64,000 nt of DNA from contig NZ_CAAHFG010000001.1 in NCBI RefSeq assembly GCF_900890425.1, positions 1,674,001-1,738,000 on the forward strand, read 5' to 3'. This document shows, piece after piece, positions 1 through 64,000 of this stretch. A program made the translations under genes and the position numbers. The notes below the pieces were generated by a model. It searched no databases and was not told the origin of the DNA. It saw nothing but the letters and a program-made list of their open reading frames with translations. Within the stretch, counting starts at the first letter, position 1, and each line of letters begins with the position of its first letter. This DNA is from Pontiella desulfatans. Its GTDB lineage: Bacteria > Verrucomicrobiota > Kiritimatiellia > Kiritimatiellales > Pontiellaceae.

Positions 1-2793
1 GGTTCCAATGACGGGGAAACGGAACTCGAAATGGGTGGCGAACCATTCCTGCCGGAACGGGAAGTTGGCCTCGTTGAGGCGCTCGATCACCGCTGAAAAA
101 TCGTGATGGACATAGTGCGGCAGCATGAAGCGGTCGTGCAGGTGCGTGAGCCAGCGCGTGAGCGGTTCGTCGTACGGGCGTTCCCAGAAATCGGCAATCA
201 GGGCGCGCAGCAGCAACTGTTGGGTGAGGCTCATGCGGGCATGCGGCGGCATTTCGAACCCGCGGAATTCCACCAGGCCGAGGCGTCCGGTGGCGCTGTC
301 GGGCGAATACATTTTATCGATGCAGAACTCGGCGCGGTGCGTGTTGCCGGTGAGGTCGGTCAGCAGATGCCGGAAAACGCGGTCGACCAGCCACGGCGGG
401 ATGGACGGATCCTTCGAATTCGGAATCTGCCGGAACGCCAGTTCCATTTCGTAGGCGGCATCCGGGCGGCCTTCGTCGACGCGCGGGGCTTGCGAGGTCG
501 GGCCGATGAACAGCCCGCTGAACAGGTAGCTGAGCGACGGATGGTTCATCCAATAGCCGATCAGCGACTTGAGGAGATCGGGGCGCCGCAGGAACGGCGA
601 GTCGGCGGGGGTTGCGCCGCCGACCACCACATGGTTGCCGCCGCCGGTGCCGGTGTGGCGGCCATCGAGCTGGAACTTGTCGGTCCGCAACAGCCATTCG
701 CGCGCCTCTTCATAGAGGATCGAGGTGTTGTGGATCATTTCCCGCCAGGAGTAGGCCGGCTGGATGTTGACTTCGATCACCCCCGGATCGGGCGTGACCT
801 TCATGTATTCAATGCGTGGATCGTGCGGCGGTTCATAGCCTTCGATGAGCACCGGCGTGCCGGTGACCTCGGCGGCGTGTTCGACGGCGGCGACGAGGTC
901 GAGGTAGTCCTCGATCTTGCTGCAGGGCGGGAAGAAGACATAGAGCCGCCCCTCGCGGCATTCGACGCACATGGCCGTGCGGACCACCCAGGGGGCGGAC
1001 TCGCCGAATTGCGGAAGCTGGTCGGACGTTTGTTCATTGCTTTCGAAGATGCCGGCATCGCGCGGTGCATCGCCGCGGTTTTGCGGCACCACGAGGGCGC
1101 GGCGGCTGGGCAGCGGCGGGTGGTAGGCCGATGGGTCGGCGGTGCCCATCACCGGGCGGTCTTCCTTTTTCGCCCAGGGCAGGCTTTCGAGCGGAAGGCG
1201 CAGGCCGAGCGGGGAGTCGCCTGGAATCAGATACAGTTGCTTGCCGCGCAGCATCCAGAGGCCGCTTTGCCAGCCGCTGCCGGTGCGTTCGAGCGGCAAA
1301 ACATAGCCAACCGGCGTATTCAGCCCGCGTTTGAACACCTTGAGCAGCTGTTCGCGTTCCTGCGGGTCGTCGAGCTTGCTGTCGAGCGGGTCGACGTTGA
1401 TCGGCAGTTCGCGTTCGCGCAGGGAAAACTTAACCGGGTCTTCGAAGGCGGGGTTGATGTAGTCGCGGTCGACGCCGAGCTGGCGGGTCAGCTCTTCCGT
1501 CAGGGCCAGCGCGTCTTTATAGGTATACCCATACTTTTCGTTTTCACTGCCGAGGAGCTTTTCGTTGGCCCAGACCGGCTGGCCGTCCTTGCGCCAGTAG
1601 AGGCCGAGCGCCCAGCGCGGCAGCGGCTCGCCGGGATACCACTTGCCCTGCCCGAAGTGGAGCAGGCCCTGCGGGCCAAAGCGGGCGCGCAGGCGGCGGA
1701 TCAGTTTTTCCGAAAGCGGCTTCTTGGTGGGGCCGACGGCCCCGGTGTTCCACTCTTCGCCTTCGAGGTCGGTGCCGGAAATAAAGGTGGGCTCGCCCCC
1801 CATGCTGAGGCGGACGTCGCCGGCTTTCAGCCGCTCGTCGACGAGGTCGCCGAGTTTGACGACGGCATTCCATTGGCCGTCGGTGTAGGGCTTGGTGACG
1901 CGCGGGTCTTCGTGGATGCGGGTGACCGACATTTCGACATTGAATTCGGTTTCGCATTGGCTGATTCCGCCCTCGAGCGGGGAGGCGCCCTTGGCATCGG
2001 CCGAGGTGGCGAGCGGAATGTGGCCTTCGCCGCAGAAGAGCCCGCTGGTGGCATCGAGCCCGACCCAGCCGGCACCGGGCAGGTAGACCTCGCACCAGGC
2101 GTGCAGGTCGCAGACATCGTCCGAAACCCCCGCGGGTGCATTCGGATCCACCGGTTTTTCATCGGCGGCGAGCTGGATGGAATAGCCGGAAACAAAGCGG
2201 GCGGCGAGCCCGAGCCGCCGGAACAGGTTCACCAGCAGCCACGCGAAATCGCGGCAGCTGCCTTTGCCTTCCCGGAGCGTGCGCTCCGGGGTGTAGATGC
2301 CCGGATCCATCCGCAACGTATATTGGAGGTGGCCGTTCACCTTGGCATTCACCATGGCGAGAAAGTCGATGCTGCGGACTTCGGAGGTGTCGATGGATTC
2401 GAGGAATTCCTGGAACAGGGGCGTCAGGCGTTGCTTGGCAAAATAGGAACGCAGCTCGCGTCGCAACTTATAGTCATATTCGAAGGGGTATGTTTCGGCG
2501 TCTTCCTCCAGGAAAAAGTCGAACGGGTTGATGGGTTTGAGGTCGGCGACGAGGTCGACCTCCATGCTGAATTTCCGCGTCGGTTGGTTGACCAGCAGGC
2601 GGGCCAGGTAGTTGTTTTGCGGATCCTGCTGCCAGTTCAGGAAATGGTCTTCGGGTTCGATCTTCAAGGAATAGCTAACGATCGGGGTTCGGCAGTGCGG
2701 AGTGGGGCGCAAACGAATAATTTGGGGGCCGAGTTCGGCGAGGCGGTCGTAGAAATATTCGGTCTTGTGGTGTAGCGAAACGCGTATGGCCAT
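1..2793 (-). CDS. Transglutaminase-like / DUF2126 protein (3' end outside window)
   Basis: The reading frame is open from an ATG at 2793 down to base 1, 931 codons, so the C-terminus lies outside the window. The first ~280 residues are a bacterial transglutaminase-like module. They hold the catalytic cysteine in GSCRDFAWLLVN (Cys180) and a downstream DLHAWCEVYLPGAGWVGLD block with the His and Asp of the papain-like triad. The rest, including NGxP/GGEPTF-type segments and the final FEFRFPVIG, matches the DUF2126 region that follows this domain in proteins of about 1100 residues. It starts 4 nt after the alpha-E gene stop, so it is translationally coupled as third gene of the operon. Family proteins are predicted peptidases or amide-bond transferases working with the ATP-grasp partner; the substrate is unknown. 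Confidence 0.9.
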   Translation of the reverse strand, partial: MAIRVSLHHKTEYFYDRLAELGPQIIRLRPTPHCRTPIVSYSLKIEPEDHFLNWQQDPQNNYLARLLVNQPTRKFSMEVDLVADLKPINPFDFFLEEDAETYPFEYDYKLRRELRSYFAKQRLTPLFQEFLESIDTSEVRSIDFLAMVNAKVNGHLQYTLRMDPGIYTPERTLREGKGSCRDFAWLLVNLFRRLGLAARFVSGYSIQLAADEKPVDPNAPAGVSDDVCDLHAWCEVYLPGAGWVGLDATSGLFCGEGHIPLATSADAKGASPLEGGISQCETEFNVEMSVTRIHEDPRVTKPYTDGQWNAVVKLGDLVDERLKAGDVRLSMGGEPTFISGTDLEGEEWNTGAVGPTKKPLSEKLIRRLRARFGPQGLLHFGQGKWYPGEPLPRWALGLYWRKDGQPVWANEKLLGSENEKYGYTYKDALALTEELTRQLGVDRDYINPAFEDPVKFSLRERELPINVDPLDSKLDDPQEREQLLKVFKRGLNTPVGYVLPLERTGSGWQSGLWMLRGKQLYLIPGDSPLGLRLPLESLPWAKKEDRPVMGTADPSAYHPPLPSRRALVVPQNRGDAPRDAGIFESNEQTSDQLPQFGESAPWVVRTAMCVECREGRLYVFFPPCSKIEDYLDLVAAVEHAAEVTGTPVLIEGYEPPHDPRIEYMKVTPDPGVIEVNIQPAYSWREMIHNTSILYEEAREWLLRTDKFQLDGRHTGTGGGNHVVVGGATPADSPFLRRPDLLKSLIGYWMNHPSLSYLFSGLFIGPTSQAPRVDEGRPDAAYEMELAFRQIPNSKDPSIPPWLVDRVFRHLLTDLTGNTHRAEFCIDKMYSPDSATGRLGLVEFRGFEMPPHARMSLTQQLLLRALIADFWERPYDEPLTRWLTHLHDRFMLPHYVHHDFSAVIERLNEANFPFRQEWFATHFEFRFPVIGT

Positions 2794-2797
2794 AAGG

Positions 2798-3751
2798 TCA
2801 GGCTCCGGAAGAAAGGTTGGGGGCGGGATTGAAATGCTCAAAGATCTCGGTGTTTATATTATTCATTTCAAGTTGCAGGTCTTCGATGAACTCATTCAGG
2901 CCGGTCGAAATGATATCCGCACCGCTCATCGATTCAAGCCGTTCGCACAGTGCGCACAAGTGCCGGTGCGGTTCGCCCTGCTTGCCTTCCGTGATCCGGT
3001 TGAGGCTTTGCAACGCCGATTGCAGGCAGAAGAGGATGGCTCGGGGAAACGCGGGGTTGAGGACGATCATGTGGATGACATTGTCGCGCTGGATGAGGCC
3101 GTGGGTGCGGTGGTACGCCTCGCGGGCATCCAGCGAGAGCAGCAGCGCCAGCCATTGCATGTCGTCGATCGAAGTTTCCAGGTCGGTGATCTGCGGGTGG
3201 ATGTAGAAATATTTGACGTGCAGCAAACGTGATGTTTTGTCAGCGCGTTCCATATATTCCCCGAGCCGCCAGAAATGATAGCCCCGGGCACGCTCAATGA
3301 TTTCGGAAACCATGCCGGAGATCATCATGCATTCGCGTTTCACTTCGCGGCAGAGTTCAAGGATCTGGCTGTGGAAAAAATCCTTTTTCCGGGCGGCGTC
3401 GGGCACGAGCCTACCCAGGCTGTTGATGGCTTCGAAGAGCTCGGAGGGCATGGCTGCACGCAGGCTCTTCGCATTTTCCCGGGCCATGTTCAGGCAGCTC
3501 TGGATGGAGTTGATGTATTCGGGGTTGAACATCAGGAAATGCATCACGTTTTCGCTGGTGGGTTCGCCGTAGCGGGCCTGGAAAACCTTCATGTCGCCGG
3601 TAATTTCGACCAAGGGACGCCATTGGTCATGCCCCCCTTGCTGAAGGTCTAGGTTGAGGTGGTAACTCACCTCAAGAAAACGGGCGGTGTTTGCGGCACG
3701 TTCAAGATAGCGGCTCATCCACATGATCTGTTCTGCAACTCGGCTCAACAT
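2798..3751 (-). CDS. Alpha-E domain protein (DUF403)
   Basis: A 317-residue, largely alpha-helical protein. The start MLSRVAEQIMWMSRYLERA is the typical N-terminus of the alpha-E family. An upstream in-frame start at 3790 exists but would lie inside the ATP-grasp gene; the ATG at 3751 shares its A with the stop of that gene (TAATG), the usual coupled arrangement. Alpha-E proteins are found almost only beside circularly permuted ATP-grasp and transglutaminase-like genes, exactly as here. The biochemical role is unknown; a scaffold or ligase partner in synthesis of a peptide-like compound has been proposed from gene context. Confidence 0.9.
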   Translation of the reverse strand: MLSRVAEQIMWMSRYLERAANTARFLEVSYHLNLDLQQGGHDQWRPLVEITGDMKVFQARYGEPTSENVMHFLMFNPEYINSIQSCLNMARENAKSLRAAMPSELFEAINSLGRLVPDAARKKDFFHSQILELCREVKRECMMISGMVSEIIERARGYHFWRLGEYMERADKTSRLLHVKYFYIHPQITDLETSIDDMQWLALLLSLDAREAYHRTHGLIQRDNVIHMIVLNPAFPRAILFCLQSALQSLNRITEGKQGEPHRHLCALCERLESMSGADIISTGLNEFIEDLQLEMNNINTEIFEHFNPAPNLSSGA

Positions 3752-5208
3752 TAGATGGCCTCCTCTTCCGGGGTATGATCCACCACCCACGTATCCTTGG
3801 TTCCGCCCCCCTGGGAGGAGTTGACCACCAGCGACCCTTTCTTCAGGGCGACGCGGGTCAGGCCACCGGGCAAGACATAGGAATCGTCGCCGCTGTGCAG
3901 GATGTAGGGGCGCAGATCGACGTGCCGCCCCTCGAAGTGGTTGTTCACCAGCACCGGGGCGCGCGACAGGGAGAGGGTCGGCTGGGAAATATAGTTGCGC
4001 GGGTTGGCGCGCAGCACCTGCGCGAATTCCGCACGCTCCTTTTTGGTGGATGCGGGGCCCACCAGCATCCCGTAGCCGCCGGATTCGCTGGCGGGTTTAA
4101 CGACCAGTTTGTCCAGGTTGTCCAGGGTGTACGCGAGGGCTTCTTCGTCGATGCACAGGTGGGTGGGAACATTGGGCAGCAGCGGTTCTTCGCCCAGGTA
4201 GTAGCGGATCATGTCGGGTACGAAGGCATACACCACCTTGTCGTCGGCCACGCCGGTGCCGGGCGCGTTGGCCAGCGTGAGGTGCCCTTCGCGGAATGCC
4301 TTCATCATGCCTTTGCAGCCGAGGGTGGAATCGGCGCGGAACACCTGGGGGTCCAGGAACTCGTCATCGACCCGCCGGTAGATCACATCGATCCGCTGGA
4401 GTCCGTCCACGGTTTTCGCGCAGACATATTTTCCGTCGTAGAACAGATCCTGCCCCTCCACGAGCAGTGCGCCCATCTGCCGGGCGAGGAAGGTGTGTTC
4501 GAAGTAGGCCGAGTTGTAGACTCCGGGCGTCAGCACCGCGACCGTGGGGTTTTTGACCCCCTCCGGCGCGAGGCGGTGCAGCATTTTCATGAACTCGATG
4601 GGATAATCGACCACCCGTCGCACACCGCTTTTATGGAACACTTCGGGGAAGTTGCGCTTCATCAAGGTGCGGTCGAGCAGGACGTAGGACACCCCCGAAG
4701 GAACCCGAAGGTTATCTTCCAGCACGAAAAAGGTTCCGTGTTCATCCCGAACCAGGTCGGTGCCGGTCACATGCGCCCAGACGCCGCCGGGCGGGTTGAG
4801 GCCCTGGCACTGCGGCAGGTAGCCCTTGGAGGAGGTGAAGAGCCATTCCGGGATCACCCCGTCCTTGATGATTGCGCGCTCGTGGTAGATGTCGTCGATG
4901 AACCGGTTCACGGCCTTGATCCGCTGTTTCAATCCGGCTTCGACCCCATCCCACTCCTTCCCGTCAATGATGCGCGGGACAATATCGAAGGGGATGGCGC
5001 GCTCGGTGCCCTCGTTCGATCCGTATACGTTGAAGGTGATGCCCATGCTGAGCATGGCGCGCTCGCTGGCACTCTGGCGTTTTCGCAAATCGCCTTTAGG
5101 GAGTTTCTCGATGGCTTCCACAAGCAACCGGGCGCAATCGCGCGCCTGTCCTTGGTTATCGAATAGCTCATCGAAAAAGGATTCGGTCTTATAGCCTTCA
5201 AACGTCAT
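3751..5208 (-). CDS. Circularly permuted ATP-grasp protein (DUF404/DUF407 type)
   Basis: 485 residues and first gene of the operon. Recognisable blocks are GITFNVYGSNEGTERAIPFD near residue 60, the LEDNLRVPSGVSYVLLDR block near 165, and a C-terminal KLVVKPASESGGYGMLVG nucleotide-binding segment followed by HVDLRPYILHSG. Together these define the circularly permuted ATP-grasp family, predicted carboxylate-amine ligases that activate an acid as acyl phosphate. The two following genes (alpha-E and transglutaminase-like) are its constant partners. The 217 bp upstream presumably hold the operon promoter; I could not pick one. The product of the ligase reaction is not known for any member I can name with confidence. 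Confidence 0.92.
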   Translation of the reverse strand: MTFEGYKTESFFDELFDNQGQARDCARLLVEAIEKLPKGDLRKRQSASERAMLSMGITFNVYGSNEGTERAIPFDIVPRIIDGKEWDGVEAGLKQRIKAVNRFIDDIYHERAIIKDGVIPEWLFTSSKGYLPQCQGLNPPGGVWAHVTGTDLVRDEHGTFFVLEDNLRVPSGVSYVLLDRTLMKRNFPEVFHKSGVRRVVDYPIEFMKMLHRLAPEGVKNPTVAVLTPGVYNSAYFEHTFLARQMGALLVEGQDLFYDGKYVCAKTVDGLQRIDVIYRRVDDEFLDPQVFRADSTLGCKGMMKAFREGHLTLANAPGTGVADDKVVYAFVPDMIRYYLGEEPLLPNVPTHLCIDEEALAYTLDNLDKLVVKPASESGGYGMLVGPASTKKERAEFAQVLRANPRNYISQPTLSLSRAPVLVNNHFEGRHVDLRPYILHSGDDSYVLPGGLTRVALKKGSLVVNSSQGGGTKDTWVVDHTPEEEAI

Positions 5209-5425
5209 GTTGCATCCTCATGTTACGCAAACGATACACTTGAGCATCAAATATGCCACCGGATATCCGATAAATATTGGGAGGGAAAGATCCGTTGCTG
5301 TAAAGGGCTAGTGGAAAGGAGGAAAGGGGAAAGAGATTAAAAACCCTAAAAAATGGAGCACATGCAAATGGGTATTCATATATGTAATTGGCGGGTTTGA
5401 AAGTGACACATATGTATCAATAAAC

Positions 5426-8002
5426 TTATTTGCACAGAAAGCCGCGAATGCCTTCGAGCTCCTTTTCCCGGAGCGCGGCGTTGAGCTTAACGACCGCTTC
5501 GACCTTGCCGAATTCGATTTCCATGCCCTGGGTTTTGCGGCCTTCCACCAGCAGGAAGCTGCGGGCGTCATCCAGCAGCTCCGGCGACTGTCCGCAGGCC
5601 AGCCAGGGAAGGTAGCTGAGCGATTGCTCGGGAACCTTGGCCTGGATGGCGGGATAGTTTTCCTTGAGCCACTCGAACACCAACCACCGGTTGGCGTCGG
5701 TGTTGGTCAGGCCATAGGGTATGGTGCCGAACAAGTGCGGCGGGACGGCGTTGGACAGGGCATAGTCGAGAGCGCGCTCCATCAGTTCCGGATCGCGGAA
5801 ACCGGTCAACCCTTTGAGATAGGTGGCCTTTTGGGTGGGTTCGGTTACCGTTTCAAATTTTTCGACATAGGCGTTGAAGAGGGCTTCGTCGCCCGCGAGC
5901 GCCGCCAGACGCAGGAACGGTTTCGCGAGCGAGGGATCGACCGCGTAGGGATCGGCCATATACCCCATTGCCATTTCCTTGGCCAGCTGCAGGATCCCCG
6001 CATCATCACCGTGCCATCCAAGTCCAGCGATCAGTCCGGGACGGAGTTGCTCGATCAAGGGGTCTTCCCCCTCGGCTTTCGCGCTGCCGATTTGGGCGAG
6101 CATGGGTTTGAGGACGGAGGAGAGGAACGTGCCATAGGCTTCTTCGAGGTCGGGAGGAATCAGGCCGCCGGCAAAGCCGGTAAGGTTGTCGACGATGGTC
6201 TGGCGCACCTCGGGCGATTCATCCGTGGAAAAGGATGCCAGGATTTCCAGATAGGCCGGCGCATCGATCGCCCCTGCACTGAAGAGGGCGGCAAGGTTGC
6301 TGATGAAACCCAGGCGGTTGCGGATGTCGAGTTGCCGTACATCGGCGGAGAGTTGCGTCATGTGCTCCGGCGGCAACGTCCAGCGGTAGTAGCCCTTTTC
6401 ATCGGCGTTCGGGTAGAATCCTTGAACGGCGCGATCCAAGAGGACGGATTGGGAGCGCTGGGTCAGCAAAACCTTCTGCGTCGTGCCATCGACGAATTTC
6501 AGGGCAAGGGGCACGATCCATTCCGGGGTTTCGTCCGCTGTGGTCCCGAGGTGGGCATAGCGTTGCTGGCTGATTCGGATTTCCCGGGTTCCAAGCGGTT
6601 CGAATTCGAGGAAAGGAATTCCCGGCTGGGTGACAAAGCTTTTCATGATGGCCAGCACATCGCTCCCCGCCACGGTGCCGAGCGATTGTGCGAGATCGAA
6701 GGCATCGGCATTACCCCAGGCGTGGTCATTCATGTATTCGGCCATGCCTTTACGGAAGGGTTCTTCCCCCATCCAGCTTTCCACCATGTCGAGCACGGCC
6801 ATGCCCTTGTTGTAGGCGAGCGAGTCGAACAGGTGCGCCATGGCATCGGATGCCGCGATCGGGCGGCGGATCGGGCGCGTGGTGGAGAGCGAGTCGGCAT
6901 CCAGGGCGCGCTGGCGCGAGCGGATGTCGTTGTTGTGCATCTCGTATTCGGGGAAGGTCTCGTTGACCATCTTGAGTGCGATCCATGAGGCGAACGATTC
7001 GTTCAGCCAAAGGTCGTCCCACCATTTTGGAGTGACCAGGTTGCCGAACCACATGTGCGCCATCTCGTGCGCAACGATGGAGGCGAGCCATTGCTTTTGT
7101 CCGAGGGTGATGGCCTTCGGATCGCGCAGCAGGGCGGTATCGCGATAGGTGATCAGCCCCACGTTTTCCATCGCGCCGAAATTGAATTCCGGAACGGCGA
7201 TTTGGTCGAGCTTTTCGTAGGGGTAGGGAATTCCGAAATAGGCTTCCAGCGCTTTGAGCAACGGCGGCGATATCCGCGCGGCTTCCGCCGTTAGGCCGGT
7301 CTTTCCCTTGGGGACGATGATCTTCCCTTCCACTGGAAAATCATCGATCGGCACCTCCTCGAAGTCGCCCACGGCAAAGGCAACCAGATAGGAGGGCATG
7401 GGTTTGCTTTCCTTGAACGATGTGACCTTCCTGCCCTTTGCGATAAACGTCGAGCAAACCGGTGTGTTGGCATAGGCCGCGACGTTGGTGGGGGTTCGAA
7501 GTTCAAGCTCCCATGGGATTTTGAATTCAGGAGCGTCCCAGCAGGGAAACGAGTCGCGGGCATATTCCGGCTCCATCTGGCTGAAGAGATAGTTGCGGCC
7601 TTCGTATTCCACCTTGTAGATGCCGGTGCCTTGCCGGCTAAACACGTTGGTGAAGCCGATCTGAAGGGAACAGTATCCCGGGTTGATCGGCTCCGGAGCC
7701 GTGGCGGTGATGGTGCCTTTTTCCCCCTCCGAGAACGATAGCTCGCTTTTCCAATTCCCGCTGTGCAGCTCAACGTTTTCGATCCCCAAGTCCCGGGCGT
7801 GGAACCGGAAGGATTCGGTTCCGGCAGGAACGCTTATCCTGATCTCGACCGTACCCCGGTACCAATCCTGGTCGGGATCAAGCGATAGCGTGATCTTTTG
7901 CATCAAGGGTTTAACGGCATGATCCAGCCGGAGTGGATCCTTCTCCTCCTTGCATCCAAGCAGACCGATCAACAAGGCGAGGGTGAGTAGGATTTTAGTC
8001 AT
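5426..8002 (-). CDS. M1 family aminopeptidase, predicted lipoprotein
   Basis: 858 residues. The ATG at 8002 is chosen because it follows a GGGAG ribosome site by about 8 nt and begins a lipoprotein signal (MTKILLTLALLIGLLGC, lipobox Cys17); an upstream ATG at 8056 would overlap the next gene. It has the exopeptidase signature FGAMENVGLIT and a gluzincin zinc site HEMAH (His312, Glu313, His316) with Glu335 in WLNESFASW, all catalytic residues of M1 enzymes. The C-terminal half is the helical ERAP1-like domain. It probably trims peptides N-terminally in the periplasm, anchored to a membrane. It ends 35 nt after the GT2 gene start region and could share a transcript with it. Confidence 0.95.
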   Translation of the reverse strand: MTKILLTLALLIGLLGCKEEKDPLRLDHAVKPLMQKITLSLDPDQDWYRGTVEIRISVPAGTESFRFHARDLGIENVELHSGNWKSELSFSEGEKGTITATAPEPINPGYCSLQIGFTNVFSRQGTGIYKVEYEGRNYLFSQMEPEYARDSFPCWDAPEFKIPWELELRTPTNVAAYANTPVCSTFIAKGRKVTSFKESKPMPSYLVAFAVGDFEEVPIDDFPVEGKIIVPKGKTGLTAEAARISPPLLKALEAYFGIPYPYEKLDQIAVPEFNFGAMENVGLITYRDTALLRDPKAITLGQKQWLASIVAHEMAHMWFGNLVTPKWWDDLWLNESFASWIALKMVNETFPEYEMHNNDIRSRQRALDADSLSTTRPIRRPIAASDAMAHLFDSLAYNKGMAVLDMVESWMGEEPFRKGMAEYMNDHAWGNADAFDLAQSLGTVAGSDVLAIMKSFVTQPGIPFLEFEPLGTREIRISQQRYAHLGTTADETPEWIVPLALKFVDGTTQKVLLTQRSQSVLLDRAVQGFYPNADEKGYYRWTLPPEHMTQLSADVRQLDIRNRLGFISNLAALFSAGAIDAPAYLEILASFSTDESPEVRQTIVDNLTGFAGGLIPPDLEEAYGTFLSSVLKPMLAQIGSAKAEGEDPLIEQLRPGLIAGLGWHGDDAGILQLAKEMAMGYMADPYAVDPSLAKPFLRLAALAGDEALFNAYVEKFETVTEPTQKATYLKGLTGFRDPELMERALDYALSNAVPPHLFGTIPYGLTNTDANRWLVFEWLKENYPAIQAKVPEQSLSYLPWLACGQSPELLDDARSFLLVEGRKTQGMEIEFGKVEAVVKLNAALREKELEGIRGFLCK

Positions 8003-8037
8003 GGCAACTCCCGGGTAATGCGAGGGACGATAGGATT

Positions 8038-9027
8038 TTATGCCGCAAAGATGCAATGCTGGCCCTCGACGAATCCGCGCTCCGTCAGAAACGCCCTGAT
8101 CTTGTCGCGCGCGCCGCGCTTGCCAACCATGGGCAGCACGAAGCAGGTGGTGGGATCGGGGATTTCGTCGGGCTGGATGACGGGGGTGCCGCAGTTGAGC
8201 TTGCGTTTCTTGAGATCCACGTAATGCGTGATGCGTAATCCGTAACTAGACAGGATATCGACCCTCTTTCTGGTTACTCTGCCCGCCCCCCAGACGATGA
8301 CGTTCGGGTGGTGCGGGTTGTTTTTCTCCAGCCATTGGAAAAGATAGTCGGCCTTGGTTGCGTAGAAGGCGTCGATGCTGTAGCGCTCGTCTGTGCGCGA
8401 AAGGCGGTCGGGCGGATCGTTCCAGGTCACCAGTTCCCGATCCACCTTTCCGGCCTCGACGCCGTTGGCCATCCAGCGCAGCCATAGCTCATAGTCTTCC
8501 GGGAACGGGCCGTCGCGGTAGGCGCCGAACCGCTCGAACAGCTCGCGGCGGAACATGACCGACGGATGGGCGAAGGGCGATTCAACAAACCGGTTGAGTG
8601 CAATCGCGTTGGGATCGACCAGCGAATTGATCCAATCGACATGCGCGGCATAGCCCGCCTGCTTTTTCCGGTCGCCGCCAAACTTGACCTTGCTGCCGAC
8701 GATCCCCATGTCTGTAAACGTATCGAGGAACGAAGCCTGCAACTCGACGCGCTCCGGATGGCAAAGGTCGTCGGCATCCATACGGGCAATGTATTCGCCC
8801 TGCGCGGCGGCCAGCCCGTCGTTGAGCGCAGGCGCGATGCCCCGGTGGGAATGGTCGAGCAGGACGATCTCTTTTTGCCGGCGCAACAGCTCCAGCGTGC
8901 CGTCGGTGGAGCCATCGTTGACCACCACGATTTCCAGCGATGGATAGGTTTGCGCGCGCAGGCAATCCAGTGCTTGGAGCACGGTGCCCTCGGCGTTGTA
9001 TACCGGCATAACGACTGAAACCTTCAT
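8038..9027 (-). CDS. Glycosyltransferase family 2 protein
   Basis: 329 residues. The start MKVSVVMPVYNAEGTVLQAL at 9027 is the canonical GT2 N-terminus; a longer frame to 9210 would run through a palindrome and has no family support. VVNDGSTDGT and ARMDADD give the nucleotide-sugar and metal (DxD) sites, and FPEDYELWLRW is the acceptor-side EDxxLW region. The last ~90 residues, beginning VIVWGAGRVTRKRV, form a separate Rossmann-like tail seen in some PVC GT2 proteins. The donor and acceptor sugars cannot be told from sequence. The DNA at 8219-8246, coding GLRITHYV, has a degenerate 7-bp repeat pattern. Confidence 0.9.
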   Translation of the reverse strand: MKVSVVMPVYNAEGTVLQALDCLRAQTYPSLEIVVVNDGSTDGTLELLRRQKEIVLLDHSHRGIAPALNDGLAAAQGEYIARMDADDLCHPERVELQASFLDTFTDMGIVGSKVKFGGDRKKQAGYAAHVDWINSLVDPNAIALNRFVESPFAHPSVMFRRELFERFGAYRDGPFPEDYELWLRWMANGVEAGKVDRELVTWNDPPDRLSRTDERYSIDAFYATKADYLFQWLEKNNPHHPNVIVWGAGRVTRKRVDILSSYGLRITHYVDLKKRKLNCGTPVIQPDEIPDPTTCFVLPMVGKRGARDKIRAFLTERGFVEGQHCIFAA

Positions 9028-9178
9028 GCACGCATTAAACCCGAATCGCGGATGTTTAGGCAGAATAATGTAGTGGAAGATGTTTTCCGCCTCTTCACGG
9101 AAGAGCGTCTTGAGCTGGAAAAACAAAGAGCTGTTTCCTGCCGGGGATCCCTCCATGCACTTCCGAACCCCACCACAT

Positions 9179-9222
9179 GATGTTGCAGTTATGCTGACGG
9201 CCGTCAGCATAACTGCAACATC
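9179..9222. repeat. 44-bp perfect palindrome, no loop
   Basis: Bases 9179-9200 (gatgttgcagttatgctgac, then gg) are the exact reverse complement of 9201-9222. With 22-bp arms and no spacer it is not a classic terminator. It is one of several long palindromes in the window. Confidence 0.95.
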
Positions 9223-9261
9223 TGCGGGTTCTTTTCCAGCTTAGGTGAAACAAAACGGTGA

Positions 9262-9293
9262 CGCCGGTAGACGCATGTGCTACATGCCCGGCG
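9262..9293. repeat. Bulged hairpin repeat
   Basis: Outer arms cgccgg (9262-9267) and ccggcg (9288-9293) enclose inner arms gcatgt and acatgc around a 3-nt loop, with a 5-nt bulge (tagac). The shape resembles REP elements. Confidence 0.6.
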
Positions 9294-9421
9294 ACGTGCG
9301 TTCCGTGGTTGAAAGCTGCGCTTTGCCGGGAACGATACCTGAAGAGATTCTGCGCAGGGTTCCCGGGGAAAAAGCACTTCGGTGAAGACCCGGTTTCCTG
9401 TCGAATGGAATGATTCTGCCA

Positions 9422-10540
9422 CTAAACTATTTCGCCAGAAAAATAGGAGTGGAAGTCGGGGGGCAGGGTGTGGAAGTCGATCGGGGCAACCTCATCCGAA
9501 AAGTCGCGGGAGTTGAGGGTGTTCCAGTAGAGGACGGTCTGGCCATCGAGCGCACCGGTGCGGAGATCGTGGAGCAGGGCGGCGGTGGCCTTTCCGGTGT
9601 AGGTGGTTTCGAGGTAGACGTTTTCCTGTTCCTTGAATAGGCGAACGGCCTCCTCCGCCTCGGGCGTGGACATGCCGTAGCCCTCGCCGAAAAACGCGTC
9701 GCGGATGATGATGTTGGAATCTTCGATGCGTGGATTTTTTTCAACACCAAGATCGCAAAGCTCGCGAAGGAGGGGGAATTCATCCGCTTCGCGGCCTTTG
9801 CGCTCTTCTGTTTCAAGTAATCCGCATTGATCCTGAAGACCTTTTTCGAGTTTGGCACAGAGTTCGTCGCACAGTTGCTGGATGTGGGTGCGGTCGCGGA
9901 ATTCGGGCTCGACGACGCGGACGGCTTCGACGCGGGTGTTGAGTCCTGCAAGCTTTAGGCCAACCAGCAGGCCGGCATGGGTGCCGCCGGTGCCCATGGG
10001 GATGTAGATGACGTCGGGCTGGATCTGCCCGGCCATTTCGAGCGCGGCGTTAACAAAGCCGAGGGCCCCGGTGGCATTGGTGCCGCCGGCTGGGATGATG
10101 TAGGGCTCCAGGCCGTCGGTCTGCTTGCAGCGCTCGACCGCTTGGCGGGTGGTTTCCGGGAAGTCGCTGAAACCAGGGCAGAGGATCAGCTCCGCACCGA
10201 CGGCCTGTTGCATCAGGAGGTTTTTGCGGACATGCCCGTTTGTTTCCTGCGGCGCCAGGATGGAGATGGCCTTGAGGCCGCGCTGGCGGCAGCAGACGGC
10301 GGTGGCGAGCGCGTGGTTGGAACCGGCCGCGCCATAGGTGATGACGCTCCTGCGCTCCTCGGCCAGCGCTTGCCCCAGCAGGAAGTCGAGCTTGCGGATC
10401 TTGTTGCCGCCGTAGGTTTCGCCGCTAAGGTTGTCGCATTTCATGAAGAGCCGGTCGTGCCCAAGATTTGAAAGACGGACAACGGGCGTGGGGAGCGCGG
10501 AAACATCGGCGGTCGGAAAATTGCTGAAAAGATCATTCAT
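9422..10540 (-). CDS. PLP-dependent D-cysteine desulfhydrase / ACC deaminase family enzyme
   Basis: 372 residues of fold-type II PLP enzyme. CDNLSGETYGGNKIRKLDFL carries the Schiff-base lysine, TYGAAGSNHALATA binds the substrate carboxylate, and MGTGGTHAGLLVGLKL binds the PLP phosphate. This is the D-cysteine desulfhydrase / ACC deaminase family; the exact substrate is unresolved. It is about 35 residues longer than usual. The extra stretch (CGLLETEERKGREADEF and following, around 9731-9826) is coded by an imperfect palindrome of the cgcaaag...cgcgaag type, so it looks like an in-frame repeat insertion between the nucleotide-binding core and the C-terminal substrate loop. Confidence 0.85.
   Translation of the reverse strand: MNDLFSNFPTADVSALPTPVVRLSNLGHDRLFMKCDNLSGETYGGNKIRKLDFLLGQALAEERRSVITYGAAGSNHALATAVCCRQRGLKAISILAPQETNGHVRKNLLMQQAVGAELILCPGFSDFPETTRQAVERCKQTDGLEPYIIPAGGTNATGALGFVNAALEMAGQIQPDVIYIPMGTGGTHAGLLVGLKLAGLNTRVEAVRVVEPEFRDRTHIQQLCDELCAKLEKGLQDQCGLLETEERKGREADEFPLLRELCDLGVEKNPRIEDSNIIIRDAFFGEGYGMSTPEAEEAVRLFKEQENVYLETTYTGKATAALLHDLRTGALDGQTVLYWNTLNSRDFSDEVAPIDFHTLPPDFHSYFSGEIV
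9749..9807. repeat. Palindromic repeat inserted in frame in the PLP-enzyme gene
   Basis: Arms 9749-9769 and 9787-9807 are complementary over 21 bp with three mismatches, around a 17-nt loop. The core arms are gcaaagctcgcgaag and cttcgcggcctttgc. The reading frame passes through without a stop. Confidence 0.75.
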
Positions 10541-10580
10541 GGTGCGTATAAACTAACGCTTTGCCACAGGAAGGAAAACC

Positions 10581-10610
10581 GCGAATGAACGCAAATGGAC
10601 GGAAATGGAG
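10581..10610. repeat. Three tandem decamers at the start of the secreted transglutaminase-like gene
   Basis: The units gcgaatgaac, gcaaatggac and ggaaatggag follow one another without gaps. The first contains the probable ATG (10585) of the downstream gene, and the AGGAAGG upstream could be its ribosome site. The same cgcaaatgga flavour recurs in intergenic repeats of this kind of genome (from memory). Confidence 0.6.
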
Positions 10611-12330
10611 AGTGGGTGTTGCTGTATTGGTTTGCGGTTTGGCCTTTTCGACCAGGGCGGCGCCGACTTCGGAACAGGTGCGGAAGGCGACGCAGGGCTA
10701 TGTGAAGGAGGGCAACCAACTGGAGGGCATCGACACGATTTCCAACTACCTAAGCCAGCAGCTGGGCAAGGCATCGCGCATTTCGACGCGCGAGTTGGGG
10801 CAGCTCGGCACGGCGGCGGATTGCGTGCGGTTCATGGAGATTTCGCGGAAGGCGAAGGTTGCCCCCGCAACGGCGCAGTGGATTCTGGCATCCGGCCAGC
10901 GGTTGCACCAGGTGGTGGATATGCTCGATCCCTCCGACAAGGCCGGCGAGTGTTTTCGGATCATGGGGCTGCTGAAGGAGCACGATCCGGCTGGAAGTGC
11001 GGACTATTTCGATTTGGTGCTGGCCATTGCCGTGGTGATGGACCAGGGCGGCAAGGGAAGGATGCATGGGCAGATGGGGCGCGACCTGCTTCCGGTTGAA
11101 ACCGATCCGGCCAAGGTGTACGACTATTTCAAGGCGCTCTATTCCAGCGGTGCGGCGAAGATCGACTATGCGAAGCTGGGCGCCTCCGAGCTGATCTTTG
11201 TGGTGGTGCCTGCTCCGATGGGCGAGCTGCTGTGGGCGCGCCAAAACGTGGCGGGCTCTCTTTCGGGCTGGGATGAAAAATACAGCGATATCGACTATGA
11301 CCATGCGCGCCTGAACGGCTCGCGCTTTTCGTGGGATCGGGGAACCTACACGCTGAAGGCGATCGAGGAGCAGGGCGGCATCTGCGTCGACCAGGCCTAC
11401 TATGCGGTCTTGACGGCCCGGGCGCATGGGATTCCGGCCATCTATTTCCATGGCTCGGGCAAGAGCGCCAACCATGCCTGGTTCGCCTACATGAAGGGGC
11501 AGGGCGACTGGTTGCTCGATGTCGGCCGCTACCAGGGCGACTCCTACACCACCGGCTACGCCATCCATCCGCAAACCCGCCGGCAGATGACGGACCACGA
11601 TGTTGAATACACCTGCGAACGCTCGCTGCATTCGGCCGATGCCACGCAAGCCAGTGCCTATGTTTCCATTGCGGAAGTCCTGAAGGGGCGCGATCCCGAC
11701 GCCGCCCTTCGCTGCGCCCGTTTGGCGCGGGAGCTTTCGAAAAAATTGCTGCGGGCCTGGGAGATCGAGCTCGGGTTGCTGGTTCAGCAACGGGATTTTG
11801 ATGGGCTGACCGCGCTCTTTGCCGATAAAAAGGATGCCTTCCGCGAATATCCCGACATTCTCGTGGAGTCGGCCAGGCAGATTGAAACCGTGCTCCGGAA
11901 AAATGGACGCAACGACGAGGCCGATCAGTTGATGCGAAGCGCCGCCGGGGCGGTGGATGACGACCGCGACGACATTTCCCGTTCGTTCGAGAATCAGCGG
12001 ATCAATCAGATCATTGCTTCCGGCGATATGAAAAAGGCGCGCAAGGAGCTCGAACAAATGCTCGACGACCAGAAAGACCAGGGGAATAAAATCTTTGGCC
12101 TTATTCGGCAATACATCAAGTTGACGAAGGATTCCGGGCAAACCCGCGAAGCCGTTAAGTTTCTTGAAGGCTATGTTGAAGATTTGGTTGAGGAATACCA
12201 CTTTCCCCCCGCCTACGAGGAGGGGTTGCTCGAGTTGCTTCTCTCTGTCTACCAGAATGATGGGGACACGAAGGAGGCCGAACAACTCAAGATCCGCATC
12301 GAGCGTTTGAGGTTGCAGCAAAACACCTAG
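10585..12330 (+). CDS. Secreted protein with transglutaminase-like core
   Basis: 581 residues from the ATG at 10585, preceded by AGGAAGG; a TTG at 10561 is an alternative. The N-terminus MNANGRKWRVGVAVLVCGLA is a Sec signal. Near residue 270, EEQGGICVDQAYYAVLTARAHG followed by SANHAWFAYM gives the Cys and His of a transglutaminase/papain-like site, with the Asp in DWLLDVGRY. The C-terminal 200 residues are helical and TPR-like (KARKELEQM, REAVKFLEGYVEDL). Probable periplasmic amidase or cross-linking enzyme; substrate unknown. It is convergent with nothing and precedes nrdJ by 174 bp. Its start codon lies in a tandem repeat. Confidence 0.75.
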   Translation: MNANGRKWRVGVAVLVCGLAFSTRAAPTSEQVRKATQGYVKEGNQLEGIDTISNYLSQQLGKASRISTRELGQLGTAADCVRFMEISRKAKVAPATAQWILASGQRLHQVVDMLDPSDKAGECFRIMGLLKEHDPAGSADYFDLVLAIAVVMDQGGKGRMHGQMGRDLLPVETDPAKVYDYFKALYSSGAAKIDYAKLGASELIFVVVPAPMGELLWARQNVAGSLSGWDEKYSDIDYDHARLNGSRFSWDRGTYTLKAIEEQGGICVDQAYYAVLTARAHGIPAIYFHGSGKSANHAWFAYMKGQGDWLLDVGRYQGDSYTTGYAIHPQTRRQMTDHDVEYTCERSLHSADATQASAYVSIAEVLKGRDPDAALRCARLARELSKKLLRAWEIELGLLVQQRDFDGLTALFADKKDAFREYPDILVESARQIETVLRKNGRNDEADQLMRSAAGAVDDDRDDISRSFENQRINQIIASGDMKKARKELEQMLDDQKDQGNKIFGLIRQYIKLTKDSGQTREAVKFLEGYVEDLVEEYHFPPAYEEGLLELLLSVYQNDGDTKEAEQLKIRIERLRLQQNT

Positions 12331-12381
12331 TGGTTTGCCCCTGAAACCGATTTTTTGTTTTTTTCCTTCAACTCCCGGATT

Positions 12382-12429
12382 CTGCTCTATATTGTGCGTT
12401 CGTTTTCGGGAGAACACTATATATTGTAT
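12382..12429 (+). promoter_or_regulatory. Two NrdR-like boxes upstream of nrdJ
   Basis: Box 2 (12414-12429, ACACTATATATTGTAT) agrees closely with the NrdR consensus acaCwAtATaTwGtgt. Box 1 (12382-12397) shares the TATATTGT core with weaker flanks. The cores are 32 bp apart, three helical turns, the spacing expected for tandem NrdR boxes. The promoter should overlap; repression when dATP is high is the known family logic. Confidence 0.7.
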
Positions 12430-12504
12430 AGCCTAAGCGGCGCAATTGAACCCTCCCTCCGCATTGAACCGCGCGTTTTACTTCAGCAAGAAAGGGGCAA
12501 ATCC

Positions 12505-14763
12505 ATGGCAATAAAGGTAAAGAAACGAGATACGGCTACGGTGGATTACGACGAATCCAAAATCTACAGGGCCATCGAAAAGGCCGTTAGGAACGCAGTG
12601 CAGGTGGATGATGACGTACCACAACATCTGGTGACGATCGTCCGCGACATCACCGCCAAACTCGACAATATCATCAAGGGCTACCAGCACCGCGGCACGA
12701 AGGAAATCGATGTGGAGCACATCCAGGACCTGGTCGAGCAGCAGCTCATGGGGGCCGGTCTCTACGAAGTGGCCAAGGCCTACATCCTCTATCGCGAAGA
12801 GCACAAGCAAGCCCGCAACCAACGCCTGCGTCCGGATGCATCCGCCATCCAGGACTACATGCTCGTCAGCCGTTATGCCCGCTATATGAAGGATCTCGGC
12901 CGCCGCGAAACCTTCCCGGAGGCCGTTGCCCGTGTTCGCGATATGCACCTGCGCCAGTTCCCCGCCGCGGAAGAGGATATTCACTGGGCATTCGACCAGG
13001 TGCTGGAAAAACGTTGCCTGCCCTCTATGCGCTCCATGCAGTTCGGGGGCAAGGCCATCGAAACCAACCATGCCCGCATGTACAACTGCACCTTCGGGAT
13101 TTGCGACCGCCCGCAATTCTTCGCCGAAGGCCTTTACCTGCTGCTGTGCGGAACCGGCGTCGGTTTCAGCGTCGAGTTCGAGCACGTTGAAAAACTGCCG
13201 CCGATTGCCTCTTCGGTCGACGAAGGTTCCGTGGTCCACTTCAATATCGCCGACACGATCGAAGGCTGGGCCGATGCCATGCAGGCCCTGATCGATAGCT
13301 ACATCGAAGGCTATCTGGTGGAGTTCAACTATTCCAAGATCCGTCCGCGCGGTGCTCCGCTAAGCACCTCGGGGGGCCGCGCTCCCGGTCACGTTCCGTT
13401 GCGCCGAGCCCTCGAACGCGCCCGCGTGATTCTCGACAGCGCCCTGGGCCGCAAGCTCAAGCCGATCGAGGCCTACGATATCATGATGCATGCCGCCGAT
13501 GCGGTGATTGCCGGCGGTGTCCGCCGTTCCGCCACCATCTGCCTGTTCTCCCAGGACGACGGGGAAATGATGAATGCCAAGCGCGGCAACTGGTTCGAAA
13601 GCAATCCGCAGCGCGGGCGCTCCAACAACTCGGTGAAGCTCATTCGCAACGAAACCTCCAAGGCCCAGTTCCTGCGGGTGTTCCAGAAACAGAAGGAGTG
13701 GGGCGAACCCGGTTTCTATTTTGCAAACGATCTGTCGCATGGCTGCAACCCGTGCTGCGAGATTGGGCTCAACCCGCACCTGGAGGTCAAGGACGACCAG
13801 GGCAATGTAACGATCGAATCCGGTTGGCAGTTCTGCAACCTGACGGAAATCAACGGTTCCCGCCTCTTGAGCGAAGCGGATTTCCGCACGGCGGTTCGCG
13901 CCGCCACCATCATCGGCACCCTGCAGGCGGGCTACACCACCTTCCCGTATCTCGGCGAAACCACGGAAAAGCTTTGCCGTCGCGAGGCGTTGCTGGGGGT
14001 TTCCATTACCGGCATGATGGACTCGCCGGCCATTACACTGGATCCGGTGCTGCAGAAGAAAATGGCGGAATACGCCATCGAGGTGAACCGCGAGATCACG
14101 CTGAAGATCGGCACCGAACCCGCCGCCCGTTTAACGTGCGTCAAGCCTGCGGGATCCACATCGTTGCTGCTCGGAACGGCCTCCGGAATCCATCCGCGCC
14201 ACTCGCGCCGCTATTTCCGCCGCGCACAGGCCAACAAAACCGATCCGGTATACAAACACTTCAACGAAACCAACCCGCACATGTGCGAGGAGTCCGTTTG
14301 GAGCGCCAACAAGACCGACGATGTCATCACCTTCTGCGTCGAGGCGCCGGAAGAAGCCATTTTGCGTTCGGAAATGTCGGCCATGGATCTGCTGAAATAT
14401 GTGCACTCCACCCAGCAGAACTGGGTCGTGCCCGGCACCGCCCGCCCCGAGATGAATCCTGGCCTCTACCATAACGTATCCAACACGCTGACCGTTCGCG
14501 ATGACGAATGGGATCGGGTGGCGGACTACATCTGGGAAAACCGCGCCGACTTCACCGGCATCAGCATGCTCGCGGCCGGCGGCGACAAGATCTACCAGCA
14601 GGCCCCGCACGAAGAGGTGATCACCGCCCAGGACGAAACCCTGTGGAACGAGCTCATCTCCAAGTTCAAGCCGGTCGACTACACCCTCATGCGGGAAGAG
14701 GAAGACGAAACCAACCTGCAAGGCGAAATCGCCTGCGCCGGTGGTGCCTGCGAACTCGTTTAA
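12505..14763 (+). CDS. nrdJ: Adenosylcobalamin-dependent (class II) ribonucleotide reductase
   Basis: 752 residues. The ATG at 12505 follows AAAGGGG; longer frames lack support. Residues 1-90 are an ATP-cone (KVKKRDTATVDYDESKIYRA), a dATP-sensing allosteric domain. The catalytic barrel has the NPCCEIG motif (thiyl-radical Cys417, Glu419), the YNCTF cysteine and WQFCNLTEI, the second half of the redox pair. The C-terminus ends CAGGAC (Cys744/Cys749), the CX4C shuttle that re-reduces the active site. Length and tail resemble the monomeric Lactobacillus-type triphosphate reductase. It makes deoxyribonucleotides with B12 and without oxygen. Preceded by NrdR-like boxes and followed by a strong terminator. 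Confidence 0.95.
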   Translation: MAIKVKKRDTATVDYDESKIYRAIEKAVRNAVQVDDDVPQHLVTIVRDITAKLDNIIKGYQHRGTKEIDVEHIQDLVEQQLMGAGLYEVAKAYILYREEHKQARNQRLRPDASAIQDYMLVSRYARYMKDLGRRETFPEAVARVRDMHLRQFPAAEEDIHWAFDQVLEKRCLPSMRSMQFGGKAIETNHARMYNCTFGICDRPQFFAEGLYLLLCGTGVGFSVEFEHVEKLPPIASSVDEGSVVHFNIADTIEGWADAMQALIDSYIEGYLVEFNYSKIRPRGAPLSTSGGRAPGHVPLRRALERARVILDSALGRKLKPIEAYDIMMHAADAVIAGGVRRSATICLFSQDDGEMMNAKRGNWFESNPQRGRSNNSVKLIRNETSKAQFLRVFQKQKEWGEPGFYFANDLSHGCNPCCEIGLNPHLEVKDDQGNVTIESGWQFCNLTEINGSRLLSEADFRTAVRAATIIGTLQAGYTTFPYLGETTEKLCRREALLGVSITGMMDSPAITLDPVLQKKMAEYAIEVNREITLKIGTEPAARLTCVKPAGSTSLLLGTASGIHPRHSRRYFRRAQANKTDPVYKHFNETNPHMCEESVWSANKTDDVITFCVEAPEEAILRSEMSAMDLLKYVHSTQQNWVVPGTARPEMNPGLYHNVSNTLTVRDDEWDRVADYIWENRADFTGISMLAAGGDKIYQQAPHEEVITAQDETLWNELISKFKPVDYTLMREEEDETNLQGEIACAGGACELV

Positions 14764-14786
14764 CGACCAACCCCAAACACACCCTG

Positions 14787-14818
14787 CGCGTCGCCGGTTC
14801 GCCGGCGGCGCGTTTTTT
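14787..14818 (+). terminator. Rho-independent terminator of nrdJ
   Basis: An 11-bp stem (14787-14797 with 14802-14812, one G-T wobble), ttcg loop, then six T. It lies 24 nt after the nrdJ stop. Confidence 0.9.
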
Positions 14819-14840
14819 CGTAGACGAAGCTTCGTCTACG
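14819..14840. repeat. 22-bp perfect palindrome carrying a stop codon
   Basis: The sequence cgtagacgaagcttcgtcta plus cg is its own reverse complement. The TAG stop of the minus-strand glycosyltransferase (14836-14838) lies in it. Confidence 0.9.
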
Positions 14841-16278
14841 TTCTTAGCAAATTGAACCGTTGCGGTTGCTGGAACCGGTCGAGCAGGGCGGAGGCATCGG
14901 CCGAACCGACGTCCCCCGGTTGTGTGGCGGCCAGGGCGCGATAGAGGCCAAGCAGGCGCTCGCCGTAGGCATCCAGGCTGTATTGATCGAGCGCAACCTG
15001 GCGGTTGCGTTCGATGAGCGGGAGATTGGGCGAGGGGGCGAAAGGGGGTAGCTGCTTCCGGTCTTCGGGATGCGCAACCAGATGCCGGATGACGTTTTGC
15101 TGAAGTTCCTCGTCCAATACGCCGAAATCGACTTTCCCGTCGATAACCAAGGCCGCCTTGGCCTCATCCAACGTTTCCGGAACCCACATCTTTGAATAGG
15201 CTTCGGCGCTGGCGCGCATCGCTGTTTCCAGCGCGGTGTGGAATGCCTTTTCGCCCGCCCATTCGAGGGGGATGGGGAGGGCGTCGTAAAGGGATGAAAG
15301 GTCGAGGCCTTCTTGTTCGAAGTCGGTGGTGATTTCGGGGAGCTTGCGTCCGATGAGCATCTTGCCTTCGAGCCACGGTTCGAGGAACGCCAAGCCAAAC
15401 CCCTCCTGGATGCTGGTGGTCATCAACGCTTCCGCATTGCGGATCAGTTCGCCAAAGTCGTGCTTGCGTCCGGCGTCGAATTCAACGGGCAGGTTCAGCT
15501 CCTCGGCCAGCGCCTCCCATCCCTTGTAGTGGCCCTGCCATTTCGGGTTTTGCGGGGCCAGGGTGCTTTGGAACAGGTAGCCCTCCGGAGCGAGCAGGCT
15601 CCATAGCAGGAACTCGCCCATGTTTTTCCGGCGGATGGCGCGCGCGGGATAGACGATGGTCTTTATGTGGGGCAGACATTCTTGTCTGCCCAGGGCAGGC
15701 TGGAAAGCCTGCCCCGCATGTTGGGTAACCGCATTCGGCAGTTCGTGCACATTCGGAAGGCCGATGTCTTCCAGAAACGATTTGTCGCGATAGTTGATTG
15801 GCGCATACCAGACATGGTCGGCGGTGGGATAAAGCATCGCGTCGAGTTCGTTGCCGAGTTGTTCTTTCAATAGCCGGTAGTTTTCCGGTCGGCCATCCTC
15901 GGCAAAGTCGTGCGGTTGCAGCAATAGGCGGCACCCCGCCTTGGCCAGATGCCAAACGAGCTGCGGTGTAAAGCTGTTTTTACCGAGCGAATGGTTGTGG
16001 ATGTGCCAGACGTCCGGATCGCGCCCCAGCAGGCTGCGGGCGGTGAAGCGGAGGTCTTCGGCCAGCTTGCCCGAATCCAGCACGGAGTTTTCCGAATAGG
16101 CCAGGGCTTCGTACGGTTCCGTGATCGGGGTGAGTTCAGCGCCGGGGGCGGGCGCCTCGCCGGTCAGGCAAAGCACGTCGACCTCATCGTTGAGCGATTC
16201 AACCGCCCGCTCAACCACCCGCGTTACCCCGCCGGGCCTTAGGTGATAGTGAATTATTGCTACTGCCAGTTTTCTCAT
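14836..16278 (-). CDS. GT4-like glycosyltransferase of the glucosylglycerate cluster
   Basis: 480 residues. The start MRKLAVAIIHYHLRPGGVTRV at 16278 is the usual GT-B opening with a donor-binding glycine loop; a frame to 16308 adds an unsupported N-terminus. TIVYPARAIRRKNMGEFL begins the C-terminal donor domain, and SIQEGFGLAFLEPWLEG is the GT4 EGFGxxxLE motif. Between the domains, about 18 residues (HAGQAFQPALGRQECLPH) are coded by a double-hairpin repeat at 15668-15715 and look inserted. The stop codon falls in a 22-bp palindrome. It is 86 nt downstream of gpgS on the same strand, so it may extend glucosylglycerate or its phosphate with another sugar; that is inference. Confidence 0.8.
   Translation of the reverse strand: MRKLAVAIIHYHLRPGGVTRVVERAVESLNDEVDVLCLTGEAPAPGAELTPITEPYEALAYSENSVLDSGKLAEDLRFTARSLLGRDPDVWHIHNHSLGKNSFTPQLVWHLAKAGCRLLLQPHDFAEDGRPENYRLLKEQLGNELDAMLYPTADHVWYAPINYRDKSFLEDIGLPNVHELPNAVTQHAGQAFQPALGRQECLPHIKTIVYPARAIRRKNMGEFLLWSLLAPEGYLFQSTLAPQNPKWQGHYKGWEALAEELNLPVEFDAGRKHDFGELIRNAEALMTTSIQEGFGLAFLEPWLEGKMLIGRKLPEITTDFEQEGLDLSSLYDALPIPLEWAGEKAFHTALETAMRASAEAYSKMWVPETLDEAKAALVIDGKVDFGVLDEELQQNVIRHLVAHPEDRKQLPPFAPSPNLPLIERNRQVALDQYSLDAYGERLLGLYRALAATQPGDVGSADASALLDRFQQPQRFNLLRT
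15668..15715. repeat. Double-hairpin repeat in frame inside the GT4-like gene
   Basis: Hairpin a: ggcagaca/tgtctgcc (15671-15690). Hairpin b: gggcaggct/agcctgccc (15693-15714), each with a 4-nt loop. Outer ggggcag and ctgcccc can also pair. It stays in frame as HAGQAFQPALGRQECLPH. Confidence 0.85.
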
Positions 16279-16304
16279 TTTAAACCACCCGCTCGCAGGC
16301 TCGC

Positions 16305-16364
16305 TCAAGACGCGAAGAACTCAAAGGGGTTTCTTGGTGTCCTTCGTGCCTTTGTGGTTAAGAA
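16305..16364. repeat. Degenerate acgcgaag-type repeat between gpgS and the GT4-like gene
   Basis: The spacer contains gacgcgaagaactcaaagg followed by ccttcgtgcctttgtggtt, a low-complexity pattern of the kind also seen at 9.75 and 32.61 kb. Arms pair only weakly. Confidence 0.4.
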
Positions 16365-17339
16365 TTATTCAATCCCGAATTTTTCGCGGTATTCGGGAAG
16401 CTCGATCATGGGCGGGCGTTCCTCTTCGACGATGGTGTGGGAAACCTGTTCGAACTCTTCGTCGTGCGCCTGGAACTGTTTCAGCACGGTACTGAGCTCC
16501 GGAAGTTTCCCGATGACACCGAAGGCTTCGGCTCGGAAAAGGAACGCGCGCAGGATGCCGAACGCCATTTTACCGAGGTCGCGGGTTTCCTGGTTGCGGT
16601 GGACGCGCTGGTCGAGATCGACCTGGGCAATGGCCTCCATGCCCCACTTTTCATAGACATCGATCAGGTGCGAGGTTTCCACGCCGTAGCCGATCGGGAA
16701 AGGAATGGCTTCGAGCACTTCGCGCCGGACGGCATATTCGCCGGACAGCGGCTGCACCAGACCCGTCAGGTCGGGGAAGAAGAGCGAGAACAACGGGCGC
16801 GTCAGGATTTCCGTTACGCGGCCCCCGCCGGAGGGGCGGACGCCTTGCGAGAAGGCCAGCGGACGGTCGTAGAACGCTTTCACGTAGTGCACTTCCGGGC
16901 GGTAGATGAGCGGCGCAACCAGGCCGTAGGCAAAGCGCGGGTGAATGTTTTTAATGTCGGCATCCACGTAGACGATAATGTCGCCGGTCAGCTCGTAGAC
17001 CGCTTTCCAAAGGTTTTCGCCCTTGCCTTTTTTCTCCCCGTATTGGGGCAGGATGTCGGCGGAAAGATAGACGTCCGCACCGAAGGTCTTGGCGATCTCG
17101 CGCGTGTTGTCGGTCGAGCCGGAGTCGATCACGGCAATCTCGTCGAGCAGCGGATAGCGATCCATCAGCTCCGACTTGAACATCACGATTTCCTTGCCGA
17201 TCGTCTTTTCTTCGTTGAGCGTCGGCAGGCAGAGCGAGATTTTGAGGTTTTGTTTTTCCTTTTCCTCCACGAGCTTTTTCAAGTCCCAGAACTGGGAGTG
17301 GTGGATGGTGTTGTTCTTGATCCAATCATTCAGGTTCAT
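16365..17339 (-). CDS. gpgS: Glucosyl-3-phosphoglycerate synthase
   Basis: 324 residues. The ATG at 17339 overlaps the end of the M20 peptidase gene by 14 nt; longer frames read through that gene. LKISLCLPTLNEEKTIGKEI, AVIDSGSTDNTREIA and YVDADIKN (metal-binding DxD) match GT81/GpgS, as do SGEYAVRREVLEAIPFPIGYGVE and QVDLDQRVHRNQ. The enzyme transfers glucose from a nucleotide donor to 3-phosphoglycerate, the first step to glucosylglycerate, a solute linked to salt stress and nitrogen limitation. No GpgP phosphatase is visible in the window. A GH13_18 phosphorylase lies 2.6 kb away. Confidence 0.9.
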   Translation of the reverse strand: MNLNDWIKNNTIHHSQFWDLKKLVEEKEKQNLKISLCLPTLNEEKTIGKEIVMFKSELMDRYPLLDEIAVIDSGSTDNTREIAKTFGADVYLSADILPQYGEKKGKGENLWKAVYELTGDIIVYVDADIKNIHPRFAYGLVAPLIYRPEVHYVKAFYDRPLAFSQGVRPSGGGRVTEILTRPLFSLFFPDLTGLVQPLSGEYAVRREVLEAIPFPIGYGVETSHLIDVYEKWGMEAIAQVDLDQRVHRNQETRDLGKMAFGILRAFLFRAEAFGVIGKLPELSTVLKQFQAHDEEFEQVSHTIVEEERPPMIELPEYREKFGIE

Positions 17340-18507
17340 TGCAAAATCCTCCGTCGATGGCGAGCAGCATGGCGAGCAATTGCGCCAGGCCGGTGTAGAT
17401 GGGTTTGATGCGAATGGTTTCGTTGAGGTCGTGCAGGTTGCTGGCCTCGGTGATGCCGATGGTGACCGCCGGCAAACCGCGCGCAATCAGTTCGGAAACC
17501 TCCGACATGCTCGGTCGGATGGTGGGCTGGACGCCGAGGGTTTCCATGACCTGCCGGCAATTTTTGACCAGCGGATGGCCGACATCGATGCCCCCCGGTT
17601 CGCGCGAGGAAACCACGATGAACTCAAACTCGGCATTATGCGATGCCGCCGCATCGGCAATGATATCCTCCACGCGTTCGCGGATGGATTGCACCATGCC
17701 GGCGTCCTCGCTCCGCACCTCGAAGCGCAGGGTTGAGCGGGTGGCCATCACGTTGTAGCTCTTGCCGCCGCGAACGGCACCGAAGACAATCGAGGTGCGC
17801 GGGCGGCGCGGGATCGGGATTTCAAGCATGCGGTTGATCACGTCGTTGAGCGCGATGATGGCGCTGTTTTGTCCGGCGCGCTGCCAGTCGAGTTCCTCGG
17901 GGATCCTGCAGGCGATGTGGCCGCGGAACATGCCTTCGGCAGCATAGCTCAAACGCCCGAGCTTTTCGCCTTCAACGCAAATGCCGGCCTCGAACGGCAG
18001 CTTGTTGTTGTCCATGAAAAAGCGCAGGCCGTCGAGGTTGCCGCGGCCGAGCCCTTTGGTGCTGCTAAGCAAAACCAGGTTGGCGTCCAACTTGATCTCC
18101 AGCATCTCCAGTATGTTGGGCAGCGTGGCGAGCACGGCCATGCCGAGGCTGTTGTCGGCAACGCCCGGCCCGACGATTTCGTCGGCCAGTACGCTCAAGG
18201 CATGGTCGACCTTGCCGGAGTAGACCGAGTCGGCATGGGCAACGAGCAGGATGTTGCGTTTGGCATTCTTGCCCGGAATGATTCCAACGCCATTGCCGGC
18301 TTCGTCGATCGAGACGTTGTGGAGTCCGCATTCGACCATGCGTTGGAGCAGGAGTTCAACCCGGGCGGCTTCCTCGAAGGTGGGGGCGGGAATTTCGCTG
18401 AGCATGATCAGGTTGGCGAGTAGCGTCTCCTGGATGCCTGCTAGCTTTTCCGGAAGCTTCGGCAACTGCTTCAGGATCTCATCGATGTTGCTGAATTTTG
18501 TTTTCAT
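17326..18507 (-). CDS. M20 family metallopeptidase-like protein
   Basis: 393 residues. LLVAHADSVYSG (first metal His/Asp), GPGVADNSLGMAVL (bridging Asp) and a late block MSEVSELIARGLPAVTIGI followed by LHDLNETIR (last metal ligand) follow the M20 di-zinc order. GGKSYNVMATRSTLRFEVRSED marks the inserted dimerisation domain. It precedes and overlaps gpgS by 14 nt, so the two are co-translated. Members include aminoacylases, dipeptidases and deacetylases; the substrate here is unknown. The context suggests hydrolysis of an amide linked to the solute pathway, but this is speculative. Confidence 0.85.
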   Translation of the reverse strand: MKTKFSNIDEILKQLPKLPEKLAGIQETLLANLIMLSEIPAPTFEEAARVELLLQRMVECGLHNVSIDEAGNGVGIIPGKNAKRNILLVAHADSVYSGKVDHALSVLADEIVGPGVADNSLGMAVLATLPNILEMLEIKLDANLVLLSSTKGLGRGNLDGLRFFMDNNKLPFEAGICVEGEKLGRLSYAAEGMFRGHIACRIPEELDWQRAGQNSAIIALNDVINRMLEIPIPRRPRTSIVFGAVRGGKSYNVMATRSTLRFEVRSEDAGMVQSIRERVEDIIADAAASHNAEFEFIVVSSREPGGIDVGHPLVKNCRQVMETLGVQPTIRPSMSEVSELIARGLPAVTIGITEASNLHDLNETIRIKPIYTGLAQLLAMLLAIDGGFCNEPE

Positions 18508-18666
18508 GCAAATCCTTGGTTATGATGTTGCGTGGAAGTCTAGCAGAGGAGGGGGCGATGGCAAATGGCGAGTCCGTAAATTTATGCGAGAAGTTAATAA
18601 AATAAAAAAGTACTTCCCATGCCGAAGGTGCCCGCTATGCTTTAACGCAAGAATTGACGAGGTGGC

Positions 18667-19929
18667 ATGAGCGAAAATATTGGATTTGTTTCAACGCGTT
18701 TTGCGGGTACCGATGGGGTTTCGCTGGAGAGCGCGAAGTGGGCGAAGGTGCTGTGGGACCATGAGTTCCGGAGTTTTTGGTATGCCGGTCGGCTGGACCG
18801 TGCTCCCGAAGTGAGCTACTGCGTTCCCGAGGCCCATTTCGAGCATCCCGAAAACATTTGGCTCAACGAACGCATCTGGGGAAAGTCGTTCCGCGATCCA
18901 ATCGTCAGCCGCCGCATCCGCGACATGGCGGAATATCTCAAAACCACGCTCTACGAGTTTGTCAACCGCTACGACCTCCGCATCCTGGTGTTCCAGAATG
19001 CGCTGACGATCCCCATGCACGTGCCACTCGGCGTGGCCATTACCGAGTTCCTTGCGGAGACCCGTATCCCCTCCATTGCGCACCACCACGACTTCTATTG
19101 GGAGCGCGTCCGCTTTTCGGTGAACGGCGTGCCGGACTTTCTCGATATGGCCTTCCCGCCGCGCGACGACCTGCTGCAGCATGTCGTCATCAACCAGGCG
19201 GCGCGGGAAGAGTTGTCGTGGCGCAAGGGGCTCTCCTCCGAGCTCATTCCCAATGTCTTCGATTTCGAAACCCCACCGCCCCAGCCGGACGCCTATACCC
19301 AGGGGCTGCGCGCCGACCTCGGCTTTGCGGAGGACGATATCCTGATCCTGCAGCCAACGCGCATTGTTCCGCGCAAGGGCATCGAGCATTCGATCAAGCT
19401 GCTCGAAACCTTGGACGACCCCAGGATGAAGCTGGTCATTTCGCATGCGGGGGGGGATGAGGGCTACGAATATCAGCATATGCTCGAAGAACTGGCGCAC
19501 GACTCCGGTGTCGATCTGCGCATCATCGACGACCGCATCGGAGAGATCCGGCAGAAAAATTCGGCGGGCAAGAAAATGTATACGCTGTGGGATCTCTATC
19601 CCTTCGTCGATTTCGTAACCTATCCAAGCCTTTACGAAGGATTCGGCAACGCCTTTCTCGAAGCGGTCTACTTCAAGTTGCCGATCCTGATCAACCGCTA
19701 TTCGATCTTCGCGCGCGACATCGAGCCGAAGGGCTTCCGTGTACCGTTGATGGACGGTTATCTCACCAAGCAAGTGATCGACGATGTCCGTCGGCTGCTG
19801 GAGGACGAGAACTACCGCCGGGTCACGGTCGAGCACAACTATGCCGTGGCCAACCGCTTCTTCAGTTATTCGGTACTGCGCCGCAGCCTGCGCACACTCA
19901 TCACCAACGTCAGGGGACTGGAAACATGA
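18667..19929 (+). CDS. GT4 glycosyltransferase beside the glucosylglycerate phosphorylase
   Basis: 420 residues of GT-B fold. The N-terminal domain holds [20 protein letters not shown] and [13 protein letters not shown]. The donor domain has [19 protein letters not shown] and the nucleotide-sugar motif [18 protein letters not shown]. Its stop overlaps the start of the phosphorylase (ATGA), so they form one operon. The divergent M20-gpgS genes start 160 bp away. A likely role is adding a second sugar to glucosylglycerate or its phosphate, as MggA/MggS-type GT4 enzymes do; the donor cannot be read from sequence. Confidence 0.85.
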
Positions 19930-21659
19930 TCAAGAATCTCGATATCCACGCGATCGAGCGGATGCGCAAGCGTTTCAACCGGCTCTACGGCCCCGGCGAA
20001 GTCGAACATCTGCTGGAGCGGATGGTGGCGTTGATCGGCCGCTATGGCGTCGGCTTGGAAGGCTACAGCGAGGCGCCGCTTTGGGACGAAACCTCCTCCG
20101 TCCTCATCACCTACGGCGACATGGTTCAACAGGAAGGCGAGGCGCCGCTGGCCGTGCTCAAGCGCTTTGCCGATCAATACCTCGGCGGGGCCATCGACAC
20201 GGTTCACATCCTGCCGTTTTGCCCGTACTCCTCCGACGACGGTTTTTCCGTCATCAACTACCGGGTGGTGGATCCCGATCTGGGCTCGTGGAAGGATGTC
20301 CAGGAACTCGGGCATGGCTTCCGGCTGATGTACGACCTGGTGCTCAACCACTGCTCCCGCAAAAGCAAGTGGTTTGCCGACTATGTTGCCGACATTGCTC
20401 CATTCCGCGATTTCTTCATCGAAGCCGATCCCGAAAACGACCTTTCCGGAGTAACGCGCCCGCGCGCGCTCCCCTTGCTCACCCCCGTGCAAACGCGGCA
20501 TGGCGACACGCATGTCTGGACCACCTTCAGCGACGACCAGATGGATTTGAACTTCGCCAATCCGGATGTGTTGTTCGAATTCCTCGACATCCTGCTGTTC
20601 TATATTTCCACCGGAGCAACCATCATTCGCCTCGATGCCATCGCCTATCTGTGGAAACAGATCGGCACCAGCTGCATCCACCTCAAGCAGACGCACGAAG
20701 TGGTGAAGCTCATGCGCGACCTGCTCGACATGGTGGCGCCGGACGTGGTGCTGCTCACGGAAACCAATGTGCCGCACGAGGAAAATATTTCCTATTTCGG
20801 CAAGGGCGACGAAGCCCATATGGTCTATCAATTCAGCCTGCCGCCGCTCTTGCTTCATGGCTTGATGAACGGCGACGCGACCTACCTCACCAACTGGGCG
20901 GCCTCGCTCAACGAGCTGCCCGAAAAATGCACCTACTTCAATTTCACCGCCTCGCACGATGGCATCGGGGTTCGCCCGTTGCAGGGGATCGTCCCGAACG
21001 AGGAATTGATGAAGCTGGCGGATCGCGTCAAATCGTTGGGCGGCCATGTTTCCACCAAGGCCAATCCGGATGGCTCCGAAAGCCCCTACGAACTGAACAT
21101 CACCTACTTCGATGCCCTCGGGGATCATCCCGAATCGGTAACCGACGCCCACATGGCCCGTTTTCTCTGCTCGCAAACGGTGGCCATGGAGCTGCGCGGC
21201 GTGCCCGCGGTCTATTTCCACAGCCTCACCGGCACGCGCAACAACTATGCGGGGGTGGAGGAAACCGGACGTGCCCGAACCATCAACCGGCTCAAGTGGA
21301 ACGAGGGCGAGTTGGAAAACGTGCTGTCGGATCCGCATTCGCACCCGGCGCGCATCATGAAGGAATATGTCCGCCGCCTCCAGTGCCGTGCGCAACACAA
21401 GGTTTTCCATCCGGACGCCGCACAGAACATCATCAACCTCGGCTCCGAGTGGTTTGCCGTCGAACGCGAATGGAAGGAGCAGCGGATCATCTGCATCAGC
21501 AACTTCACGGACCAATACCGGGAACTAAAAGTCGATGACCGGCTCTACCGCCTCAATCGGGCCGCCGCCTGTTCGGATCTCCTCAGCGGCCGCCGCTACA
21601 TGGGCGATGGCAAGGTCATCCCGTTCGATGCCTACCAGACGGTCTGGCTGCAATTGTAA
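19926..21659 (+). CDS. GH13_18 phosphorylase, probably glucosylglycerate phosphorylase
   Basis: 577 residues from the ATG that overlaps the GT4 stop. It has GH13 regions in order: [23 protein letters not shown] (nucleophile Asp237), [17 protein letters not shown] (acid/base Glu279) and [13 protein letters not shown] (Asp345). The [10 protein letters not shown] and SHDGIGVRP forms point to the glucosylglycerate-type branch of the sucrose phosphorylase subfamily rather than sucrose phosphorylase itself. It would convert glucosylglycerate and phosphate to glucose 1-phosphate and glycerate, recovering the solute. Nearby gpgS supports this. Sucrose or sucrose-6-phosphate phosphorylase is the alternative. 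Confidence 0.85.
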
Positions 21660-21666
21660 CTATGTA

Positions 21667-21686
21667 GCACGGTCCCCGCGCCGTGT
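21667..21686. repeat. Short hairpin between convergent genes
   Basis: Arms gcacgg and ccgtgt enclose tccccgcg. No T tract follows on either strand, so it is a REP-like hairpin more than a proper terminator. Confidence 0.4.
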
Positions 21687-21694
21687 TCCTGCGG

Positions 21695-22849
21695 TTAAGG
21701 TTCCGTCTGGAAATCCTCGAACCGGTAGACCTTGAAAAACCCCTGTTTGCTGGTGATGTCCACCGGCAGGTTGGTGGTCGTCGTTCCCGGGCGAGGGGTG
21801 CGCACGCGTTGGAGCTCCGCCCAGTTGCAAAGGTTCTGGCTGAACTGCACCACGTAGGTGCCGCCGGTGTTGACCTCGAACCCGATATCCCCGTCCAGCG
21901 CATAGGGAGCAAAGTTTGCCGCAAGCGCCGTGATGGGCTGCGCCGCGACAACCTCGCGCCACAAGCGATAGTTTTCAATGTCGGTTGCGCCACTGAATCC
22001 ATAAGCGGTTTCAAGCGTATCCATCATGGACTTGAAGTCGGCAATCACCGGCCAGGTCTCGCCCGCGCCGACATCGGCCTGGATGGCGGTGCGGACGGTT
22101 GCCCCCGGAATGTTTGCCCGTTCGTAGGCCACCGCATTGTCGATGCTCGAGAACGTATCCCGCTCAAATGCCATCATGGATACGCCGGAGAGGGGAACGC
22201 CGATGGCCGCATACCAATTGTCGCGGTCCGCCGTGTCGGCCCATCCGACGCTACCTCCATCGGCCGGGAGCTTGTCGTACCAAACCGGCAGGTCGGCATA
22301 AAGCCCTAGGGTTGCGAGACCGACCGTATCCATGTGGGCGCGGACTTCCGTGTAGGTGTCGAGCAGGAGCGTCAGGTAGTTTCGTTTCACGGTCCCGTCG
22401 CCGGCATCCCAGGCCGCCAGCTGCTGCGGTTCCAGGTCGAGGTGGATCGCCTTGAATTTTTCGGAAGGGAGCCGGCCAACCGCGTTGTTGAAGTCGGCCA
22501 CGCGACTGCTGATCGTGTCGAGCAGGTTGGAGCGACTGGCCACCTCGACCCATGTCGGTTCGGAAAACAGGATTTGCGAAGAGATTCCATGCGTGTGCAA
22601 CCGGTCGTTCCATGAAGCAATCACGGCAGGTTCATCCACCGAGCGGTTTTTATAACTGCCGTAGATCCTCTTCACGCCGCGCGCCTTAAGGAACCCGACC
22701 GTTTGGGCTTCCAATGCGGAAACACCCACAATGTTCGCGGCGCCATACGGACTCGTATCCGAATGCCAAAACCAAACACCCCGGTTCTGGCTTGCCCAGG
22801 CAACCATGGGGGACCATGCACACAAAACGTAAAATATTATCGTTTTCAT
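21695..22849 (-). CDS. Secreted protein of unknown function
   Basis: 384 residues beginning with a Sec signal (MKTIIFYVLCAWSPMVAWA). The main part (RGVWFWHSDTSPYGAANIVG, then KRIYGSYKN, KAIHLDLEPQQL, VSMMAFERD) reads like a TIM-barrel with alternating strands and acidic ends, as in glycosidase-like folds, but I do not recognise a family. The last ~60 residues (GGTYVVQFSQNLCNWAELQ and GFFKVYRFE) are a small beta-domain common at the C-terminus of secreted PVC proteins. It is convergent with the phosphorylase gene and stands alone. Function cannot be assigned. Confidence 0.7.
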   Translation of the reverse strand: MKTIIFYVLCAWSPMVAWASQNRGVWFWHSDTSPYGAANIVGVSALEAQTVGFLKARGVKRIYGSYKNRSVDEPAVIASWNDRLHTHGISSQILFSEPTWVEVASRSNLLDTISSRVADFNNAVGRLPSEKFKAIHLDLEPQQLAAWDAGDGTVKRNYLTLLLDTYTEVRAHMDTVGLATLGLYADLPVWYDKLPADGGSVGWADTADRDNWYAAIGVPLSGVSMMAFERDTFSSIDNAVAYERANIPGATVRTAIQADVGAGETWPVIADFKSMMDTLETAYGFSGATDIENYRLWREVVAAQPITALAANFAPYALDGDIGFEVNTGGTYVVQFSQNLCNWAELQRVRTPRPGTTTTNLPVDITSKQGFFKVYRFEDFQTEP

Positions 22850-22900
22850 AATGAAAAACTCTACCTCCTTTAATTCCCAGCTTCAAGCCTGCGAACACAA

Positions 22901-22954
22901 CCTAGGTATATCATCCAGCACCCACGATCGTGGGTGCTGGATGATATACCTAGG
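22901..22954. repeat. 54-bp perfect palindrome upstream of pyrF
   Basis: Bases 22901-22927 are the exact reverse complement of 22928-22954. The arms start cctaggtatatcatccagca and meet at a central cgatcg. There is no loop and no T tract. It lies between the divergent secreted-protein gene and pyrF. Confidence 0.95.
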
Positions 22955-23049
22955 GAGGGTGGGGCAAAAAAATGCGGCGTAATGGGTTCCAGCGCTTGGC
23001 GGTTTTTTGCTAGGTTGTGCGGCCATTGGAAAACGGAAAGGAAATTTGG

Positions 23050-23742
23050 ATGAACAAGGCAGATTTGATCGTGGCGCTGGATGTGCCGAATGCAGAGGCA
23101 ATGGAGGCTAAACTCCGTGAAATGCCCGATTTTATCGAGTGGTACAAGGTGGGGCTGGAACTCTTCTGTGCCGAGGGGCCGGCCGTGCTGGAGCCGCTGA
23201 AAAAACGGGGCAAGAAAATTTTTCTCGATCTGAAGTTGCACGATATTCCCCGGACTGTTGGAAATGCGGTTAAAACCGCCGCCGAACACGGCGTGAACCT
23301 GATGACCGTCCATGCCATTGGCGGACGGGCCATGCTGGAGGAGGCCGCGCGGGCTGCCGCCGAATGCGAGCATCCGCCCAAGTTGGTGGCGGTTACCACA
23401 TTGACGAGCCTCAGCCAGGAGGATTTCAAGGATCTGGGCATCAACCGCACGGTTGCGGAGCAGGCCGTTGAGCTGGGGCGTCTGGCGATTTCCTCGGGCA
23501 TCGATGGCATGGTGACCAGCGCGCACGAAGCCAAGGTGCTCCGCGATGCGTTTCCGGATGCACTCCTCGTGACGCCCGGCATCCGTATGCCGGAAGGCGA
23601 TGTGGGCGACCAAAAGCGTGTGGCAACCCCGTCGTTCGCCGTGGAGCAGGGAGCAACGCACCTGGTGATCGGTCGTCCGATTGTGCAGGCCGAAGATCCA
23701 ACCGCCGCCGCAACCGCAATGTTGAACGATATGAATGGATAG
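23050..23742 (+). CDS. pyrF: Orotidine 5'-phosphate decarboxylase
   Basis: 230 residues. The ATG at 23050 follows AAAGGAAA; an upstream frame start at 23017 lacks family support. LIVALDVPNAEAMEAKL opens the barrel, IFLDLKLHDIPRTVGNAV is the DxKxxD catalytic block, and VTPGIRMPEGDVGDQKR with HLVIGRPI are the phosphate-binding loops. It catalyses the last step of UMP synthesis in the cytosol. purQ follows 26 bp later, an operon joining pyrimidine and purine synthesis. Confidence 0.96.
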   Translation: MNKADLIVALDVPNAEAMEAKLREMPDFIEWYKVGLELFCAEGPAVLEPLKKRGKKIFLDLKLHDIPRTVGNAVKTAAEHGVNLMTVHAIGGRAMLEEAARAAAECEHPPKLVAVTTLTSLSQEDFKDLGINRTVAEQAVELGRLAISSGIDGMVTSAHEAKVLRDAFPDALLVTPGIRMPEGDVGDQKRVATPSFAVEQGATHLVIGRPIVQAEDPTAAATAMLNDMNG

Positions 23743-23768
23743 CCACAAAAAATAGTGGAGCAGAGAAC

Positions 23769-24569
23769 ATGAGCAAACCAAAGGTTTTGATTATTACGGG
23801 ATACGGGGTGAACTGCGAGGCGGAGAGCGCCCACGCGTGGAAGCTGGCCGGCGCCGAGCCGGAGCTGGTTCACCTGAACGACTTGCTAGACCATCCGGAG
23901 CGGCTGGAAACCTACCAGGCGATGATGTTCATCGGCGGGTTTTCCTACGGCGACCATATGACCAGTGGCCACGTCTTCGCCTTGCGGGTGAAGCACCACA
24001 TGCAGGCGCAGTTGCAGCAGTTCATCGACGACGGCAAGTTGATCATGGGCATCTGCAATGGTTTCCAGGTGATGACCAAGATGGGGTTGCTGCCCGGACT
24101 CGATGGGAACTATTTCGAGCCGACGGTTTCGCTGATGCAGAACGACTGCGGCACCTTCCAGAATTTCTGGGTGGATATCCGGTTCGAGGATGCTTCGCCG
24201 TGCGTGTTTACCAAGGGCCTCGGCACGATGCCGTTGCCGATCCGCCACGGCGAGGGAAAAATTTTCACCCTCGATGCCGGGCTGGTTGAAAAGATCGAAG
24301 CGCTGGGTTGCGTTGCCGCGCGCTATGTTGATGCCGGCAATGAGCCGACGCAGGAGTTTCCGGAAAACCCGAACGGCTCGCTCAATGCGATTGCCGGGCT
24401 AACCGATCCGACCGGACGCATCTTCGGCATGATGCCGCATCCGGAAGCCTATCTCTTCCCGGAAAACCACCCGAACTGGGACAAGCAGAAACTCGATGGC
24501 GAGCTGCCGGAGCAGGGCCTTGGCCTGAAGTTGTTCACGAATGCGGTCGACTTCATGAACCGCCATTAA
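23769..24569 (+). CDS. purQ: Phosphoribosylformylglycinamidine synthase, glutaminase subunit
   Basis: 266 residues of class I glutamine amidotransferase. Nucleophile Cys96 lies in MGICNGFQVM, and His224/Glu226 in MMPHPEA complete the triad. ITGYGVNCEAESAHA and IGGFSYGDHM match PurQ. It supplies ammonia to PurL for FGAM formation in purine synthesis. It is longer than the common 225-residue PurQ because of inserts such as the NDCGTFQNFWVDIRF region, as in the larger PurQ type. purL is not in the window. It ends at a terminator shared with the tail of the convergent kinase gene. Confidence 0.92.
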   Translation: MSKPKVLIITGYGVNCEAESAHAWKLAGAEPELVHLNDLLDHPERLETYQAMMFIGGFSYGDHMTSGHVFALRVKHHMQAQLQQFIDDGKLIMGICNGFQVMTKMGLLPGLDGNYFEPTVSLMQNDCGTFQNFWVDIRFEDASPCVFTKGLGTMPLPIRHGEGKIFTLDAGLVEKIEALGCVAARYVDAGNEPTQEFPENPNGSLNAIAGLTDPTGRIFGMMPHPEAYLFPENHPNWDKQKLDGELPEQGLGLKLFTNAVDFMNRH

Positions 24570-24592
24570 GCGCGTTTGGCCAATGCGTTGAT

Positions 24593-27349
24593 TTAGCCTG
24601 CCGGCACCTTTTCCGGCGGGCTTTTTTTGTGCTCGTCGCCGATGTCCACGGGGATGACCATCATAATCTTGGTTCCTTTCCCGGGGTCGGATTCCACGTG
24701 CATGGAGCCATTGATGTGCTCAAGCCGTTCGCGAATGCTGAAGAGGCCGAATCCTTTGCCGGAGCCATGTTCCAAATCCTCCGGGCAAAGGCCGCTGCCT
24801 TGGTCGGAAACCACCATGTGGAATTTGTTTCCATATTGCGAAACGCCGATCTGCGCTTTGTTTGTTCCGGCATGCTTTGCAATATTCACCAGCAGCTCCT
24901 TGGCGCAGCGGAAGATGAGCGCCGAGGTTGCCCGGTCCGCCTCAATGCGCATGCCTGCGGTGTGGCATTCGACCTCAAGGCCAAAGAAGGTTTTCAAATC
25001 GGCGGCCAAGCGCTCGATGCCGGCATCGATGTTTGTTTCGTAGAGCGACGTTGGGCTGATTTCCCAGGTCAGGCTTTTGCACGTTTTCATGATGCGGAGC
25101 AGCAGGACATCCACTTGTTGGGCCAGGTCGTCGATTCGTGTTCTTTCGGAGGTTTCTTTCAGGGCGGTAAGCTTCATGTTCAACGCCGCCAGCATTTGGC
25201 CGATATCGTCGTGGAGGACGATGGCGAGTTGGCGTCGTTCGTTATCCTCCACCTGAACCAGGTCCTGGGCGAGGGCCTTGAGGCGGGTCTGGTATTCAAC
25301 GTCCCGTTCATGGGCGTTTTTCAGATCGGAAATGTCGGAGACCAGCCCTTGGACATGGGTCGGGATGCCCGATTCATCCCGAAGAACACTGTTCCAGCTG
25401 GTGTACCAATGGGACTCGCCGTTCTTCCAGACCATTCTGAAACCAACCTCGTAGTGGTCGATGCCGGCTTCAGCGCATTGGAGGGCTTTTCGTTCCAGGA
25501 GACTGTAGTCTTCCGGCGGGATCAGGTCTGTCCATTGAACGTTGTTGGTGAGAAAATCTTCCGCGGTGTATCCGGTGATGCATATGTTTTGTGAAATATG
25601 TTCCGTCGGGAAGTCCTCCGCAATCCGGCGCTTGAAGGTGAAGACCGGGCTGCTGGTCACGATCTTCTCGAAAGCCTGGAGTTCCCGCAGTGTTTCATTC
25701 AGCCTTTCCAGATGCAGGGCCTCCTTCCTCTGGGCATCTTTCAGGGTGGTGACATCCTTGAAGAGCCCATGGATGTGGGTGATGTTGCCGGATGCGTCGG
25801 TGATCAACTGGTTCCAGCTTTCCATCTGCCGGATTGCACCCTCCTTCGTGAGAATCCGGCTTTCCAGGTTAAATGTCGTCTCGCCCCGCGCCATCACCTT
25901 TCTGAGCAGATCATTGACTTTGGGGATGTCTTCGGGATGGTTGATGCTGTTCCATGTTGTTTCGCCCGACAGAAGTTTGGAGGGGTCGTAGCCGAGTTGG
26001 CCCACGTTTTCGGAAATGAACTCCACCGGCCAGGCTTCCGGCTCGAAACGCAGGCGGTAGACAATGATCGGGCTAGAGTTGACAATATGCTCGAACCCAC
26101 GCAATTCCGCCAAGGTGGTTTCGAGTTGTTGTTGGTGCAACTCATCACGTTCCTGTGCGGTTTTCAGTTCCGTGATGTCCATCAAGAGTCCGCGGATGAA
26201 TTCCGGATTCCCTCGTTCGTCGCGTACGATCTCGTTCCAGGCCATGTACCAGTGGACTTCCCCGGATGCCCAGATCAGGCGGGTTTCCAGATGGTAGTGG
26301 TCTGAATCGGATGCCAGGGCTTTTGCAGTGGCTTGATCGGCGCGCTCGACATCCTCTTCCGGCATGATCGACTTCCACGGCACGGTGCCCGACCACAGAT
26401 CCCGGACATCGTACCCCAGCATGGCATAGTTGTCGGAAATAAACTCGGTTGTAAGGTTTTCGTCGAACCTGACCTTGAAGGTTAGGATCGGGCTTGCATT
26501 GAGCGTCTCCTTGAACTCGCTCATGTCGGCCACCTTGGCGTGCAGCGAGCTGACGCTCTCAAGAATCGCCTTGCGCATGGTTTCGAGTTGGTTGGCGACC
26601 ACGTTGATTTCATGGGGGCCGGCAACGTCGATGCGGTTGAAATATTCACCGTTTCCGATGGTTTCGGCCGAGGCGGCCAATTGGGAGATGGGCCGGGAAA
26701 TCCCGCGGGAGATCAGGATGCTGATCAGGATGCCCGGGATCAGGAACACGATGGCCGTGCCCAGGGCATCGCGCAGAATGGGGGGCATCAGGGCCTGGAT
26801 GTCCGAATGCTTCATGCTGGCGCCCATGAGGAATTTGCGGCCGCGGGCATCGTAGTGGGGGATGAGTACGGCGCGAATGTTCCCCCATTTATCGATGGAG
26901 TCCTGATACTGGGGCTCCATGGTCCGGAACGCTTCCTCGTAGAGTTCGGGGTTGGAGTGGACTTCCAGGAATTTGGCGTGGTCTTGGCTTTCGATGGCTT
27001 TCCCCGGGGAGGTGGCACTGGTGAAAACCAGTTGGCCGTCGAGCATCATCAGGCTCCACAAATATTCCAGGCCGAGTTGTTCACAGAGGCTGTTGTTGAG
27101 GGCGACGATGCCCTGATAGACCTCCGGTCCGATGGAGGCGGCGTCTTCGATATCGTTGTGGTAGTTAGGCGGGAGGATGGCCCCGGCAAAGGTGGCGGCA
27201 TTGAACAGACGGGTATCGATTTCCATCAATTCGTCCACCTTGCGGTGATGGAAGTCGATGAGGGAGACGAGGATGGAAAGCGGCAATACAATGGCCAGCA
27301 TGACCACCACTACCACGCTCTGTATTCTCCAGCCCTTGAAAAGATTCAA
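24593..27349 (-). CDS. Membrane sensor histidine kinase with three PAS domains
   Basis: 918 residues. A membrane segment (about 10-30), an extracytoplasmic sensor of ~160 residues, a second segment (about 193-212, TAIVFLIPGILISILI) and a HAMP linker come first. Three similar PAS/PAC units follow (each with TEFISDN/VEFISEN/TEHISQN and a GL-DI-LK ending). The kinase is NarL-type HisKA_3: phospho-acceptor His713 in AIVLHDDIGQML, then an HATPase with KELLVNIAKHAG (N box) and SDQGSGL. The three PAS units look like tandem duplications. No response regulator is adjacent, so it is an orphan kinase; the signal is unknown. Confidence 0.92.
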   Translation of the reverse strand: MNLFKGWRIQSVVVVVMLAIVLPLSILVSLIDFHHRKVDELMEIDTRLFNAATFAGAILPPNYHNDIEDAASIGPEVYQGIVALNNSLCEQLGLEYLWSLMMLDGQLVFTSATSPGKAIESQDHAKFLEVHSNPELYEEAFRTMEPQYQDSIDKWGNIRAVLIPHYDARGRKFLMGASMKHSDIQALMPPILRDALGTAIVFLIPGILISILISRGISRPISQLAASAETIGNGEYFNRIDVAGPHEINVVANQLETMRKAILESVSSLHAKVADMSEFKETLNASPILTFKVRFDENLTTEFISDNYAMLGYDVRDLWSGTVPWKSIMPEEDVERADQATAKALASDSDHYHLETRLIWASGEVHWYMAWNEIVRDERGNPEFIRGLLMDITELKTAQERDELHQQQLETTLAELRGFEHIVNSSPIIVYRLRFEPEAWPVEFISENVGQLGYDPSKLLSGETTWNSINHPEDIPKVNDLLRKVMARGETTFNLESRILTKEGAIRQMESWNQLITDASGNITHIHGLFKDVTTLKDAQRKEALHLERLNETLRELQAFEKIVTSSPVFTFKRRIAEDFPTEHISQNICITGYTAEDFLTNNVQWTDLIPPEDYSLLERKALQCAEAGIDHYEVGFRMVWKNGESHWYTSWNSVLRDESGIPTHVQGLVSDISDLKNAHERDVEYQTRLKALAQDLVQVEDNERRQLAIVLHDDIGQMLAALNMKLTALKETSERTRIDDLAQQVDVLLLRIMKTCKSLTWEISPTSLYETNIDAGIERLAADLKTFFGLEVECHTAGMRIEADRATSALIFRCAKELLVNIAKHAGTNKAQIGVSQYGNKFHMVVSDQGSGLCPEDLEHGSGKGFGLFSIRERLEHINGSMHVESDPGKGTKIMMVIPVDIGDEHKKSPPEKVPAG
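24596..24628 (+). terminator. Rho-independent terminator of purQ inside the kinase 3' end
   Basis: Nine-pair stem (24596-24604 with 24613-24621, one wobble), 8-nt loop, then seven T. It overlaps the last codons of the minus-strand histidine kinase. Confidence 0.85.
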
Positions 27350-27419
27350 ATCCTATCTCCTGAACAAAGGCCGGATGGTAGCGTTTTCCATGGCTGAATG
27401 GAATGAAAAGCCGGGGGCG

Positions 27420-28391
27420 CTATGGAATGGTGGTGCGCAGCACGGTGGCGTTGCCATCGAGCGTGTAGGCGGGGAGGGCGGCGGGGATCAGGATCGAGGT
27501 GCCGGCCGGGGCCGCGAGGCTCTCTTTTTCCCAACTGATGGTTGCTTCGCCTTCGGAAACAAACAGCGCGTGGAAGGTGGTGGGCTGCATCGGGATTTCG
27601 AGCGGTGCCGTGAAGGCCAGCTTTTCCAGGCGGAAATATTCGCAGGATAGGACTTCCCAGCATTGGAAGGTATCGGTGTCGACCAGCGGTTTTGGCTCGA
27701 CCAGCGGGTTGTCGTGGTCGTTCCAGTTAATGACGTTGATGGCCTGTTCGATATGCAGCTCGCGCGGGGAGCCGTCGTTGCCCATCCGCCCCCAGTCGTA
27801 GATGCGGTAGGTGGTGTTGGAGTTTTGCTGGATTTCGAGAATGAAGCAACCTTCGTCGATGGCATGCACGCGGCCGCCGCGCACGAAGATGGCGCTATTC
27901 TTTTCAACCGGGACGGCACGCATGGTTTCGCCGCTGGTTCCGTCCTCGACCGCCTGCACGAAAACCTCTTTCGTGACACCGTCGTTGAGACCGCAATAGA
28001 CCTGGGTCGGGTTGTCGCCGAGCATATACCACATTTCGGTTTTGGCCTCGCCGCCGAATTCGGCCGCGGTGGCATCGTTCGGGTGCACCTGGACGCTGAG
28101 CTTTTGCTTTGCGTCAATCAGTTTGATGAGCAGGGGAAACTTGGTGCCCGCCACCTTCGTTCCCATGATTCCCTGCGGATTGCCCTCCAGGATTTCACGG
28201 ATGGTTTTTCCGGCCAATGCTCCGTTGGCCACCACGCTCATGCCGTCGTCGTGGTCGGAGATTTCCCACGATTCCGCATAGATGCCGTCCGGCTCGTTGC
28301 GGTGGTAGGTTTCGGGGATGCGCGATCCGCCCCAAGGATAGTCCTTGTAGACGGGTTTGAACGTCAGGGGGTAAAGTAAATCGTTTTTCAT
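27420..28391 (-). CDS. manA: Class I mannose-6-phosphate isomerase
   Basis: 323 residues, short bacterial type. The ATG at 28391 begins MKNDLLYPLTFKP. KDYPWGGSRI, SVQVHPND and TEMWYML supply zinc ligands, GRVHAIDEGCFILEIQQNSNT continues the cupin site, and the C-terminal cupin starts about residue 240. It interconverts mannose 6-phosphate and fructose 6-phosphate in the cytosol, giving GDP-mannose precursor or mannose use. Divergent from the DciA-like gene with a 62-bp gap. Confidence 0.92.
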   Translation of the reverse strand: MKNDLLYPLTFKPVYKDYPWGGSRIPETYHRNEPDGIYAESWEISDHDDGMSVVANGALAGKTIREILEGNPQGIMGTKVAGTKFPLLIKLIDAKQKLSVQVHPNDATAAEFGGEAKTEMWYMLGDNPTQVYCGLNDGVTKEVFVQAVEDGTSGETMRAVPVEKNSAIFVRGGRVHAIDEGCFILEIQQNSNTTYRIYDWGRMGNDGSPRELHIEQAINVINWNDHDNPLVEPKPLVDTDTFQCWEVLSCEYFRLEKLAFTAPLEIPMQPTTFHALFVSEGEATISWEKESLAAPAGTSILIPAALPAYTLDGNATVLRTTIP

Positions 28392-28453
28392 GGGGCGCAT
28401 TAATACGGTGGAATTGGGTTTGAATCAATCCTCGAATGTGGCTCAATTGCCCC

Positions 28454-28834
28454 ATGGAACAACCTCGCAACAGCCGAATCAACAAAGACCGTTGGGCCTT
28501 GGACCAGATACGCTACCATCTCGACAAGCCCATGGCGCCCCGGCGCGACATTAAGAGCGTGGCGGATATTCTCAAGGATGTGGTCGAGGGCTTCGAGGTT
28601 CCCGTTCAGGACAATGTGCGCATTTTACGCGAGGCCTGGCCCAAACTGGTGGGAACCCAGATTGCCAAGCACTGCGCCCCCGGGTTTATCAAGGATTACC
28701 AGTTGCACGTATTCGTCGATCATCCCGGTTGGCTACCGGAGCTCGAACGAATCAAACGAATGCTTCTGCAAAAACTCCAAGGCAACTACCGCGAACTAAA
28801 CATCCGCGGCCTCCGCTTCTCGCTGCAGCATTAG
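28454..28834 (+). CDS. DUF721 / DciA-like protein
   Basis: 126 residues from the ATG at 28454 (MEQPRNS). The conserved core is VADILKDVVEGFEVP, LREAWPKLVGTQIAKHCAPG and LHVFVDHPGWLPELERIKRML, the DUF721 pattern. DciA proteins in this family load the replicative helicase in bacteria that lack DnaC/DnaI; the assignment to that role here is by family. It is followed by a cloverleaf-like repeat and the convergent rnr gene. Confidence 0.8.
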   Translation: MEQPRNSRINKDRWALDQIRYHLDKPMAPRRDIKSVADILKDVVEGFEVPVQDNVRILREAWPKLVGTQIAKHCAPGFIKDYQLHVFVDHPGWLPELERIKRMLLQKLQGNYRELNIRGLRFSLQH

Positions 28835-28844
28835 GGAAAAGCAT

Positions 28845-28885
28845 GTAGTCCCGCCTTCAGGCGGCCAGGTTGGGTTGGCCGTCTA
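28845..28885. repeat. Cloverleaf-type double hairpin next to rnr
   Basis: gtag (28845) and ctac (28882-28885) enclose two hairpins, ccgcc-ttca-ggcgg (28851-28864) and cggcca...tggccg (28862-28881). Same architecture as the repeat in the GT4-like gene at 15.67 kb. It abuts the rnr stop and may terminate the DciA-like transcript. Confidence 0.65.
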
Positions 28886-31120
28886 CTATTTCCTCCTTCG
28901 CCGATGCTTGCCTCGCAGGCGGGGCTTGCCGGTCTTCAGGTCGGGTTCGATGCGTGGCTGGCGCTCCCGGCGACGGGGCTGGGAAAGTTGGTCGGCCATC
29001 ACGAAGTCGATGAAGCCGCGGGCGGCATCGACCTTGGCCAGCGCCACTTCCACCTCCTGGCCGATGGTGAATTTGACCTTCCCGGCCTTGGTCTGCGCCT
29101 GGGTCATCTGCTCGTTGGCCACGAGCCAGTCGGAGGTGATGGAGGCGAAGGTGACCATGCCGCGCTGGAGCGAGTCGGGCAGTTCGACAATCATGCCCTT
29201 GCCCTTGATGGCAACGATGTAGCCCTTGAAGGTGGCGGTGGGCGACGTGTTCATGGTTTCGGAATAGTATTCGATCCGTTTGGTTTCGGTGCTCTTGCGC
29301 TCCAGCTCGTCGGCCTTCTTTTCGGTCTCGTTGCAGTGCATGGCAATCAGCTCGATCTTGTCGGCGGCCATGCCGAATTCCTGCCCTAGTTCAACCGCCT
29401 TCAGCATGCGGTGCACGAGCAGGTCGGGATAGCGGCGGATGGGGGAGGTGAAGTGGGTGTAGTCGTCGAACGCGAGTCCGAAGTGGCCGACCTGGGTGGC
29501 GGAATATTCGGCGCGCTTGAAGTTGCGCAGGATGGCGAGGTTGGCGGTATATTCAACCGCCGTGCCCGCCGCCAGCTTGACGGCCTGGTTGATCTCCTGC
29601 CGCGTCTGCGGCAGGGCGGGGATGCCAAGCGCCTGCAGCTCCATGCCCATGGCGGCCCATTGTTCGTCGTCCGGTTCCTCGTGTACGCGGTAGATGGCGG
29701 GCTTTTCGGCGGCGATCAGGATTTCGGCCACGGCCCGGTTGGTCAGCAGCATGCAGTCTTCGATCAGTCCGTAGGCCTCTTTCGACTCGGAACGCGGCAT
29801 CATTTTTTCGATCCTGCCCTGCTCGTTGAGCTTGATTTCGATCTCCGGGGTGTTGATTTCGACCGAGCCGTTGGCGACGCGCAACGCGCGCACTTTTTGC
29901 ACGAGCGGCCAAAGGTTTTCCAGGCGGTGGAGAACCAAGTCGGGAATCCCGTGGTCGTGTTCCCCATCGATGAACCGTTGCACCTGGGTGTAGGTCAGCC
30001 TCGCCTTGGAATGGATGACGGACGGGTAGGTTTTGTAGCCGAGCATGGCGCCGTCCTCGCTCAAATGGATTTCGGCGGTATGGGAGAGATGGTCGTTTTC
30101 GGGATTAAGGCTGCAGACTTTGGTGGTCAGCTCCTTCGGCAGCATCATGACGGCGCGGTCGACCAGGTAGATGCTGTTGCCGCGCTTGAAGGCCTCCTTG
30201 TCGATCAGCGAGCCAGGCCTGACATAGGTGGAGACATCGGCAATATGCACGCCGAGCGTCCAACCGCCGTCGGGGTGGGGTTCGAGCGATACGGCATCGT
30301 CGTAGTCCTTCGCGGTTTCGGGGTCGATCGTGAAGGTGACGGCATCGCGCAGGTCGGTACGGCCTTCCATTTTATCGGGGGTAACCTCGCCCGAGAGCGC
30401 ATTGGCTTCGGCCACTACGTTTTCCGGGAATTCCTCGCGGATGCCGGCGTCGGCGAGCAGGCTGTCCACATCCACGCCGGGGGCGGATTTTTCGCCGAGG
30501 TCTTCGAGGATGGAACCCGTGAGGGGTTTATAGGGATCGATCCAGTCGTTGAGTTTGACGAGTACCTTGTGGTTTTCGGGAATATTCCGCGTGTCTTCGA
30601 TCCGGACATCGTGCCGGAAGCCGGGGGCATCGGGAATGATGTAGGAATAGTATGGCGTTTTCTTGAGCAGGCCGACGGTTTGCTCGGTTGCCCGTTCAAT
30701 CACCTTGGCAACCCGGCCCTCGGCGCGCAGGTCGGTCTGGCCGCGCCGCTCGCGCTGGCGCTCGGCGTATTCGGAGTGGAACACTTCGATCGCCACCTTG
30801 TCATCGGGCAGGGCAACGCCGCAGTTGCGGTCGGAAACATAGATTTCGGACTCGCCCTCGGTGTCGGGGATAAAGATGGCGCCGCCTTTGGCCATCATTT
30901 TGAGGGTGCCGACCACCTCGTTGCCGGCCTGCGGCAACCCCCAGCGGTTCTTGCGGAGGCGGACGATCTTGCCGGCGTCTTCGAGGGCGTAGAGATCGTG
31001 GCGAAAATCGGAGCGCTGTCCCTTGGAAACGATATTGAGCGCCCGGGCCAGCTCGTGCTGTTTCATGGGGCGGTAGCCGGGGGCGGATATAAATTGGAGG
31101 ATTTGGGTGTCGAAGCTCAT
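28886..31120 (-). CDS. rnr: Ribonuclease R
   Basis: 744 residues from MSFDTQILQFISAPG (31120); an upstream frame start at 31252 would overlap glgA. Order: winged-helix N-terminus, cold-shock/OB domains, RNB nuclease with FTIDPETAKDYDDAVSLE (metal-binding Asp cluster) and a late FTSPIRRYPDLLVHR block, then an S1 domain (TFKGYIVAIKGKGMIVELPD) and a basic tail ending RGKHRRRRK. It is a 3'-5' exoribonuclease that degrades structured RNA. Divergent from glgA with 44 bp between starts. Confidence 0.96.
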   Translation of the reverse strand: MSFDTQILQFISAPGYRPMKQHELARALNIVSKGQRSDFRHDLYALEDAGKIVRLRKNRWGLPQAGNEVVGTLKMMAKGGAIFIPDTEGESEIYVSDRNCGVALPDDKVAIEVFHSEYAERQRERRGQTDLRAEGRVAKVIERATEQTVGLLKKTPYYSYIIPDAPGFRHDVRIEDTRNIPENHKVLVKLNDWIDPYKPLTGSILEDLGEKSAPGVDVDSLLADAGIREEFPENVVAEANALSGEVTPDKMEGRTDLRDAVTFTIDPETAKDYDDAVSLEPHPDGGWTLGVHIADVSTYVRPGSLIDKEAFKRGNSIYLVDRAVMMLPKELTTKVCSLNPENDHLSHTAEIHLSEDGAMLGYKTYPSVIHSKARLTYTQVQRFIDGEHDHGIPDLVLHRLENLWPLVQKVRALRVANGSVEINTPEIEIKLNEQGRIEKMMPRSESKEAYGLIEDCMLLTNRAVAEILIAAEKPAIYRVHEEPDDEQWAAMGMELQALGIPALPQTRQEINQAVKLAAGTAVEYTANLAILRNFKRAEYSATQVGHFGLAFDDYTHFTSPIRRYPDLLVHRMLKAVELGQEFGMAADKIELIAMHCNETEKKADELERKSTETKRIEYYSETMNTSPTATFKGYIVAIKGKGMIVELPDSLQRGMVTFASITSDWLVANEQMTQAQTKAGKVKFTIGQEVEVALAKVDAARGFIDFVMADQLSQPRRRERQPRIEPDLKTGKPRLRGKHRRRRK

Positions 31121-31164
31121 CGGTGGTTCCTTTATTGTGGCACGCAACTTGTTAATGGAATCGC

Positions 31165-32607
31165 ATGAAAGTAATTTTTGTAAGCAGTGAAATAGTACCA
31201 TTCGCATCGACTGGCGGTCTAGGAGATGTTTTGGCGTCTTTGCCGAAGGCATTGGCGAAACAGGGTGTTGAAGTCATCCGCATGATACCGCTCTACCAGG
31301 ATATCGATCGCGAGAAGTATCGCTTGAAAAAGTGCGATGTGGAGTTGCACATACCGCTGGGGCACGCCTGGTTCCAGGGGCGGGTCTGGATGCAGGAGGC
31401 ATACGAAGGCGTGACGACCTACTTCATCCATTGCCATGAATTTTTCCAGCGTCCGGGAATCTATGGCACGGAAGACCATGGCTACGCCGACAACTTCGAG
31501 CGTTTTCTCTTTTTCCAGAAAGCCGTGGTTCGGTTGATCGATGAATGGGGTATGAAACCCGACCTCGTGCATTGCAACGACTGGCAGGCGGGACTGGTTC
31601 CCATGCTGCTCCACCATGGCATCGACGGCCATTTCCGCAATGGGTGCGAAAAGACGCTGATGACCGTCCATAACCTGGCGCACCAGGGCTGGGCCCCGGC
31701 GGAAAAGTTCTATATGACCAACCTGCCGGATAGTTGCTACACCATGCATACGCTGGAGTTCTTCGGCGAGATCAACACGCTCAAGGGCGGGCTCGTCGCG
31801 GCGACGGCCATTAATGCGGTGAGTCCAACCTATGCCGAGGAAATCAAGACACCGGAATTTGGATGCCGGCTCAACGGGGTGCTCTATCACCGCCAATCCG
31901 TGCTCCACGGCATTCTCAACGGGATCGACTACAACCGGTGGAATCCAGAAACAGACCCATATATTCCAGCCAACTATTCCGCATCCGATCTCTCCGGCAA
32001 AGCCACGTGCAAGGAAAGCGTGCAGCAGGACTGCGGGTTCAAGGTTGATCCGCGGATTCCGCTACTGGGCATCATCACCCGTCTGGTGCCGCAAAAAGGC
32101 ATTGATCTTTTGCTCGGGGCCTTCGACCAGGTCCTCGCAACCGGCGCGCAGTTTGTTTTGCTGGGCACGGGGGATGATCGCTATGAAGAGGCGTTTCGCA
32201 CGTTGGCCGAGCGCCACCCAGAACAAGTCCACTGCTGCATCGAGTTTTCATTCGAAAAAGCGCACTGCATCGAGGCCGGCTCCGATATTTTCATGATGCC
32301 TTCCGAGTTCGAACCGTGCGGGCAGAACCAGTTGTACAGCATGCGCTATGGGACCATCCCGCTCGTTCACGGGGTCGGCGGACTCGAGGACTCGGTGGTC
32401 GATTATAGTCAAAAGGGCGGAACCGGTTTCAAGTTCCACGGCTACCGGGTGGAGGCCTACGTCGAATGCCTGGAGCGCGCCCTGAGGGTCTACCACGATC
32501 CCGGACGCTGGAAAACGCTGATGAAACGCGCCATGAAGCAGGACTTTTCCGTCGTCCACATGGCCAAGGACTACATCGCCCTCTACGAAAAAATCCTGAA
32601 GCAATAG
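31165..32607 (+). CDS. glgA: Glycogen synthase, ADP-glucose type (GT5)
   Basis: 480 residues, standard GlgA length. MKVIFVSSEIVPFASTGGLG is the N-terminal donor loop, ITRLVPQKGIDLLLGAF opens the C-terminal domain, and MPSEFEPCGQNQLYSMRYGTIPLVHGVGG is the conserved EPCG region. It extends alpha-1,4-glucan from ADP-glucose. The loop reads STGGL where the family normally has KTGGL, so the lysine that contacts ADP-glucose (Lys15 in E. coli) is serine. yraN follows 4 bp downstream. Confidence 0.93.
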   Translation: MKVIFVSSEIVPFASTGGLGDVLASLPKALAKQGVEVIRMIPLYQDIDREKYRLKKCDVELHIPLGHAWFQGRVWMQEAYEGVTTYFIHCHEFFQRPGIYGTEDHGYADNFERFLFFQKAVVRLIDEWGMKPDLVHCNDWQAGLVPMLLHHGIDGHFRNGCEKTLMTVHNLAHQGWAPAEKFYMTNLPDSCYTMHTLEFFGEINTLKGGLVAATAINAVSPTYAEEIKTPEFGCRLNGVLYHRQSVLHGILNGIDYNRWNPETDPYIPANYSASDLSGKATCKESVQQDCGFKVDPRIPLLGIITRLVPQKGIDLLLGAFDQVLATGAQFVLLGTGDDRYEEAFRTLAERHPEQVHCCIEFSFEKAHCIEAGSDIFMMPSEFEPCGQNQLYSMRYGTIPLVHGVGGLEDSVVDYSQKGGTGFKFHGYRVEAYVECLERALRVYHDPGRWKTLMKRAMKQDFSVVHMAKDYIALYEKILKQ

Positions 32608-32611
32608 GTTT

Positions 32612-33100
32612 ATGACCGCGAAGACGCAAAGAAGCAAAGGAAGATTTTTCTTTGCGTCTTTGCGTCTTCGCGGTCGAATTAAAGATTTGCTGAGGAAACC
32701 CGTCAGTGAAGCGGCGCATTTGAAAAGCGGACGATGGGGTGAGCAACAAGCAGCAAGGCTCTTGAAATCCAAGGGGTGGAAAATCGTCGGCGAGCGCGTC
32801 CGCGTGGGCAAGCACGATGAGATCGACATTATTGCCGAAGATGCGCCGGCCTTGGTTTTTGTCGAGGTGAAGACCCGGAAAAACGAGACGTATGGCCGAC
32901 CGTTTTCCGCCGTGAATACGGAAAAGAAAAAACGCCTTTCCCGTGCTGCAGTCGCCTACCTCAAAAAGAAAAAAATCAAACCGGACTATATCCGGTTTGA
33001 TGTGGTCGAGGTCATCGGCGAGCCGGACGGCGATGCGCCGGAAATCCGGCACATCGAAAACGCCTTCCAGCTCAATTCAAGCTATAAGCTGTGGTGGTAG
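32612..33100 (+). CDS. yraN: YraN / UPF0102 family protein with repeat-derived N-terminus
   Basis: 162 residues, about 40 more than usual. The family core starts at LKSGRWGEQQAARLLKSKGW and has the nuclease-like D-x(n)-ExK pattern in HDEIDIIAEDAPALVFVEVKT. The preceding residues (MTAKTQRSKGRFFFASLRL...) are coded by a 26-bp-arm palindrome that supplies the only ATG; without it initiation would need a TTG or CTG near 32684-32750. A 4-nt gap from glgA implies coupling. YraN-like proteins resemble Holliday-junction resolvases; the cellular role is unclear. Confidence 0.85.
   Translation: MTAKTQRSKGRFFFASLRLRGRIKDLLRKPVSEAAHLKSGRWGEQQAARLLKSKGWKIVGERVRVGKHDEIDIIAEDAPALVFVEVKTRKNETYGRPFSAVNTEKKKRLSRAAVAYLKKKKIKPDYIRFDVVEVIGEPDGDAPEIRHIENAFQLNSSYKLWW
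32614..32675. repeat. Palindrome forming the start of yraN
   Basis: Arms 32614-32639 and 32650-32675 are complementary at 25 of 26 positions around a 10-nt T-rich loop. The arm begins gaccgcgaagacgcaaagaa. It could also act as a weak glgA terminator. Confidence 0.9.
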
Positions 33101-33102
33101 GA

Positions 33103-33543
33103 TTAGTGCTGGTGTTTTTCGCCGAAGTAGGTGTGCTCGAGTTCGTGCAGGAGTCCCTTTAGTTTTTCCACGTTTGCCAGATCGGTCGTCTGCTTGGCCT
33201 TCATGGAATAGACGATGATCTGATGCAGCACCTTGAGGTTTTCCTCGTAGTGGTCCATGTCGGGTTTGATGCGCTGGGCGAGGAAATAGTAGGTCACGAT
33301 TTCCGTCAGCTCGTCGGCATGTTTTTCCTTGTTGTTGACCCATCGAACCGTTTGGTTCTGGCTTTGCCCGGCCTCGATCTGCTTCATTGATTTTTCAATG
33401 GTGGTCACATGCTCTTCCATCATGTGGATGCGCATCTGGTCATCGTAGATCCCGCAGGGGATCTGGCAGTGAGCCTGCACCATCGTGATCGTGACGGCTG
33501 AAAGCAAGACCATAATGGTCAGATATGCGGCTGTTTTTCTCAT
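33103..33543 (-). CDS. sodN: Nickel superoxide dismutase, exported
   Basis: 146 residues. After a Sec signal of 24 residues ending TMVQA, the protein reads HCQIPCGIYDD, the nickel hook of NiSOD. Mature His1 amine and imidazole plus Cys2 and Cys6 bind nickel. Cleavage after VQA fits signal peptidase I and would expose exactly this histidine. The helical body (MRIHMMEEHVTTIEKSM, then HADELTEIVTYYFLAQRIKP) also matches; the mature length is 122 against about 117 in Streptomyces. It removes superoxide, here outside the cytosol. AAGGAG precedes the ATG. No SodX protease gene is adjacent. Confidence 0.92.
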   Translation of the reverse strand: MRKTAAYLTIMVLLSAVTITMVQAHCQIPCGIYDDQMRIHMMEEHVTTIEKSMKQIEAGQSQNQTVRWVNNKEKHADELTEIVTYYFLAQRIKPDMDHYEENLKVLHQIIVYSMKAKQTTDLANVEKLKGLLHELEHTYFGEKHQH

Positions 33544-33566
33544 GGGTTTGCTCCTTCTGTTGGGGG

Positions 33567-34196
33567 TTATCGTTTGAGTGTGTTGAAAATGCGGTCGCCC
33601 GCGTCGCCTAGGCCCGGGACAATGTATGCATTTTCATTGAGGTGGTCGTCAATGGCGCAGGCGAAAATATCCACATCGGGATGGGCCTCCCTAACCTTTT
33701 CGATTCCCTCGGGTGCTGCAATGACACACAGCATGGAGACATGCTGGACGCCCCAGCGTTTAACCATTTCAATTCCTTCGCAAGCGGAACCGCCGGTGGC
33801 CAGCATGGGGTCGAGCACCAGGGCCAACTCCGGGGGGTGCTCGGAAAACTTTTGGTAATACTCAACCGGTTGCAGGGTGGCTTCGTCGCGATAGAAGCCC
33901 AGATGCCAAACCTCGGCCTGGGGAATCAAGTCCTGCACCGCCTCCGACATGCCCAGCCCGGCCCGGAGAATCGGAACCAGCCCAACCCGGGCGCCCAGTT
34001 CCTGGCATTCGGTTTTCATGATGGGGGTTTCAACTTCGACCGGTTGCAACGGAAGTTTTGCCGTTGCTTCGTAGGTCAAGAGAAGGGTCAGGCGCCGCAC
34101 CAGGTCGCGGAAGGCATGCGGCGGCGTGTGTTTGTTGCGCAAGGAGGCCAAGTGGTGTTTCACAAGCGGATGTTTAAGTTCGACTACCTTGCCCAT
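33567..34196 (-). CDS. upp: Uracil phosphoribosyltransferase
   Basis: 209 residues. The ATG at 34196 is chosen because AGGAG lies about 9 nt upstream and MGKVVELKHPLVKHHLASLR is the family start; a frame to 34226 would overlap rny. VPILRAGLGM and the PRPP loop LDPMLATGGSA are diagnostic, and the C-terminal YIVPGLGDAGDRIFNTL holds the uracil site. It salvages uracil to UMP. Between rny and sodN in a same-strand run. Confidence 0.96.
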   Translation of the reverse strand: MGKVVELKHPLVKHHLASLRNKHTPPHAFRDLVRRLTLLLTYEATAKLPLQPVEVETPIMKTECQELGARVGLVPILRAGLGMSEAVQDLIPQAEVWHLGFYRDEATLQPVEYYQKFSEHPPELALVLDPMLATGGSACEGIEMVKRWGVQHVSMLCVIAAPEGIEKVREAHPDVDIFACAIDDHLNENAYIVPGLGDAGDRIFNTLKR

Positions 34197-34206
34197 GGGG
34201 ACGCTC

Positions 34207-35769
34207 CTATTTTGCATATTCGACACAACGGGTTTCGCGGATGACCGTTACGCGAACGGTGCCCGGAATCTTGACTTCGTTTCCGATTTGCTTGGCAATG
34301 TTCTTAGCCAGCAGCGAGGTGCCGTGGTCGTTGAATTTTTTCGGTTCGACCATGATGCGGATTTCCCGGCCGGCCTGGACGGCATAACTGCTTTTGACCC
34401 CGGCATATTGGTTGGCGATTTCCTCGATCTTTTCCAGCCGCTGGATATACAGGTCGGTGGCCTCCATCCGTGCGCCCGGCCTGGCGGCGGTGAGCGCATC
34501 GGCGGCATCGCAGAGCACCGCGTAGACGCTCTCGCGTTCCATGTCTTCGTGGTGCGAACCGACCGCATTGTAGACAATCCGGTCTTCGCCGTATTTGCGC
34601 AGCAGGTTTGCCCCCAAGACGGCATGGCCGCCTTCCGCTTCATGATCAATTGCTTTTCCGATATCGTGGAATATGCCGATGCGCTTGGCGATCTTGGCAT
34701 CGAGCCCCATTTCGGTGGCCATGAGCGCCATGATGTGCGCGGTTTCGATGGAATGGTCGAGCACGTTCTGCTTATAGCTGGTGCGGAACTTGAGCTTGCC
34801 CAGGGTGTGAACCAATTCCGGGGCAACCCCGGTGAGTCCCAGGCCAAAGAGGGCTGTCTCGCCGGCGTGGCGGATGGTTTCGTCGATTTCCTGGCGTACC
34901 TTGGCCACGGTTTCCTCGATTCGGGCGGGATGGATGCGACCGTCTTCGACCAAGCGCTCCAAGGCAACCCGCGCCACCTCGCGCCGGATGGGATCGTATG
35001 ACGACAGCACGACCACCTCGGGGGTTTCGTCGATCAGCACGTTGACGCCGGTTTCGGATTCGAACGACTTAATGTTACGCCCTTCCTTACCGATGATGCG
35101 TCCCTTGATGTCGTCGCTTTCCAGCGATACGGAGCTGGTGGTGAGGTCGCAGACGGTCTCTGCCGCATAGCGCTGAATGGCGGTGGCGATGATTTCGCGG
35201 GCGATTTTCTTGGCGTCTTCCTTGGCGACTTTCTGTACGTGCCTAACCAGGCCATTGGCCTCCGCCTGCAATTCGTCCTCCATCCGCTTCATGATGGTTT
35301 TTCGCGCCTCCTCCTTGGAGAGCGCGGCGGCATCCTCGATGCGGCTGGTTTCTTCGGCAATCAGCTTTTTGAGTTCCTGCTGCTGGCCAATAAGTTTTTC
35401 CTTGTGCTCACTGATTTCGGTCATGCGTCCCGTCAGCTGCACTTCCTTGGTGTTGAGCATGTCGAGCTTGCTGGACAGCGTTTTTTCGCGCTCGACCACG
35501 CGCTTTTCCAGATCCAGGATATCCTTGCGCTGGGCGGTCAGGTCGCGCTCCGAGTTTTCGCGGGCCCGTAGGATGGCATCCTTGGCCTGGACTTTCGCTT
35601 CGCGCCGGATAACATCGGCCTCTTTTTGGGCTTCGGTCAAGATGGCTTTGGACTGTTTGCTCGCGGCAATGGCATTCGTTTTCGTGATGTAGGCGTGGAA
35701 AAAGAATCCGAGCACCAGAAAGCCGATGCTGAGTATCAACTCATATCCGCTGTAATCCGTGAAATCCAT
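34207..35769 (-). CDS. rny: Ribonuclease Y
   Basis: 520 residues from the ATG at 35769 (MDFTDYSGYEL). An N-terminal membrane helix (about 10-28) is followed by a long coiled coil to ~200 rich in E, K and A, a KH domain (IKGRIIGKEGRNIKSFE), then an HD domain with the metal-binding IGIFHDIGKAIDHE. RNase Y is a membrane-bound endonuclease that starts mRNA decay. upp begins 11 nt after its stop. Confidence 0.96.
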   Translation of the reverse strand: MDFTDYSGYELILSIGFLVLGFFFHAYITKTNAIAASKQSKAILTEAQKEADVIRREAKVQAKDAILRARENSERDLTAQRKDILDLEKRVVEREKTLSSKLDMLNTKEVQLTGRMTEISEHKEKLIGQQQELKKLIAEETSRIEDAAALSKEEARKTIMKRMEDELQAEANGLVRHVQKVAKEDAKKIAREIIATAIQRYAAETVCDLTTSSVSLESDDIKGRIIGKEGRNIKSFESETGVNVLIDETPEVVVLSSYDPIRREVARVALERLVEDGRIHPARIEETVAKVRQEIDETIRHAGETALFGLGLTGVAPELVHTLGKLKFRTSYKQNVLDHSIETAHIMALMATEMGLDAKIAKRIGIFHDIGKAIDHEAEGGHAVLGANLLRKYGEDRIVYNAVGSHHEDMERESVYAVLCDAADALTAARPGARMEATDLYIQRLEKIEEIANQYAGVKSSYAVQAGREIRIMVEPKKFNDHGTSLLAKNIAKQIGNEVKIPGTVRVTVIRETRCVEYAK

Positions 35770-35894
35770 GGTGAACCTCCGTTTCATGTTGGAACGCGCC
35801 CCATGGAAAGCCCGATGCAGTGAAGACGCATCATATGGGCGGCACGATCCCCTTATTTTGAAAACACAATCTATACTGTGACACAGTGCTTTGT

Positions 35895-36464
35895 CTAATG
35901 TTCGTTTTGAACTTCGACTATTTTCGTCTCAGTAACCACGAAGTTGACCGGAATGTCGTGCGCGGTGTGCGGAATTTCATCAAAAACCTGGAAGTCGAAG
36001 GCCACCGCCACGGAAATTCCGGGAAATCCATCGAGCAGTCGGTCATAGTAGCCCCCGCCACGCCCCAATCGGTTACCTTTCGGGTCGAAAGCGACCCCCG
36101 GAACCACCATCAGGTCGATTTCTTCAACGGAAACCAGCTCAACGCCGATGGGCTCATGGATCCCGTAGTGGCCGCTTTCAAAATGGGTCGCTGCGGTAAT
36201 TTCCGCCATTTCATAGATTTTAAGGTCAGGGTTAAATGTCGGAATACAGGTTCGTTTCCGAAGCTTCCAGCATTCGGAAAAAAGCGGTTCAAGAATGACC
36301 TCCCCTCCGATGGCCTTGTAGAACGCCACCGATTCCGCGACCCTAAAGGCTTCCAGCGACAGGATGCATTCCACGATCCGACCGCTGGCGTCCGCCACCC
36401 AGCGTGGATCCAGCGCCTTGCGCCGGGCCGTCATTTCGCGGCGAAGCTGATGTTTTGTGATCAA
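35895..36464 (-). CDS. 5-formyltetrahydrofolate cyclo-ligase
   Basis: 189 residues. The N-terminal basic helix MITKHQLRREMTARRKAL, the block VVPGVAFDPKGNRLGRGGGYYDRLL (ATP and folate site) and the late VAFDFQVFDEIPHTAHD identify the family. It converts 5-formyl-THF to 5,10-methenyl-THF with ATP. The start overlaps the rarA stop by 4 nt, so the two are coupled. In many bacteria this gene lies next to 6S RNA. Confidence 0.94.
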   Translation of the reverse strand: MITKHQLRREMTARRKALDPRWVADASGRIVECILSLEAFRVAESVAFYKAIGGEVILEPLFSECWKLRKRTCIPTFNPDLKIYEMAEITAATHFESGHYGIHEPIGVELVSVEEIDLMVVPGVAFDPKGNRLGRGGGYYDRLLDGFPGISVAVAFDFQVFDEIPHTAHDIPVNFVVTETKIVEVQNEH

Positions 36465-37780
36465 GGCTTTTTCTTTCTCAGCGAGTTCCAGTATTCAATC
36501 CGCTTGCGAATGGTGTCTTCGTAGCCTTGGTTGGACGGTTCGTAGTAGACCTTGTCGGTCGGGATATATTCCTGGTCGACGAAGTGGCCTTCTCCGTTGT
36601 GGGCATACTGGTATTTCACATCGCCCTTGTCGGGCTTCGGGCCGCTCTGAAGATATTTTGGGACAGGCAGGGTGCGGCCGTTTTCCACATCGTTAAGCGC
36701 CTGGTTGATGGCCAGGTAGGCGGCGTTGCTCTTCGGGGCGCAAGCGAGATAGGTTGTGGCTTGCGACAGGGTGATGCGGGCTTCGGGCATGCCGATGAAT
36801 TCGACGGCCTGCATGGCGGATACCGCCAGCGTGATGCCGCGTGGATCGGCATTGCCGATGTCTTCGGATGCAAGGATGATCAGCCGGCGCGCGATAAACC
36901 GCGGATCTTCTCCCGCATAAAGCATTTTGGCCAGCCAGTAGACCGCCGCATTCGGATCGGAGCCGCGGACGCTTTTGATGAAGGCGGAGATGGTGTCGTA
37001 GTGCTCGTCCTCGTCGTGGTCGTAGTTGACGGCCTTTTTCTGGACGGATTCCTCGATCTCATGGCGGGTGAGGTGAACCATGCCTTGGTCATCGGGTGGC
37101 GTGGTGAGGGCGGCAATCTCCAATGCATTGAGCGAACGGCGTGCATCGCCTTCGCAAACCGCAGCCAGGTGTTCGAGGGCTTCCGCGTCAGCGGTTACCA
37201 ACCCGTTGAGACCGGTCGGCGCAACGAGTGCCCGTTCGAGCACCTTGACAATCGATGGCTCCGAAAGCGGTTGCAGCTGGAAGATCTGGGAACGGGAGTT
37301 CAGCGGGGTGTTGATGAAAAAGAAGGGGTTGTGCGTGGTGGCGCCGATCATGATGATGTCGCCGTTTTCGACATAGGGCAGCAGCACATCCTGTTGCGAT
37401 TTGTTGAAGCGGTGGATTTCGTCGATGAACAGGATCGTGTCCTGCCCATTCATTTTTTTCCAGTGGCTGGCGCCTTCCAGGATTTTGCGAAGGATGGCGA
37501 CATTGGCCAATACGCCGCTGGTGCGTTCGAAGCGGCGGTCGGTGGTTTTTGCAATCACTTCGGCCAGAGTGGTTTTGCCGCATCCCGGTGGCCCATACAG
37601 GATGATGCTGCTGATGCGATCGGCTTCGATTGCGCGACGAAGCAGTTTTTTGTCGCCCAGAATATGGTCCTGCCCAATGATTTGGTCCAACGTCCTGGGG
37701 CGCATGCGTGCCGCCAGCGGCGCAGTCCCCGCGCCTGCCTTCACTTTGGGTTTTTCGGATTGGCCGTTGAATAAATCCAT
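36461..37780 (-). CDS. rarA: Replication-associated recombination protein RarA (AAA ATPase)
   Basis: 439 residues from MDLFNGQSEKPKV (37780). RMRPRTLDQIIGQDHILG, Walker A LYGPPGCGKTTLAEVIA, Walker B TILFIDEIHRFNKSQQDVLL and sensor 1 MIGATTHNPFF are all present, with the C-terminal tetramerisation region (AVYWLAKMLYAGEDPRFIAR). The clamp-loader-like ATPase acts at stalled replication forks. A longer frame to 37945 has no family support. Confidence 0.95.
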   Translation of the reverse strand: MDLFNGQSEKPKVKAGAGTAPLAARMRPRTLDQIIGQDHILGDKKLLRRAIEADRISSIILYGPPGCGKTTLAEVIAKTTDRRFERTSGVLANVAILRKILEGASHWKKMNGQDTILFIDEIHRFNKSQQDVLLPYVENGDIIMIGATTHNPFFFINTPLNSRSQIFQLQPLSEPSIVKVLERALVAPTGLNGLVTADAEALEHLAAVCEGDARRSLNALEIAALTTPPDDQGMVHLTRHEIEESVQKKAVNYDHDEDEHYDTISAFIKSVRGSDPNAAVYWLAKMLYAGEDPRFIARRLIILASEDIGNADPRGITLAVSAMQAVEFIGMPEARITLSQATTYLACAPKSNAAYLAINQALNDVENGRTLPVPKYLQSGPKPDKGDVKYQYAHNGEGHFVDQEYIPTDKVYYEPSNQGYEDTIRKRIEYWNSLRKKKP

Positions 37781-38235
37781 CCGTGTAAGATAACGCTTGT
37801 TCGGAGGAATGGAAGTGCGTGATACGTGATTTTTCCGAAAGACAACGCGTGTAGGCAAGGGGAGATAGGAAATCCCCCCGGATCCCGAATCGACGGGTAG
37901 CGAAAAAGGACGAAGTAAGAAAAGGAACCCCGCGATGGCCGTCATTTAGGCGAACCTCTATCACCGTGTGATAGATGTGGGCGCAAATCAAACCGGATTC
38001 CAGAACCCTCCCTTGTTCAAGGGCATGTAGGCACCGGGCCGAAGCATAAGCTCCCTTTCAAGTAGCATTGGGTAAGAGGAGATGCCTATTGTTGCGAACC
38101 TCGTAGGGCTTTGCTCCTTTCCTTAACTTCTGGATTTAGACTAGCATTTGCCGTCGGTTGACACGATGAAAAAATGCCTCTTCGGGAGATTTCTTTGCGT
38201 TCAAATTTGCTAAATACCGATGGGTTGGATACGTT
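37781..38235. other. 455-bp gene-free region, possible small RNA locus
   Basis: No protein gene is credible here. It separates divergent rarA and gtrA. Hairpins visible include ctatcac-cgt-gtgatag (37958-37974) and an 8-pair stem near 37872-37893. On the minus strand, CCCTTGAACAAGGGAGGGTTC (around 38005-38025) recalls the TTGAAC...AAGGG segment on the 3' side of 6S RNA. The adjacent rarA and formyl-THF cyclo-ligase genes are common 6S neighbours. I could not fold a convincing closing stem, so this is only a candidate. Confidence 0.25.
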
Positions 38236-38241
38236 ATGCTT

Positions 38242-38733
38242 ATGGAGAGCATAAAAAAAATCCTGCTTGATAAGAACCATGCCGGCATTCAATTCTTGAA
38301 GTATTCCATGTGCGGGGGTTTTGCATTCGCGGCCGATGTTGCGGCCTTCTTCCTGGTGGCGTGGTTCTTCTTTCCGGCGCTGACGGAGGATGATCTTTTC
38401 GTGCGGCTTTTCCATCTGGACATCGAGCCTGTTTCGGAAAGCGTCCGCACGATCAACTTCGTGATCTGCAGTGCGTTTGCCTTCATGGCTTCCAATTTAG
38501 TTGCCTATGTGCTCAATGTGCTTTTCGTGTTCAAGGCGGGGAAGCACGGACGATGGAAGGAGCTGGGACTTTTCTATCTGGTTTCGGGAATCAGCATTGC
38601 CATCGGAACCGGGGTCGGCGCGTTGCTGATCAATGCGTTTGGTCTGGCGACAACCTATTCCTACATCGCGAAGGCATTCTCGGCAACCATGATCAATTAT
38701 GCAGGCCGAAAGTTTTTCATTTTCCACGGATAG
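38242..38733 (+). CDS. GtrA family membrane protein
   Basis: 163 residues from MESIKKILLDKN; an ATG two codons earlier (38236) is equally possible. Four membrane helices: KYSMCGGFAFAADVAAFFLV, INFVICSAFAFMASNLVAYV, LFYLVSGISIAIGTGVGALL and a final one ending NYAGRKFFIFHG, the standard GtrA end. Family members move or help flip lipid-linked sugars or teichoic-acid precursors. A loop of about 30 residues between helices 1 and 2 is longer than usual. It overlaps the convergent coaB by 17 nt at the 3' ends. Confidence 0.85.
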   Translation: MESIKKILLDKNHAGIQFLKYSMCGGFAFAADVAAFFLVAWFFFPALTEDDLFVRLFHLDIEPVSESVRTINFVICSAFAFMASNLVAYVLNVLFVFKAGKHGRWKELGLFYLVSGISIAIGTGVGALLINAFGLATTYSYIAKAFSATMINYAGRKFFIFHG

Positions 38734-39367
38734 TGCGGCATAGCCATTCGATGATTCGTTTGGCGCACTCGGATTTGTCGATGGTGCCCCATGCATCGAA
38801 CGACGCGGAAGCGCTGGCCAGGAAACTAAAGGTGCCGTTCCTTGCGCCAAGCGTGGCCGGTGTGTTGAGGACGATCCCGTCGAGGTTCTTGCGTTCGAGT
38901 TTGCGGCGTGCATGCTTCTCGCCATCCGAAGTCTGCAAGGCGAACCCGATGGCAATCTGGTTTCCGCTTTTGTTGGAACACAGGGTTTTCGCAATGTCCG
39001 GTGTTGCGCAGAGTCTAAGGATGAGGTCGTCCTCCGACTTCGCCATTTTTTCAAACCGTTTTTCCGCCGGGGCATAGTCGGCCACCGCGGCCGCGAAAAT
39101 GACGGCATCGGAGGTCGGGAAAAGCTCGGTTGCCCGGGCCAGCATTTCGTTGGCGCCCACCACGTGGTGTATCCTGATGTTGCCACCGGGAACGGGAAGG
39201 TGGGTTTCGGCAACCGGGCCGGAAACGAATTCAACCATGAAATCCTGGGCAAGCGCTTGTTCGGCAAGGGCCTTTCCCATCAGTCCGCTGCTGGCGTTGC
39301 CGATAAATCGCACCGGATCGATGTATTCATGCGTCGGTCCGGATAAGATGAGGACTTTTCTGTTCAT
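38717..39367 (-). CDS. coaB: Phosphopantothenate-cysteine ligase, stand-alone
   Basis: 216 residues matching the C-terminal half of bacterial Dfp. LILSGPTHEYIDPVRFIGNASSG is the CTP-binding opening (with NxSSG), VIFAAAVADYAP is the AAVSDY-like block, and IAIGFALQTS plus KNLDGIVLNTP complete it. It joins cysteine to phosphopantothenate in coenzyme A synthesis. CoaC is a separate gene 78 bp upstream instead of being fused, an unusual arrangement for bacteria. Confidence 0.9.
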   Translation of the reverse strand: MNRKVLILSGPTHEYIDPVRFIGNASSGLMGKALAEQALAQDFMVEFVSGPVAETHLPVPGGNIRIHHVVGANEMLARATELFPTSDAVIFAAAVADYAPAEKRFEKMAKSEDDLILRLCATPDIAKTLCSNKSGNQIAIGFALQTSDGEKHARRKLERKNLDGIVLNTPATLGARNGTFSFLASASASFDAWGTIDKSECAKRIIEWLCRTIRGK

Positions 39368-39390
39368 GGATAGGGTGTGGCAGGATCGTT

Positions 39391-39434
39391 GAATGACAGG
39401 ATTATTAGATCTAAAGAAAATGATCCTGTCATTC
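39391..39434. repeat. Inverted repeat between coaC and coaB
   Basis: Arms gaatgacaggat (39391-39402) and atcctgtcattc (39423-39434) with a 20-nt loop containing tagatcta. It fills most of the 78-bp gap. Confidence 0.85.
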
Positions 39435-39445
39435 CATCATCCCGT

Positions 39446-40000
39446 CTAAAACACGGAGTTCAGGATGATCTGGGCAATGACGGTCGGCGCGCTCATGCGT
39501 CCATAGCCCTGGGTTCCGCAGGCCATGCGGCCTTTTTCCGGGCCCACCTGGTGCCAGCCCAGCCGCAACAACTTGCGGGTGTTTTCGTTTACGACCGGTT
39601 GTTCCCACATCTGGAAGTTCATGGCGGGGCAAAAAATCCGCTTGCAGTTCGTCTTCAGGGAAAGCGCGCTGCAGCATACGATGTCGTCGCCAAACCCATT
39701 GGCCAGCTTCGCGATCGTGTCGGCCGTGGCGGGAACCACCGCAAAGGCGTCGGCTTCGGTGGCGGGATAGAGGTGGGGATAGATCACATCCAAGTCGCCC
39801 GATCCGGTGTCGGGGAAAATGGATGTGAGCACCTTTTGCTGGGAGAGCGCCGCAAAGGTGAGCGGGGCAACGAATTTGGTTGCCGCCTCCGTCATCACAA
39901 CACGAACATCGCAATGGGCCTTAACCAATTGGCTGACGACATCCGCCGCCTTGTACGCGGCAATACCTCCGGTGATGCCGATGAGTACCTTCGGTTTCAT
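39446..40000 (-). CDS. coaC: Phosphopantothenoylcysteine decarboxylase, stand-alone
   Basis: 184 residues. LIGITGGIAAYKAADVVSQL is the flavin-binding start, AVVPATADTIAKLANG the PATANTIaK block, FCPAMNFQMW the PxMNxxMW substrate motif, and ACGTQGYGRM the clamp with its cysteine. It decarboxylates phosphopantothenoylcysteine with FMN. Gene order pyrH-frr-coaC-coaB on the minus strand suggests one transcript. Confidence 0.92.
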   Translation of the reverse strand: MKPKVLIGITGGIAAYKAADVVSQLVKAHCDVRVVMTEAATKFVAPLTFAALSQQKVLTSIFPDTGSGDLDVIYPHLYPATEADAFAVVPATADTIAKLANGFGDDIVCCSALSLKTNCKRIFCPAMNFQMWEQPVVNENTRKLLRLGWHQVGPEKGRMACGTQGYGRMSAPTVIAQIILNSVF

Positions 40001-40066
40001 AGTGCTGCTTCCCTTTGTGGTTTTCTGCTGGCTGCAATCATCAAAACCAGCGACCTGGAAGAACCC

Positions 40067-40624
40067 TTAGACTTCCATGATGTCTTTTTCTTTGGCCACG
40101 AGCATATCGTCCATTTTCTTGATGTGCTCGTTGGTTGATTTCTGGATCTCCTCCAAGGCGCTGTCGCGTTCGTCTTCCGTGATGTCGCCGTTCTTCTGCA
40201 TGCCTTTGACCTGTTCGTTGGCATCGCGGCGAATGTTGCGAACGGAAATGCGTTGCTCTTCCGTGGTGCGCCCGGCCATTTTTACCATGTCCTTGCGGCG
40301 TTCTTCGGAAAGCTCCGGGATCGGCACGCGGATCAGGCGGCCATCGTTCATCGGGGTGATTCCGATGTTCGCAGCCACGATCGCTTTTTCAATCAGACCG
40401 AGCGAAGACGGATCGAACGGGTTGATCACGATCAGGCGCGGCTCGGGGGTTGAAATGTTGGCGATGTCGCGCAGGCGGGTTGGGGTGCCGTAGTAGTCCA
40501 CGGTAATGGTATCCACCAGGGCCGGGTTGGCCTTGCCGGTTCGCAACCCGCTCAGTTCCTGTTGCAGGAACTGGACGGTCTTATCCATCTTGTCTTCGGT
40601 TTCCAAAAGTATTTCGTCGATCAT
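40067..40624 (-). CDS. frr: Ribosome recycling factor
   Basis: 185 residues, the expected length. The three-helix bundle is clear: KMDKTVQFLQQELSGLRTGKANP at the N-terminus, the domain II strand VDYYGTPTRLRDIANIS, and ERRKDMVKMAGRTTEEQRISVRNIRRDAN. It releases ribosomes from mRNA with EF-G after termination. It follows pyrH by 21 bp, the classic pair. Confidence 0.97.
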   Translation of the reverse strand: MIDEILLETEDKMDKTVQFLQQELSGLRTGKANPALVDTITVDYYGTPTRLRDIANISTPEPRLIVINPFDPSSLGLIEKAIVAANIGITPMNDGRLIRVPIPELSEERRKDMVKMAGRTTEEQRISVRNIRRDANEQVKGMQKNGDITEDERDSALEEIQKSTNEHIKKMDDMLVAKEKDIMEV

Positions 40625-40645
40625 TGTTCTCTCTCCTCGCCTCTA

Positions 40646-41359
40646 TTAACCGTGGGTGACCAATGTTCCGGAATCTTCCCCCGTGAACACCTCGACCATC
40701 CCGTTTTCCTTGAAAAAATCAAACACCACAATAGGTATGTCGTTTTCCATGCACAATGAAAAAGCGGCGGCATCCATCACCTTGAGCTGGCGGGACAATG
40801 CATCCTGATAGGATATTTTCTCAAAGCGGGTGGCGCTTGGGTCGGTAACGGGGTCGGCGGTATAGATGCCATCGACCTTGGTTGCCTTCATTAGAACGTC
40901 GGCCTGGATCTCCGAGGCCCGCAGCGCCGCGGCACTGTCGGTGGTGAAGTAGGGGTTGCCGGTTCCTGCGCCGAAAATCACAACGCGCCCTTTTTCGAGG
41001 TGGCGCACCGCCTTGCGGCGGATAAAGGGCTCCGCAATGGCCGGCATGGAGATGGCGGTCATCACACGGGTTTGTATGCCTTCGTTTTCGAGTGCGCTTT
41101 GAATGGCCATGGAGTTGATGACCGTGGCCAGCATGCCCATGTAGTCGCCGGTGGTTCGGTCGGTTCCCGCGCCGGCTCCGGCGAGTCCGCGGAAAATGTT
41201 CCCGCCGCCCACCACCACGGCAATCTCGGCCCCCATGTCGAGCATCTGTTTAAATTGGGCGGCAACCTTCGAAAGAATGTCCGGATCGTGGTTAAGGCCC
41301 TTCTCCCGGTTCTGGAGGGCTTCGCCGCTTATTTTCAACAGGATACGTTTATACTTCAT
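40646..41359 (-). CDS. pyrH: Uridylate kinase
   Basis: 237 residues of amino-acid-kinase fold. RILLKISGEAL is the phosphate-binding start, EIAVVVGGGNIFRGLAG the acceptor loop, GTGNPYFTTDSAAALRA the UMP site and KATKVDGIYTADP the ATP-binding end. It phosphorylates UMP to UDP. First gene of the pyrH-frr-coaC-coaB run; divergent from the GHL10-like gene with a 94-bp gap. Confidence 0.97.
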   Translation of the reverse strand: MKYKRILLKISGEALQNREKGLNHDPDILSKVAAQFKQMLDMGAEIAVVVGGGNIFRGLAGAGAGTDRTTGDYMGMLATVINSMAIQSALENEGIQTRVMTAISMPAIAEPFIRRKAVRHLEKGRVVIFGAGTGNPYFTTDSAAALRASEIQADVLMKATKVDGIYTADPVTDPSATRFEKISYQDALSRQLKVMDAAAFSLCMENDIPIVVFDFFKENGMVEVFTGEDSGTLVTHG

Positions 41360-41453
41360 AAATTCCTTTCATGTAATGACGCGAAAATACTAGAACATGG
41401 ATATGTCGGTGTAAATTTCCAATGTCTGGAATCTACACGGGGTTGGGGAGTCG

Positions 41454-42650
41454 ATGAAGCGGTTTTGCTTTTTATTTACGGGTTTGCTGGCGGTCACTGC
41501 CTTGGTGACGGTGCTTTTCGTTTCGCTGAGATCGATGCAGCCAAGCCTTCCGCCGGTGCGCGCCCTGTGGGTTACGCGGTTCGACTACTCGAACCCCCAG
41601 GATGTCCGAAGCATTGTCGGGAACGTGGCCGAAGCGGGCTTCACCGATCTGTTTTTCCAGATCCGCGGCAACGGAACCGCCTACTACAACAGCAAGCTTG
41701 AACCCTGGGCCTACGAACTATCCGGCGACCAGGTGGAGCGGCTCGGAACCGATCCGGGGTGGGATCCGCTGCAACTGGCCATAGACGAAGCCAAGCCCCA
41801 TGGATTACGGGTACATGCCTACATGAACGTCCTGCCGGGGTGGAAAGGCTTGAAGGACCCTCCGCCCGAAGCCCGGCAGCTCTGGAGGGAGCATCCCGAG
41901 TGGTTCATGGTCGATTCCCTTGGGCGCAAAATGCTCCCGACCTCCGGTTGGTATTCGTTCATCAATCCCGTGTTGCCGGAGGTGCGCCAGCATTTGCGCG
42001 GCATCGTGAAGGAGCTTTGCCGGTATGAGGTGGACGGTATCCATCTCGACTACATCCGCTATCCCCATGACTATTATCTTGTTGCCGGCCAGCACTATCC
42101 GGACGCCTCCGAAGCGGAGCTTCACCGCCATGCCGACTTTTCCTACGACCCGGCCTCGCTCGGTGCATTGCATGAAGCATATGGCGCCGATGTCACGAAG
42201 GCGCAGATCACCCGGTTCCGTTGCGAGTCGGTCTCGCGCGTCGTGCGGGACCTCTCCTACACGATGCAATTGGAACGCCCCGGAAACTGCCTGCTTACGG
42301 CGGCCGTCATGGGCGACCCCTCCGAGGGGAAGCATTCCGCCTATCAGGATTCCGGCCTGTGGGCGCGGAAGGGGTATGTGGATTGGGTGGTCCAGATGAA
42401 CTATGGCACCAAGTCGTTCAACCGCCACATCGAGGCCATCCGGAACGTGGCGGGCAGGAGAAGCTTTGCTTCATCCGTCGTGGTGGGGATCTATTGCAAA
42501 AACGACGTGGATACGCTCGTTGAACAGGTCGAAACCGTAAAAACATCCGGCTGCCGCGGCTTGGCGGTCTTTTCCTACAACTTTCTCTTCGATGGGCAGC
42601 ACCGCATAACCGAAAAAGGCCGGCAACTGCTTCCGAAGCTCCGGCCCTGA
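41454..42650 (+). CDS. GHL10 / family 10-like glycosyl hydrolase, exported
   Basis: 398 residues. An N-terminal hydrophobic segment (MKRFCFLFTGLLAVTALVTV) is a signal or anchor. VRALWVTRFDYSNPQDVRSIV and TDLFFQIRGNGTAYYNSKLEPWA start the barrel, VHAYMNVLPGW and YEVDGIHLDYIRYPHDYY carry the acidic catalytic region, and DWVVQMNYGT is near the end. The family (YddW-like, GHL10) includes enzymes acting on peptidoglycan glycans or other polysaccharides. GGGGAG precedes the ATG. It ends at a terminator inside the nudC 3' end. Confidence 0.88.
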   Translation: MKRFCFLFTGLLAVTALVTVLFVSLRSMQPSLPPVRALWVTRFDYSNPQDVRSIVGNVAEAGFTDLFFQIRGNGTAYYNSKLEPWAYELSGDQVERLGTDPGWDPLQLAIDEAKPHGLRVHAYMNVLPGWKGLKDPPPEARQLWREHPEWFMVDSLGRKMLPTSGWYSFINPVLPEVRQHLRGIVKELCRYEVDGIHLDYIRYPHDYYLVAGQHYPDASEAELHRHADFSYDPASLGALHEAYGADVTKAQITRFRCESVSRVVRDLSYTMQLERPGNCLLTAAVMGDPSEGKHSAYQDSGLWARKGYVDWVVQMNYGTKSFNRHIEAIRNVAGRRSFASSVVVGIYCKNDVDTLVEQVETVKTSGCRGLAVFSYNFLFDGQHRITEKGRQLLPKLRP

Positions 42651-42662
42651 CGCTGGCAAAGG

Positions 42663-43517
42663 CTACCGGTTCGCGGAACCGCTTTTTGTTGCGCGGGATG
42701 CCTGCTGGCTCGTTGCCAGGAACCCGTCGATCAGCCATCGGGCGATGGTGGAGTGCGAAGGGATGTCCGGCATGGTTTCGGGCGTATACCAACCGGCATC
42801 CTCGATCTCGTCCGGATCAATCTTGATTTCCCCGCCGGCATAGTCGGCGGTGAAACCGATCATGATGGAATGGGGAAAGGGCCACGGCTGGCTGGCGGCA
42901 TAGTGGATGTTCTTGATCTCGATGCCGGTCTCTTCGCGGACTTCGCGGGCCACGCATTGCTCCAGAGTTTCGCCGGGTTCCAGGAAACCGGCCACCACGC
43001 TGTAGAGTCCTGCCGGAAAGTGCGGGCCACGGGCCATCAGGAGCTCCTGGCCCTTGCGGACTGCCACGATCATGCTGGGCGATATGCGCGGGAAAGCCAT
43101 GAAGCCGCACGCCTTGCAAACCATGGCGCGTTCGGATTCGGAGGGGGTTGTTGTTGCGCCGCACTTGGAACAGAAGCGGTGGTTTTCCCGCCAGGTCAGG
43201 ATCTGGGATGCGTGGCCGACCAGCGCGTAGAGCTCTTCGGGCAGGATGCTGTGGAGCGGACGGATATCGACCAATCTCCAGGGCTCTTCCAGTCCGTCTG
43301 CCGCATGCAGGCGGCAGGCAATGCAGGGCTGGTCGCCAAGTTTCCCCAGATAGACCGCATCCGCCACCAAGGGGTGGTTCGGAGGTAGCCGCGGAATGCC
43401 GCTTTCGTTTTCCACCACGATTTGGCCATCCAGGAAAAGGAAGGCCAGCACGGGCGAAGCGATGGGTTGACGGGGGGATATGGCGGCGTTGAATTTCAAA
43501 AGGGCTCCGGCTTTCAC
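42663..43517 (-). CDS. nudC: NAD+ diphosphatase / RNA deNADding Nudix hydrolase
   Basis: 284 residues with a GTG start at 43517. A zinc ribbon (FCSKCG...VCKACG) precedes the Nudix domain. The Nudix box is GFLEPGETLEQCVAREVREE followed by TGI. The SQPWPFP motif, specific to NudC, lies 17 residues later. It cleaves NADH/NAD and removes NAD caps from RNA. Divergent from the sulfatase with a 135-bp gap. Confidence 0.94.
   Translation of the reverse strand: MKAGALLKFNAAISPRQPIASPVLAFLFLDGQIVVENESGIPRLPPNHPLVADAVYLGKLGDQPCIACRLHAADGLEEPWRLVDIRPLHSILPEELYALVGHASQILTWRENHRFCSKCGATTTPSESERAMVCKACGFMAFPRISPSMIVAVRKGQELLMARGPHFPAGLYSVVAGFLEPGETLEQCVAREVREETGIEIKNIHYAASQPWPFPHSIMIGFTADYAGGEIKIDPDEIEDAGWYTPETMPDIPSHSTIARWLIDGFLATSQQASRATKSGSANR
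42666..42689 (+). terminator. Rho-independent terminator of the GHL10-like gene inside nudC
   Basis: cggttc-gcg-gaaccg stem (42667-42681) followed by ctttttg. It overlaps the last codons of the convergent nudC, the same layout as at purQ. Confidence 0.75.
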
Positions 43518-43652
43518 TGTCTCATGCAGGGCGTTGTTGTGCCTGGGTTGGGGGTGGTGTGCAAGGCAAAATGGAAATTCGTGCAGGCGGGAGCGTCCAT
43601 AATGCGGCCCGGCAAAACGTCAGGATCTCTAAACCATAACCGGGGGACTCGA

Positions 43653-45134
43653 ATGAAAAACGCAATGTTGTATGTGGTGGCCGTGCTGGCCGTGGTGGGC
43701 GTCGAGGCGAAATCGCTCAAAGGCAGTCGCCCGAACGTGATTTTGGTGATGACGGACGATCAGGGCATGGGCGATCTTTCGTGCATGGGCAACCCCCTGC
43801 TGAAGACGCCGAACCTCGACCGGTTCCATGCCATGTCGACGCGCTTCCGCGAGTTTCATGTGAGCCCGACCTGCGCACCGACCCGGTCGGCCATCTTCAG
43901 CGGTCGCCACGAGTTCCGCAACGGCGTCACGCACACCATCAAGGAGCGGGAGATGATGGCGCTCTCCACCACCACCTTCCCGAAGCTGCTCTCGAAGAAC
44001 GGGTACGAAACCGGAATCTTCGGCAAGTGGCATTTGGGCGATGAGTATGAGCACCAGCCCTACAACCGCGGCTTCACCGAAGTCTTCATCCACGGGGCGG
44101 GCGGCATTGGCCAATCCTACCAAGGCAGCTGCGCCGACTTTCCGCCCAACCAGATGAAACAGGGGAAATATTTCGACAACGTGATCCTGCACAACGATAC
44201 CATCGTCCAGACCGAAGGCTTCTGCACGGATGTCTTTTTCCAGGCGGCGCTCGGGTGGATCAAGAAACAGCACGAAGCGGGGCAGCCCTTCTTCGCCTAC
44301 ATTGCCCCCAACGCACCGCATGGCCCCATGCTCGCTCCGGAAAAATACAAGAAGCGCTGGCTCGATGCGGGCTGGGACGCAAACGTCGCCGGGCGCTACG
44401 GCATGATTGAAAACATCGACGACAACGTGGGCCTGCTCATGGATAAACTGGATGAATGGAAGGCCTGGGACAACACCCTGGTGATCTTCATGACGGACAA
44501 CGGGCAGGCCGGGCGCAGCGGAAAGAAAAACGGCAAGTCGGAAAAACTTTTCACGGCGGGATTCAAAACCGGAAAGGGTTCCCCCTACGAAGGCGGCACG
44601 CATGTTCCGGCCTTCTGGCGCTGGAAGGGCGTGCTGGGCGAGGGCGTCGATATCGACGCCTTGGTGGCGCACATCGATTTCTATAAAACCTTCTGCGAGC
44701 TCACGGGAACAACGATTCCCGACGGCATCCAGCAGATCGACGGACGCTCCCTGCTGCCGCTGCTCGAAAACCCCGAATCCAAGTGGGCCGACCGCGAGCT
44801 ATTCACGCATTGCGGGCGCTGGGACAAGGGGGAGGATCCGAATCTTTCCCGCGACAAGAACACCAAGTGGGCGGTGCGGACACAAAAGTGGCGCCTGGTT
44901 GGCGATGAGCTATACGACATCGAAAACGATCCTTTCGAGGCGAGCAATGTGGCATCCGAACATCCGGAAGTGGCGGAACGCTTGCACAAGGCCTATCTCC
45001 AATGGTGGCAGGAAACCGTCCCGCTCATGGTCAACGAAGACCGCCCCTATGCCAAGGAGCACCCGCAGGAAGTCCGCTACGAAAAGCAGAAGGCCGAACG
45101 CGGGATTCCCGACTGGAAAGCGCCGCAGCTCTAG
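43653..45134 (+). CDS. S1 family sulfatase, exported
   Basis: 493 residues from the ATG at 43653 with a Sec signal (MKNAMLYVVAVLAVVGVEA). NVILVMTDDQGMGDLSCMGN holds metal-binding Asps, SPTCAPTRSAIFSGRH is the CxPxR signature with Cys74 converted to formylglycine, and GIFGKWHLGD and FMTDNGQAGRSGKK supply the Lys/His and Asp-Asn ligands. It removes sulfate esters from a polysaccharide in the periplasm or outside. No maturase (anSME or FGE) lies in the window. The exact sulfated sugar is not readable. First gene of the polysaccharide region. Confidence 0.93.
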   Translation: MKNAMLYVVAVLAVVGVEAKSLKGSRPNVILVMTDDQGMGDLSCMGNPLLKTPNLDRFHAMSTRFREFHVSPTCAPTRSAIFSGRHEFRNGVTHTIKEREMMALSTTTFPKLLSKNGYETGIFGKWHLGDEYEHQPYNRGFTEVFIHGAGGIGQSYQGSCADFPPNQMKQGKYFDNVILHNDTIVQTEGFCTDVFFQAALGWIKKQHEAGQPFFAYIAPNAPHGPMLAPEKYKKRWLDAGWDANVAGRYGMIENIDDNVGLLMDKLDEWKAWDNTLVIFMTDNGQAGRSGKKNGKSEKLFTAGFKTGKGSPYEGGTHVPAFWRWKGVLGEGVDIDALVAHIDFYKTFCELTGTTIPDGIQQIDGRSLLPLLENPESKWADRELFTHCGRWDKGEDPNLSRDKNTKWAVRTQKWRLVGDELYDIENDPFEASNVASEHPEVAERLHKAYLQWWQETVPLMVNEDRPYAKEHPQEVRYEKQKAERGIPDWKAPQL

Positions 45135-45144
45135 GCCTTGAGGT

Positions 45145-45194
45145 AACCAGACGGGAGGCGCGGTTTCCACCGCGGCCTCTCCGCCTGGTTTTGA
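45145..45194 (+). terminator. Imperfect hairpin after the first sulfatase gene
   Basis: Arms aaccagacgggaggcgcgg (45145-45163) and ccgcggcctctccgcctggt (45170-45189) pair imperfectly, then tttt. Possible terminator or REP-like repeat. Confidence 0.45.
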
Positions 45195-45311
45195 GGAGGA
45201 GATGTATCACGTATAAAGCAGATGGCGTGCCAGAAGTTGGCCTCCTTTAAAGGCTTCAAATCAGAGCTGGGACTGGTAGAGTCGGCACCATTCTGAACTT
45301 TGGAGATTCGC

Positions 45312-45827
45312 ATGAAATTCATAGAACTTGCCGAAAAGCGCTGTAGTATACGCAGCTTTAAATCCGATTCCGTTCCGGAGGAGATGCTTAACGAAGTCTT
45401 GCAGGCTGGCAACCTGGCACCGACCGCCAAAAACCTGCAACCGTTCCAACTCATTGTTGTGCGCGCCGGTTCCGGCTTGGATGCGCTGGCCAAGGCCTAT
45501 CCCGCGCCTTTCCTGCGCGAGGCCCCGGTGGTGATCGTTGTTTGCGTTGAAGCGGAAAAAGGCTGGGTGCGTACCCGCCACGACCAAAAGAACTATGCGG
45601 AAGTCGATGCGGCGATCGCGACCGACCACATGACCCTGGCCGCCGCCGACCTGGGGCTGGGCAGCTGCTGGATCGGGGCTTTCGATCCCGCGCAGGTTTC
45701 CGCGGCGATGGCTTTGCCGGAAGGCGTGCAGCCGCTCGCGATGCTGCCGCTCGGATTCCCCAACGAAAAGGGGCGCGAAAAAAACCGCAAGTCGCTTGAT
45801 GAATTGGTTCGGTATGAGCACTGGTAG
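45312..45827 (+). CDS. Nitroreductase family protein
   Basis: 171 residues from the ATG at 45312 (TTGGAG ribosome site). MKFIELAEKRCSIRSFKSD and LNEVLQAGNLAPTAKNLQPF are the FMN-binding opening; DAAIATDHMTLAAADLGLGSCWIGAF is the dimer/FMN block. Such enzymes reduce nitro groups, quinones or flavins with NAD(P)H. The gene end overlaps the next gene by 14 nt. No link to the sugar genes is evident. Confidence 0.9.
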   Translation: MKFIELAEKRCSIRSFKSDSVPEEMLNEVLQAGNLAPTAKNLQPFQLIVVRAGSGLDALAKAYPAPFLREAPVVIVVCVEAEKGWVRTRHDQKNYAEVDAAIATDHMTLAAADLGLGSCWIGAFDPAQVSAAMALPEGVQPLAMLPLGFPNEKGREKNRKSLDELVRYEHW

Positions 45828-46350
45828 CGCGGGGGGATCGCGGTTTCTTGGCGCAGTGGGCGCTCTTTGGGGGATTGCCGGGCTGAGCCTGATCCTCGGC
45901 AGGGGGTTGCACAGCATGCTTCCATTTGTTTCCGAGCTGGAGGAAACCCCGTTTGGCTGGATCCATTGGAGCGCGCTTGCAGTCAGCCTGCTTTTCATGG
46001 GGTATGCCGAAGGCTACAAGGGATTTCAGCTCAAGTTTTCGCCGCGTGCGGCGGCGCGGGCGCTCTATTTGAAAAACAATCCCACCCTGGTCCGCGCCGT
46101 GTTCGCGCCGTTTTTTTGCATTGGATTTTTCCATGCCACCCGCAAGCGCAAGATGATCGCCTATAGCCTCACCACCATGATCGTCCTGTTGATCATTTTC
46201 GTGAGGCAGCTGCCGCAACCGTGGCGCGGCATCATCGATGCCGGCGTTCTTTTGGGCCTGGGTTGGGGGCTCGTCTCCTTCTGGATCTTCGCCGCCAAGG
46301 CGTTCTTTGGCAAAGGGTACGATGTCTCGCCCGAAACGCCCGATGCCTAG
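45814..46350 (+). CDS. Membrane protein of unknown function
   Basis: 178 residues from the ATG at 45814; ATG 45799 is an alternative. Four hydrophobic helices are visible (FLGAVGALWGIAGLSLILG, WSALAVSLLFMGYAEGY, the region after KRKMIAYSLTTMIVLLIIFV, and AGVLLGLGWGLVSFWIF). A conserved-looking loop reads EGYKGFQLKFSPRAAARAL. I do not recognise the family. It overlaps the nitroreductase gene and is probably co-translated. Confidence 0.75.
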   Translation: MSTGSAGGSRFLGAVGALWGIAGLSLILGRGLHSMLPFVSELEETPFGWIHWSALAVSLLFMGYAEGYKGFQLKFSPRAAARALYLKNNPTLVRAVFAPFFCIGFFHATRKRKMIAYSLTTMIVLLIIFVRQLPQPWRGIIDAGVLLGLGWGLVSFWIFAAKAFFGKGYDVSPETPDA

Positions 46351-46441
46351 CGAGTCATCCTTTTGGCCGGTGGCGCAGAAGTGCATATCTGATGCGCTTG
46401 CGGTGATAGCCGGGGCAGGCCGTCTCCCGTAGGTTTCAGGC

Positions 46442-47434
46442 ATGAAACGCCCAATCGCCATAGGGATGATGCCCCTGCCGTCCAGCGCCTGCCTGTCGGA
46501 CCCGGGTTATTATGTTTGGGGCGCGTCGATGGTGCGCGATGCGCAGGGCCTCTGCCATCTCCTCTATTCCCGCTGGAAAAAGGAGTTCGGGTTCAACGCA
46601 TGGGTCACCCATTCCGGGATTGCCCATGCGGTTTCGGCGGATCCGCTCGGCCCATACACGCATGTCGATATGGCATTGCCGGTCCGGGGGGCGGGATTTT
46701 GGGATGGCGCATGCACGCATAATCCGTCCGTCTTGTTCCATGAGGGAAAATACTATCTCTACTATATGGGCAATACGGGCGATGGAAAACCGGCGGGCAG
46801 CGAAACATCGTACAACTGGACGCACCGCAACCGCCAGCGCATTGGCGTGGCGGTTGCCGACTCGCCTGCCGGCCCGTGGAACCGGCGGGATGAACCGTTG
46901 GTTGATGTGGGTGCCGGTTCGCTCATGGTTTCGAATCCGGCGGTGGTGGCCCGTCCCGATGGAGGATTCCTGATGATCTACAAGGAGGTCGGGACACGCG
47001 AACCCCTGCCGTTTGGCGGACCGGTGGTGCATCGGGTTGCCCTGGGCGAACAACCCGTCGGGCCGTTTTCCACCCGCCCGGAGCCGGTGTTCACTTCCGG
47101 AACGGACGGCTTCCCTGCCGAAGACCCCTTTGTCTGGGTGCAGGGAAGAAAATACCGCGCCATCCTCAAGGATATGGAGGGGCGCTTTTCAGGTGTTGAA
47201 AGGGCACTCGTGCTCTTTGAATCGGACGATGGGTTGGATTGGCGCGTGGCGGAGCCCTGCCTGGTCTCCGACCGAACCGTGAAGCTGGCCGACGGAACAT
47301 CGAGGCGGTACGACTATCTGGAACGCCCGCAGCTTCATCTCGAAGACGGGATGCCCCGCATCCTGTTTTGTGCCGCGCGCGATGGCGACGAAACCTTTAA
47401 TGTTCATATCCCTTTGATCCGTGAATGTTTTTGA
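46442..47434 (+). CDS. Beta-propeller glycosidase-like protein (GH43/GH117 type)
   Basis: 330 residues, no signal peptide. Repeated strands such as GYYVWGASMVRDAQGLCHL, ACTHNPSVLFHEGKYYLYYM, VSNPAVVARPDGGFLMIYK and AEDPFVWVQGRKYRAILKD form a five-bladed propeller. The acidic residues fit GH43-like or GH117-like enzymes, but the exact family is uncertain. It likely acts on imported oligosaccharides in the cytosol. Its stop overlaps the start of the regulator gene by 10 nt, so enzyme and regulator are coupled. Confidence 0.75.
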   Translation: MKRPIAIGMMPLPSSACLSDPGYYVWGASMVRDAQGLCHLLYSRWKKEFGFNAWVTHSGIAHAVSADPLGPYTHVDMALPVRGAGFWDGACTHNPSVLFHEGKYYLYYMGNTGDGKPAGSETSYNWTHRNRQRIGVAVADSPAGPWNRRDEPLVDVGAGSLMVSNPAVVARPDGGFLMIYKEVGTREPLPFGGPVVHRVALGEQPVGPFSTRPEPVFTSGTDGFPAEDPFVWVQGRKYRAILKDMEGRFSGVERALVLFESDDGLDWRVAEPCLVSDRTVKLADGTSRRYDYLERPQLHLEDGMPRILFCAARDGDETFNVHIPLIRECF

Positions 47435-48582
47435 ATAACATGCGTTCCATGCGACGGAGTACAAAAGACATCCTGCGGGTCGCCATTCTGGTGGACTCAA
47501 CCACCTCCTGGTCGAGGTTGCTCATTGAAGGCATTCTTGAATATTCCAAGCGGCACGGCCCGTGGCATATCCACCTGGAACCGCAACCGCGCGACAACAA
47601 ACTGCATCTGCCCACGGATTGGATGGGCGACGGCATCATCTGCCGCATCTCATCCTTGGAGATGGCCCGGCAACTCGATGCGCTGGACTTGCCGGTCGTG
47701 AATATTTCCGGCGTTCAGTTAACGGGGGTTGATTATCCCCGCGTAATCACATCGCCCAGATCCGAGGCCCGGTTGGTTTTCGAAACCTTCCGCTCCCGCG
47801 GATTCCAGCGCTTTGCCTATGTGGGCGACATGGAACAGGATTTCGTGAAACGCCATTTTCTCATCCTGGAAAAGGAATTCACCGAATATGGATATTCGCT
47901 GCGGTCGTTTTCCCCGGGGCGGGACGGCGACTTGAAAGAGTGGTTGAAATCCCTGCCCAAGCCGATCGGGGTGCTCTGCTGGGGGCCTAGCCTCGGGCAC
48001 CAGGTGATCGATGCCTGCCAGCTGACCGGCATCAATGTCCCGCACGATGTCGCCGTGCTGGGATCGAACTACGACGAGTTGCTGAGCGAAGCGTCCTATC
48101 CACCGCAGGCCGGGGTGAGGTTTGCCTCGGAACAGATCGGCATGACCGCCGCCTCCATCCTTGATGGCATGATGCACGGGAAATTGCCTGAAAAGCGCGA
48201 ATGGTTCCTTGAGCCGTTGGGGGTGGTGGAAAAGCTTTCCATCGATACCGTGGCCGTGGAGGACGCCCGCATGGCCAAGGTGATGCGTTATCTCGGCGAC
48301 CACGCCCTCGAACCCATCACGGTCGATGATGTGCTGAAGGCGCACCCCATGGCCCGCCGTTCCTTGGAGCGGAAATTCCGGCAGCTGTTCGGCTGTTCCA
48401 TCGTTGAACACATCCGGCAGCTCCGCGTCAACCATGCCCGCAAGCTGCTGGCCGAAACCGACAAACCCATCACCCTCGTTGCCGAAGCATGTGGCTTTTC
48501 GTCATACAACTATCTCAACCGCATCTTCAAAAGAGCCACTGGCCAGACGCCCAGCGAATACCGCGCCCAATGCCGTGCCTGA
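47425..48582 (+). CDS. XylR-type AraC-family transcriptional regulator
   Basis: 385 residues; ATG 47440 is an alternative start. The N-terminal ~270 residues are a LacI/periplasmic-binding-like sensor (LRVAILVDSTTSWSRLLIEG, ARLVFETFRSRGFQRFAYVG, NVPHDVAVLGSNYDELLSE). The C-terminal 100 residues carry the AraC double helix-turn-helix (HPMARRSLERKFRQLFG, ITLVAEACGFSSYNYLNRIF). This domain order is that of XylR, a sugar-responsive activator. It probably controls the neighbouring GH, GH127, sulfatase and symporter genes. Confidence 0.92.
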   Translation: MFLNNMRSMRRSTKDILRVAILVDSTTSWSRLLIEGILEYSKRHGPWHIHLEPQPRDNKLHLPTDWMGDGIICRISSLEMARQLDALDLPVVNISGVQLTGVDYPRVITSPRSEARLVFETFRSRGFQRFAYVGDMEQDFVKRHFLILEKEFTEYGYSLRSFSPGRDGDLKEWLKSLPKPIGVLCWGPSLGHQVIDACQLTGINVPHDVAVLGSNYDELLSEASYPPQAGVRFASEQIGMTAASILDGMMHGKLPEKREWFLEPLGVVEKLSIDTVAVEDARMAKVMRYLGDHALEPITVDDVLKAHPMARRSLERKFRQLFGCSIVEHIRQLRVNHARKLLAETDKPITLVAEACGFSSYNYLNRIFKRATGQTPSEYRAQCRA

Positions 48583-48638
48583 GGGGGGCGATGCCAAGAG
48601 ACCAAGCCGATGCCCCGTGCCGCCGCGGGGCTCATGAT

Positions 48639-48676
48639 GTTAAATCCAGATGCACGATCGTCAATCTGGATTTAAC
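48639..48676. repeat. Palindrome upstream of the GH127 gene
   Basis: Arms gttaaatccagat (48639-48651) and atctggatttaac (48664-48676) around a 12-nt centre that is itself nearly palindromic (cgatcg). It could be an operator or a REP-like repeat. Confidence 0.8.
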
Positions 48677-48802
48677 CTTCCTGCGCTGGGCAAAAATGAA
48701 ATCCACGAGGAGCGTGCAATCTCGGTTGTGTAATTTGTAAGGTCTGCGTCTATCAATCGTTGCGGATTTTGCAAATCCTTGTGTAACTATAGGAGAGACT
48801 AT

Positions 48803-50812
48803 ATGAGAACGCTGACCGTCATCATGTTCGGCATCATTCAGGCCAGTCTGGCCGTTGCCGAGCAAAAAGGCATCATTAATAATTCGCAGAGCCCGAACGT
48901 GAAGTTCAGGAGCACCGATATTGGCGATTGCCGATGGACGGACGGCTTCTGGGGCGAGAAATACAAACTTTGCGAAGACGTCATGGTTCCGCACATGGGC
49001 GAGATCCTGACCGGCGAGGTTGGCTTCGCGCTCGACAACTTTAAAATTGCGGCGGGAATGAAGGAGGGCCAGCACCAAGGCATGAAGTGGCACGACGGCG
49101 ATTTCTACAAATGGATGGAAGCCTGCGTGTATGTCTATGCCAACAACAAGGATCCCAAAATCCTGAAGCAGCTTGACGGCTACATAGAAATCATCGGCAA
49201 GGCCCAGGCAGAGGACGGCTACCTTTCGACACAGACGCAGATCAAGGGGACACCGGATCGGTGGACGAACCGCCAATTGCACGAGATGTATAACTCGGGC
49301 CATCTGTTGACGAGCGCCTGCATCCACCACCGAGTAACCGGCCAGGACAACTTCCTGAAGATTGCCATCAAGCATGCCGACTTCCTGCACAAAACCTTTG
49401 TCCCGTGTCCGGAGGAGTTGAAGCGGTTCGGTTTCAACCAGACCCAGATCATGGGCTTGGTGGAGCTCTATCGCACGACGGGCGACCAACGCTACCTGCA
49501 ATTGGCCGAACAGTTCATCAACCTGCGCGGGCAATCGAAGGTGGAGCCTGCTCCCTATGCGAACCACAAGCACATCGGCGACATGGTCCAGGAGCGCACG
49601 CCGTTGCGCAAGGCCAAGGAAGCGGCCGGCCATGCCGTGCTTGCGCTCTACTACTATGCCGGTGCGGCCGACGTCTATGCGGAGACCGGCGAGCGGGCAT
49701 TGATCAAGGCGCTCGACCGCATGTGGGATAGTGTGGTGAACCATAAGATGTACATCACCGGCGCCTGCGGCCAGACGCACCACGGGGTGTCCACCAAGGT
49801 GGACATGGTGCACGAAGCCTTCATTGGCGATTACATGATGCCGAATGCTTCGGCCTACAACGAAACCTGCGCGAACATCTGCAACGGCATGTTCAGCTAC
49901 CGCATGCTGGGGATCCACGGCGAATCGAAATATGCCGACATCGTGGAGCTGGTTTCCTACAACACGCTCTCCGGCATCAGCCAGGAAGGCACGCACTATT
50001 TCTACACCAACCCCTTGCGCCGCACGTTCGACAAGGAGATGGACTCCACCGACTATGAAAACCGTGTCCCCTACATCCCCTGCTTCTGCTGCCCGCCGAA
50101 TCTCGTGCGCACCATCGCCAAGATTTCCAACTGGGCCTATAGTTTGACGGACCACGGTGTGGCTGTGAACCTCTATGGCGGAAACGTGCTCAACACCAGG
50201 CAACTCGACGGTTCCGTGCTCAAGCTCAGGCAGGAGACCAACTATCCGTGGGAGGGTGCCGTCAAGCTTACCATCGAATCCTGCAAGGAAGAGCCGTTCG
50301 ATCTGCTCGTGCGTATTCCGGAATGGGCGGGAGGAACCACGGTCAAGGTGAACGGCGAGGATGCCGGCGTCGAGGTGAAGGCCGGTCGCTACGCCACGGT
50401 CAACCGCGTGTGGAAGCGTGGCGATGCGGTTGAACTCGACATCCCGATGGAAGCGAAGTTGATGGTCGGCCATCCGCTGATCGAGGAAACCCGCAACCAG
50501 GCGGCCATCAAGCGCGGCCCGTTGGTCTACTGCATGGAAACGCCCGACCTGCCTGAAGGCACGTCCATTCTGGATGTCTACCTGCCTGCCGACATCAAGT
50601 TGACGCCGTCGCATGACCCGAAGCTCACCGATGGCGCCACCACGCTGAGCGGCAAGGTGCTGCTGCATGCCGACCAAAAGAACGATATGTATGCCGCCCT
50701 GAAGAAGCCAAACTGGAAACCAATCGAGACCCAGTTTGTTCCGTATTATGCCTGGAGCAACCGGGGTACCGCCGAAATGACCGTTTTCCTGCCACTGGTT
50801 TGGGAGTACTGA
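48803..50812 (+). CDS. GH127 (DUF1680) glycoside hydrolase, exported
   Basis: 669 residues from MRTLTVIMFGIIQASLAVA, a Sec signal. RSTDIGDCRWTDGFWGEK starts the (alpha/alpha)6 barrel. AYNETCANI supplies the catalytic Glu and a zinc Cys, and PCFCCPPNLVRTIAK carries the paired cysteines, one of which is the nucleophile in GH127 beta-L-arabinofuranosidases. The C-terminal beta domains follow. It likely removes beta-linked arabinofuranose or a related sugar from the target glycan. The sulfatase gene begins 1 bp after its stop. Confidence 0.92.
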   Translation: MRTLTVIMFGIIQASLAVAEQKGIINNSQSPNVKFRSTDIGDCRWTDGFWGEKYKLCEDVMVPHMGEILTGEVGFALDNFKIAAGMKEGQHQGMKWHDGDFYKWMEACVYVYANNKDPKILKQLDGYIEIIGKAQAEDGYLSTQTQIKGTPDRWTNRQLHEMYNSGHLLTSACIHHRVTGQDNFLKIAIKHADFLHKTFVPCPEELKRFGFNQTQIMGLVELYRTTGDQRYLQLAEQFINLRGQSKVEPAPYANHKHIGDMVQERTPLRKAKEAAGHAVLALYYYAGAADVYAETGERALIKALDRMWDSVVNHKMYITGACGQTHHGVSTKVDMVHEAFIGDYMMPNASAYNETCANICNGMFSYRMLGIHGESKYADIVELVSYNTLSGISQEGTHYFYTNPLRRTFDKEMDSTDYENRVPYIPCFCCPPNLVRTIAKISNWAYSLTDHGVAVNLYGGNVLNTRQLDGSVLKLRQETNYPWEGAVKLTIESCKEEPFDLLVRIPEWAGGTTVKVNGEDAGVEVKAGRYATVNRVWKRGDAVELDIPMEAKLMVGHPLIEETRNQAAIKRGPLVYCMETPDLPEGTSILDVYLPADIKLTPSHDPKLTDGATTLSGKVLLHADQKNDMYAALKKPNWKPIETQFVPYYAWSNRGTAEMTVFLPLVWEY

Positions 50813-50813
50813 C

Positions 50814-52448
50814 ATGCTGGAAAAATGGATGCCTACCGTGGTTCTGTTGGCCACCGTTCTTGGATGCAATGCGGCCAAAAGGCCCAACATTCTTTTCATT
50901 GCCGTTGATGACCTCCGTCCGGAGCTCGGTTGCTATGGATCGGAAATCGCGATTACTCCGAACATCGACAAGCTGGCCGCCGATGGCCTGCTGTTCAACC
51001 GCGCCTATTGCCAGGAACCGATCTGCGGGCCGTCCCGCGCCAGCCTGATGTGCGGCGCCCGGCCGGATACGATCGGCGTGGTGGAAAACCATGCCCACTT
51101 CCGCGAGTTGAACCCAAACATCGTGACCCTTTCGCAGCACTTCATCGCCAACGGCTACGAGGCCGCCGAGGTCGGAAAGATCTTCCACAGCGCCAAGTTT
51201 GCGGATCAGGAATTTTCCTGGAGCCGCGAACCGGCCAAGACCAACCTGCCGAAGCCGGTAACCTATGCGTTGCCCGAAAACCGCGCCATCGTTGCCGCCA
51301 ACCAGAAGCGGCTCGCGGCGAAATACGGGGCCGAAAACATCAAGGGCACCGGTATTGTGCAGGGCCCCGCCTACGAGTGCGCCGACGTGCCGGACACCAC
51401 CTACCGCGATGGACGCAACGCGCAGATCGCCATCGATACGATCAAGGAGATGCTTCAGAACCAGGACAAGCCGTTCTTCATGGGCATGGGATTCTACAAA
51501 CCGCACCTCAGTTTCATTGCGCCCAAGAAATACTGGGACCTCTACGAGCGCGAAAAGATTCCGCTTTCCAATCAACCCGACGCTCCGATGCATGGCTCCG
51601 CTATGGGGCTTCATCCCTCGTTCGAGATGCGCGTCCGCCACGGGGTGCCCAAGGACGGGAAGCCGTTTAGCCCCGAACAGTCCAGAACCTACAAGCATGC
51701 CTATCTCGCTTGCGTGAGTTATATCGACGCGCAGATCGGCATGGTGATCGAAGCCCTCGAGGAAGCGGGTGCCCGCGACAACACCGTGATCATTCTTTGG
51801 GGCGACCACGGCTGGCACCTCGGCGACATGGGAATCTGGGGCAAGGCCACCAACTATGAAATCGCCACGCGCGTTCCGCTGATGATCTGGACGCCGGACA
51901 TGCCGAAGGGCAGCCGGGGTAAAACCACCGAGGCGTTGGTTGAGCTGGTTGATATGTATCCGACCCTGTGCGAGCTGGCCGGCCTTGAAAAGCCCGGGCA
52001 CCTCGAAGGCACCAGTTTTGCCCCGTTGCTGAAGAATCCATCCGGGAAATGGAAGAAGGCGGCCTTTACCCAGTTTCCGAATCCGGCGTTGCGCGAATGG
52101 GCGGCCAACCCGCTCTCGCCGTTCATGCGCGAAACCTTTTTCGGCCCCTTGATCCTGGAGATCGAGAACAAGATCAAGCAGCAGCAGGGCGGAAAGTGGG
52201 ATCGCGACCTGTTCGAAAACCATCTGATGGGCTATGCCATGCGGACCGAACGCTACCGGTTCATTGCGTGGAAGGATACGCAGCATCCCGATGCCGAGCC
52301 GCTGTTCGTCGAACTTTACGACCACAAAACCGACCCGACCGAAACAAAAAACGTTGCGGAGCAACAACCCGAACTCGTCGCCGATCTGCTTATTCAGCTT
52401 TCCACGGGATGGAAGGGCGCCCTTCCCAATGGGGCGGAAGCAAAATAG
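50814..52448 (+). CDS. S1 family sulfatase (iduronate-2-sulfatase-like), exported
   Basis: 544 residues. The N-terminus MLEKWMPTVVLLATVLGCNA is a signal with a possible lipobox Cys18. NILFIAVDDLRPELGCYGS gives metal Asps, CQEPICGPSRASLMCGARPD the CxPxR site (Cys71, formylglycine), FFMGMGFYKPHLSF the conserved KPH, and ILWGDHGWHLGDMGIWGK the GDHG and active-site Lys. The KPHLPF-like and GDHGWHLG forms are those of iduronate-2-sulfatase-like subfamilies. Part of the GH127-sulfatase-symporter operon. Confidence 0.93.
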   Translation: MLEKWMPTVVLLATVLGCNAAKRPNILFIAVDDLRPELGCYGSEIAITPNIDKLAADGLLFNRAYCQEPICGPSRASLMCGARPDTIGVVENHAHFRELNPNIVTLSQHFIANGYEAAEVGKIFHSAKFADQEFSWSREPAKTNLPKPVTYALPENRAIVAANQKRLAAKYGAENIKGTGIVQGPAYECADVPDTTYRDGRNAQIAIDTIKEMLQNQDKPFFMGMGFYKPHLSFIAPKKYWDLYEREKIPLSNQPDAPMHGSAMGLHPSFEMRVRHGVPKDGKPFSPEQSRTYKHAYLACVSYIDAQIGMVIEALEEAGARDNTVIILWGDHGWHLGDMGIWGKATNYEIATRVPLMIWTPDMPKGSRGKTTEALVELVDMYPTLCELAGLEKPGHLEGTSFAPLLKNPSGKWKKAAFTQFPNPALREWAANPLSPFMRETFFGPLILEIENKIKQQQGGKWDRDLFENHLMGYAMRTERYRFIAWKDTQHPDAEPLFVELYDHKTDPTETKNVAEQQPELVADLLIQLSTGWKGALPNGAEAK

Positions 52449-52484
52449 TTTGCCAGGAAAATATCCTGCAGCAAAAGGATTCGG

Positions 52485-54158
52485 ATGCAACTTGCCGACT
52501 ACATCGTGATCATCCTCTACATCCTCGGGATCGTCGGTGCCGGCCTGGTGTTCGCCGGGAAGATGAAAAACACCAAGGACATGTTCGCCGCCGGCGGGCA
52601 GTCGCCGTGGTGGGTGTCCGGACTTTCCGGATTCATGTCCATGTTTACCGCCGGCACCTTCGTGGTGTGGGGCGGCATTGCCTATACATATGGTTTTGTC
52701 GCCGTTGCCATCAACATGTGCTACGGCGTGGCGGCGATGATGGTCGGCTGGTTCCTGGCCGGCTATTGGCGCAAGCTCGGCGTCAACTCGGCCGCGGAAT
52801 TCCTGCAACTGCGGTTCGGCGGATCGATTGTCCAGTTCTACACCTGGTTCCAGGGCACCATCGGCATCTTCGCCATCGGCGGCGCCATCTATGCGCTTTC
52901 CAAGATTGTCTGCGCGCTAATGCCGCTACCCGAGGGGCATCTGCTGGCCGACCCGGCCACCGGAATGCTCTCCGTTCCGTTCACCTCGGTGATGCTTTGC
53001 CTGGTCGTGATCCTCATCACGTTTTCTGGCGGGCTTTGGGCGGTGCTGATGACCGACGTGCTCCAGTTTGTGATTCTGGTGGTGTCGGTGGTGTTCGTCG
53101 TTCCCCTGATCCTTATGAAGGCTGGGGGGTGGGGCGGCTTCATCTCAAATGTTCCGGAAGGATTCACCTCGCCGGTGGCCGCCGACTTTTCGTGGTGGTT
53201 CCTGACGGGGTGGGTGATCATCCACTTCTTTAAAATCGGCGGAGAATGGAGCTTTGTCCAGCGCTACACCTGCGTGCCCACCGCAAAGGATGCCAAGAAG
53301 GCGGCGTATATCTTCGGAGCCATGTATCTGATCAGCCCGATCTTCTGGATGCTGCCGCCGCTGGTCTATCGCACGCTCAATCCGGCGGCCGATGTGGAGC
53401 AGGCCTACATTCTTTCCTGCAAGCTCGTGCTGCCCGCCGGCATGATGGGCCTGATGGTTGCCGCCATGGCATCCGCCACCGCCAGTGCGGCAACCTCGCA
53501 ACTCAACGTTTTTGCCGGTGCCTTCACCACCGAGGTGTACCAGCGCCTTGTTAATCCGGTGGCTTCGGACCAGCGCCTTGTTTTCATTGGCCGCATCTTC
53601 ACCGTAGTTTTGGGATTGGTGGTTATTGCCGGTTCCTTGCTGATTCCGCGCTATGGCTACACCCGGTTCATCCTCGACCTCACAACCTTGCTGACCGGCC
53701 CGTTGGTGCTGCCGACGATCTGGGGACTGTTCTCGAGGAAGATCGGGATCAAGGCGGTTTGGAGCACCACGCTCATCGGATTTGGTAGTGCGGCATTGGT
53801 CAAATTCGCGTTGCCGGAAGCCTTGGCTCCCTACGCCCGTATCGCCGACCTGACCTCTGGCATTCTGGTGCCGTTCATCGTATTGGTTATCCTGGAGTTG
53901 GTTGAAAAGCACGAGCATCCCGGCTGGCAAAAGGTTATGGAGTCGAAGCTGGCCTTCCACGAAACGGAAGCCGTTCAATCGTCCAGTCTTCCGGCCAAGA
54001 TGGTGGCGATCACGCTGGCGGCCATCGCCTCGGCTATGACCATCCTCGCCTTCATCAACCGACAGGAACTCAAGGTGCTCCTCTCCTTTGCCCTCATCCT
54101 TTTCGTTATTTCAGGAACCATTTTTTCCATTATCCGGAACAAGAATAATAAGACATAA
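52485..54158 (+). CDS. Sodium:solute symporter (SSS family)
   Basis: 557 residues, about 13 membrane helices. IVIILYILGIVGAGLVFAGK opens the fold, DMFAAGGQSPWWVSGLSGFM is the typical SSS second-helix sequence, and VAAMASATASAATSQLNVFA lies in the Na2-site helix with its paired small and Ser/Thr residues. It imports a sugar or organic solute with sodium. It is 36 bp after the sulfatase, third in that operon, so its substrate is probably a monosaccharide released from the glycan. Confidence 0.92.
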   Translation: MQLADYIVIILYILGIVGAGLVFAGKMKNTKDMFAAGGQSPWWVSGLSGFMSMFTAGTFVVWGGIAYTYGFVAVAINMCYGVAAMMVGWFLAGYWRKLGVNSAAEFLQLRFGGSIVQFYTWFQGTIGIFAIGGAIYALSKIVCALMPLPEGHLLADPATGMLSVPFTSVMLCLVVILITFSGGLWAVLMTDVLQFVILVVSVVFVVPLILMKAGGWGGFISNVPEGFTSPVAADFSWWFLTGWVIIHFFKIGGEWSFVQRYTCVPTAKDAKKAAYIFGAMYLISPIFWMLPPLVYRTLNPAADVEQAYILSCKLVLPAGMMGLMVAAMASATASAATSQLNVFAGAFTTEVYQRLVNPVASDQRLVFIGRIFTVVLGLVVIAGSLLIPRYGYTRFILDLTTLLTGPLVLPTIWGLFSRKIGIKAVWSTTLIGFGSAALVKFALPEALAPYARIADLTSGILVPFIVLVILELVEKHEHPGWQKVMESKLAFHETEAVQSSSLPAKMVAITLAAIASAMTILAFINRQELKVLLSFALILFVISGTIFSIIRNKNNKT

Positions 54159-54260
54159 GGCAACGGGGTTAAGCGACATCAGGGTTTTTAACGGCCCAGC
54201 CGAAATGACCATCTGCATGATGCGTAGAATGGCGCTCCGCGCCGTTTTCCTCTGCGGGCT

Positions 54261-55241
54261 TCATGGTGTGGTGGTAAATGATGGGTCGGTGCGTTGCTTG
54301 CGCATCACGGGCAACAGTTTTTTCCAGGTCGCCAATAACCCTTCGTAGGCAGGAATATCGAGCTCGATTACCTTGCGGAGTTTCTTGAGGTTGAAGAACG
54401 GGACGCCGGCAAACATGTGGTGTTCGACATGGTAGTCCATCTGCCAATGTAGAAAGCGGGTGAAGGGATCGACCTTCACCGACCGGCAATTCATGCGGAA
54501 ATCGGGAACATCCGGCGGCAGGCCGGCGTGCTGGGGCACGGTGACCGCCCATGCGAGAATGCTTCCGATATAGGGTGCGAAGGTGAACAGGAGCAACAGG
54601 AACCACTGCCCGGTGGCCATGAAGATGCCGGCCAGGGCCAGCTGTCCAACTAAAACCACGCGGGCCCAACCGAACAGTTTCTTGCGCAGCTTGAAATCGG
54701 ATTCGGGAAAGAGTCGATGCTCCCATTCGGTGTGCAGGTTACCGAAACTGTGGCGAACGATGTAGCCGATCTTTTCGATCATCCGTTTAACATCGACCGT
54801 CCAGTAGCCGAGCCATTCAAGCCGGCTGACCGTCCAGGGCAGTTGAACTTCCAGGTCGCGGTCGGTATGAACCGTCACTTGATGGTGCTGCATGTGGCTG
54901 GTGCGGTATTGCACATAGTTGATCCAGCTGCAGAAGGCGAACAGCTTAATGAAGAATTCGTTGAGCGCCTTGGTTTTGAAGGGGGTGCCGTGCGACAGCT
55001 CGTGGATCGCTGCGTGGTCGCCCGCAAAGGTGTAGAACACGCCATGGATATACACCGTCGCCACAGTAATCCACCACGGCCAGTGATGGAACGAGTAGTA
55101 GGCCAGCGATCCCGTCGCGATGGATAGGGCAATGATGGAGAGGCACTGCGCCAATCCTCTAGCATCGTTTCGTTTGAGCAGTTCCTGCATCACCGTTTTT
55201 TCAACCGGTGTGCGGTACCATTTGATTCGTTCGTTCGACAT
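54261..55241 (-). CDS. Membrane fatty-acid-desaturase-like protein
   Basis: 326 residues with several membrane helices and the three histidine boxes of membrane di-iron oxygenases: H80-ELS-H84, H116-MQ-H119-H120 and H271-VE-H274-H275. These bind a di-iron centre that uses oxygen to desaturate or hydroxylate. It is first in a minus-strand pair with the UroD-like gene at 55-56 kb only by strand, separated by 79 bp. The place inside a polysaccharide locus is unexpected. It may modify lipids, or the substrate may be different; sequence does not decide. Confidence 0.88.
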   Translation of the reverse strand: MSNERIKWYRTPVEKTVMQELLKRNDARGLAQCLSIIALSIATGSLAYYSFHHWPWWITVATVYIHGVFYTFAGDHAAIHELSHGTPFKTKALNEFFIKLFAFCSWINYVQYRTSHMQHHQVTVHTDRDLEVQLPWTVSRLEWLGYWTVDVKRMIEKIGYIVRHSFGNLHTEWEHRLFPESDFKLRKKLFGWARVVLVGQLALAGIFMATGQWFLLLLFTFAPYIGSILAWAVTVPQHAGLPPDVPDFRMNCRSVKVDPFTRFLHWQMDYHVEHHMFAGVPFFNLKKLRKVIELDIPAYEGLLATWKKLLPVMRKQRTDPSFTTTP

Positions 55242-55320
55242 GTTTCATCTCCTTGTTATATCGTCCCCTGGCAGCCGTTCCCCAACGGTTTGCATCTGAC
55301 AATATGTTCCGGAAACAAAC

Positions 55321-56562
55321 CTATCGCGCGTTGAACTCCTTTACGGCGTCGAAGGCGGCCATTACGTTTTCCGCCGGGACTTCGGGCAGGATGTTGTGGA
55401 TGGTGTTGAAGATGAATCCGCCGCCCGGGCCAAAGGTTTCGCAGCGATCGAGCACATGCTTGCGCACCGCGTCCGGCGTGGCCTTGTTCAGGATGGAGGC
55501 CGTATCGCACCCGCCGCCCCAGAAGGTGATCTTGTTGCCGAACTCGGCATTGAGCTTTTCGGGTTCCATCTCGAAGCAGTTGGTTTGCACGGGATTGATG
55601 ATGTCGTAGCCGGCTTCGATGAGGTCGGGCATGATGCGGTAGATGGAGCCGCACGAATGCAGGAAGGTTTTCATCTGCGAATTCTCGTGCACAAAGGCAT
55701 TCAGCTGCGTGTGGCGCGGCTTGAAGAGTTCCCGGTAGGTGTCGGGCGGCATGAAGAGCCCACCGGTGGTGCCGAGGTCGTCGCCGAAACGCAGGATGTC
55801 GCAGCAGTCGCCGACGGCTTCGCAGACCTTTTCCAGTGTTTGCAGGTGCATTTTCATCAGTGCGTCGAGCAGGCCTTCGACTTCCTCGGGTTCCGCCAGC
55901 AGATCCATCAGGAAATTGTCGATCTTGCGCAGGAAGGTTCCCCATTCAAACAGGTTGCAGCCGCAAACGATCATCAATGCCTTGTCGGTGCTCTCCCTGA
56001 GCCGCAGCGTATTTTCGCGCAGGGTCTTCCAGAAGCCCGGATCGGATGCATTGTCCCACGGACTGTGGGCGAGCGCCTGCCATAGAATCATGTCCATGGC
56101 ATCCTTCAGGTTGGAATAGTCGGAGGGATAATCGTCTTCGTAGGGAAAGTAGGTTTGGTCGAAAAATGCACCATCGGGCGGCATACGGGCAATCACATGC
56201 CCGTTCTTTTCAACCTCCCACGCGCCGTCGTCCCGTTTCAAAGGTTGGAACCATTTTGGATATTGCGCGGTAGAGCCATCGGGCATGGTGATGTCGTACC
56301 AGTCGTCGTCGGAGGTGTTGAAGGTGCGGCCGATATCGAGCACATCGCAACCCAGCGCATCGAGAACGTCCACTTCCGGTTGGGCCAGCTGCTGCACCAC
56401 ATCGTAGATGCGGGTGTGGCCGCCCTCGATGCCGAGCGCCTTTTTCAACTTGTTGTATCCCATGGCCGAAATGCCGGAGCTGGGGTTCGAACCGAGATCG
56501 ACCGGTATCTGATCGATGGACTGGTGGTTGATGGCCGCGAGAACGCGTTCTCTTGAAGTCAT
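55321..56562 (-). CDS. UroD / MtaA-like methyltransferase-family protein
   Basis: 413 residues from MTSRERVLAAINHQ (56562, GAGGAA 8 nt upstream); an ATG at 56577 overlapping the previous stop is an alternative. It has the uroporphyrinogen decarboxylase-like barrel (PVDLGSNPSSGISA, LRFGDDLGTTGGLFMPPDTY), but His302-Ser-Cys304 and Cys352 (WGGGCDTA) resemble the HxC...C zinc site of methylcobamide:thiol methyltransferases. It is therefore probably a corrinoid-linked methyltransferase, not a heme enzyme. It follows the mutarotase-like gene in the same operon. Confidence 0.85.
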   Translation of the reverse strand: MTSRERVLAAINHQSIDQIPVDLGSNPSSGISAMGYNKLKKALGIEGGHTRIYDVVQQLAQPEVDVLDALGCDVLDIGRTFNTSDDDWYDITMPDGSTAQYPKWFQPLKRDDGAWEVEKNGHVIARMPPDGAFFDQTYFPYEDDYPSDYSNLKDAMDMILWQALAHSPWDNASDPGFWKTLRENTLRLRESTDKALMIVCGCNLFEWGTFLRKIDNFLMDLLAEPEEVEGLLDALMKMHLQTLEKVCEAVGDCCDILRFGDDLGTTGGLFMPPDTYRELFKPRHTQLNAFVHENSQMKTFLHSCGSIYRIMPDLIEAGYDIINPVQTNCFEMEPEKLNAEFGNKITFWGGGCDTASILNKATPDAVRKHVLDRCETFGPGGGFIFNTIHNILPEVPAENVMAAFDAVKEFNAR

Positions 56563-56573
56563 GTCATGGTTCC

Positions 56574-57332
56574 TCATTCTGAAATTTTGTCCATCATCGA
56601 CCAGACACCGTCCGCATCGGGCAGGGGATCCTGGCAGGCGTCGGTGAGTTTCCACCAACGTTGGTTGAACGGATCGGCCTTGTTTGCCTCGGCGTCTTTC
56701 GTGGAATCGGTTCCGACATATTCCACATGGAAAAACTCAAATAGCTCATCCCCGATCTCGACGAAAAATATGGAAAAGTCGTGGTAGTTACCTCGAACCA
56801 TCTGGTCGGTTACGCCCGGCCACACGGTTTGGTGCAGGGTTCTGTATTCCTGTTCCTTCTCCGGTTTCACTCGGGTGACCATTGCAAAACGGCTGGGTTC
56901 ATCGATCGGCTTCGCGCCGTGGATATAATTGATCCATTCCGTTTGCAGCCAAGTCGCGCCATATTGCCGGGCGCGCGGATGTGGGCCAACCAGTTCGTCC
57001 AAGGCCTGAACGGCCTTCACTGACTCAAAATCCTTAGCGGCATCAAGATAGCGGTCTCCGTCATAGTCGAAATAGACCAGGACCCATGTTTTGGCCTGCA
57101 ACTTTTTCGAGTAGAAGCGCACGTTCGAGATGTCGGCTTTCTTGAACGCTTTTGTTGCATTTTTTTCATTCAATGTTTTGAGGGCAATAGTCAGCTCGTC
57201 CGCTTTTCCTTCCTTGGCGACGGCAATCAGGGCCACGTGGGTTTGTTGACCCGAAAGCAGGTAGCTTTCGTAGGGGGAGAAGGCAAAGACCGGCAGGGCA
57301 ATCAGTGCGAGTACAGTGGTTAACCCATTCAT
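56574..57332 (-). CDS. Exported protein with two L-rhamnose mutarotase-like domains
   Basis: 252 residues from the ATG at 57332, which shares its A with the stop of the symporter gene (TAATG). MNGLTTVLALIALPVFAFS is a signal peptide. The C-terminal domain (FAMVTRVKPEKEQEYRTLHQ followed by TVWPGV) matches L-rhamnose mutarotase with its Tyr and His. The N-terminal half (HVALIAVAKEGKADELTIAL and a later WVLVYFDYDGDRYLDAAKDF) looks like a diverged copy. It may interconvert sugar anomers before import by the coupled symporter. Confidence 0.8.
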   Translation of the reverse strand: MNGLTTVLALIALPVFAFSPYESYLLSGQQTHVALIAVAKEGKADELTIALKTLNEKNATKAFKKADISNVRFYSKKLQAKTWVLVYFDYDGDRYLDAAKDFESVKAVQALDELVGPHPRARQYGATWLQTEWINYIHGAKPIDEPSRFAMVTRVKPEKEQEYRTLHQTVWPGVTDQMVRGNYHDFSIFFVEIGDELFEFFHVEYVGTDSTKDAEANKADPFNQRWWKLTDACQDPLPDADGVWSMMDKISE

Positions 57333-59056
57333 TATTCCGCCTCCGGTGTCGGGTTGCAATGGGCTTCGATTCTCGCGGCGGCCTCGGGATTGGCCGTTTT
57401 CCACGCATCGATCTTTTCCTGGGTCGGGGCGCGGAAGAGGAAGTAGATGATGCAGGCAATGGTCATGACCGCGACGGCCTGGAACTTATAGTTCATCAAT
57501 CCCGGTGAGCCCTTGATCCGTAACGGCGTCATCGGGGAGTCCCATACCAGTTTAAGGTTTTCTTCGGTGTTGGTATCCTCGCCGAGCAGCGAGGCAACAA
57601 TCATGATGATGATGCAGATCAGGCAGAGCAACCCGGCCGCATGCATGAACAGCATGCTCCATCCGGTATGCTCCTTCAGCAAATCAAGCGCAAAAACAAT
57701 GAGGCCAAGGATAAAGCCGATCCAAAGGGTCAACGCCCCGGCCTTGGCCGTTGCGCGTTTCCAGAAAATACCGACCATGAAGACGGCGGTGATCGGCGGG
57801 GAGATATAGCAGATCATGGAGGCAATGGCTCCATAGATGGAATCGAACTTGCCAATGATCGGTGACCAGATGATGGCCAGTATCACCCCGGTGATGGTGG
57901 CGGCACGACCGATATGAACCAGCTTCTTGTTGGGGGTTTCCGGTTTAAAGCGTTTGTAGAGATCGAACGCAAACAGCGTGGCGATGGAGTTGAGCGCGCC
58001 CGCAATCGTGCCCATCAAGGCAGCCAACAGTGCCGCAACGATCAGGCCGCGGAAGCCGGCGGGCAACAGGTTCATCACCATATGGGCGAAGGCTTCCTTG
58101 CTGTCGGAGAGTTCCGGAAGCAATCCTTTATGGAGCAGGGCCAGGCAAAGCAGGCCGGGCAAGACGAACAGGAACATCGGCAGCAGCTTCAATACGCAGG
58201 CAAACATGGCTCCGGCCTTGCCGTGGTTCTCGTCCTTTGCGCCGAGTACGCGCTGGACAATCGTTTGGTCGGTGCACCAATACCAGATGCCGATGACCGG
58301 ATAGCCAATCACCACGGCGTGCCAAGGCATGCCGCTGAAATCGCCCGACGGGCGCAGCACGGAAATCATGTTGGGCCCCACGGTTTCCTGCAGCACGCCC
58401 CAGCCGCCCAGCTTCATGAACGCAAAGGTGGTCACGATGGCGGAGCCGATCAACAGGGTGGTGGTTTGGATGGCATCGGTCAGGGTTACGGCAAGCAGGC
58501 CGCCCACCACCACGTAAAGGCCCGTGGCCACGGCAATCATGATCATGGTGGGCATCAGCTGGGCCACTTCGGTGCCGAAGCCGAGCATGGCGTTGATGAC
58601 CACTGCGCCGGCGTAGAGCGAAACGCCGATATGGATGAACACGGCGGAAATGATGGAGAGGAACGCGAGGAAGTCGCGGCAGTTGCGGTTGAACCGCTTT
58701 TCAAGGAAATCCGGCAGCGTGGTCACATGCGCCCGCAGATAGAACGGCACAAAGAACACCGCAAGAATCACGAGTGTAAAGATGGCCGCCAATTCAAAGT
58801 TGGCGTAGGCGAGTCCACTGCGGTAGCCCTCCTCGCACAACGCAACAATATGGACGGTGGAAATGTTCGTCGAAAATAGCGACAGACCAATGATGGGCCA
58901 TTTCAGCGTGCGGGCCGCAAGGAAGTAGGCGCCATCGTCGCGCTCAACGCCAAGTTTAGCGGCCTTGCGTTTCTGCATCCACGCCGCGCCGCAGCCGACC
59001 GTCAGCACCAGCACCACATAGGTGATGAGTATTCCAAAATCCAAAACGTTTAACAT
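57332..59056 (-). CDS. Sodium:sugar symporter (SSS family, SGLT-like)
   Basis: 574 residues, about 14 membrane helices. DDGAYFLAARTLKWPIIGLS and SLFSTNISTVHIVALCEEGY are the helix-1 and helix-2 regions of vSGLT-like carriers, WYWCTDQTIVQRVLGAKDEN the conserved helix-6/7 signature, and LLAALMGTIAGALNSIATLF the Na2-site helix. It imports a sugar with sodium. First of a minus operon: symporter, mutarotase-like, UroD-like. The AraC gene at 59155 is divergent and probably regulates it. Confidence 0.93.
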   Translation of the reverse strand: MLNVLDFGILITYVVLVLTVGCGAAWMQKRKAAKLGVERDDGAYFLAARTLKWPIIGLSLFSTNISTVHIVALCEEGYRSGLAYANFELAAIFTLVILAVFFVPFYLRAHVTTLPDFLEKRFNRNCRDFLAFLSIISAVFIHIGVSLYAGAVVINAMLGFGTEVAQLMPTMIMIAVATGLYVVVGGLLAVTLTDAIQTTTLLIGSAIVTTFAFMKLGGWGVLQETVGPNMISVLRPSGDFSGMPWHAVVIGYPVIGIWYWCTDQTIVQRVLGAKDENHGKAGAMFACVLKLLPMFLFVLPGLLCLALLHKGLLPELSDSKEAFAHMVMNLLPAGFRGLIVAALLAALMGTIAGALNSIATLFAFDLYKRFKPETPNKKLVHIGRAATITGVILAIIWSPIIGKFDSIYGAIASMICYISPPITAVFMVGIFWKRATAKAGALTLWIGFILGLIVFALDLLKEHTGWSMLFMHAAGLLCLICIIIMIVASLLGEDTNTEENLKLVWDSPMTPLRIKGSPGLMNYKFQAVAVMTIACIIYFLFRAPTQEKIDAWKTANPEAAARIEAHCNPTPEAE

Positions 59057-59154
59057 AGGTTCCCTTTCCCGTTTCCATTCCGCTGATTCGATTCGTAGAT
59101 ATACATGAATTGGAATAATTTGCTTTCGGATTCTTGCAGTGGTAAAAAACCGAC

Positions 59155-60084
59155 ATGAATCAAGTGGACGAAATCATCAGCTACGGCTACATCGAAAACA
59201 AACTGATGTATCCCCATAAAAACCCCGGCATGGAGATGGTGCTGGTGGAGCAGGGGAGTCTGGAATGGGCGGTTGAAGGCGTGCCGGAAATGCTTAAGCC
59301 TGGCACGTTTTTCTTCACCCTGCCATGGCAGGCGCACGGCAGCATGCATATCCGCGAGCCGCGCAACAAAATCTACTATATCCTCTTCGAATTGCAGAAA
59401 ACCTCGCGCCGGCCATTGGAGCAGATCCGCATGTGCGACCGGTTCGGTTTTTCCGGCGAAGAACAGAAGCTGCTCAGTGATGCATTCGTTACCGCCCAGC
59501 GCCACGCATGGCCCGCAACCGGCCTGGTCAAACAAACCTTTCCTGAATTGATGCACCGATTGGACAGCGGAAATGCGGTGGATTTACACATCGCCGTTTC
59601 CTTGTTGCGCACCCTCTTGCTGGAACTGGCGAATACCATTAACTCCTCTTCGGGGCCGAATGCCCGCTTTTCGGCGACCGCCCTCAAGGTGGACTCGTTC
59701 CTGAAAACATTGGGCGACCGTCTCGAAGACGAATGGACGCTGGATGAAATGGCCGAAACCTGTGGAATCAAGCGAACCTATTTCGCTCGCATCACACGCG
59801 AGCTAACCGGGTATCCGCCAATGCAATACCTCAACCGCATTCGTTTCGAAAGGGCATGCTCGCTCTTGCGCAAAACCAATCTCCCGATCACCGAAATCGG
59901 CTTCCAATGTGGCTATCGGACGAGCCAGTATTTTGCCGAAACCTTCCGGAAGTATGCCCGCATGACGCCCACCGAATACCGCAGTAGCCTAGGGGTGCTG
60001 GACGCCATCATGCAATCCAACTGGAGCCATCCGGAAAGTCGTACCGTTTCAGATGAACGCGAACGGTCCTCCCGCATTAAATAG
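59155..60084 (+). CDS. AraC family transcriptional regulator
   Basis: 309 residues. A cupin-like N-terminus (GMEMVLVEQGSLEWAVEGVP, GTFFFTLPWQAHGSMHI) senses ligand. The C-terminal double HTH is clear: WTLDEMAETCGIKRTYFARI and LPITEIGFQCGYRTSQYFAE followed by FRKYARMTPTEYR. Divergent from the symporter operon across 98 bp, so it likely controls that operon in response to a sugar. Confidence 0.93.
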   Translation: MNQVDEIISYGYIENKLMYPHKNPGMEMVLVEQGSLEWAVEGVPEMLKPGTFFFTLPWQAHGSMHIREPRNKIYYILFELQKTSRRPLEQIRMCDRFGFSGEEQKLLSDAFVTAQRHAWPATGLVKQTFPELMHRLDSGNAVDLHIAVSLLRTLLLELANTINSSSGPNARFSATALKVDSFLKTLGDRLEDEWTLDEMAETCGIKRTYFARITRELTGYPPMQYLNRIRFERACSLLRKTNLPITEIGFQCGYRTSQYFAETFRKYARMTPTEYRSSLGVLDAIMQSNWSHPESRTVSDERERSSRIK

Positions 60085-60173
60085 AGGTGTTCCGCCAAAC
60101 AAAAAACCGAGCGGAATCCCTGGCGCGAGGCGTCTGCTTCCATGGCTCGGGTAATCCGTGCTGGATCTCTAAA

Positions 60174-60259
60174 TATCATACTTGCATAAGTATGATAATG
60201 GGAATCGGGCGGTTATATATGGTCAAATCTAAATATCATACTTATGCAAGTATGATATT
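60174..60259. repeat. Two mutually inverted palindromes exactly 60 bp apart
   Basis: Copy 1 (60174-60197) is tatcatactt-gcat-aagtatgata; copy 2 (60234-60257) has centre atgc and is its exact reverse complement. Copy 2 extends to 60232-60259. The flanking tctaaa is repeated directly, so the copies are 60 bp apart. It may be a pair of operators for one of the flanking AraC genes, or a repeat that folds into a 24-bp stem. Confidence 0.9.
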
Positions 60260-60444
60260 ATGGGTAACCCTTTCCCTCGTGTCGAGTTTCGGTTCCGCCG
60301 ATTGATTCGCAATCGGTATCGATCAATGGCTCAAACTTTTTTTTTGCATTGCCATTCCGGTGCAAAACAAAACCAGGGTCATTTAGTACGAAAGCGTATA
60401 GTTTTTTTTCTGCTACAAGATACGTCCACATTCTAGATCGTTGT

Positions 60445-60517
60445 TTTGGAGGGCGAGGCTCTGTCCGAGCTAGAACCGAACATCGGCAGCGGCTCGGACA
60501 GAGCCTCGCCCTCCAAA
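60445..60517. repeat. 26-bp perfect stem hairpin
   Basis: Arms 60445-60470 (starting tttggagggcgaggctctgt) and 60492-60517 are perfectly complementary with a 21-nt loop. Not followed by a T tract; REP-like. Confidence 0.93.
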
Positions 60518-60522
60518 TCGGA

Positions 60523-60744
60523 TTATTGTTTTCCAGGCACGACCACTCGATCGAACCATTCGGTTGCGCGCTTCAGTTTTTTTTCCTCGCCGATACAGTG
60601 ATGGTGGATCATGCCGAGATTGAAGGAGGCTTTGGTGTCTCCGCTCGCCGCCATGCCGGTCAGGTGTTGGAGCAGGACGCCGCTCTTTTCGTGCGATGTC
60701 GGTTGGATTGTATAACGAGACCGTTGACCAAACCTTTGTTTGCT
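60523..60744 (-). pseudogene. Sel1-repeat gene fragment
   Basis: A frame between an upstream stop (60745-60747) and a TAA at 60523-60525 codes MAASGDTKASFNLGMIHHHC followed by IGEEKKLKRATEWFDRVV, the pattern of one Sel1-like repeat (residue spacing of Gly, Leu-Gly, Ala, Trp). There is an ATG at 60654, giving 43 residues, but no ribosome site or signal. I read it as the tail of a lost Sel1-repeat protein; a tiny real gene is possible. Confidence 0.5.
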
Positions 60745-60814
60745 TCACCGGAAAAGAGATGGAGCTTTAAACGGTGGCGCCGGCTCCAATGGGAACAGTG
60801 CGCACGAATTTTCG

Positions 60815-61708
60815 TCATGGCCCTGGGGGTGTTTCCATGGTGGGAGCCGGGTAGGTCCGGAACTGCCTGGGGGTTTGGTTCATGGTTTTCCGGAAGCAGC
60901 GGGAAAAATAGTTGCTATCGGAAAAGCCGCAATCGAACGCGATGTCCGTAATGGTGCGGTTGCTGCCCCTCAAAAGCCCGGCCGCCTTTTGGCAGCGCAC
61001 ATGCATCAGGTGATCGATGGGGGAACGACCAATGCATTCCTGGAAAACACGGGTGAAGTGGCGCGTGGACAGATGTGATTTTTGTGCCAGTTGATCGAGC
61101 GTGATTTTTTCGGTGTAGTGGGTTTCGATGTGGGCGATGGCATCGCCGATGCGCAATAGATCGATCGATTCTTCCGAGGGGGTGGAGGAGTAGGCGCGGG
61201 AGAGCGAAACGGCCAGCTGCATGAAAAGCCCTTTGGCCATGACGCGGTAGCCCGGGTTGCGTTTTTCCGTTTCGCGCGTTAGATCATGAATGAGCTCGTT
61301 GGTCTGGTTGAGTGCTTGTTCGGACAGTTGCAGCCGACTCTTGAAGTTATGCTGCGAGCGGAAGGCCGGTTCGAGCGAGAAGAGGGCGTGGAAGCCGGGC
61401 AGGGTGCGGATATCCCACTGATCCATCATCAGGGCTTCGGGATCAAACAGAATGTTGGCCAGTGCGAGGCCGTGCATCTTCTGGTATTGGTGCTCGTGGT
61501 TTTGGGAAATCACGAAAACATCGCCGGCTTTCACGGGAAACCCCTGTTCGTTGACAACATGCATGGCCGTGCCCTTGAGGATGATGACCAGCTCGTCGAA
61601 CCCATGGCTGTGCATCGGGAAGTCGGGCTGCGGATCGCGGATGTAAACCTGCAGGGGAAGTGTTGGATCCTCGAACAGATCCTTCTTTTTCAGGAGATGG
61701 TTTGTCAT
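60815..61708 (-). CDS. AraC family regulator, probably of rhamnose genes
   Basis: 297 residues. The N-terminal cupin (DFPMHSHGFDELVIILKGTA, FVISQNHEHQYQKMHGL) is like that of RhaS/RhaR. The DNA-binding half has ITLDQLAQKSHLSTRHFTRV and ITDIAFDCGFSDSNYFSRCF. It is divergent from rhaA with a 142-bp spacer, the position expected for a rhamnose activator. Orthology to RhaS is plausible but not proven. Confidence 0.9.
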   Translation of the reverse strand: MTNHLLKKKDLFEDPTLPLQVYIRDPQPDFPMHSHGFDELVIILKGTAMHVVNEQGFPVKAGDVFVISQNHEHQYQKMHGLALANILFDPEALMMDQWDIRTLPGFHALFSLEPAFRSQHNFKSRLQLSEQALNQTNELIHDLTRETEKRNPGYRVMAKGLFMQLAVSLSRAYSSTPSEESIDLLRIGDAIAHIETHYTEKITLDQLAQKSHLSTRHFTRVFQECIGRSPIDHLMHVRCQKAAGLLRGSNRTITDIAFDCGFSDSNYFSRCFRKTMNQTPRQFRTYPAPTMETPPGP

Positions 61709-61850
61709 GGCCGGATCGTGCTATAGGTTGTCGGGATCGTCAAGGCGCAGCAGCAGTCAATGCGCTAGGTTCTCCGGCATCGATTGATCTAGCCTGCCAT
61801 TTACGCCTCACGGATCATTCGTCACTTTTTATTCAACAAGGAGAGAAAAC
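61709..61850. promoter_or_regulatory. Divergent control region of the AraC regulator and rhaA
   Basis: 142 bp between divergent starts. AAGGAGAG lies just before the rhaA ATG. I see no clear operator repeat; the regulator should bind here by context. Confidence 0.4.
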
Positions 61851-63110
61851 ATGAGTGTGGAAAAAGCATACGAACTGGCGAAGGCACGCTATGCGGCCTT
61901 CGGAATCGATACCGACGCGATGATCGACAAGGCGCTGCAACTCCCTATTTCCCTGCACTGCTGGCAGGCGGACGATGTGGTTGGGTTCGAGACCAAGCCC
62001 GACGGACTCGCCGGCGGCGGCATCATGGCGACGGGCAACTATCCCGGCCGCGCCCGCAATGGCGAAGAGGCCCGTGCGGACATTGCCAAGGCGATGTCGT
62101 TGATTCCCGGAACACAGCGCTGCAACGTCCATGCGCTTTATTGCGAAACCGAGGAATACGTGGATCGCGATGAGATGACTCCGGCCGGTTTCACGAAATG
62201 GATGGATTGGGCGAAAGAACAAGGCATCAAGCTCGACTTCAACCCCTCGTTCTTCGCCCACCCGAAATCGCAGGACGGCTATACGCTTTCCCATCGCGAT
62301 GAGGAGGTCCGTTCCTTCTGGGTGCGCCACGGCAAGGCATCGCGCCTCATTGCCGAGGCGATGGCGGAAGCGCAGGGCTCTCCCTGCTACGTCAACTGGT
62401 GGACGCCGGATGGTTCCAAGGATATTCCGGCCGACCGTTTCGGACCGCGCGCCCGCATGGCGAAATCCTACGACGAAATCATGGGCGACGATTCGGTCGA
62501 TAAAGCCAAATGCGTCGATTTCATCGAAAGCAAGCTCTTCGGCATTGGTTCGGAAGAATATGTCGTCAGTTCCGGTGAATTCTGTTCCGACTATGCCATC
62601 AGCCGCGGCATGGGACTCTGCATGGACATGGGGCACTTCCATCCGACCGAGACCATCCACGGCAAGATTTCCAGCCACCTGCAGTTCATGGATAAAATCC
62701 TGCTGCACGTGAGCCGTCCGATCCGCTGGGACTCCGACCACGTTACGCTGTTCAACGACGACCTCAAAAACGTTTTCCTCGAAATCCAGCGCGGCAACGT
62801 GTGGGATCGCGTGATCATCGCGCTCGACTTCTTCGATGCCTCGATCAACCGCATCGGCGCCTATGTGACCGGCACGCGTGCCGCACGCAAAGGCATCCTC
62901 TACGCCCTGCTCGACCCGACCGAACAGCTCCAGTCCTACGAAGCCGAAGGCAAGAATGCGCAGCGCCTGGCGCTCATGGAGGAATTCAAGTCCATGCCGT
63001 TCGCGGCCGTTTGGGACATGCTCTGCGAAAAGGCCGGCGTCCCGGTCGGTGCCGACTGGTTGGCCGAGATGGAAGCCTACGAAGCCGACGTGCTGTCGAA
63101 AAGGGCCTGA
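61851..63110 (+). CDS. rhaA: L-rhamnose isomerase
   Basis: 419 residues, the normal length. ISLHCWQADDVVGFE and GGGIMATGNYPGRARNGEE form the start of the barrel; LDFNPSFFAHPKSQDGYTLS (metal region), GLCMDMGHFHPTETIHGKIS and RWDSDHVTLFNDDL are RhaA hallmarks with the His/Asp metal ligands. It converts L-rhamnose to L-rhamnulose in the cytosol. AAGGAG precedes the ATG. rhaM overlaps its stop (TGATG). A rhamnulokinase is not in the window. Confidence 0.97.
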   Translation: MSVEKAYELAKARYAAFGIDTDAMIDKALQLPISLHCWQADDVVGFETKPDGLAGGGIMATGNYPGRARNGEEARADIAKAMSLIPGTQRCNVHALYCETEEYVDRDEMTPAGFTKWMDWAKEQGIKLDFNPSFFAHPKSQDGYTLSHRDEEVRSFWVRHGKASRLIAEAMAEAQGSPCYVNWWTPDGSKDIPADRFGPRARMAKSYDEIMGDDSVDKAKCVDFIESKLFGIGSEEYVVSSGEFCSDYAISRGMGLCMDMGHFHPTETIHGKISSHLQFMDKILLHVSRPIRWDSDHVTLFNDDLKNVFLEIQRGNVWDRVIIALDFFDASINRIGAYVTGTRAARKGILYALLDPTEQLQSYEAEGKNAQRLALMEEFKSMPFAAVWDMLCEKAGVPVGADWLAEMEAYEADVLSKRA

Positions 63111-63424
63111 TGATCCGGAATGCATTCACCATGAAGCTCAAGCCGGATTGCGTCGCGGAATACAAAAAACGCCACGACGAAATCCGGCCGGAGCTGGCGC
63201 GGGCGCATACGGATGCCGGCATCTTCGACTATTCGATCTACTTCGACGAGAAGACGCTGACGCTGTTCGCCTTCCAGAAGCTGACCGACGACAACACGGC
63301 AGACAATTTAAAGAACCTCGAAATCGTTCAGCAATGGTGGGATCATATGGCCGACCTGATGGAAACCCATCCGGACAACATGCCCGTCTTCAGCCCGCTG
63401 CGCGAAGTTTTTCACATGGACTAA
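63110..63424 (+). CDS. rhaM: L-rhamnose mutarotase
   Basis: 104 residues, identical in length to E. coli RhaM. MIRNAFTMKLKPDCVAEYKK followed by RHDEIRPEL holds the Tyr and His of the active site; FDYSIYFDEKTLTLFAFQ and QQWWDHMADLMETHPDN complete the ferredoxin-like fold. It speeds alpha/beta anomer exchange so that rhamnose matches RhaA. Its ATG overlaps the rhaA stop. Confidence 0.95.
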   Translation: MIRNAFTMKLKPDCVAEYKKRHDEIRPELARAHTDAGIFDYSIYFDEKTLTLFAFQKLTDDNTADNLKNLEIVQQWWDHMADLMETHPDNMPVFSPLREVFHMD

Positions 63425-63432
63425 AGGAAGTT

Positions 63433-64000
63433 ATGACCGAATTAGAAACGATTGTTGCACTCTCTCACGAGTTTGGAACCGTGGATTATGTGAAGGGCGG
63501 GGGAGGCAACACCTCCGTCAAGAACGATACCACGTTGTGGGTAAAACCCTCCGGTACCACATTGGGTGGATTGACCACCGAAACGTTCGTGGCCATGAAC
63601 CGCGAAATAATCAACGGGCTCTATGCCGTGCAAACGCCTGCCGAATCGGCCGACCGGGAGGAGCTGGTCAAAAACATGATGGCCGAGGCCGTCGAGAACG
63701 ATGCCGGGCGACCGTCGGTTGAAGCGCCCCTGCATAACGTGTTTGAGGCGATCTATGTCGTGCATACCCACCCGGCCCTTGTGAATGGCCTCACGTGCGC
63801 CAAGGGCGGTGAAGCGGCCTGCAAGCGGCTGTTCCCCGATGCGCTGTGGGTGGAATACATCGATCCGGGCTACACGCTCTGCATGGAGGTGCGCAAGCGC
63901 ATCGAGGGGTATAAGGCGGAAAACGGCAACGAGCCGGCCCTGCTGGTGCTACAGAACCATGGCATCTTTATTGCGGCCGACACGCCCGATGCCATTCGCG
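63433..64000 (+). CDS. Class II aldolase family protein (cut by window end)
   Basis: 189 codons are visible from the ATG at 63433 (AAAGGAAG upstream). DYVKGGGGNTSVK is the substrate/phosphate glycine loop, VVHTHPALVNGL and LQNHGIFIAA give the zinc histidines. Context after rhaA and rhaM suggests rhamnulose cleavage. The GGGGNTSVK form and lengthened loops resemble the aldolase half of bifunctional rhamnulose-phosphate aldolase/lactaldehyde dehydrogenases, but the C-terminus is outside the window. Confidence 0.85.
   Translation, partial: MTELETIVALSHEFGTVDYVKGGGGNTSVKNDTTLWVKPSGTTLGGLTTETFVAMNREIINGLYAVQTPAESADREELVKNMMAEAVENDAGRPSVEAPLHNVFEAIYVVHTHPALVNGLTCAKGGEAACKRLFPDALWVEYIDPGYTLCMEVRKRIEGYKAENGNEPALLVLQNHGIFIAADTPDAIR

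Follow-up and report, generated by a model that had tools for sequence, protein, structure and literature searches.

The 64,000-nucleotide stretch of Pontiella desulfatans DNA analysed here (the window) carries on its minus strand a glycosyltransferase gene, whose reading frame runs through a pair of short, inverted, hairpin-forming repeats. The features of the locus are as follows.

14839..16278, minus strand: GT-B (GT4-like) glycosyltransferase gene, host of the insert, 480 aa from MRKLAV (open reading frame, Pfam, AlphaFold2)
15667..15720, minus strand: 18 codons, HAGQAFQPALGRQECLPH, added to the glycosyltransferase linker (translation, ortholog comparison, AlphaFold2)
15665..15719, no strand assigned: head-to-head dimer of two inverted REP units, 55 bp, with a 1-nt spacer and GTGG-type tags at both outer ends
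15693..15719, plus strand: REP unit A, GGGCAGGCTGGAAAGCCTGCCCCGCAT, its tag mutated to GCGG (contig C1:1689693-1689719)
15665..15691, minus strand: REP unit B, GGGCAGACAAGAATGTCTGCCCCACAT, with an intact GTGG tag

The N-terminal half of the glycosyltransferase matches Glyco_trans_4_4 (Pfam), and its AlphaFold2 model has a two-domain GT-B fold (pLDDT 84, pTM 0.85), the nearest structures being of the GT4 type, e.g. GlgM, BshA and MshA. The insert corresponds to residues 187-204, modelled as the coil joining the last helix of domain 1 to the first strand of domain 2, with pLDDT below 50 in its core (residues 196-202); it is thereby predicted to be located in a disordered inter-domain linker. According to the initial annotation, an 18-residue insert separates the two GT-B domains, and its coding sequence is a pair of adjacent hairpins. 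The first point is borne out by the translation of the reading frame, Pfam and the AlphaFold2 model, and the second by the folding of the window dimer into two adjoining perfect hairpins with stems of 9-10 bp and 4-nt loops. The dimer is very stable as DNA (fold z = -6.8) and as RNA (z = -6.1), with 0/200 shuffles as stable, and nowhere else in the window do two perfect stems with a minimum of 9 bp come within 5 nt of one another. The limits first proposed, 15662-15719, were correct at the end, but began 3 bp outside the exact element (15665-15719).

The genome of P. desulfatans (8,658,305 bases, 6 contigs) contains many further copies of the repeat: BLAST gave 45 matches, and a covariance model found 65 units. 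The consensus unit, GGGCAGRCWRGAAWGYCTGCCCCACAT, is 27 bp long. Its stem has at most 9 bp and closes on a 4-nt loop; its tag reads CCAC, or GTGG on the opposite strand, each position being conserved in roughly 90% or more of the units in this genome. Outside the stem, the tag bases are kept in 44/45, 40/45 and 41/45 units, and the flanks are variable. Among 41 distinct units of this genome, three stem pairs have changed on both sides; there are 32 double-change cells, whereas shuffles give 10.1 and sliding the partners gives no more than 1. Units are found in inverted pairs, as head-to-head dimers in this genome and in relatives, and tail-to-tail at the borders of RAYTs (REP-associated tyrosine transposases), the presumed transposases discussed below. 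A conserved tag, dispersed copies, covarying stems and inverted dimers are together the hallmarks of a REP dimer. The notion of a chance low-complexity linker or a linker expansion, with no mobile element involved, can draw on the varying length and sequence of the linkers in orthologs, but is refuted by the many dispersed copies of the same DNA, for which the chance expectation in the window is 0, and we attach practically no weight to it.

The copies lie at unrelated locations, many of them intergenic and others inside genes. In-frame copies occur in genes for a sulfatase (just N-terminal of the catalytic domain), a 4'-phosphopantetheinyl transferase, an AddB/RecB-like nuclease, a CCA-adding enzyme and an NAD(P)-binding oxidoreductase (a degenerate unit). 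Other long frames around copies (L034, L038, L039 and L041) gave no Pfam match and were not counted as genes. In relatives, the gene for the AddB/RecB-like nuclease carries REP units in-frame at two sites (L045, L100 and L140), the first of which is also occupied in P. desulfatans. The suggestion that the peptide belongs to a spreading element that keeps reading frame in unrelated proteins of PVC bacteria thus holds in its main point. With many copies lying between genes, keeping the frame has to be understood as having a consensus without stop codons in six frames, and presumably only harmless insertions have survived. The consensus dimer is indeed free of stops in 6/6 frames, a property shared by 9% of random 58-mers from the window, which makes it favourable for in-frame insertion, though not remarkable.

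Orthologs of the glycosyltransferase have unrelated linkers of about 10-17 residues, and the REP insert is absent from all those read but one (G009). The initial annotation would have been refuted by a peptide conserved at this site in all orthologs; this is not the case, and even the one exception is diverged. In the G009 gene (L063), the dimer occupies almost identical codon positions and is read in the same phase, and the loop of its first hairpin holds an extra ~48 nt, also in-frame. A single ancestral insertion common to G009 and P. desulfatans was considered and rejected, as the tree does not join the two (support 0.6-0.9). Recurrent insertion at one linker and several losses would both be compatible with the pattern. 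Compared with the longest ortholog linker, that of the window gene has just a few residues more, so that the insert may have taken the place of some of the original linker, whose ancestral sequence cannot be recovered.

Hairpins of this kind could also have been kept as RNA or DNA signals, acting in transcription attenuation, mRNA stability or the binding of gyrase or IHF, with the peptide as a mere by-product. The very stable RNA fold and the covarying stems would suit such a function, and such roles have been ascribed to REPs elsewhere (PMC3733652). A signal of the glycosyltransferase gene would, however, hardly be missing from all but one of the orthologs read, nor does that function account for copies at unrelated places, within and between genes, or for a conserved tag outside the stem, which a pure RNA hairpin does not need and a transposase site does. 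We therefore consider this explanation unlikely.

Scanning GTDB genomes for the exact pattern yielded a list of 72 stretches, chiefly from Kiritimatiellales/Pontiellaceae, including Pontiella sulfatireligans, with further ones in Hydrogenedentes, Desulfarculales, metagenome-assembled genomes (MAGs) labelled Lentisphaerae and a Singulisphaera MAG. The suggested recurrence in PVC bacteria holds, but the family is not confined to PVC, with exact units in MAGs of Hydrogenedentes and Desulfarculales. In three Hydrogenedentes loci (L090, L093 and L118), the same hairpin unit forms regular arrays with a period of ~38-44 nt (76-80 in part of L118). Opitutus terrae was absent from the scan listing, which does not exclude its presence there. 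Most of the relatives compared are MAGs.

Several of the scanned stretches contain paired units 650-750 bp apart, separated by the coding sequence of a RAYT (VVMPNHVH) whose frame is continuous with that of a host gene. The domain order of the composite protein (Pfam, NCBIfam) is a PolyA_pol head and RNA-binding domains, followed by Y1_Tnp / REP_Tyr_transpos and then HD; judged by these matches, it is a CCA tRNA nucleotidyltransferase, an essential enzyme of tRNA repair, with the RAYT inside its HD part. At the borders of the RAYT, the protein contains peptides that the REPs encode, GQTGKSAPHVGQAFQSAH being one. Units of the same family flank it in eight relatives (G005, G009, G012, G017, G028, G039, G041 and G006, the gene being split between contigs in the last; loci L084, L085, L088, L097, L112 and L154-L161), and do so on both sides wherever both are readable. 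In other genomes, the site is empty or holds a REP dimer without a RAYT (G021) or a single unit. The CCA-adding enzyme of P. desulfatans has one in-frame unit, GGGCAGACTGGAGAGTCCGCCACACAT, coding for KGQTGESATHAP, exactly at the RAYT site. We infer that this unit is the remnant of a lost RAYT, although the arrival of a lone REP would look identical.

The embedded RAYT matches NF047646 with E values of 1e-14 to 1e-23, mostly under the curated cut-off of 80 bits, and exceeds the PF01797 cut-off of 23 bits. It diverges somewhat faster than the host halves, with dN/dS of about 0.08-0.22 as compared with about 0.06-0.3 for the latter (dS is saturated in the more distant pairs), and is under purifying selection. 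AlphaFold2 gave no usable fold for the composite (pLDDT 42, 7 rows). In G028 (L158), a segment comprising the REP and the C-terminal part of the RAYT has been amplified in-frame, resulting in a 950-aa frame.

The number of units tracks this RAYT. All eight genomes with a CCA-RAYT composite of this type have at least 15 units (range 15-53), as opposed to 3/50 others (Fisher 8.6e-8; 1.1e-6 within the order; no correction for phylogeny). The three exceptions are P. desulfatans itself (65 units), G001 (44) and G002 (30). Since the CCA site is empty in G001 and G002 despite their many units, another RAYT may serve the same REP family besides the one embedded in the CCA-adding enzyme. In P. desulfatans, no RAYT flanked by the unit was found among 19 Y1_Tnp loci, none of which has units within 1.5 kb, and the case for mobilisation in this genome therefore rests on the relatives. 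The lack of a RAYT with these flanks, the presence of the family in distant phyla and the 19 Y1_Tnp matches of several types would also be in keeping with a MITE or an IS relic moved by a transposase other than a RAYT, either of the DDE family or of a different Y1 family. Such an origin does not, however, explain why units border the RAYT in eight relatives and why their number follows it, and the GTGG tag agrees with the GTAG/GTGG tag of RAYT-linked REPs (PMC3733652); we regard it as very improbable.

Taken as a whole, the evidence makes us rather confident that the insert is a GTGG-tagged REP dimer of the REPIN/BIME type, a non-autonomous element copied by a RAYT, that lies in-frame in the GT-B linker, with the RAYT embedded in the CCA-adding enzyme of relatives as the best candidate for its mobilisation. 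According to the mechanism we propose, a RAYT (HUH/Y1 family) would recognise the tag and the hairpin on single-stranded DNA and copy the REP dimer, which would have become inserted in the flexible segment that joins the two GT-B domains. The glycosyltransferase gene would have stayed open because the consensus is free of stops in all frames and the linker tolerates extra residues. The source would be a RAYT between units of the same family inside the CCA-adding enzyme, as in related Kiritimatiellales. With that RAYT absent from P. desulfatans and one in-frame unit left at the CCA site, the copies in this genome are probably immobile now. No target-site signature was found at the insertion, and the tag of unit A in the window copy is mutated, both of which count against this reading. 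That the RAYT cuts and moves the units is inferred, in the absence of cleavage or mobility data, and so is the production of full-length, working host proteins, for which there are no expression data.

The CCA-adding enzyme is not the only host. Of the best 51 RAYT matches in relatives, 49 fall within open frames no shorter than 332 aa (median 730). For a next, more distant group of 17 full-length matches from the same genomes, the median frame is 245 aa, which corresponds to a free-standing gene (Fisher 4e-11). The two groups were split by score, and the matches were not chosen by frame. Hosts that share one frame with a RAYT include XseA, PriA, HypF, a B12-binding radical-SAM protein with DUF4080 (L164, in G021) and a BREX PglX-like methyltransferase, as well as AlaRS and a creatininase-family protein in other families of the phylum (loci L164, L166-L173, L175-L179, L181 and L218-L221). 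Many of these loci are bordered by REP-like peptides of other families. Three long frames around RAYTs at the phylum level (L222, L223 and L224) were left out, since they contain runs of N or seem to be open by chance. One of them, L223 (G115), resembles a low-molecular-weight phosphatase; in this frame, part of which reads N, REP-like peptides (GRANPPGEPGSxTHxPRLGRDASPYPTA) recur in-frame many times around a RAYT. In P. desulfatans, a Y1 transposase frame continues from a cobyric-acid-synthase-like frame (L017, G000:C2:338459-338665, 683 aa), and another continues into a further domain (L013, G000:C1:3934658, 615 aa). We incline to the broader proposal, with considerably more reserve than for the insert itself, that a clade of RAYTs in Kiritimatiellales and the same phylum resides as in-frame domains in housekeeping genes, with REP-encoded linkers at its borders. 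Such RAYTs would be made by translation of the host gene, would be sheltered since only a precise, in-frame loss is tolerated, and would scatter REP dimers, including the glycosyltransferase insert.

REPs are usually described as extragenic, REPINs being typically so, and RAYTs as free-standing domesticated genes. The window element taken alone is of a kind already described, namely a tagged REP dimer that lies in-frame. A close parallel is found among the GTAG REPs, short tagged stem-loops that are dispersed and mostly form head-to-head dimers, with RAYT genes flanked by REPs; intragenic in-frame copies encode 20-30 aa, O. terrae is the richest in intragenic GTAG repeats, and its GTAG-20 has the tag mutated to GTGG in most copies (Di Nocera et al. 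2013, PMC3733652). Tag, head-to-head pairing, dispersal and in-frame intragenic copies are all shared with the window element; the organism is another one, and we found no mention in that study of RAYT genes in-frame inside host genes. REPINs are single mobile units made up of two inverted REPs, and they depend on a RAYT encoded at another place of the genome (Bertels and Rainey 2011, PMC3116915). They are similar in both respects, but the present candidate RAYT is known from relatives, as an in-frame domain of their CCA-adding enzyme, and is absent from the window genome. Rickettsia palindromic elements likewise are in-frame palindromic repeats that add a peptide to genes of unrelated function; RPE-4 and RPE-6 have been equated with CGTC-tagged REPs, apparently without a dedicated transposase (PMC3733652). 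They differ in sequence and tag from the present family, which has a GTGG tag and a candidate RAYT. In TnpAREP subclass 2.4, REPs occur in-frame inside the tnpAREP genes (Quentin et al. 2018, PMC6006769), i.e. within the transposase gene, whereas here the transposase lies within host genes. Inteins offer an analogy only: they too are selfish coding elements in-frame inside essential genes, but the RAYT appears to stay as an inserted domain, and no self-splicing HINT domain was found in the composite proteins by Pfam and NCBIfam scans. No previous description of RAYTs residing in host genes turned up in a limited literature search; on this weak evidence, the in-frame residence of the presumed transposase in host genes would be the new part of the system.

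The picture that emerges is one of enzymes acquiring new linkers from REP units, and of a presumed transposase lodged as a domain within essential proteins of different families. In an earlier survey, unexpectedly long proteins were set aside as products of gene fusion or misannotation (Quentin et al. 2018, PMC6006769), and composite proteins such as those described here may be dismissed in the same way. If the proposal is true, it would explain the long persistence of a RAYT that does not mobilise itself, as its loss must be precise and in-frame, and it points to one route by which bacterial proteins may gain new inter-domain segments.
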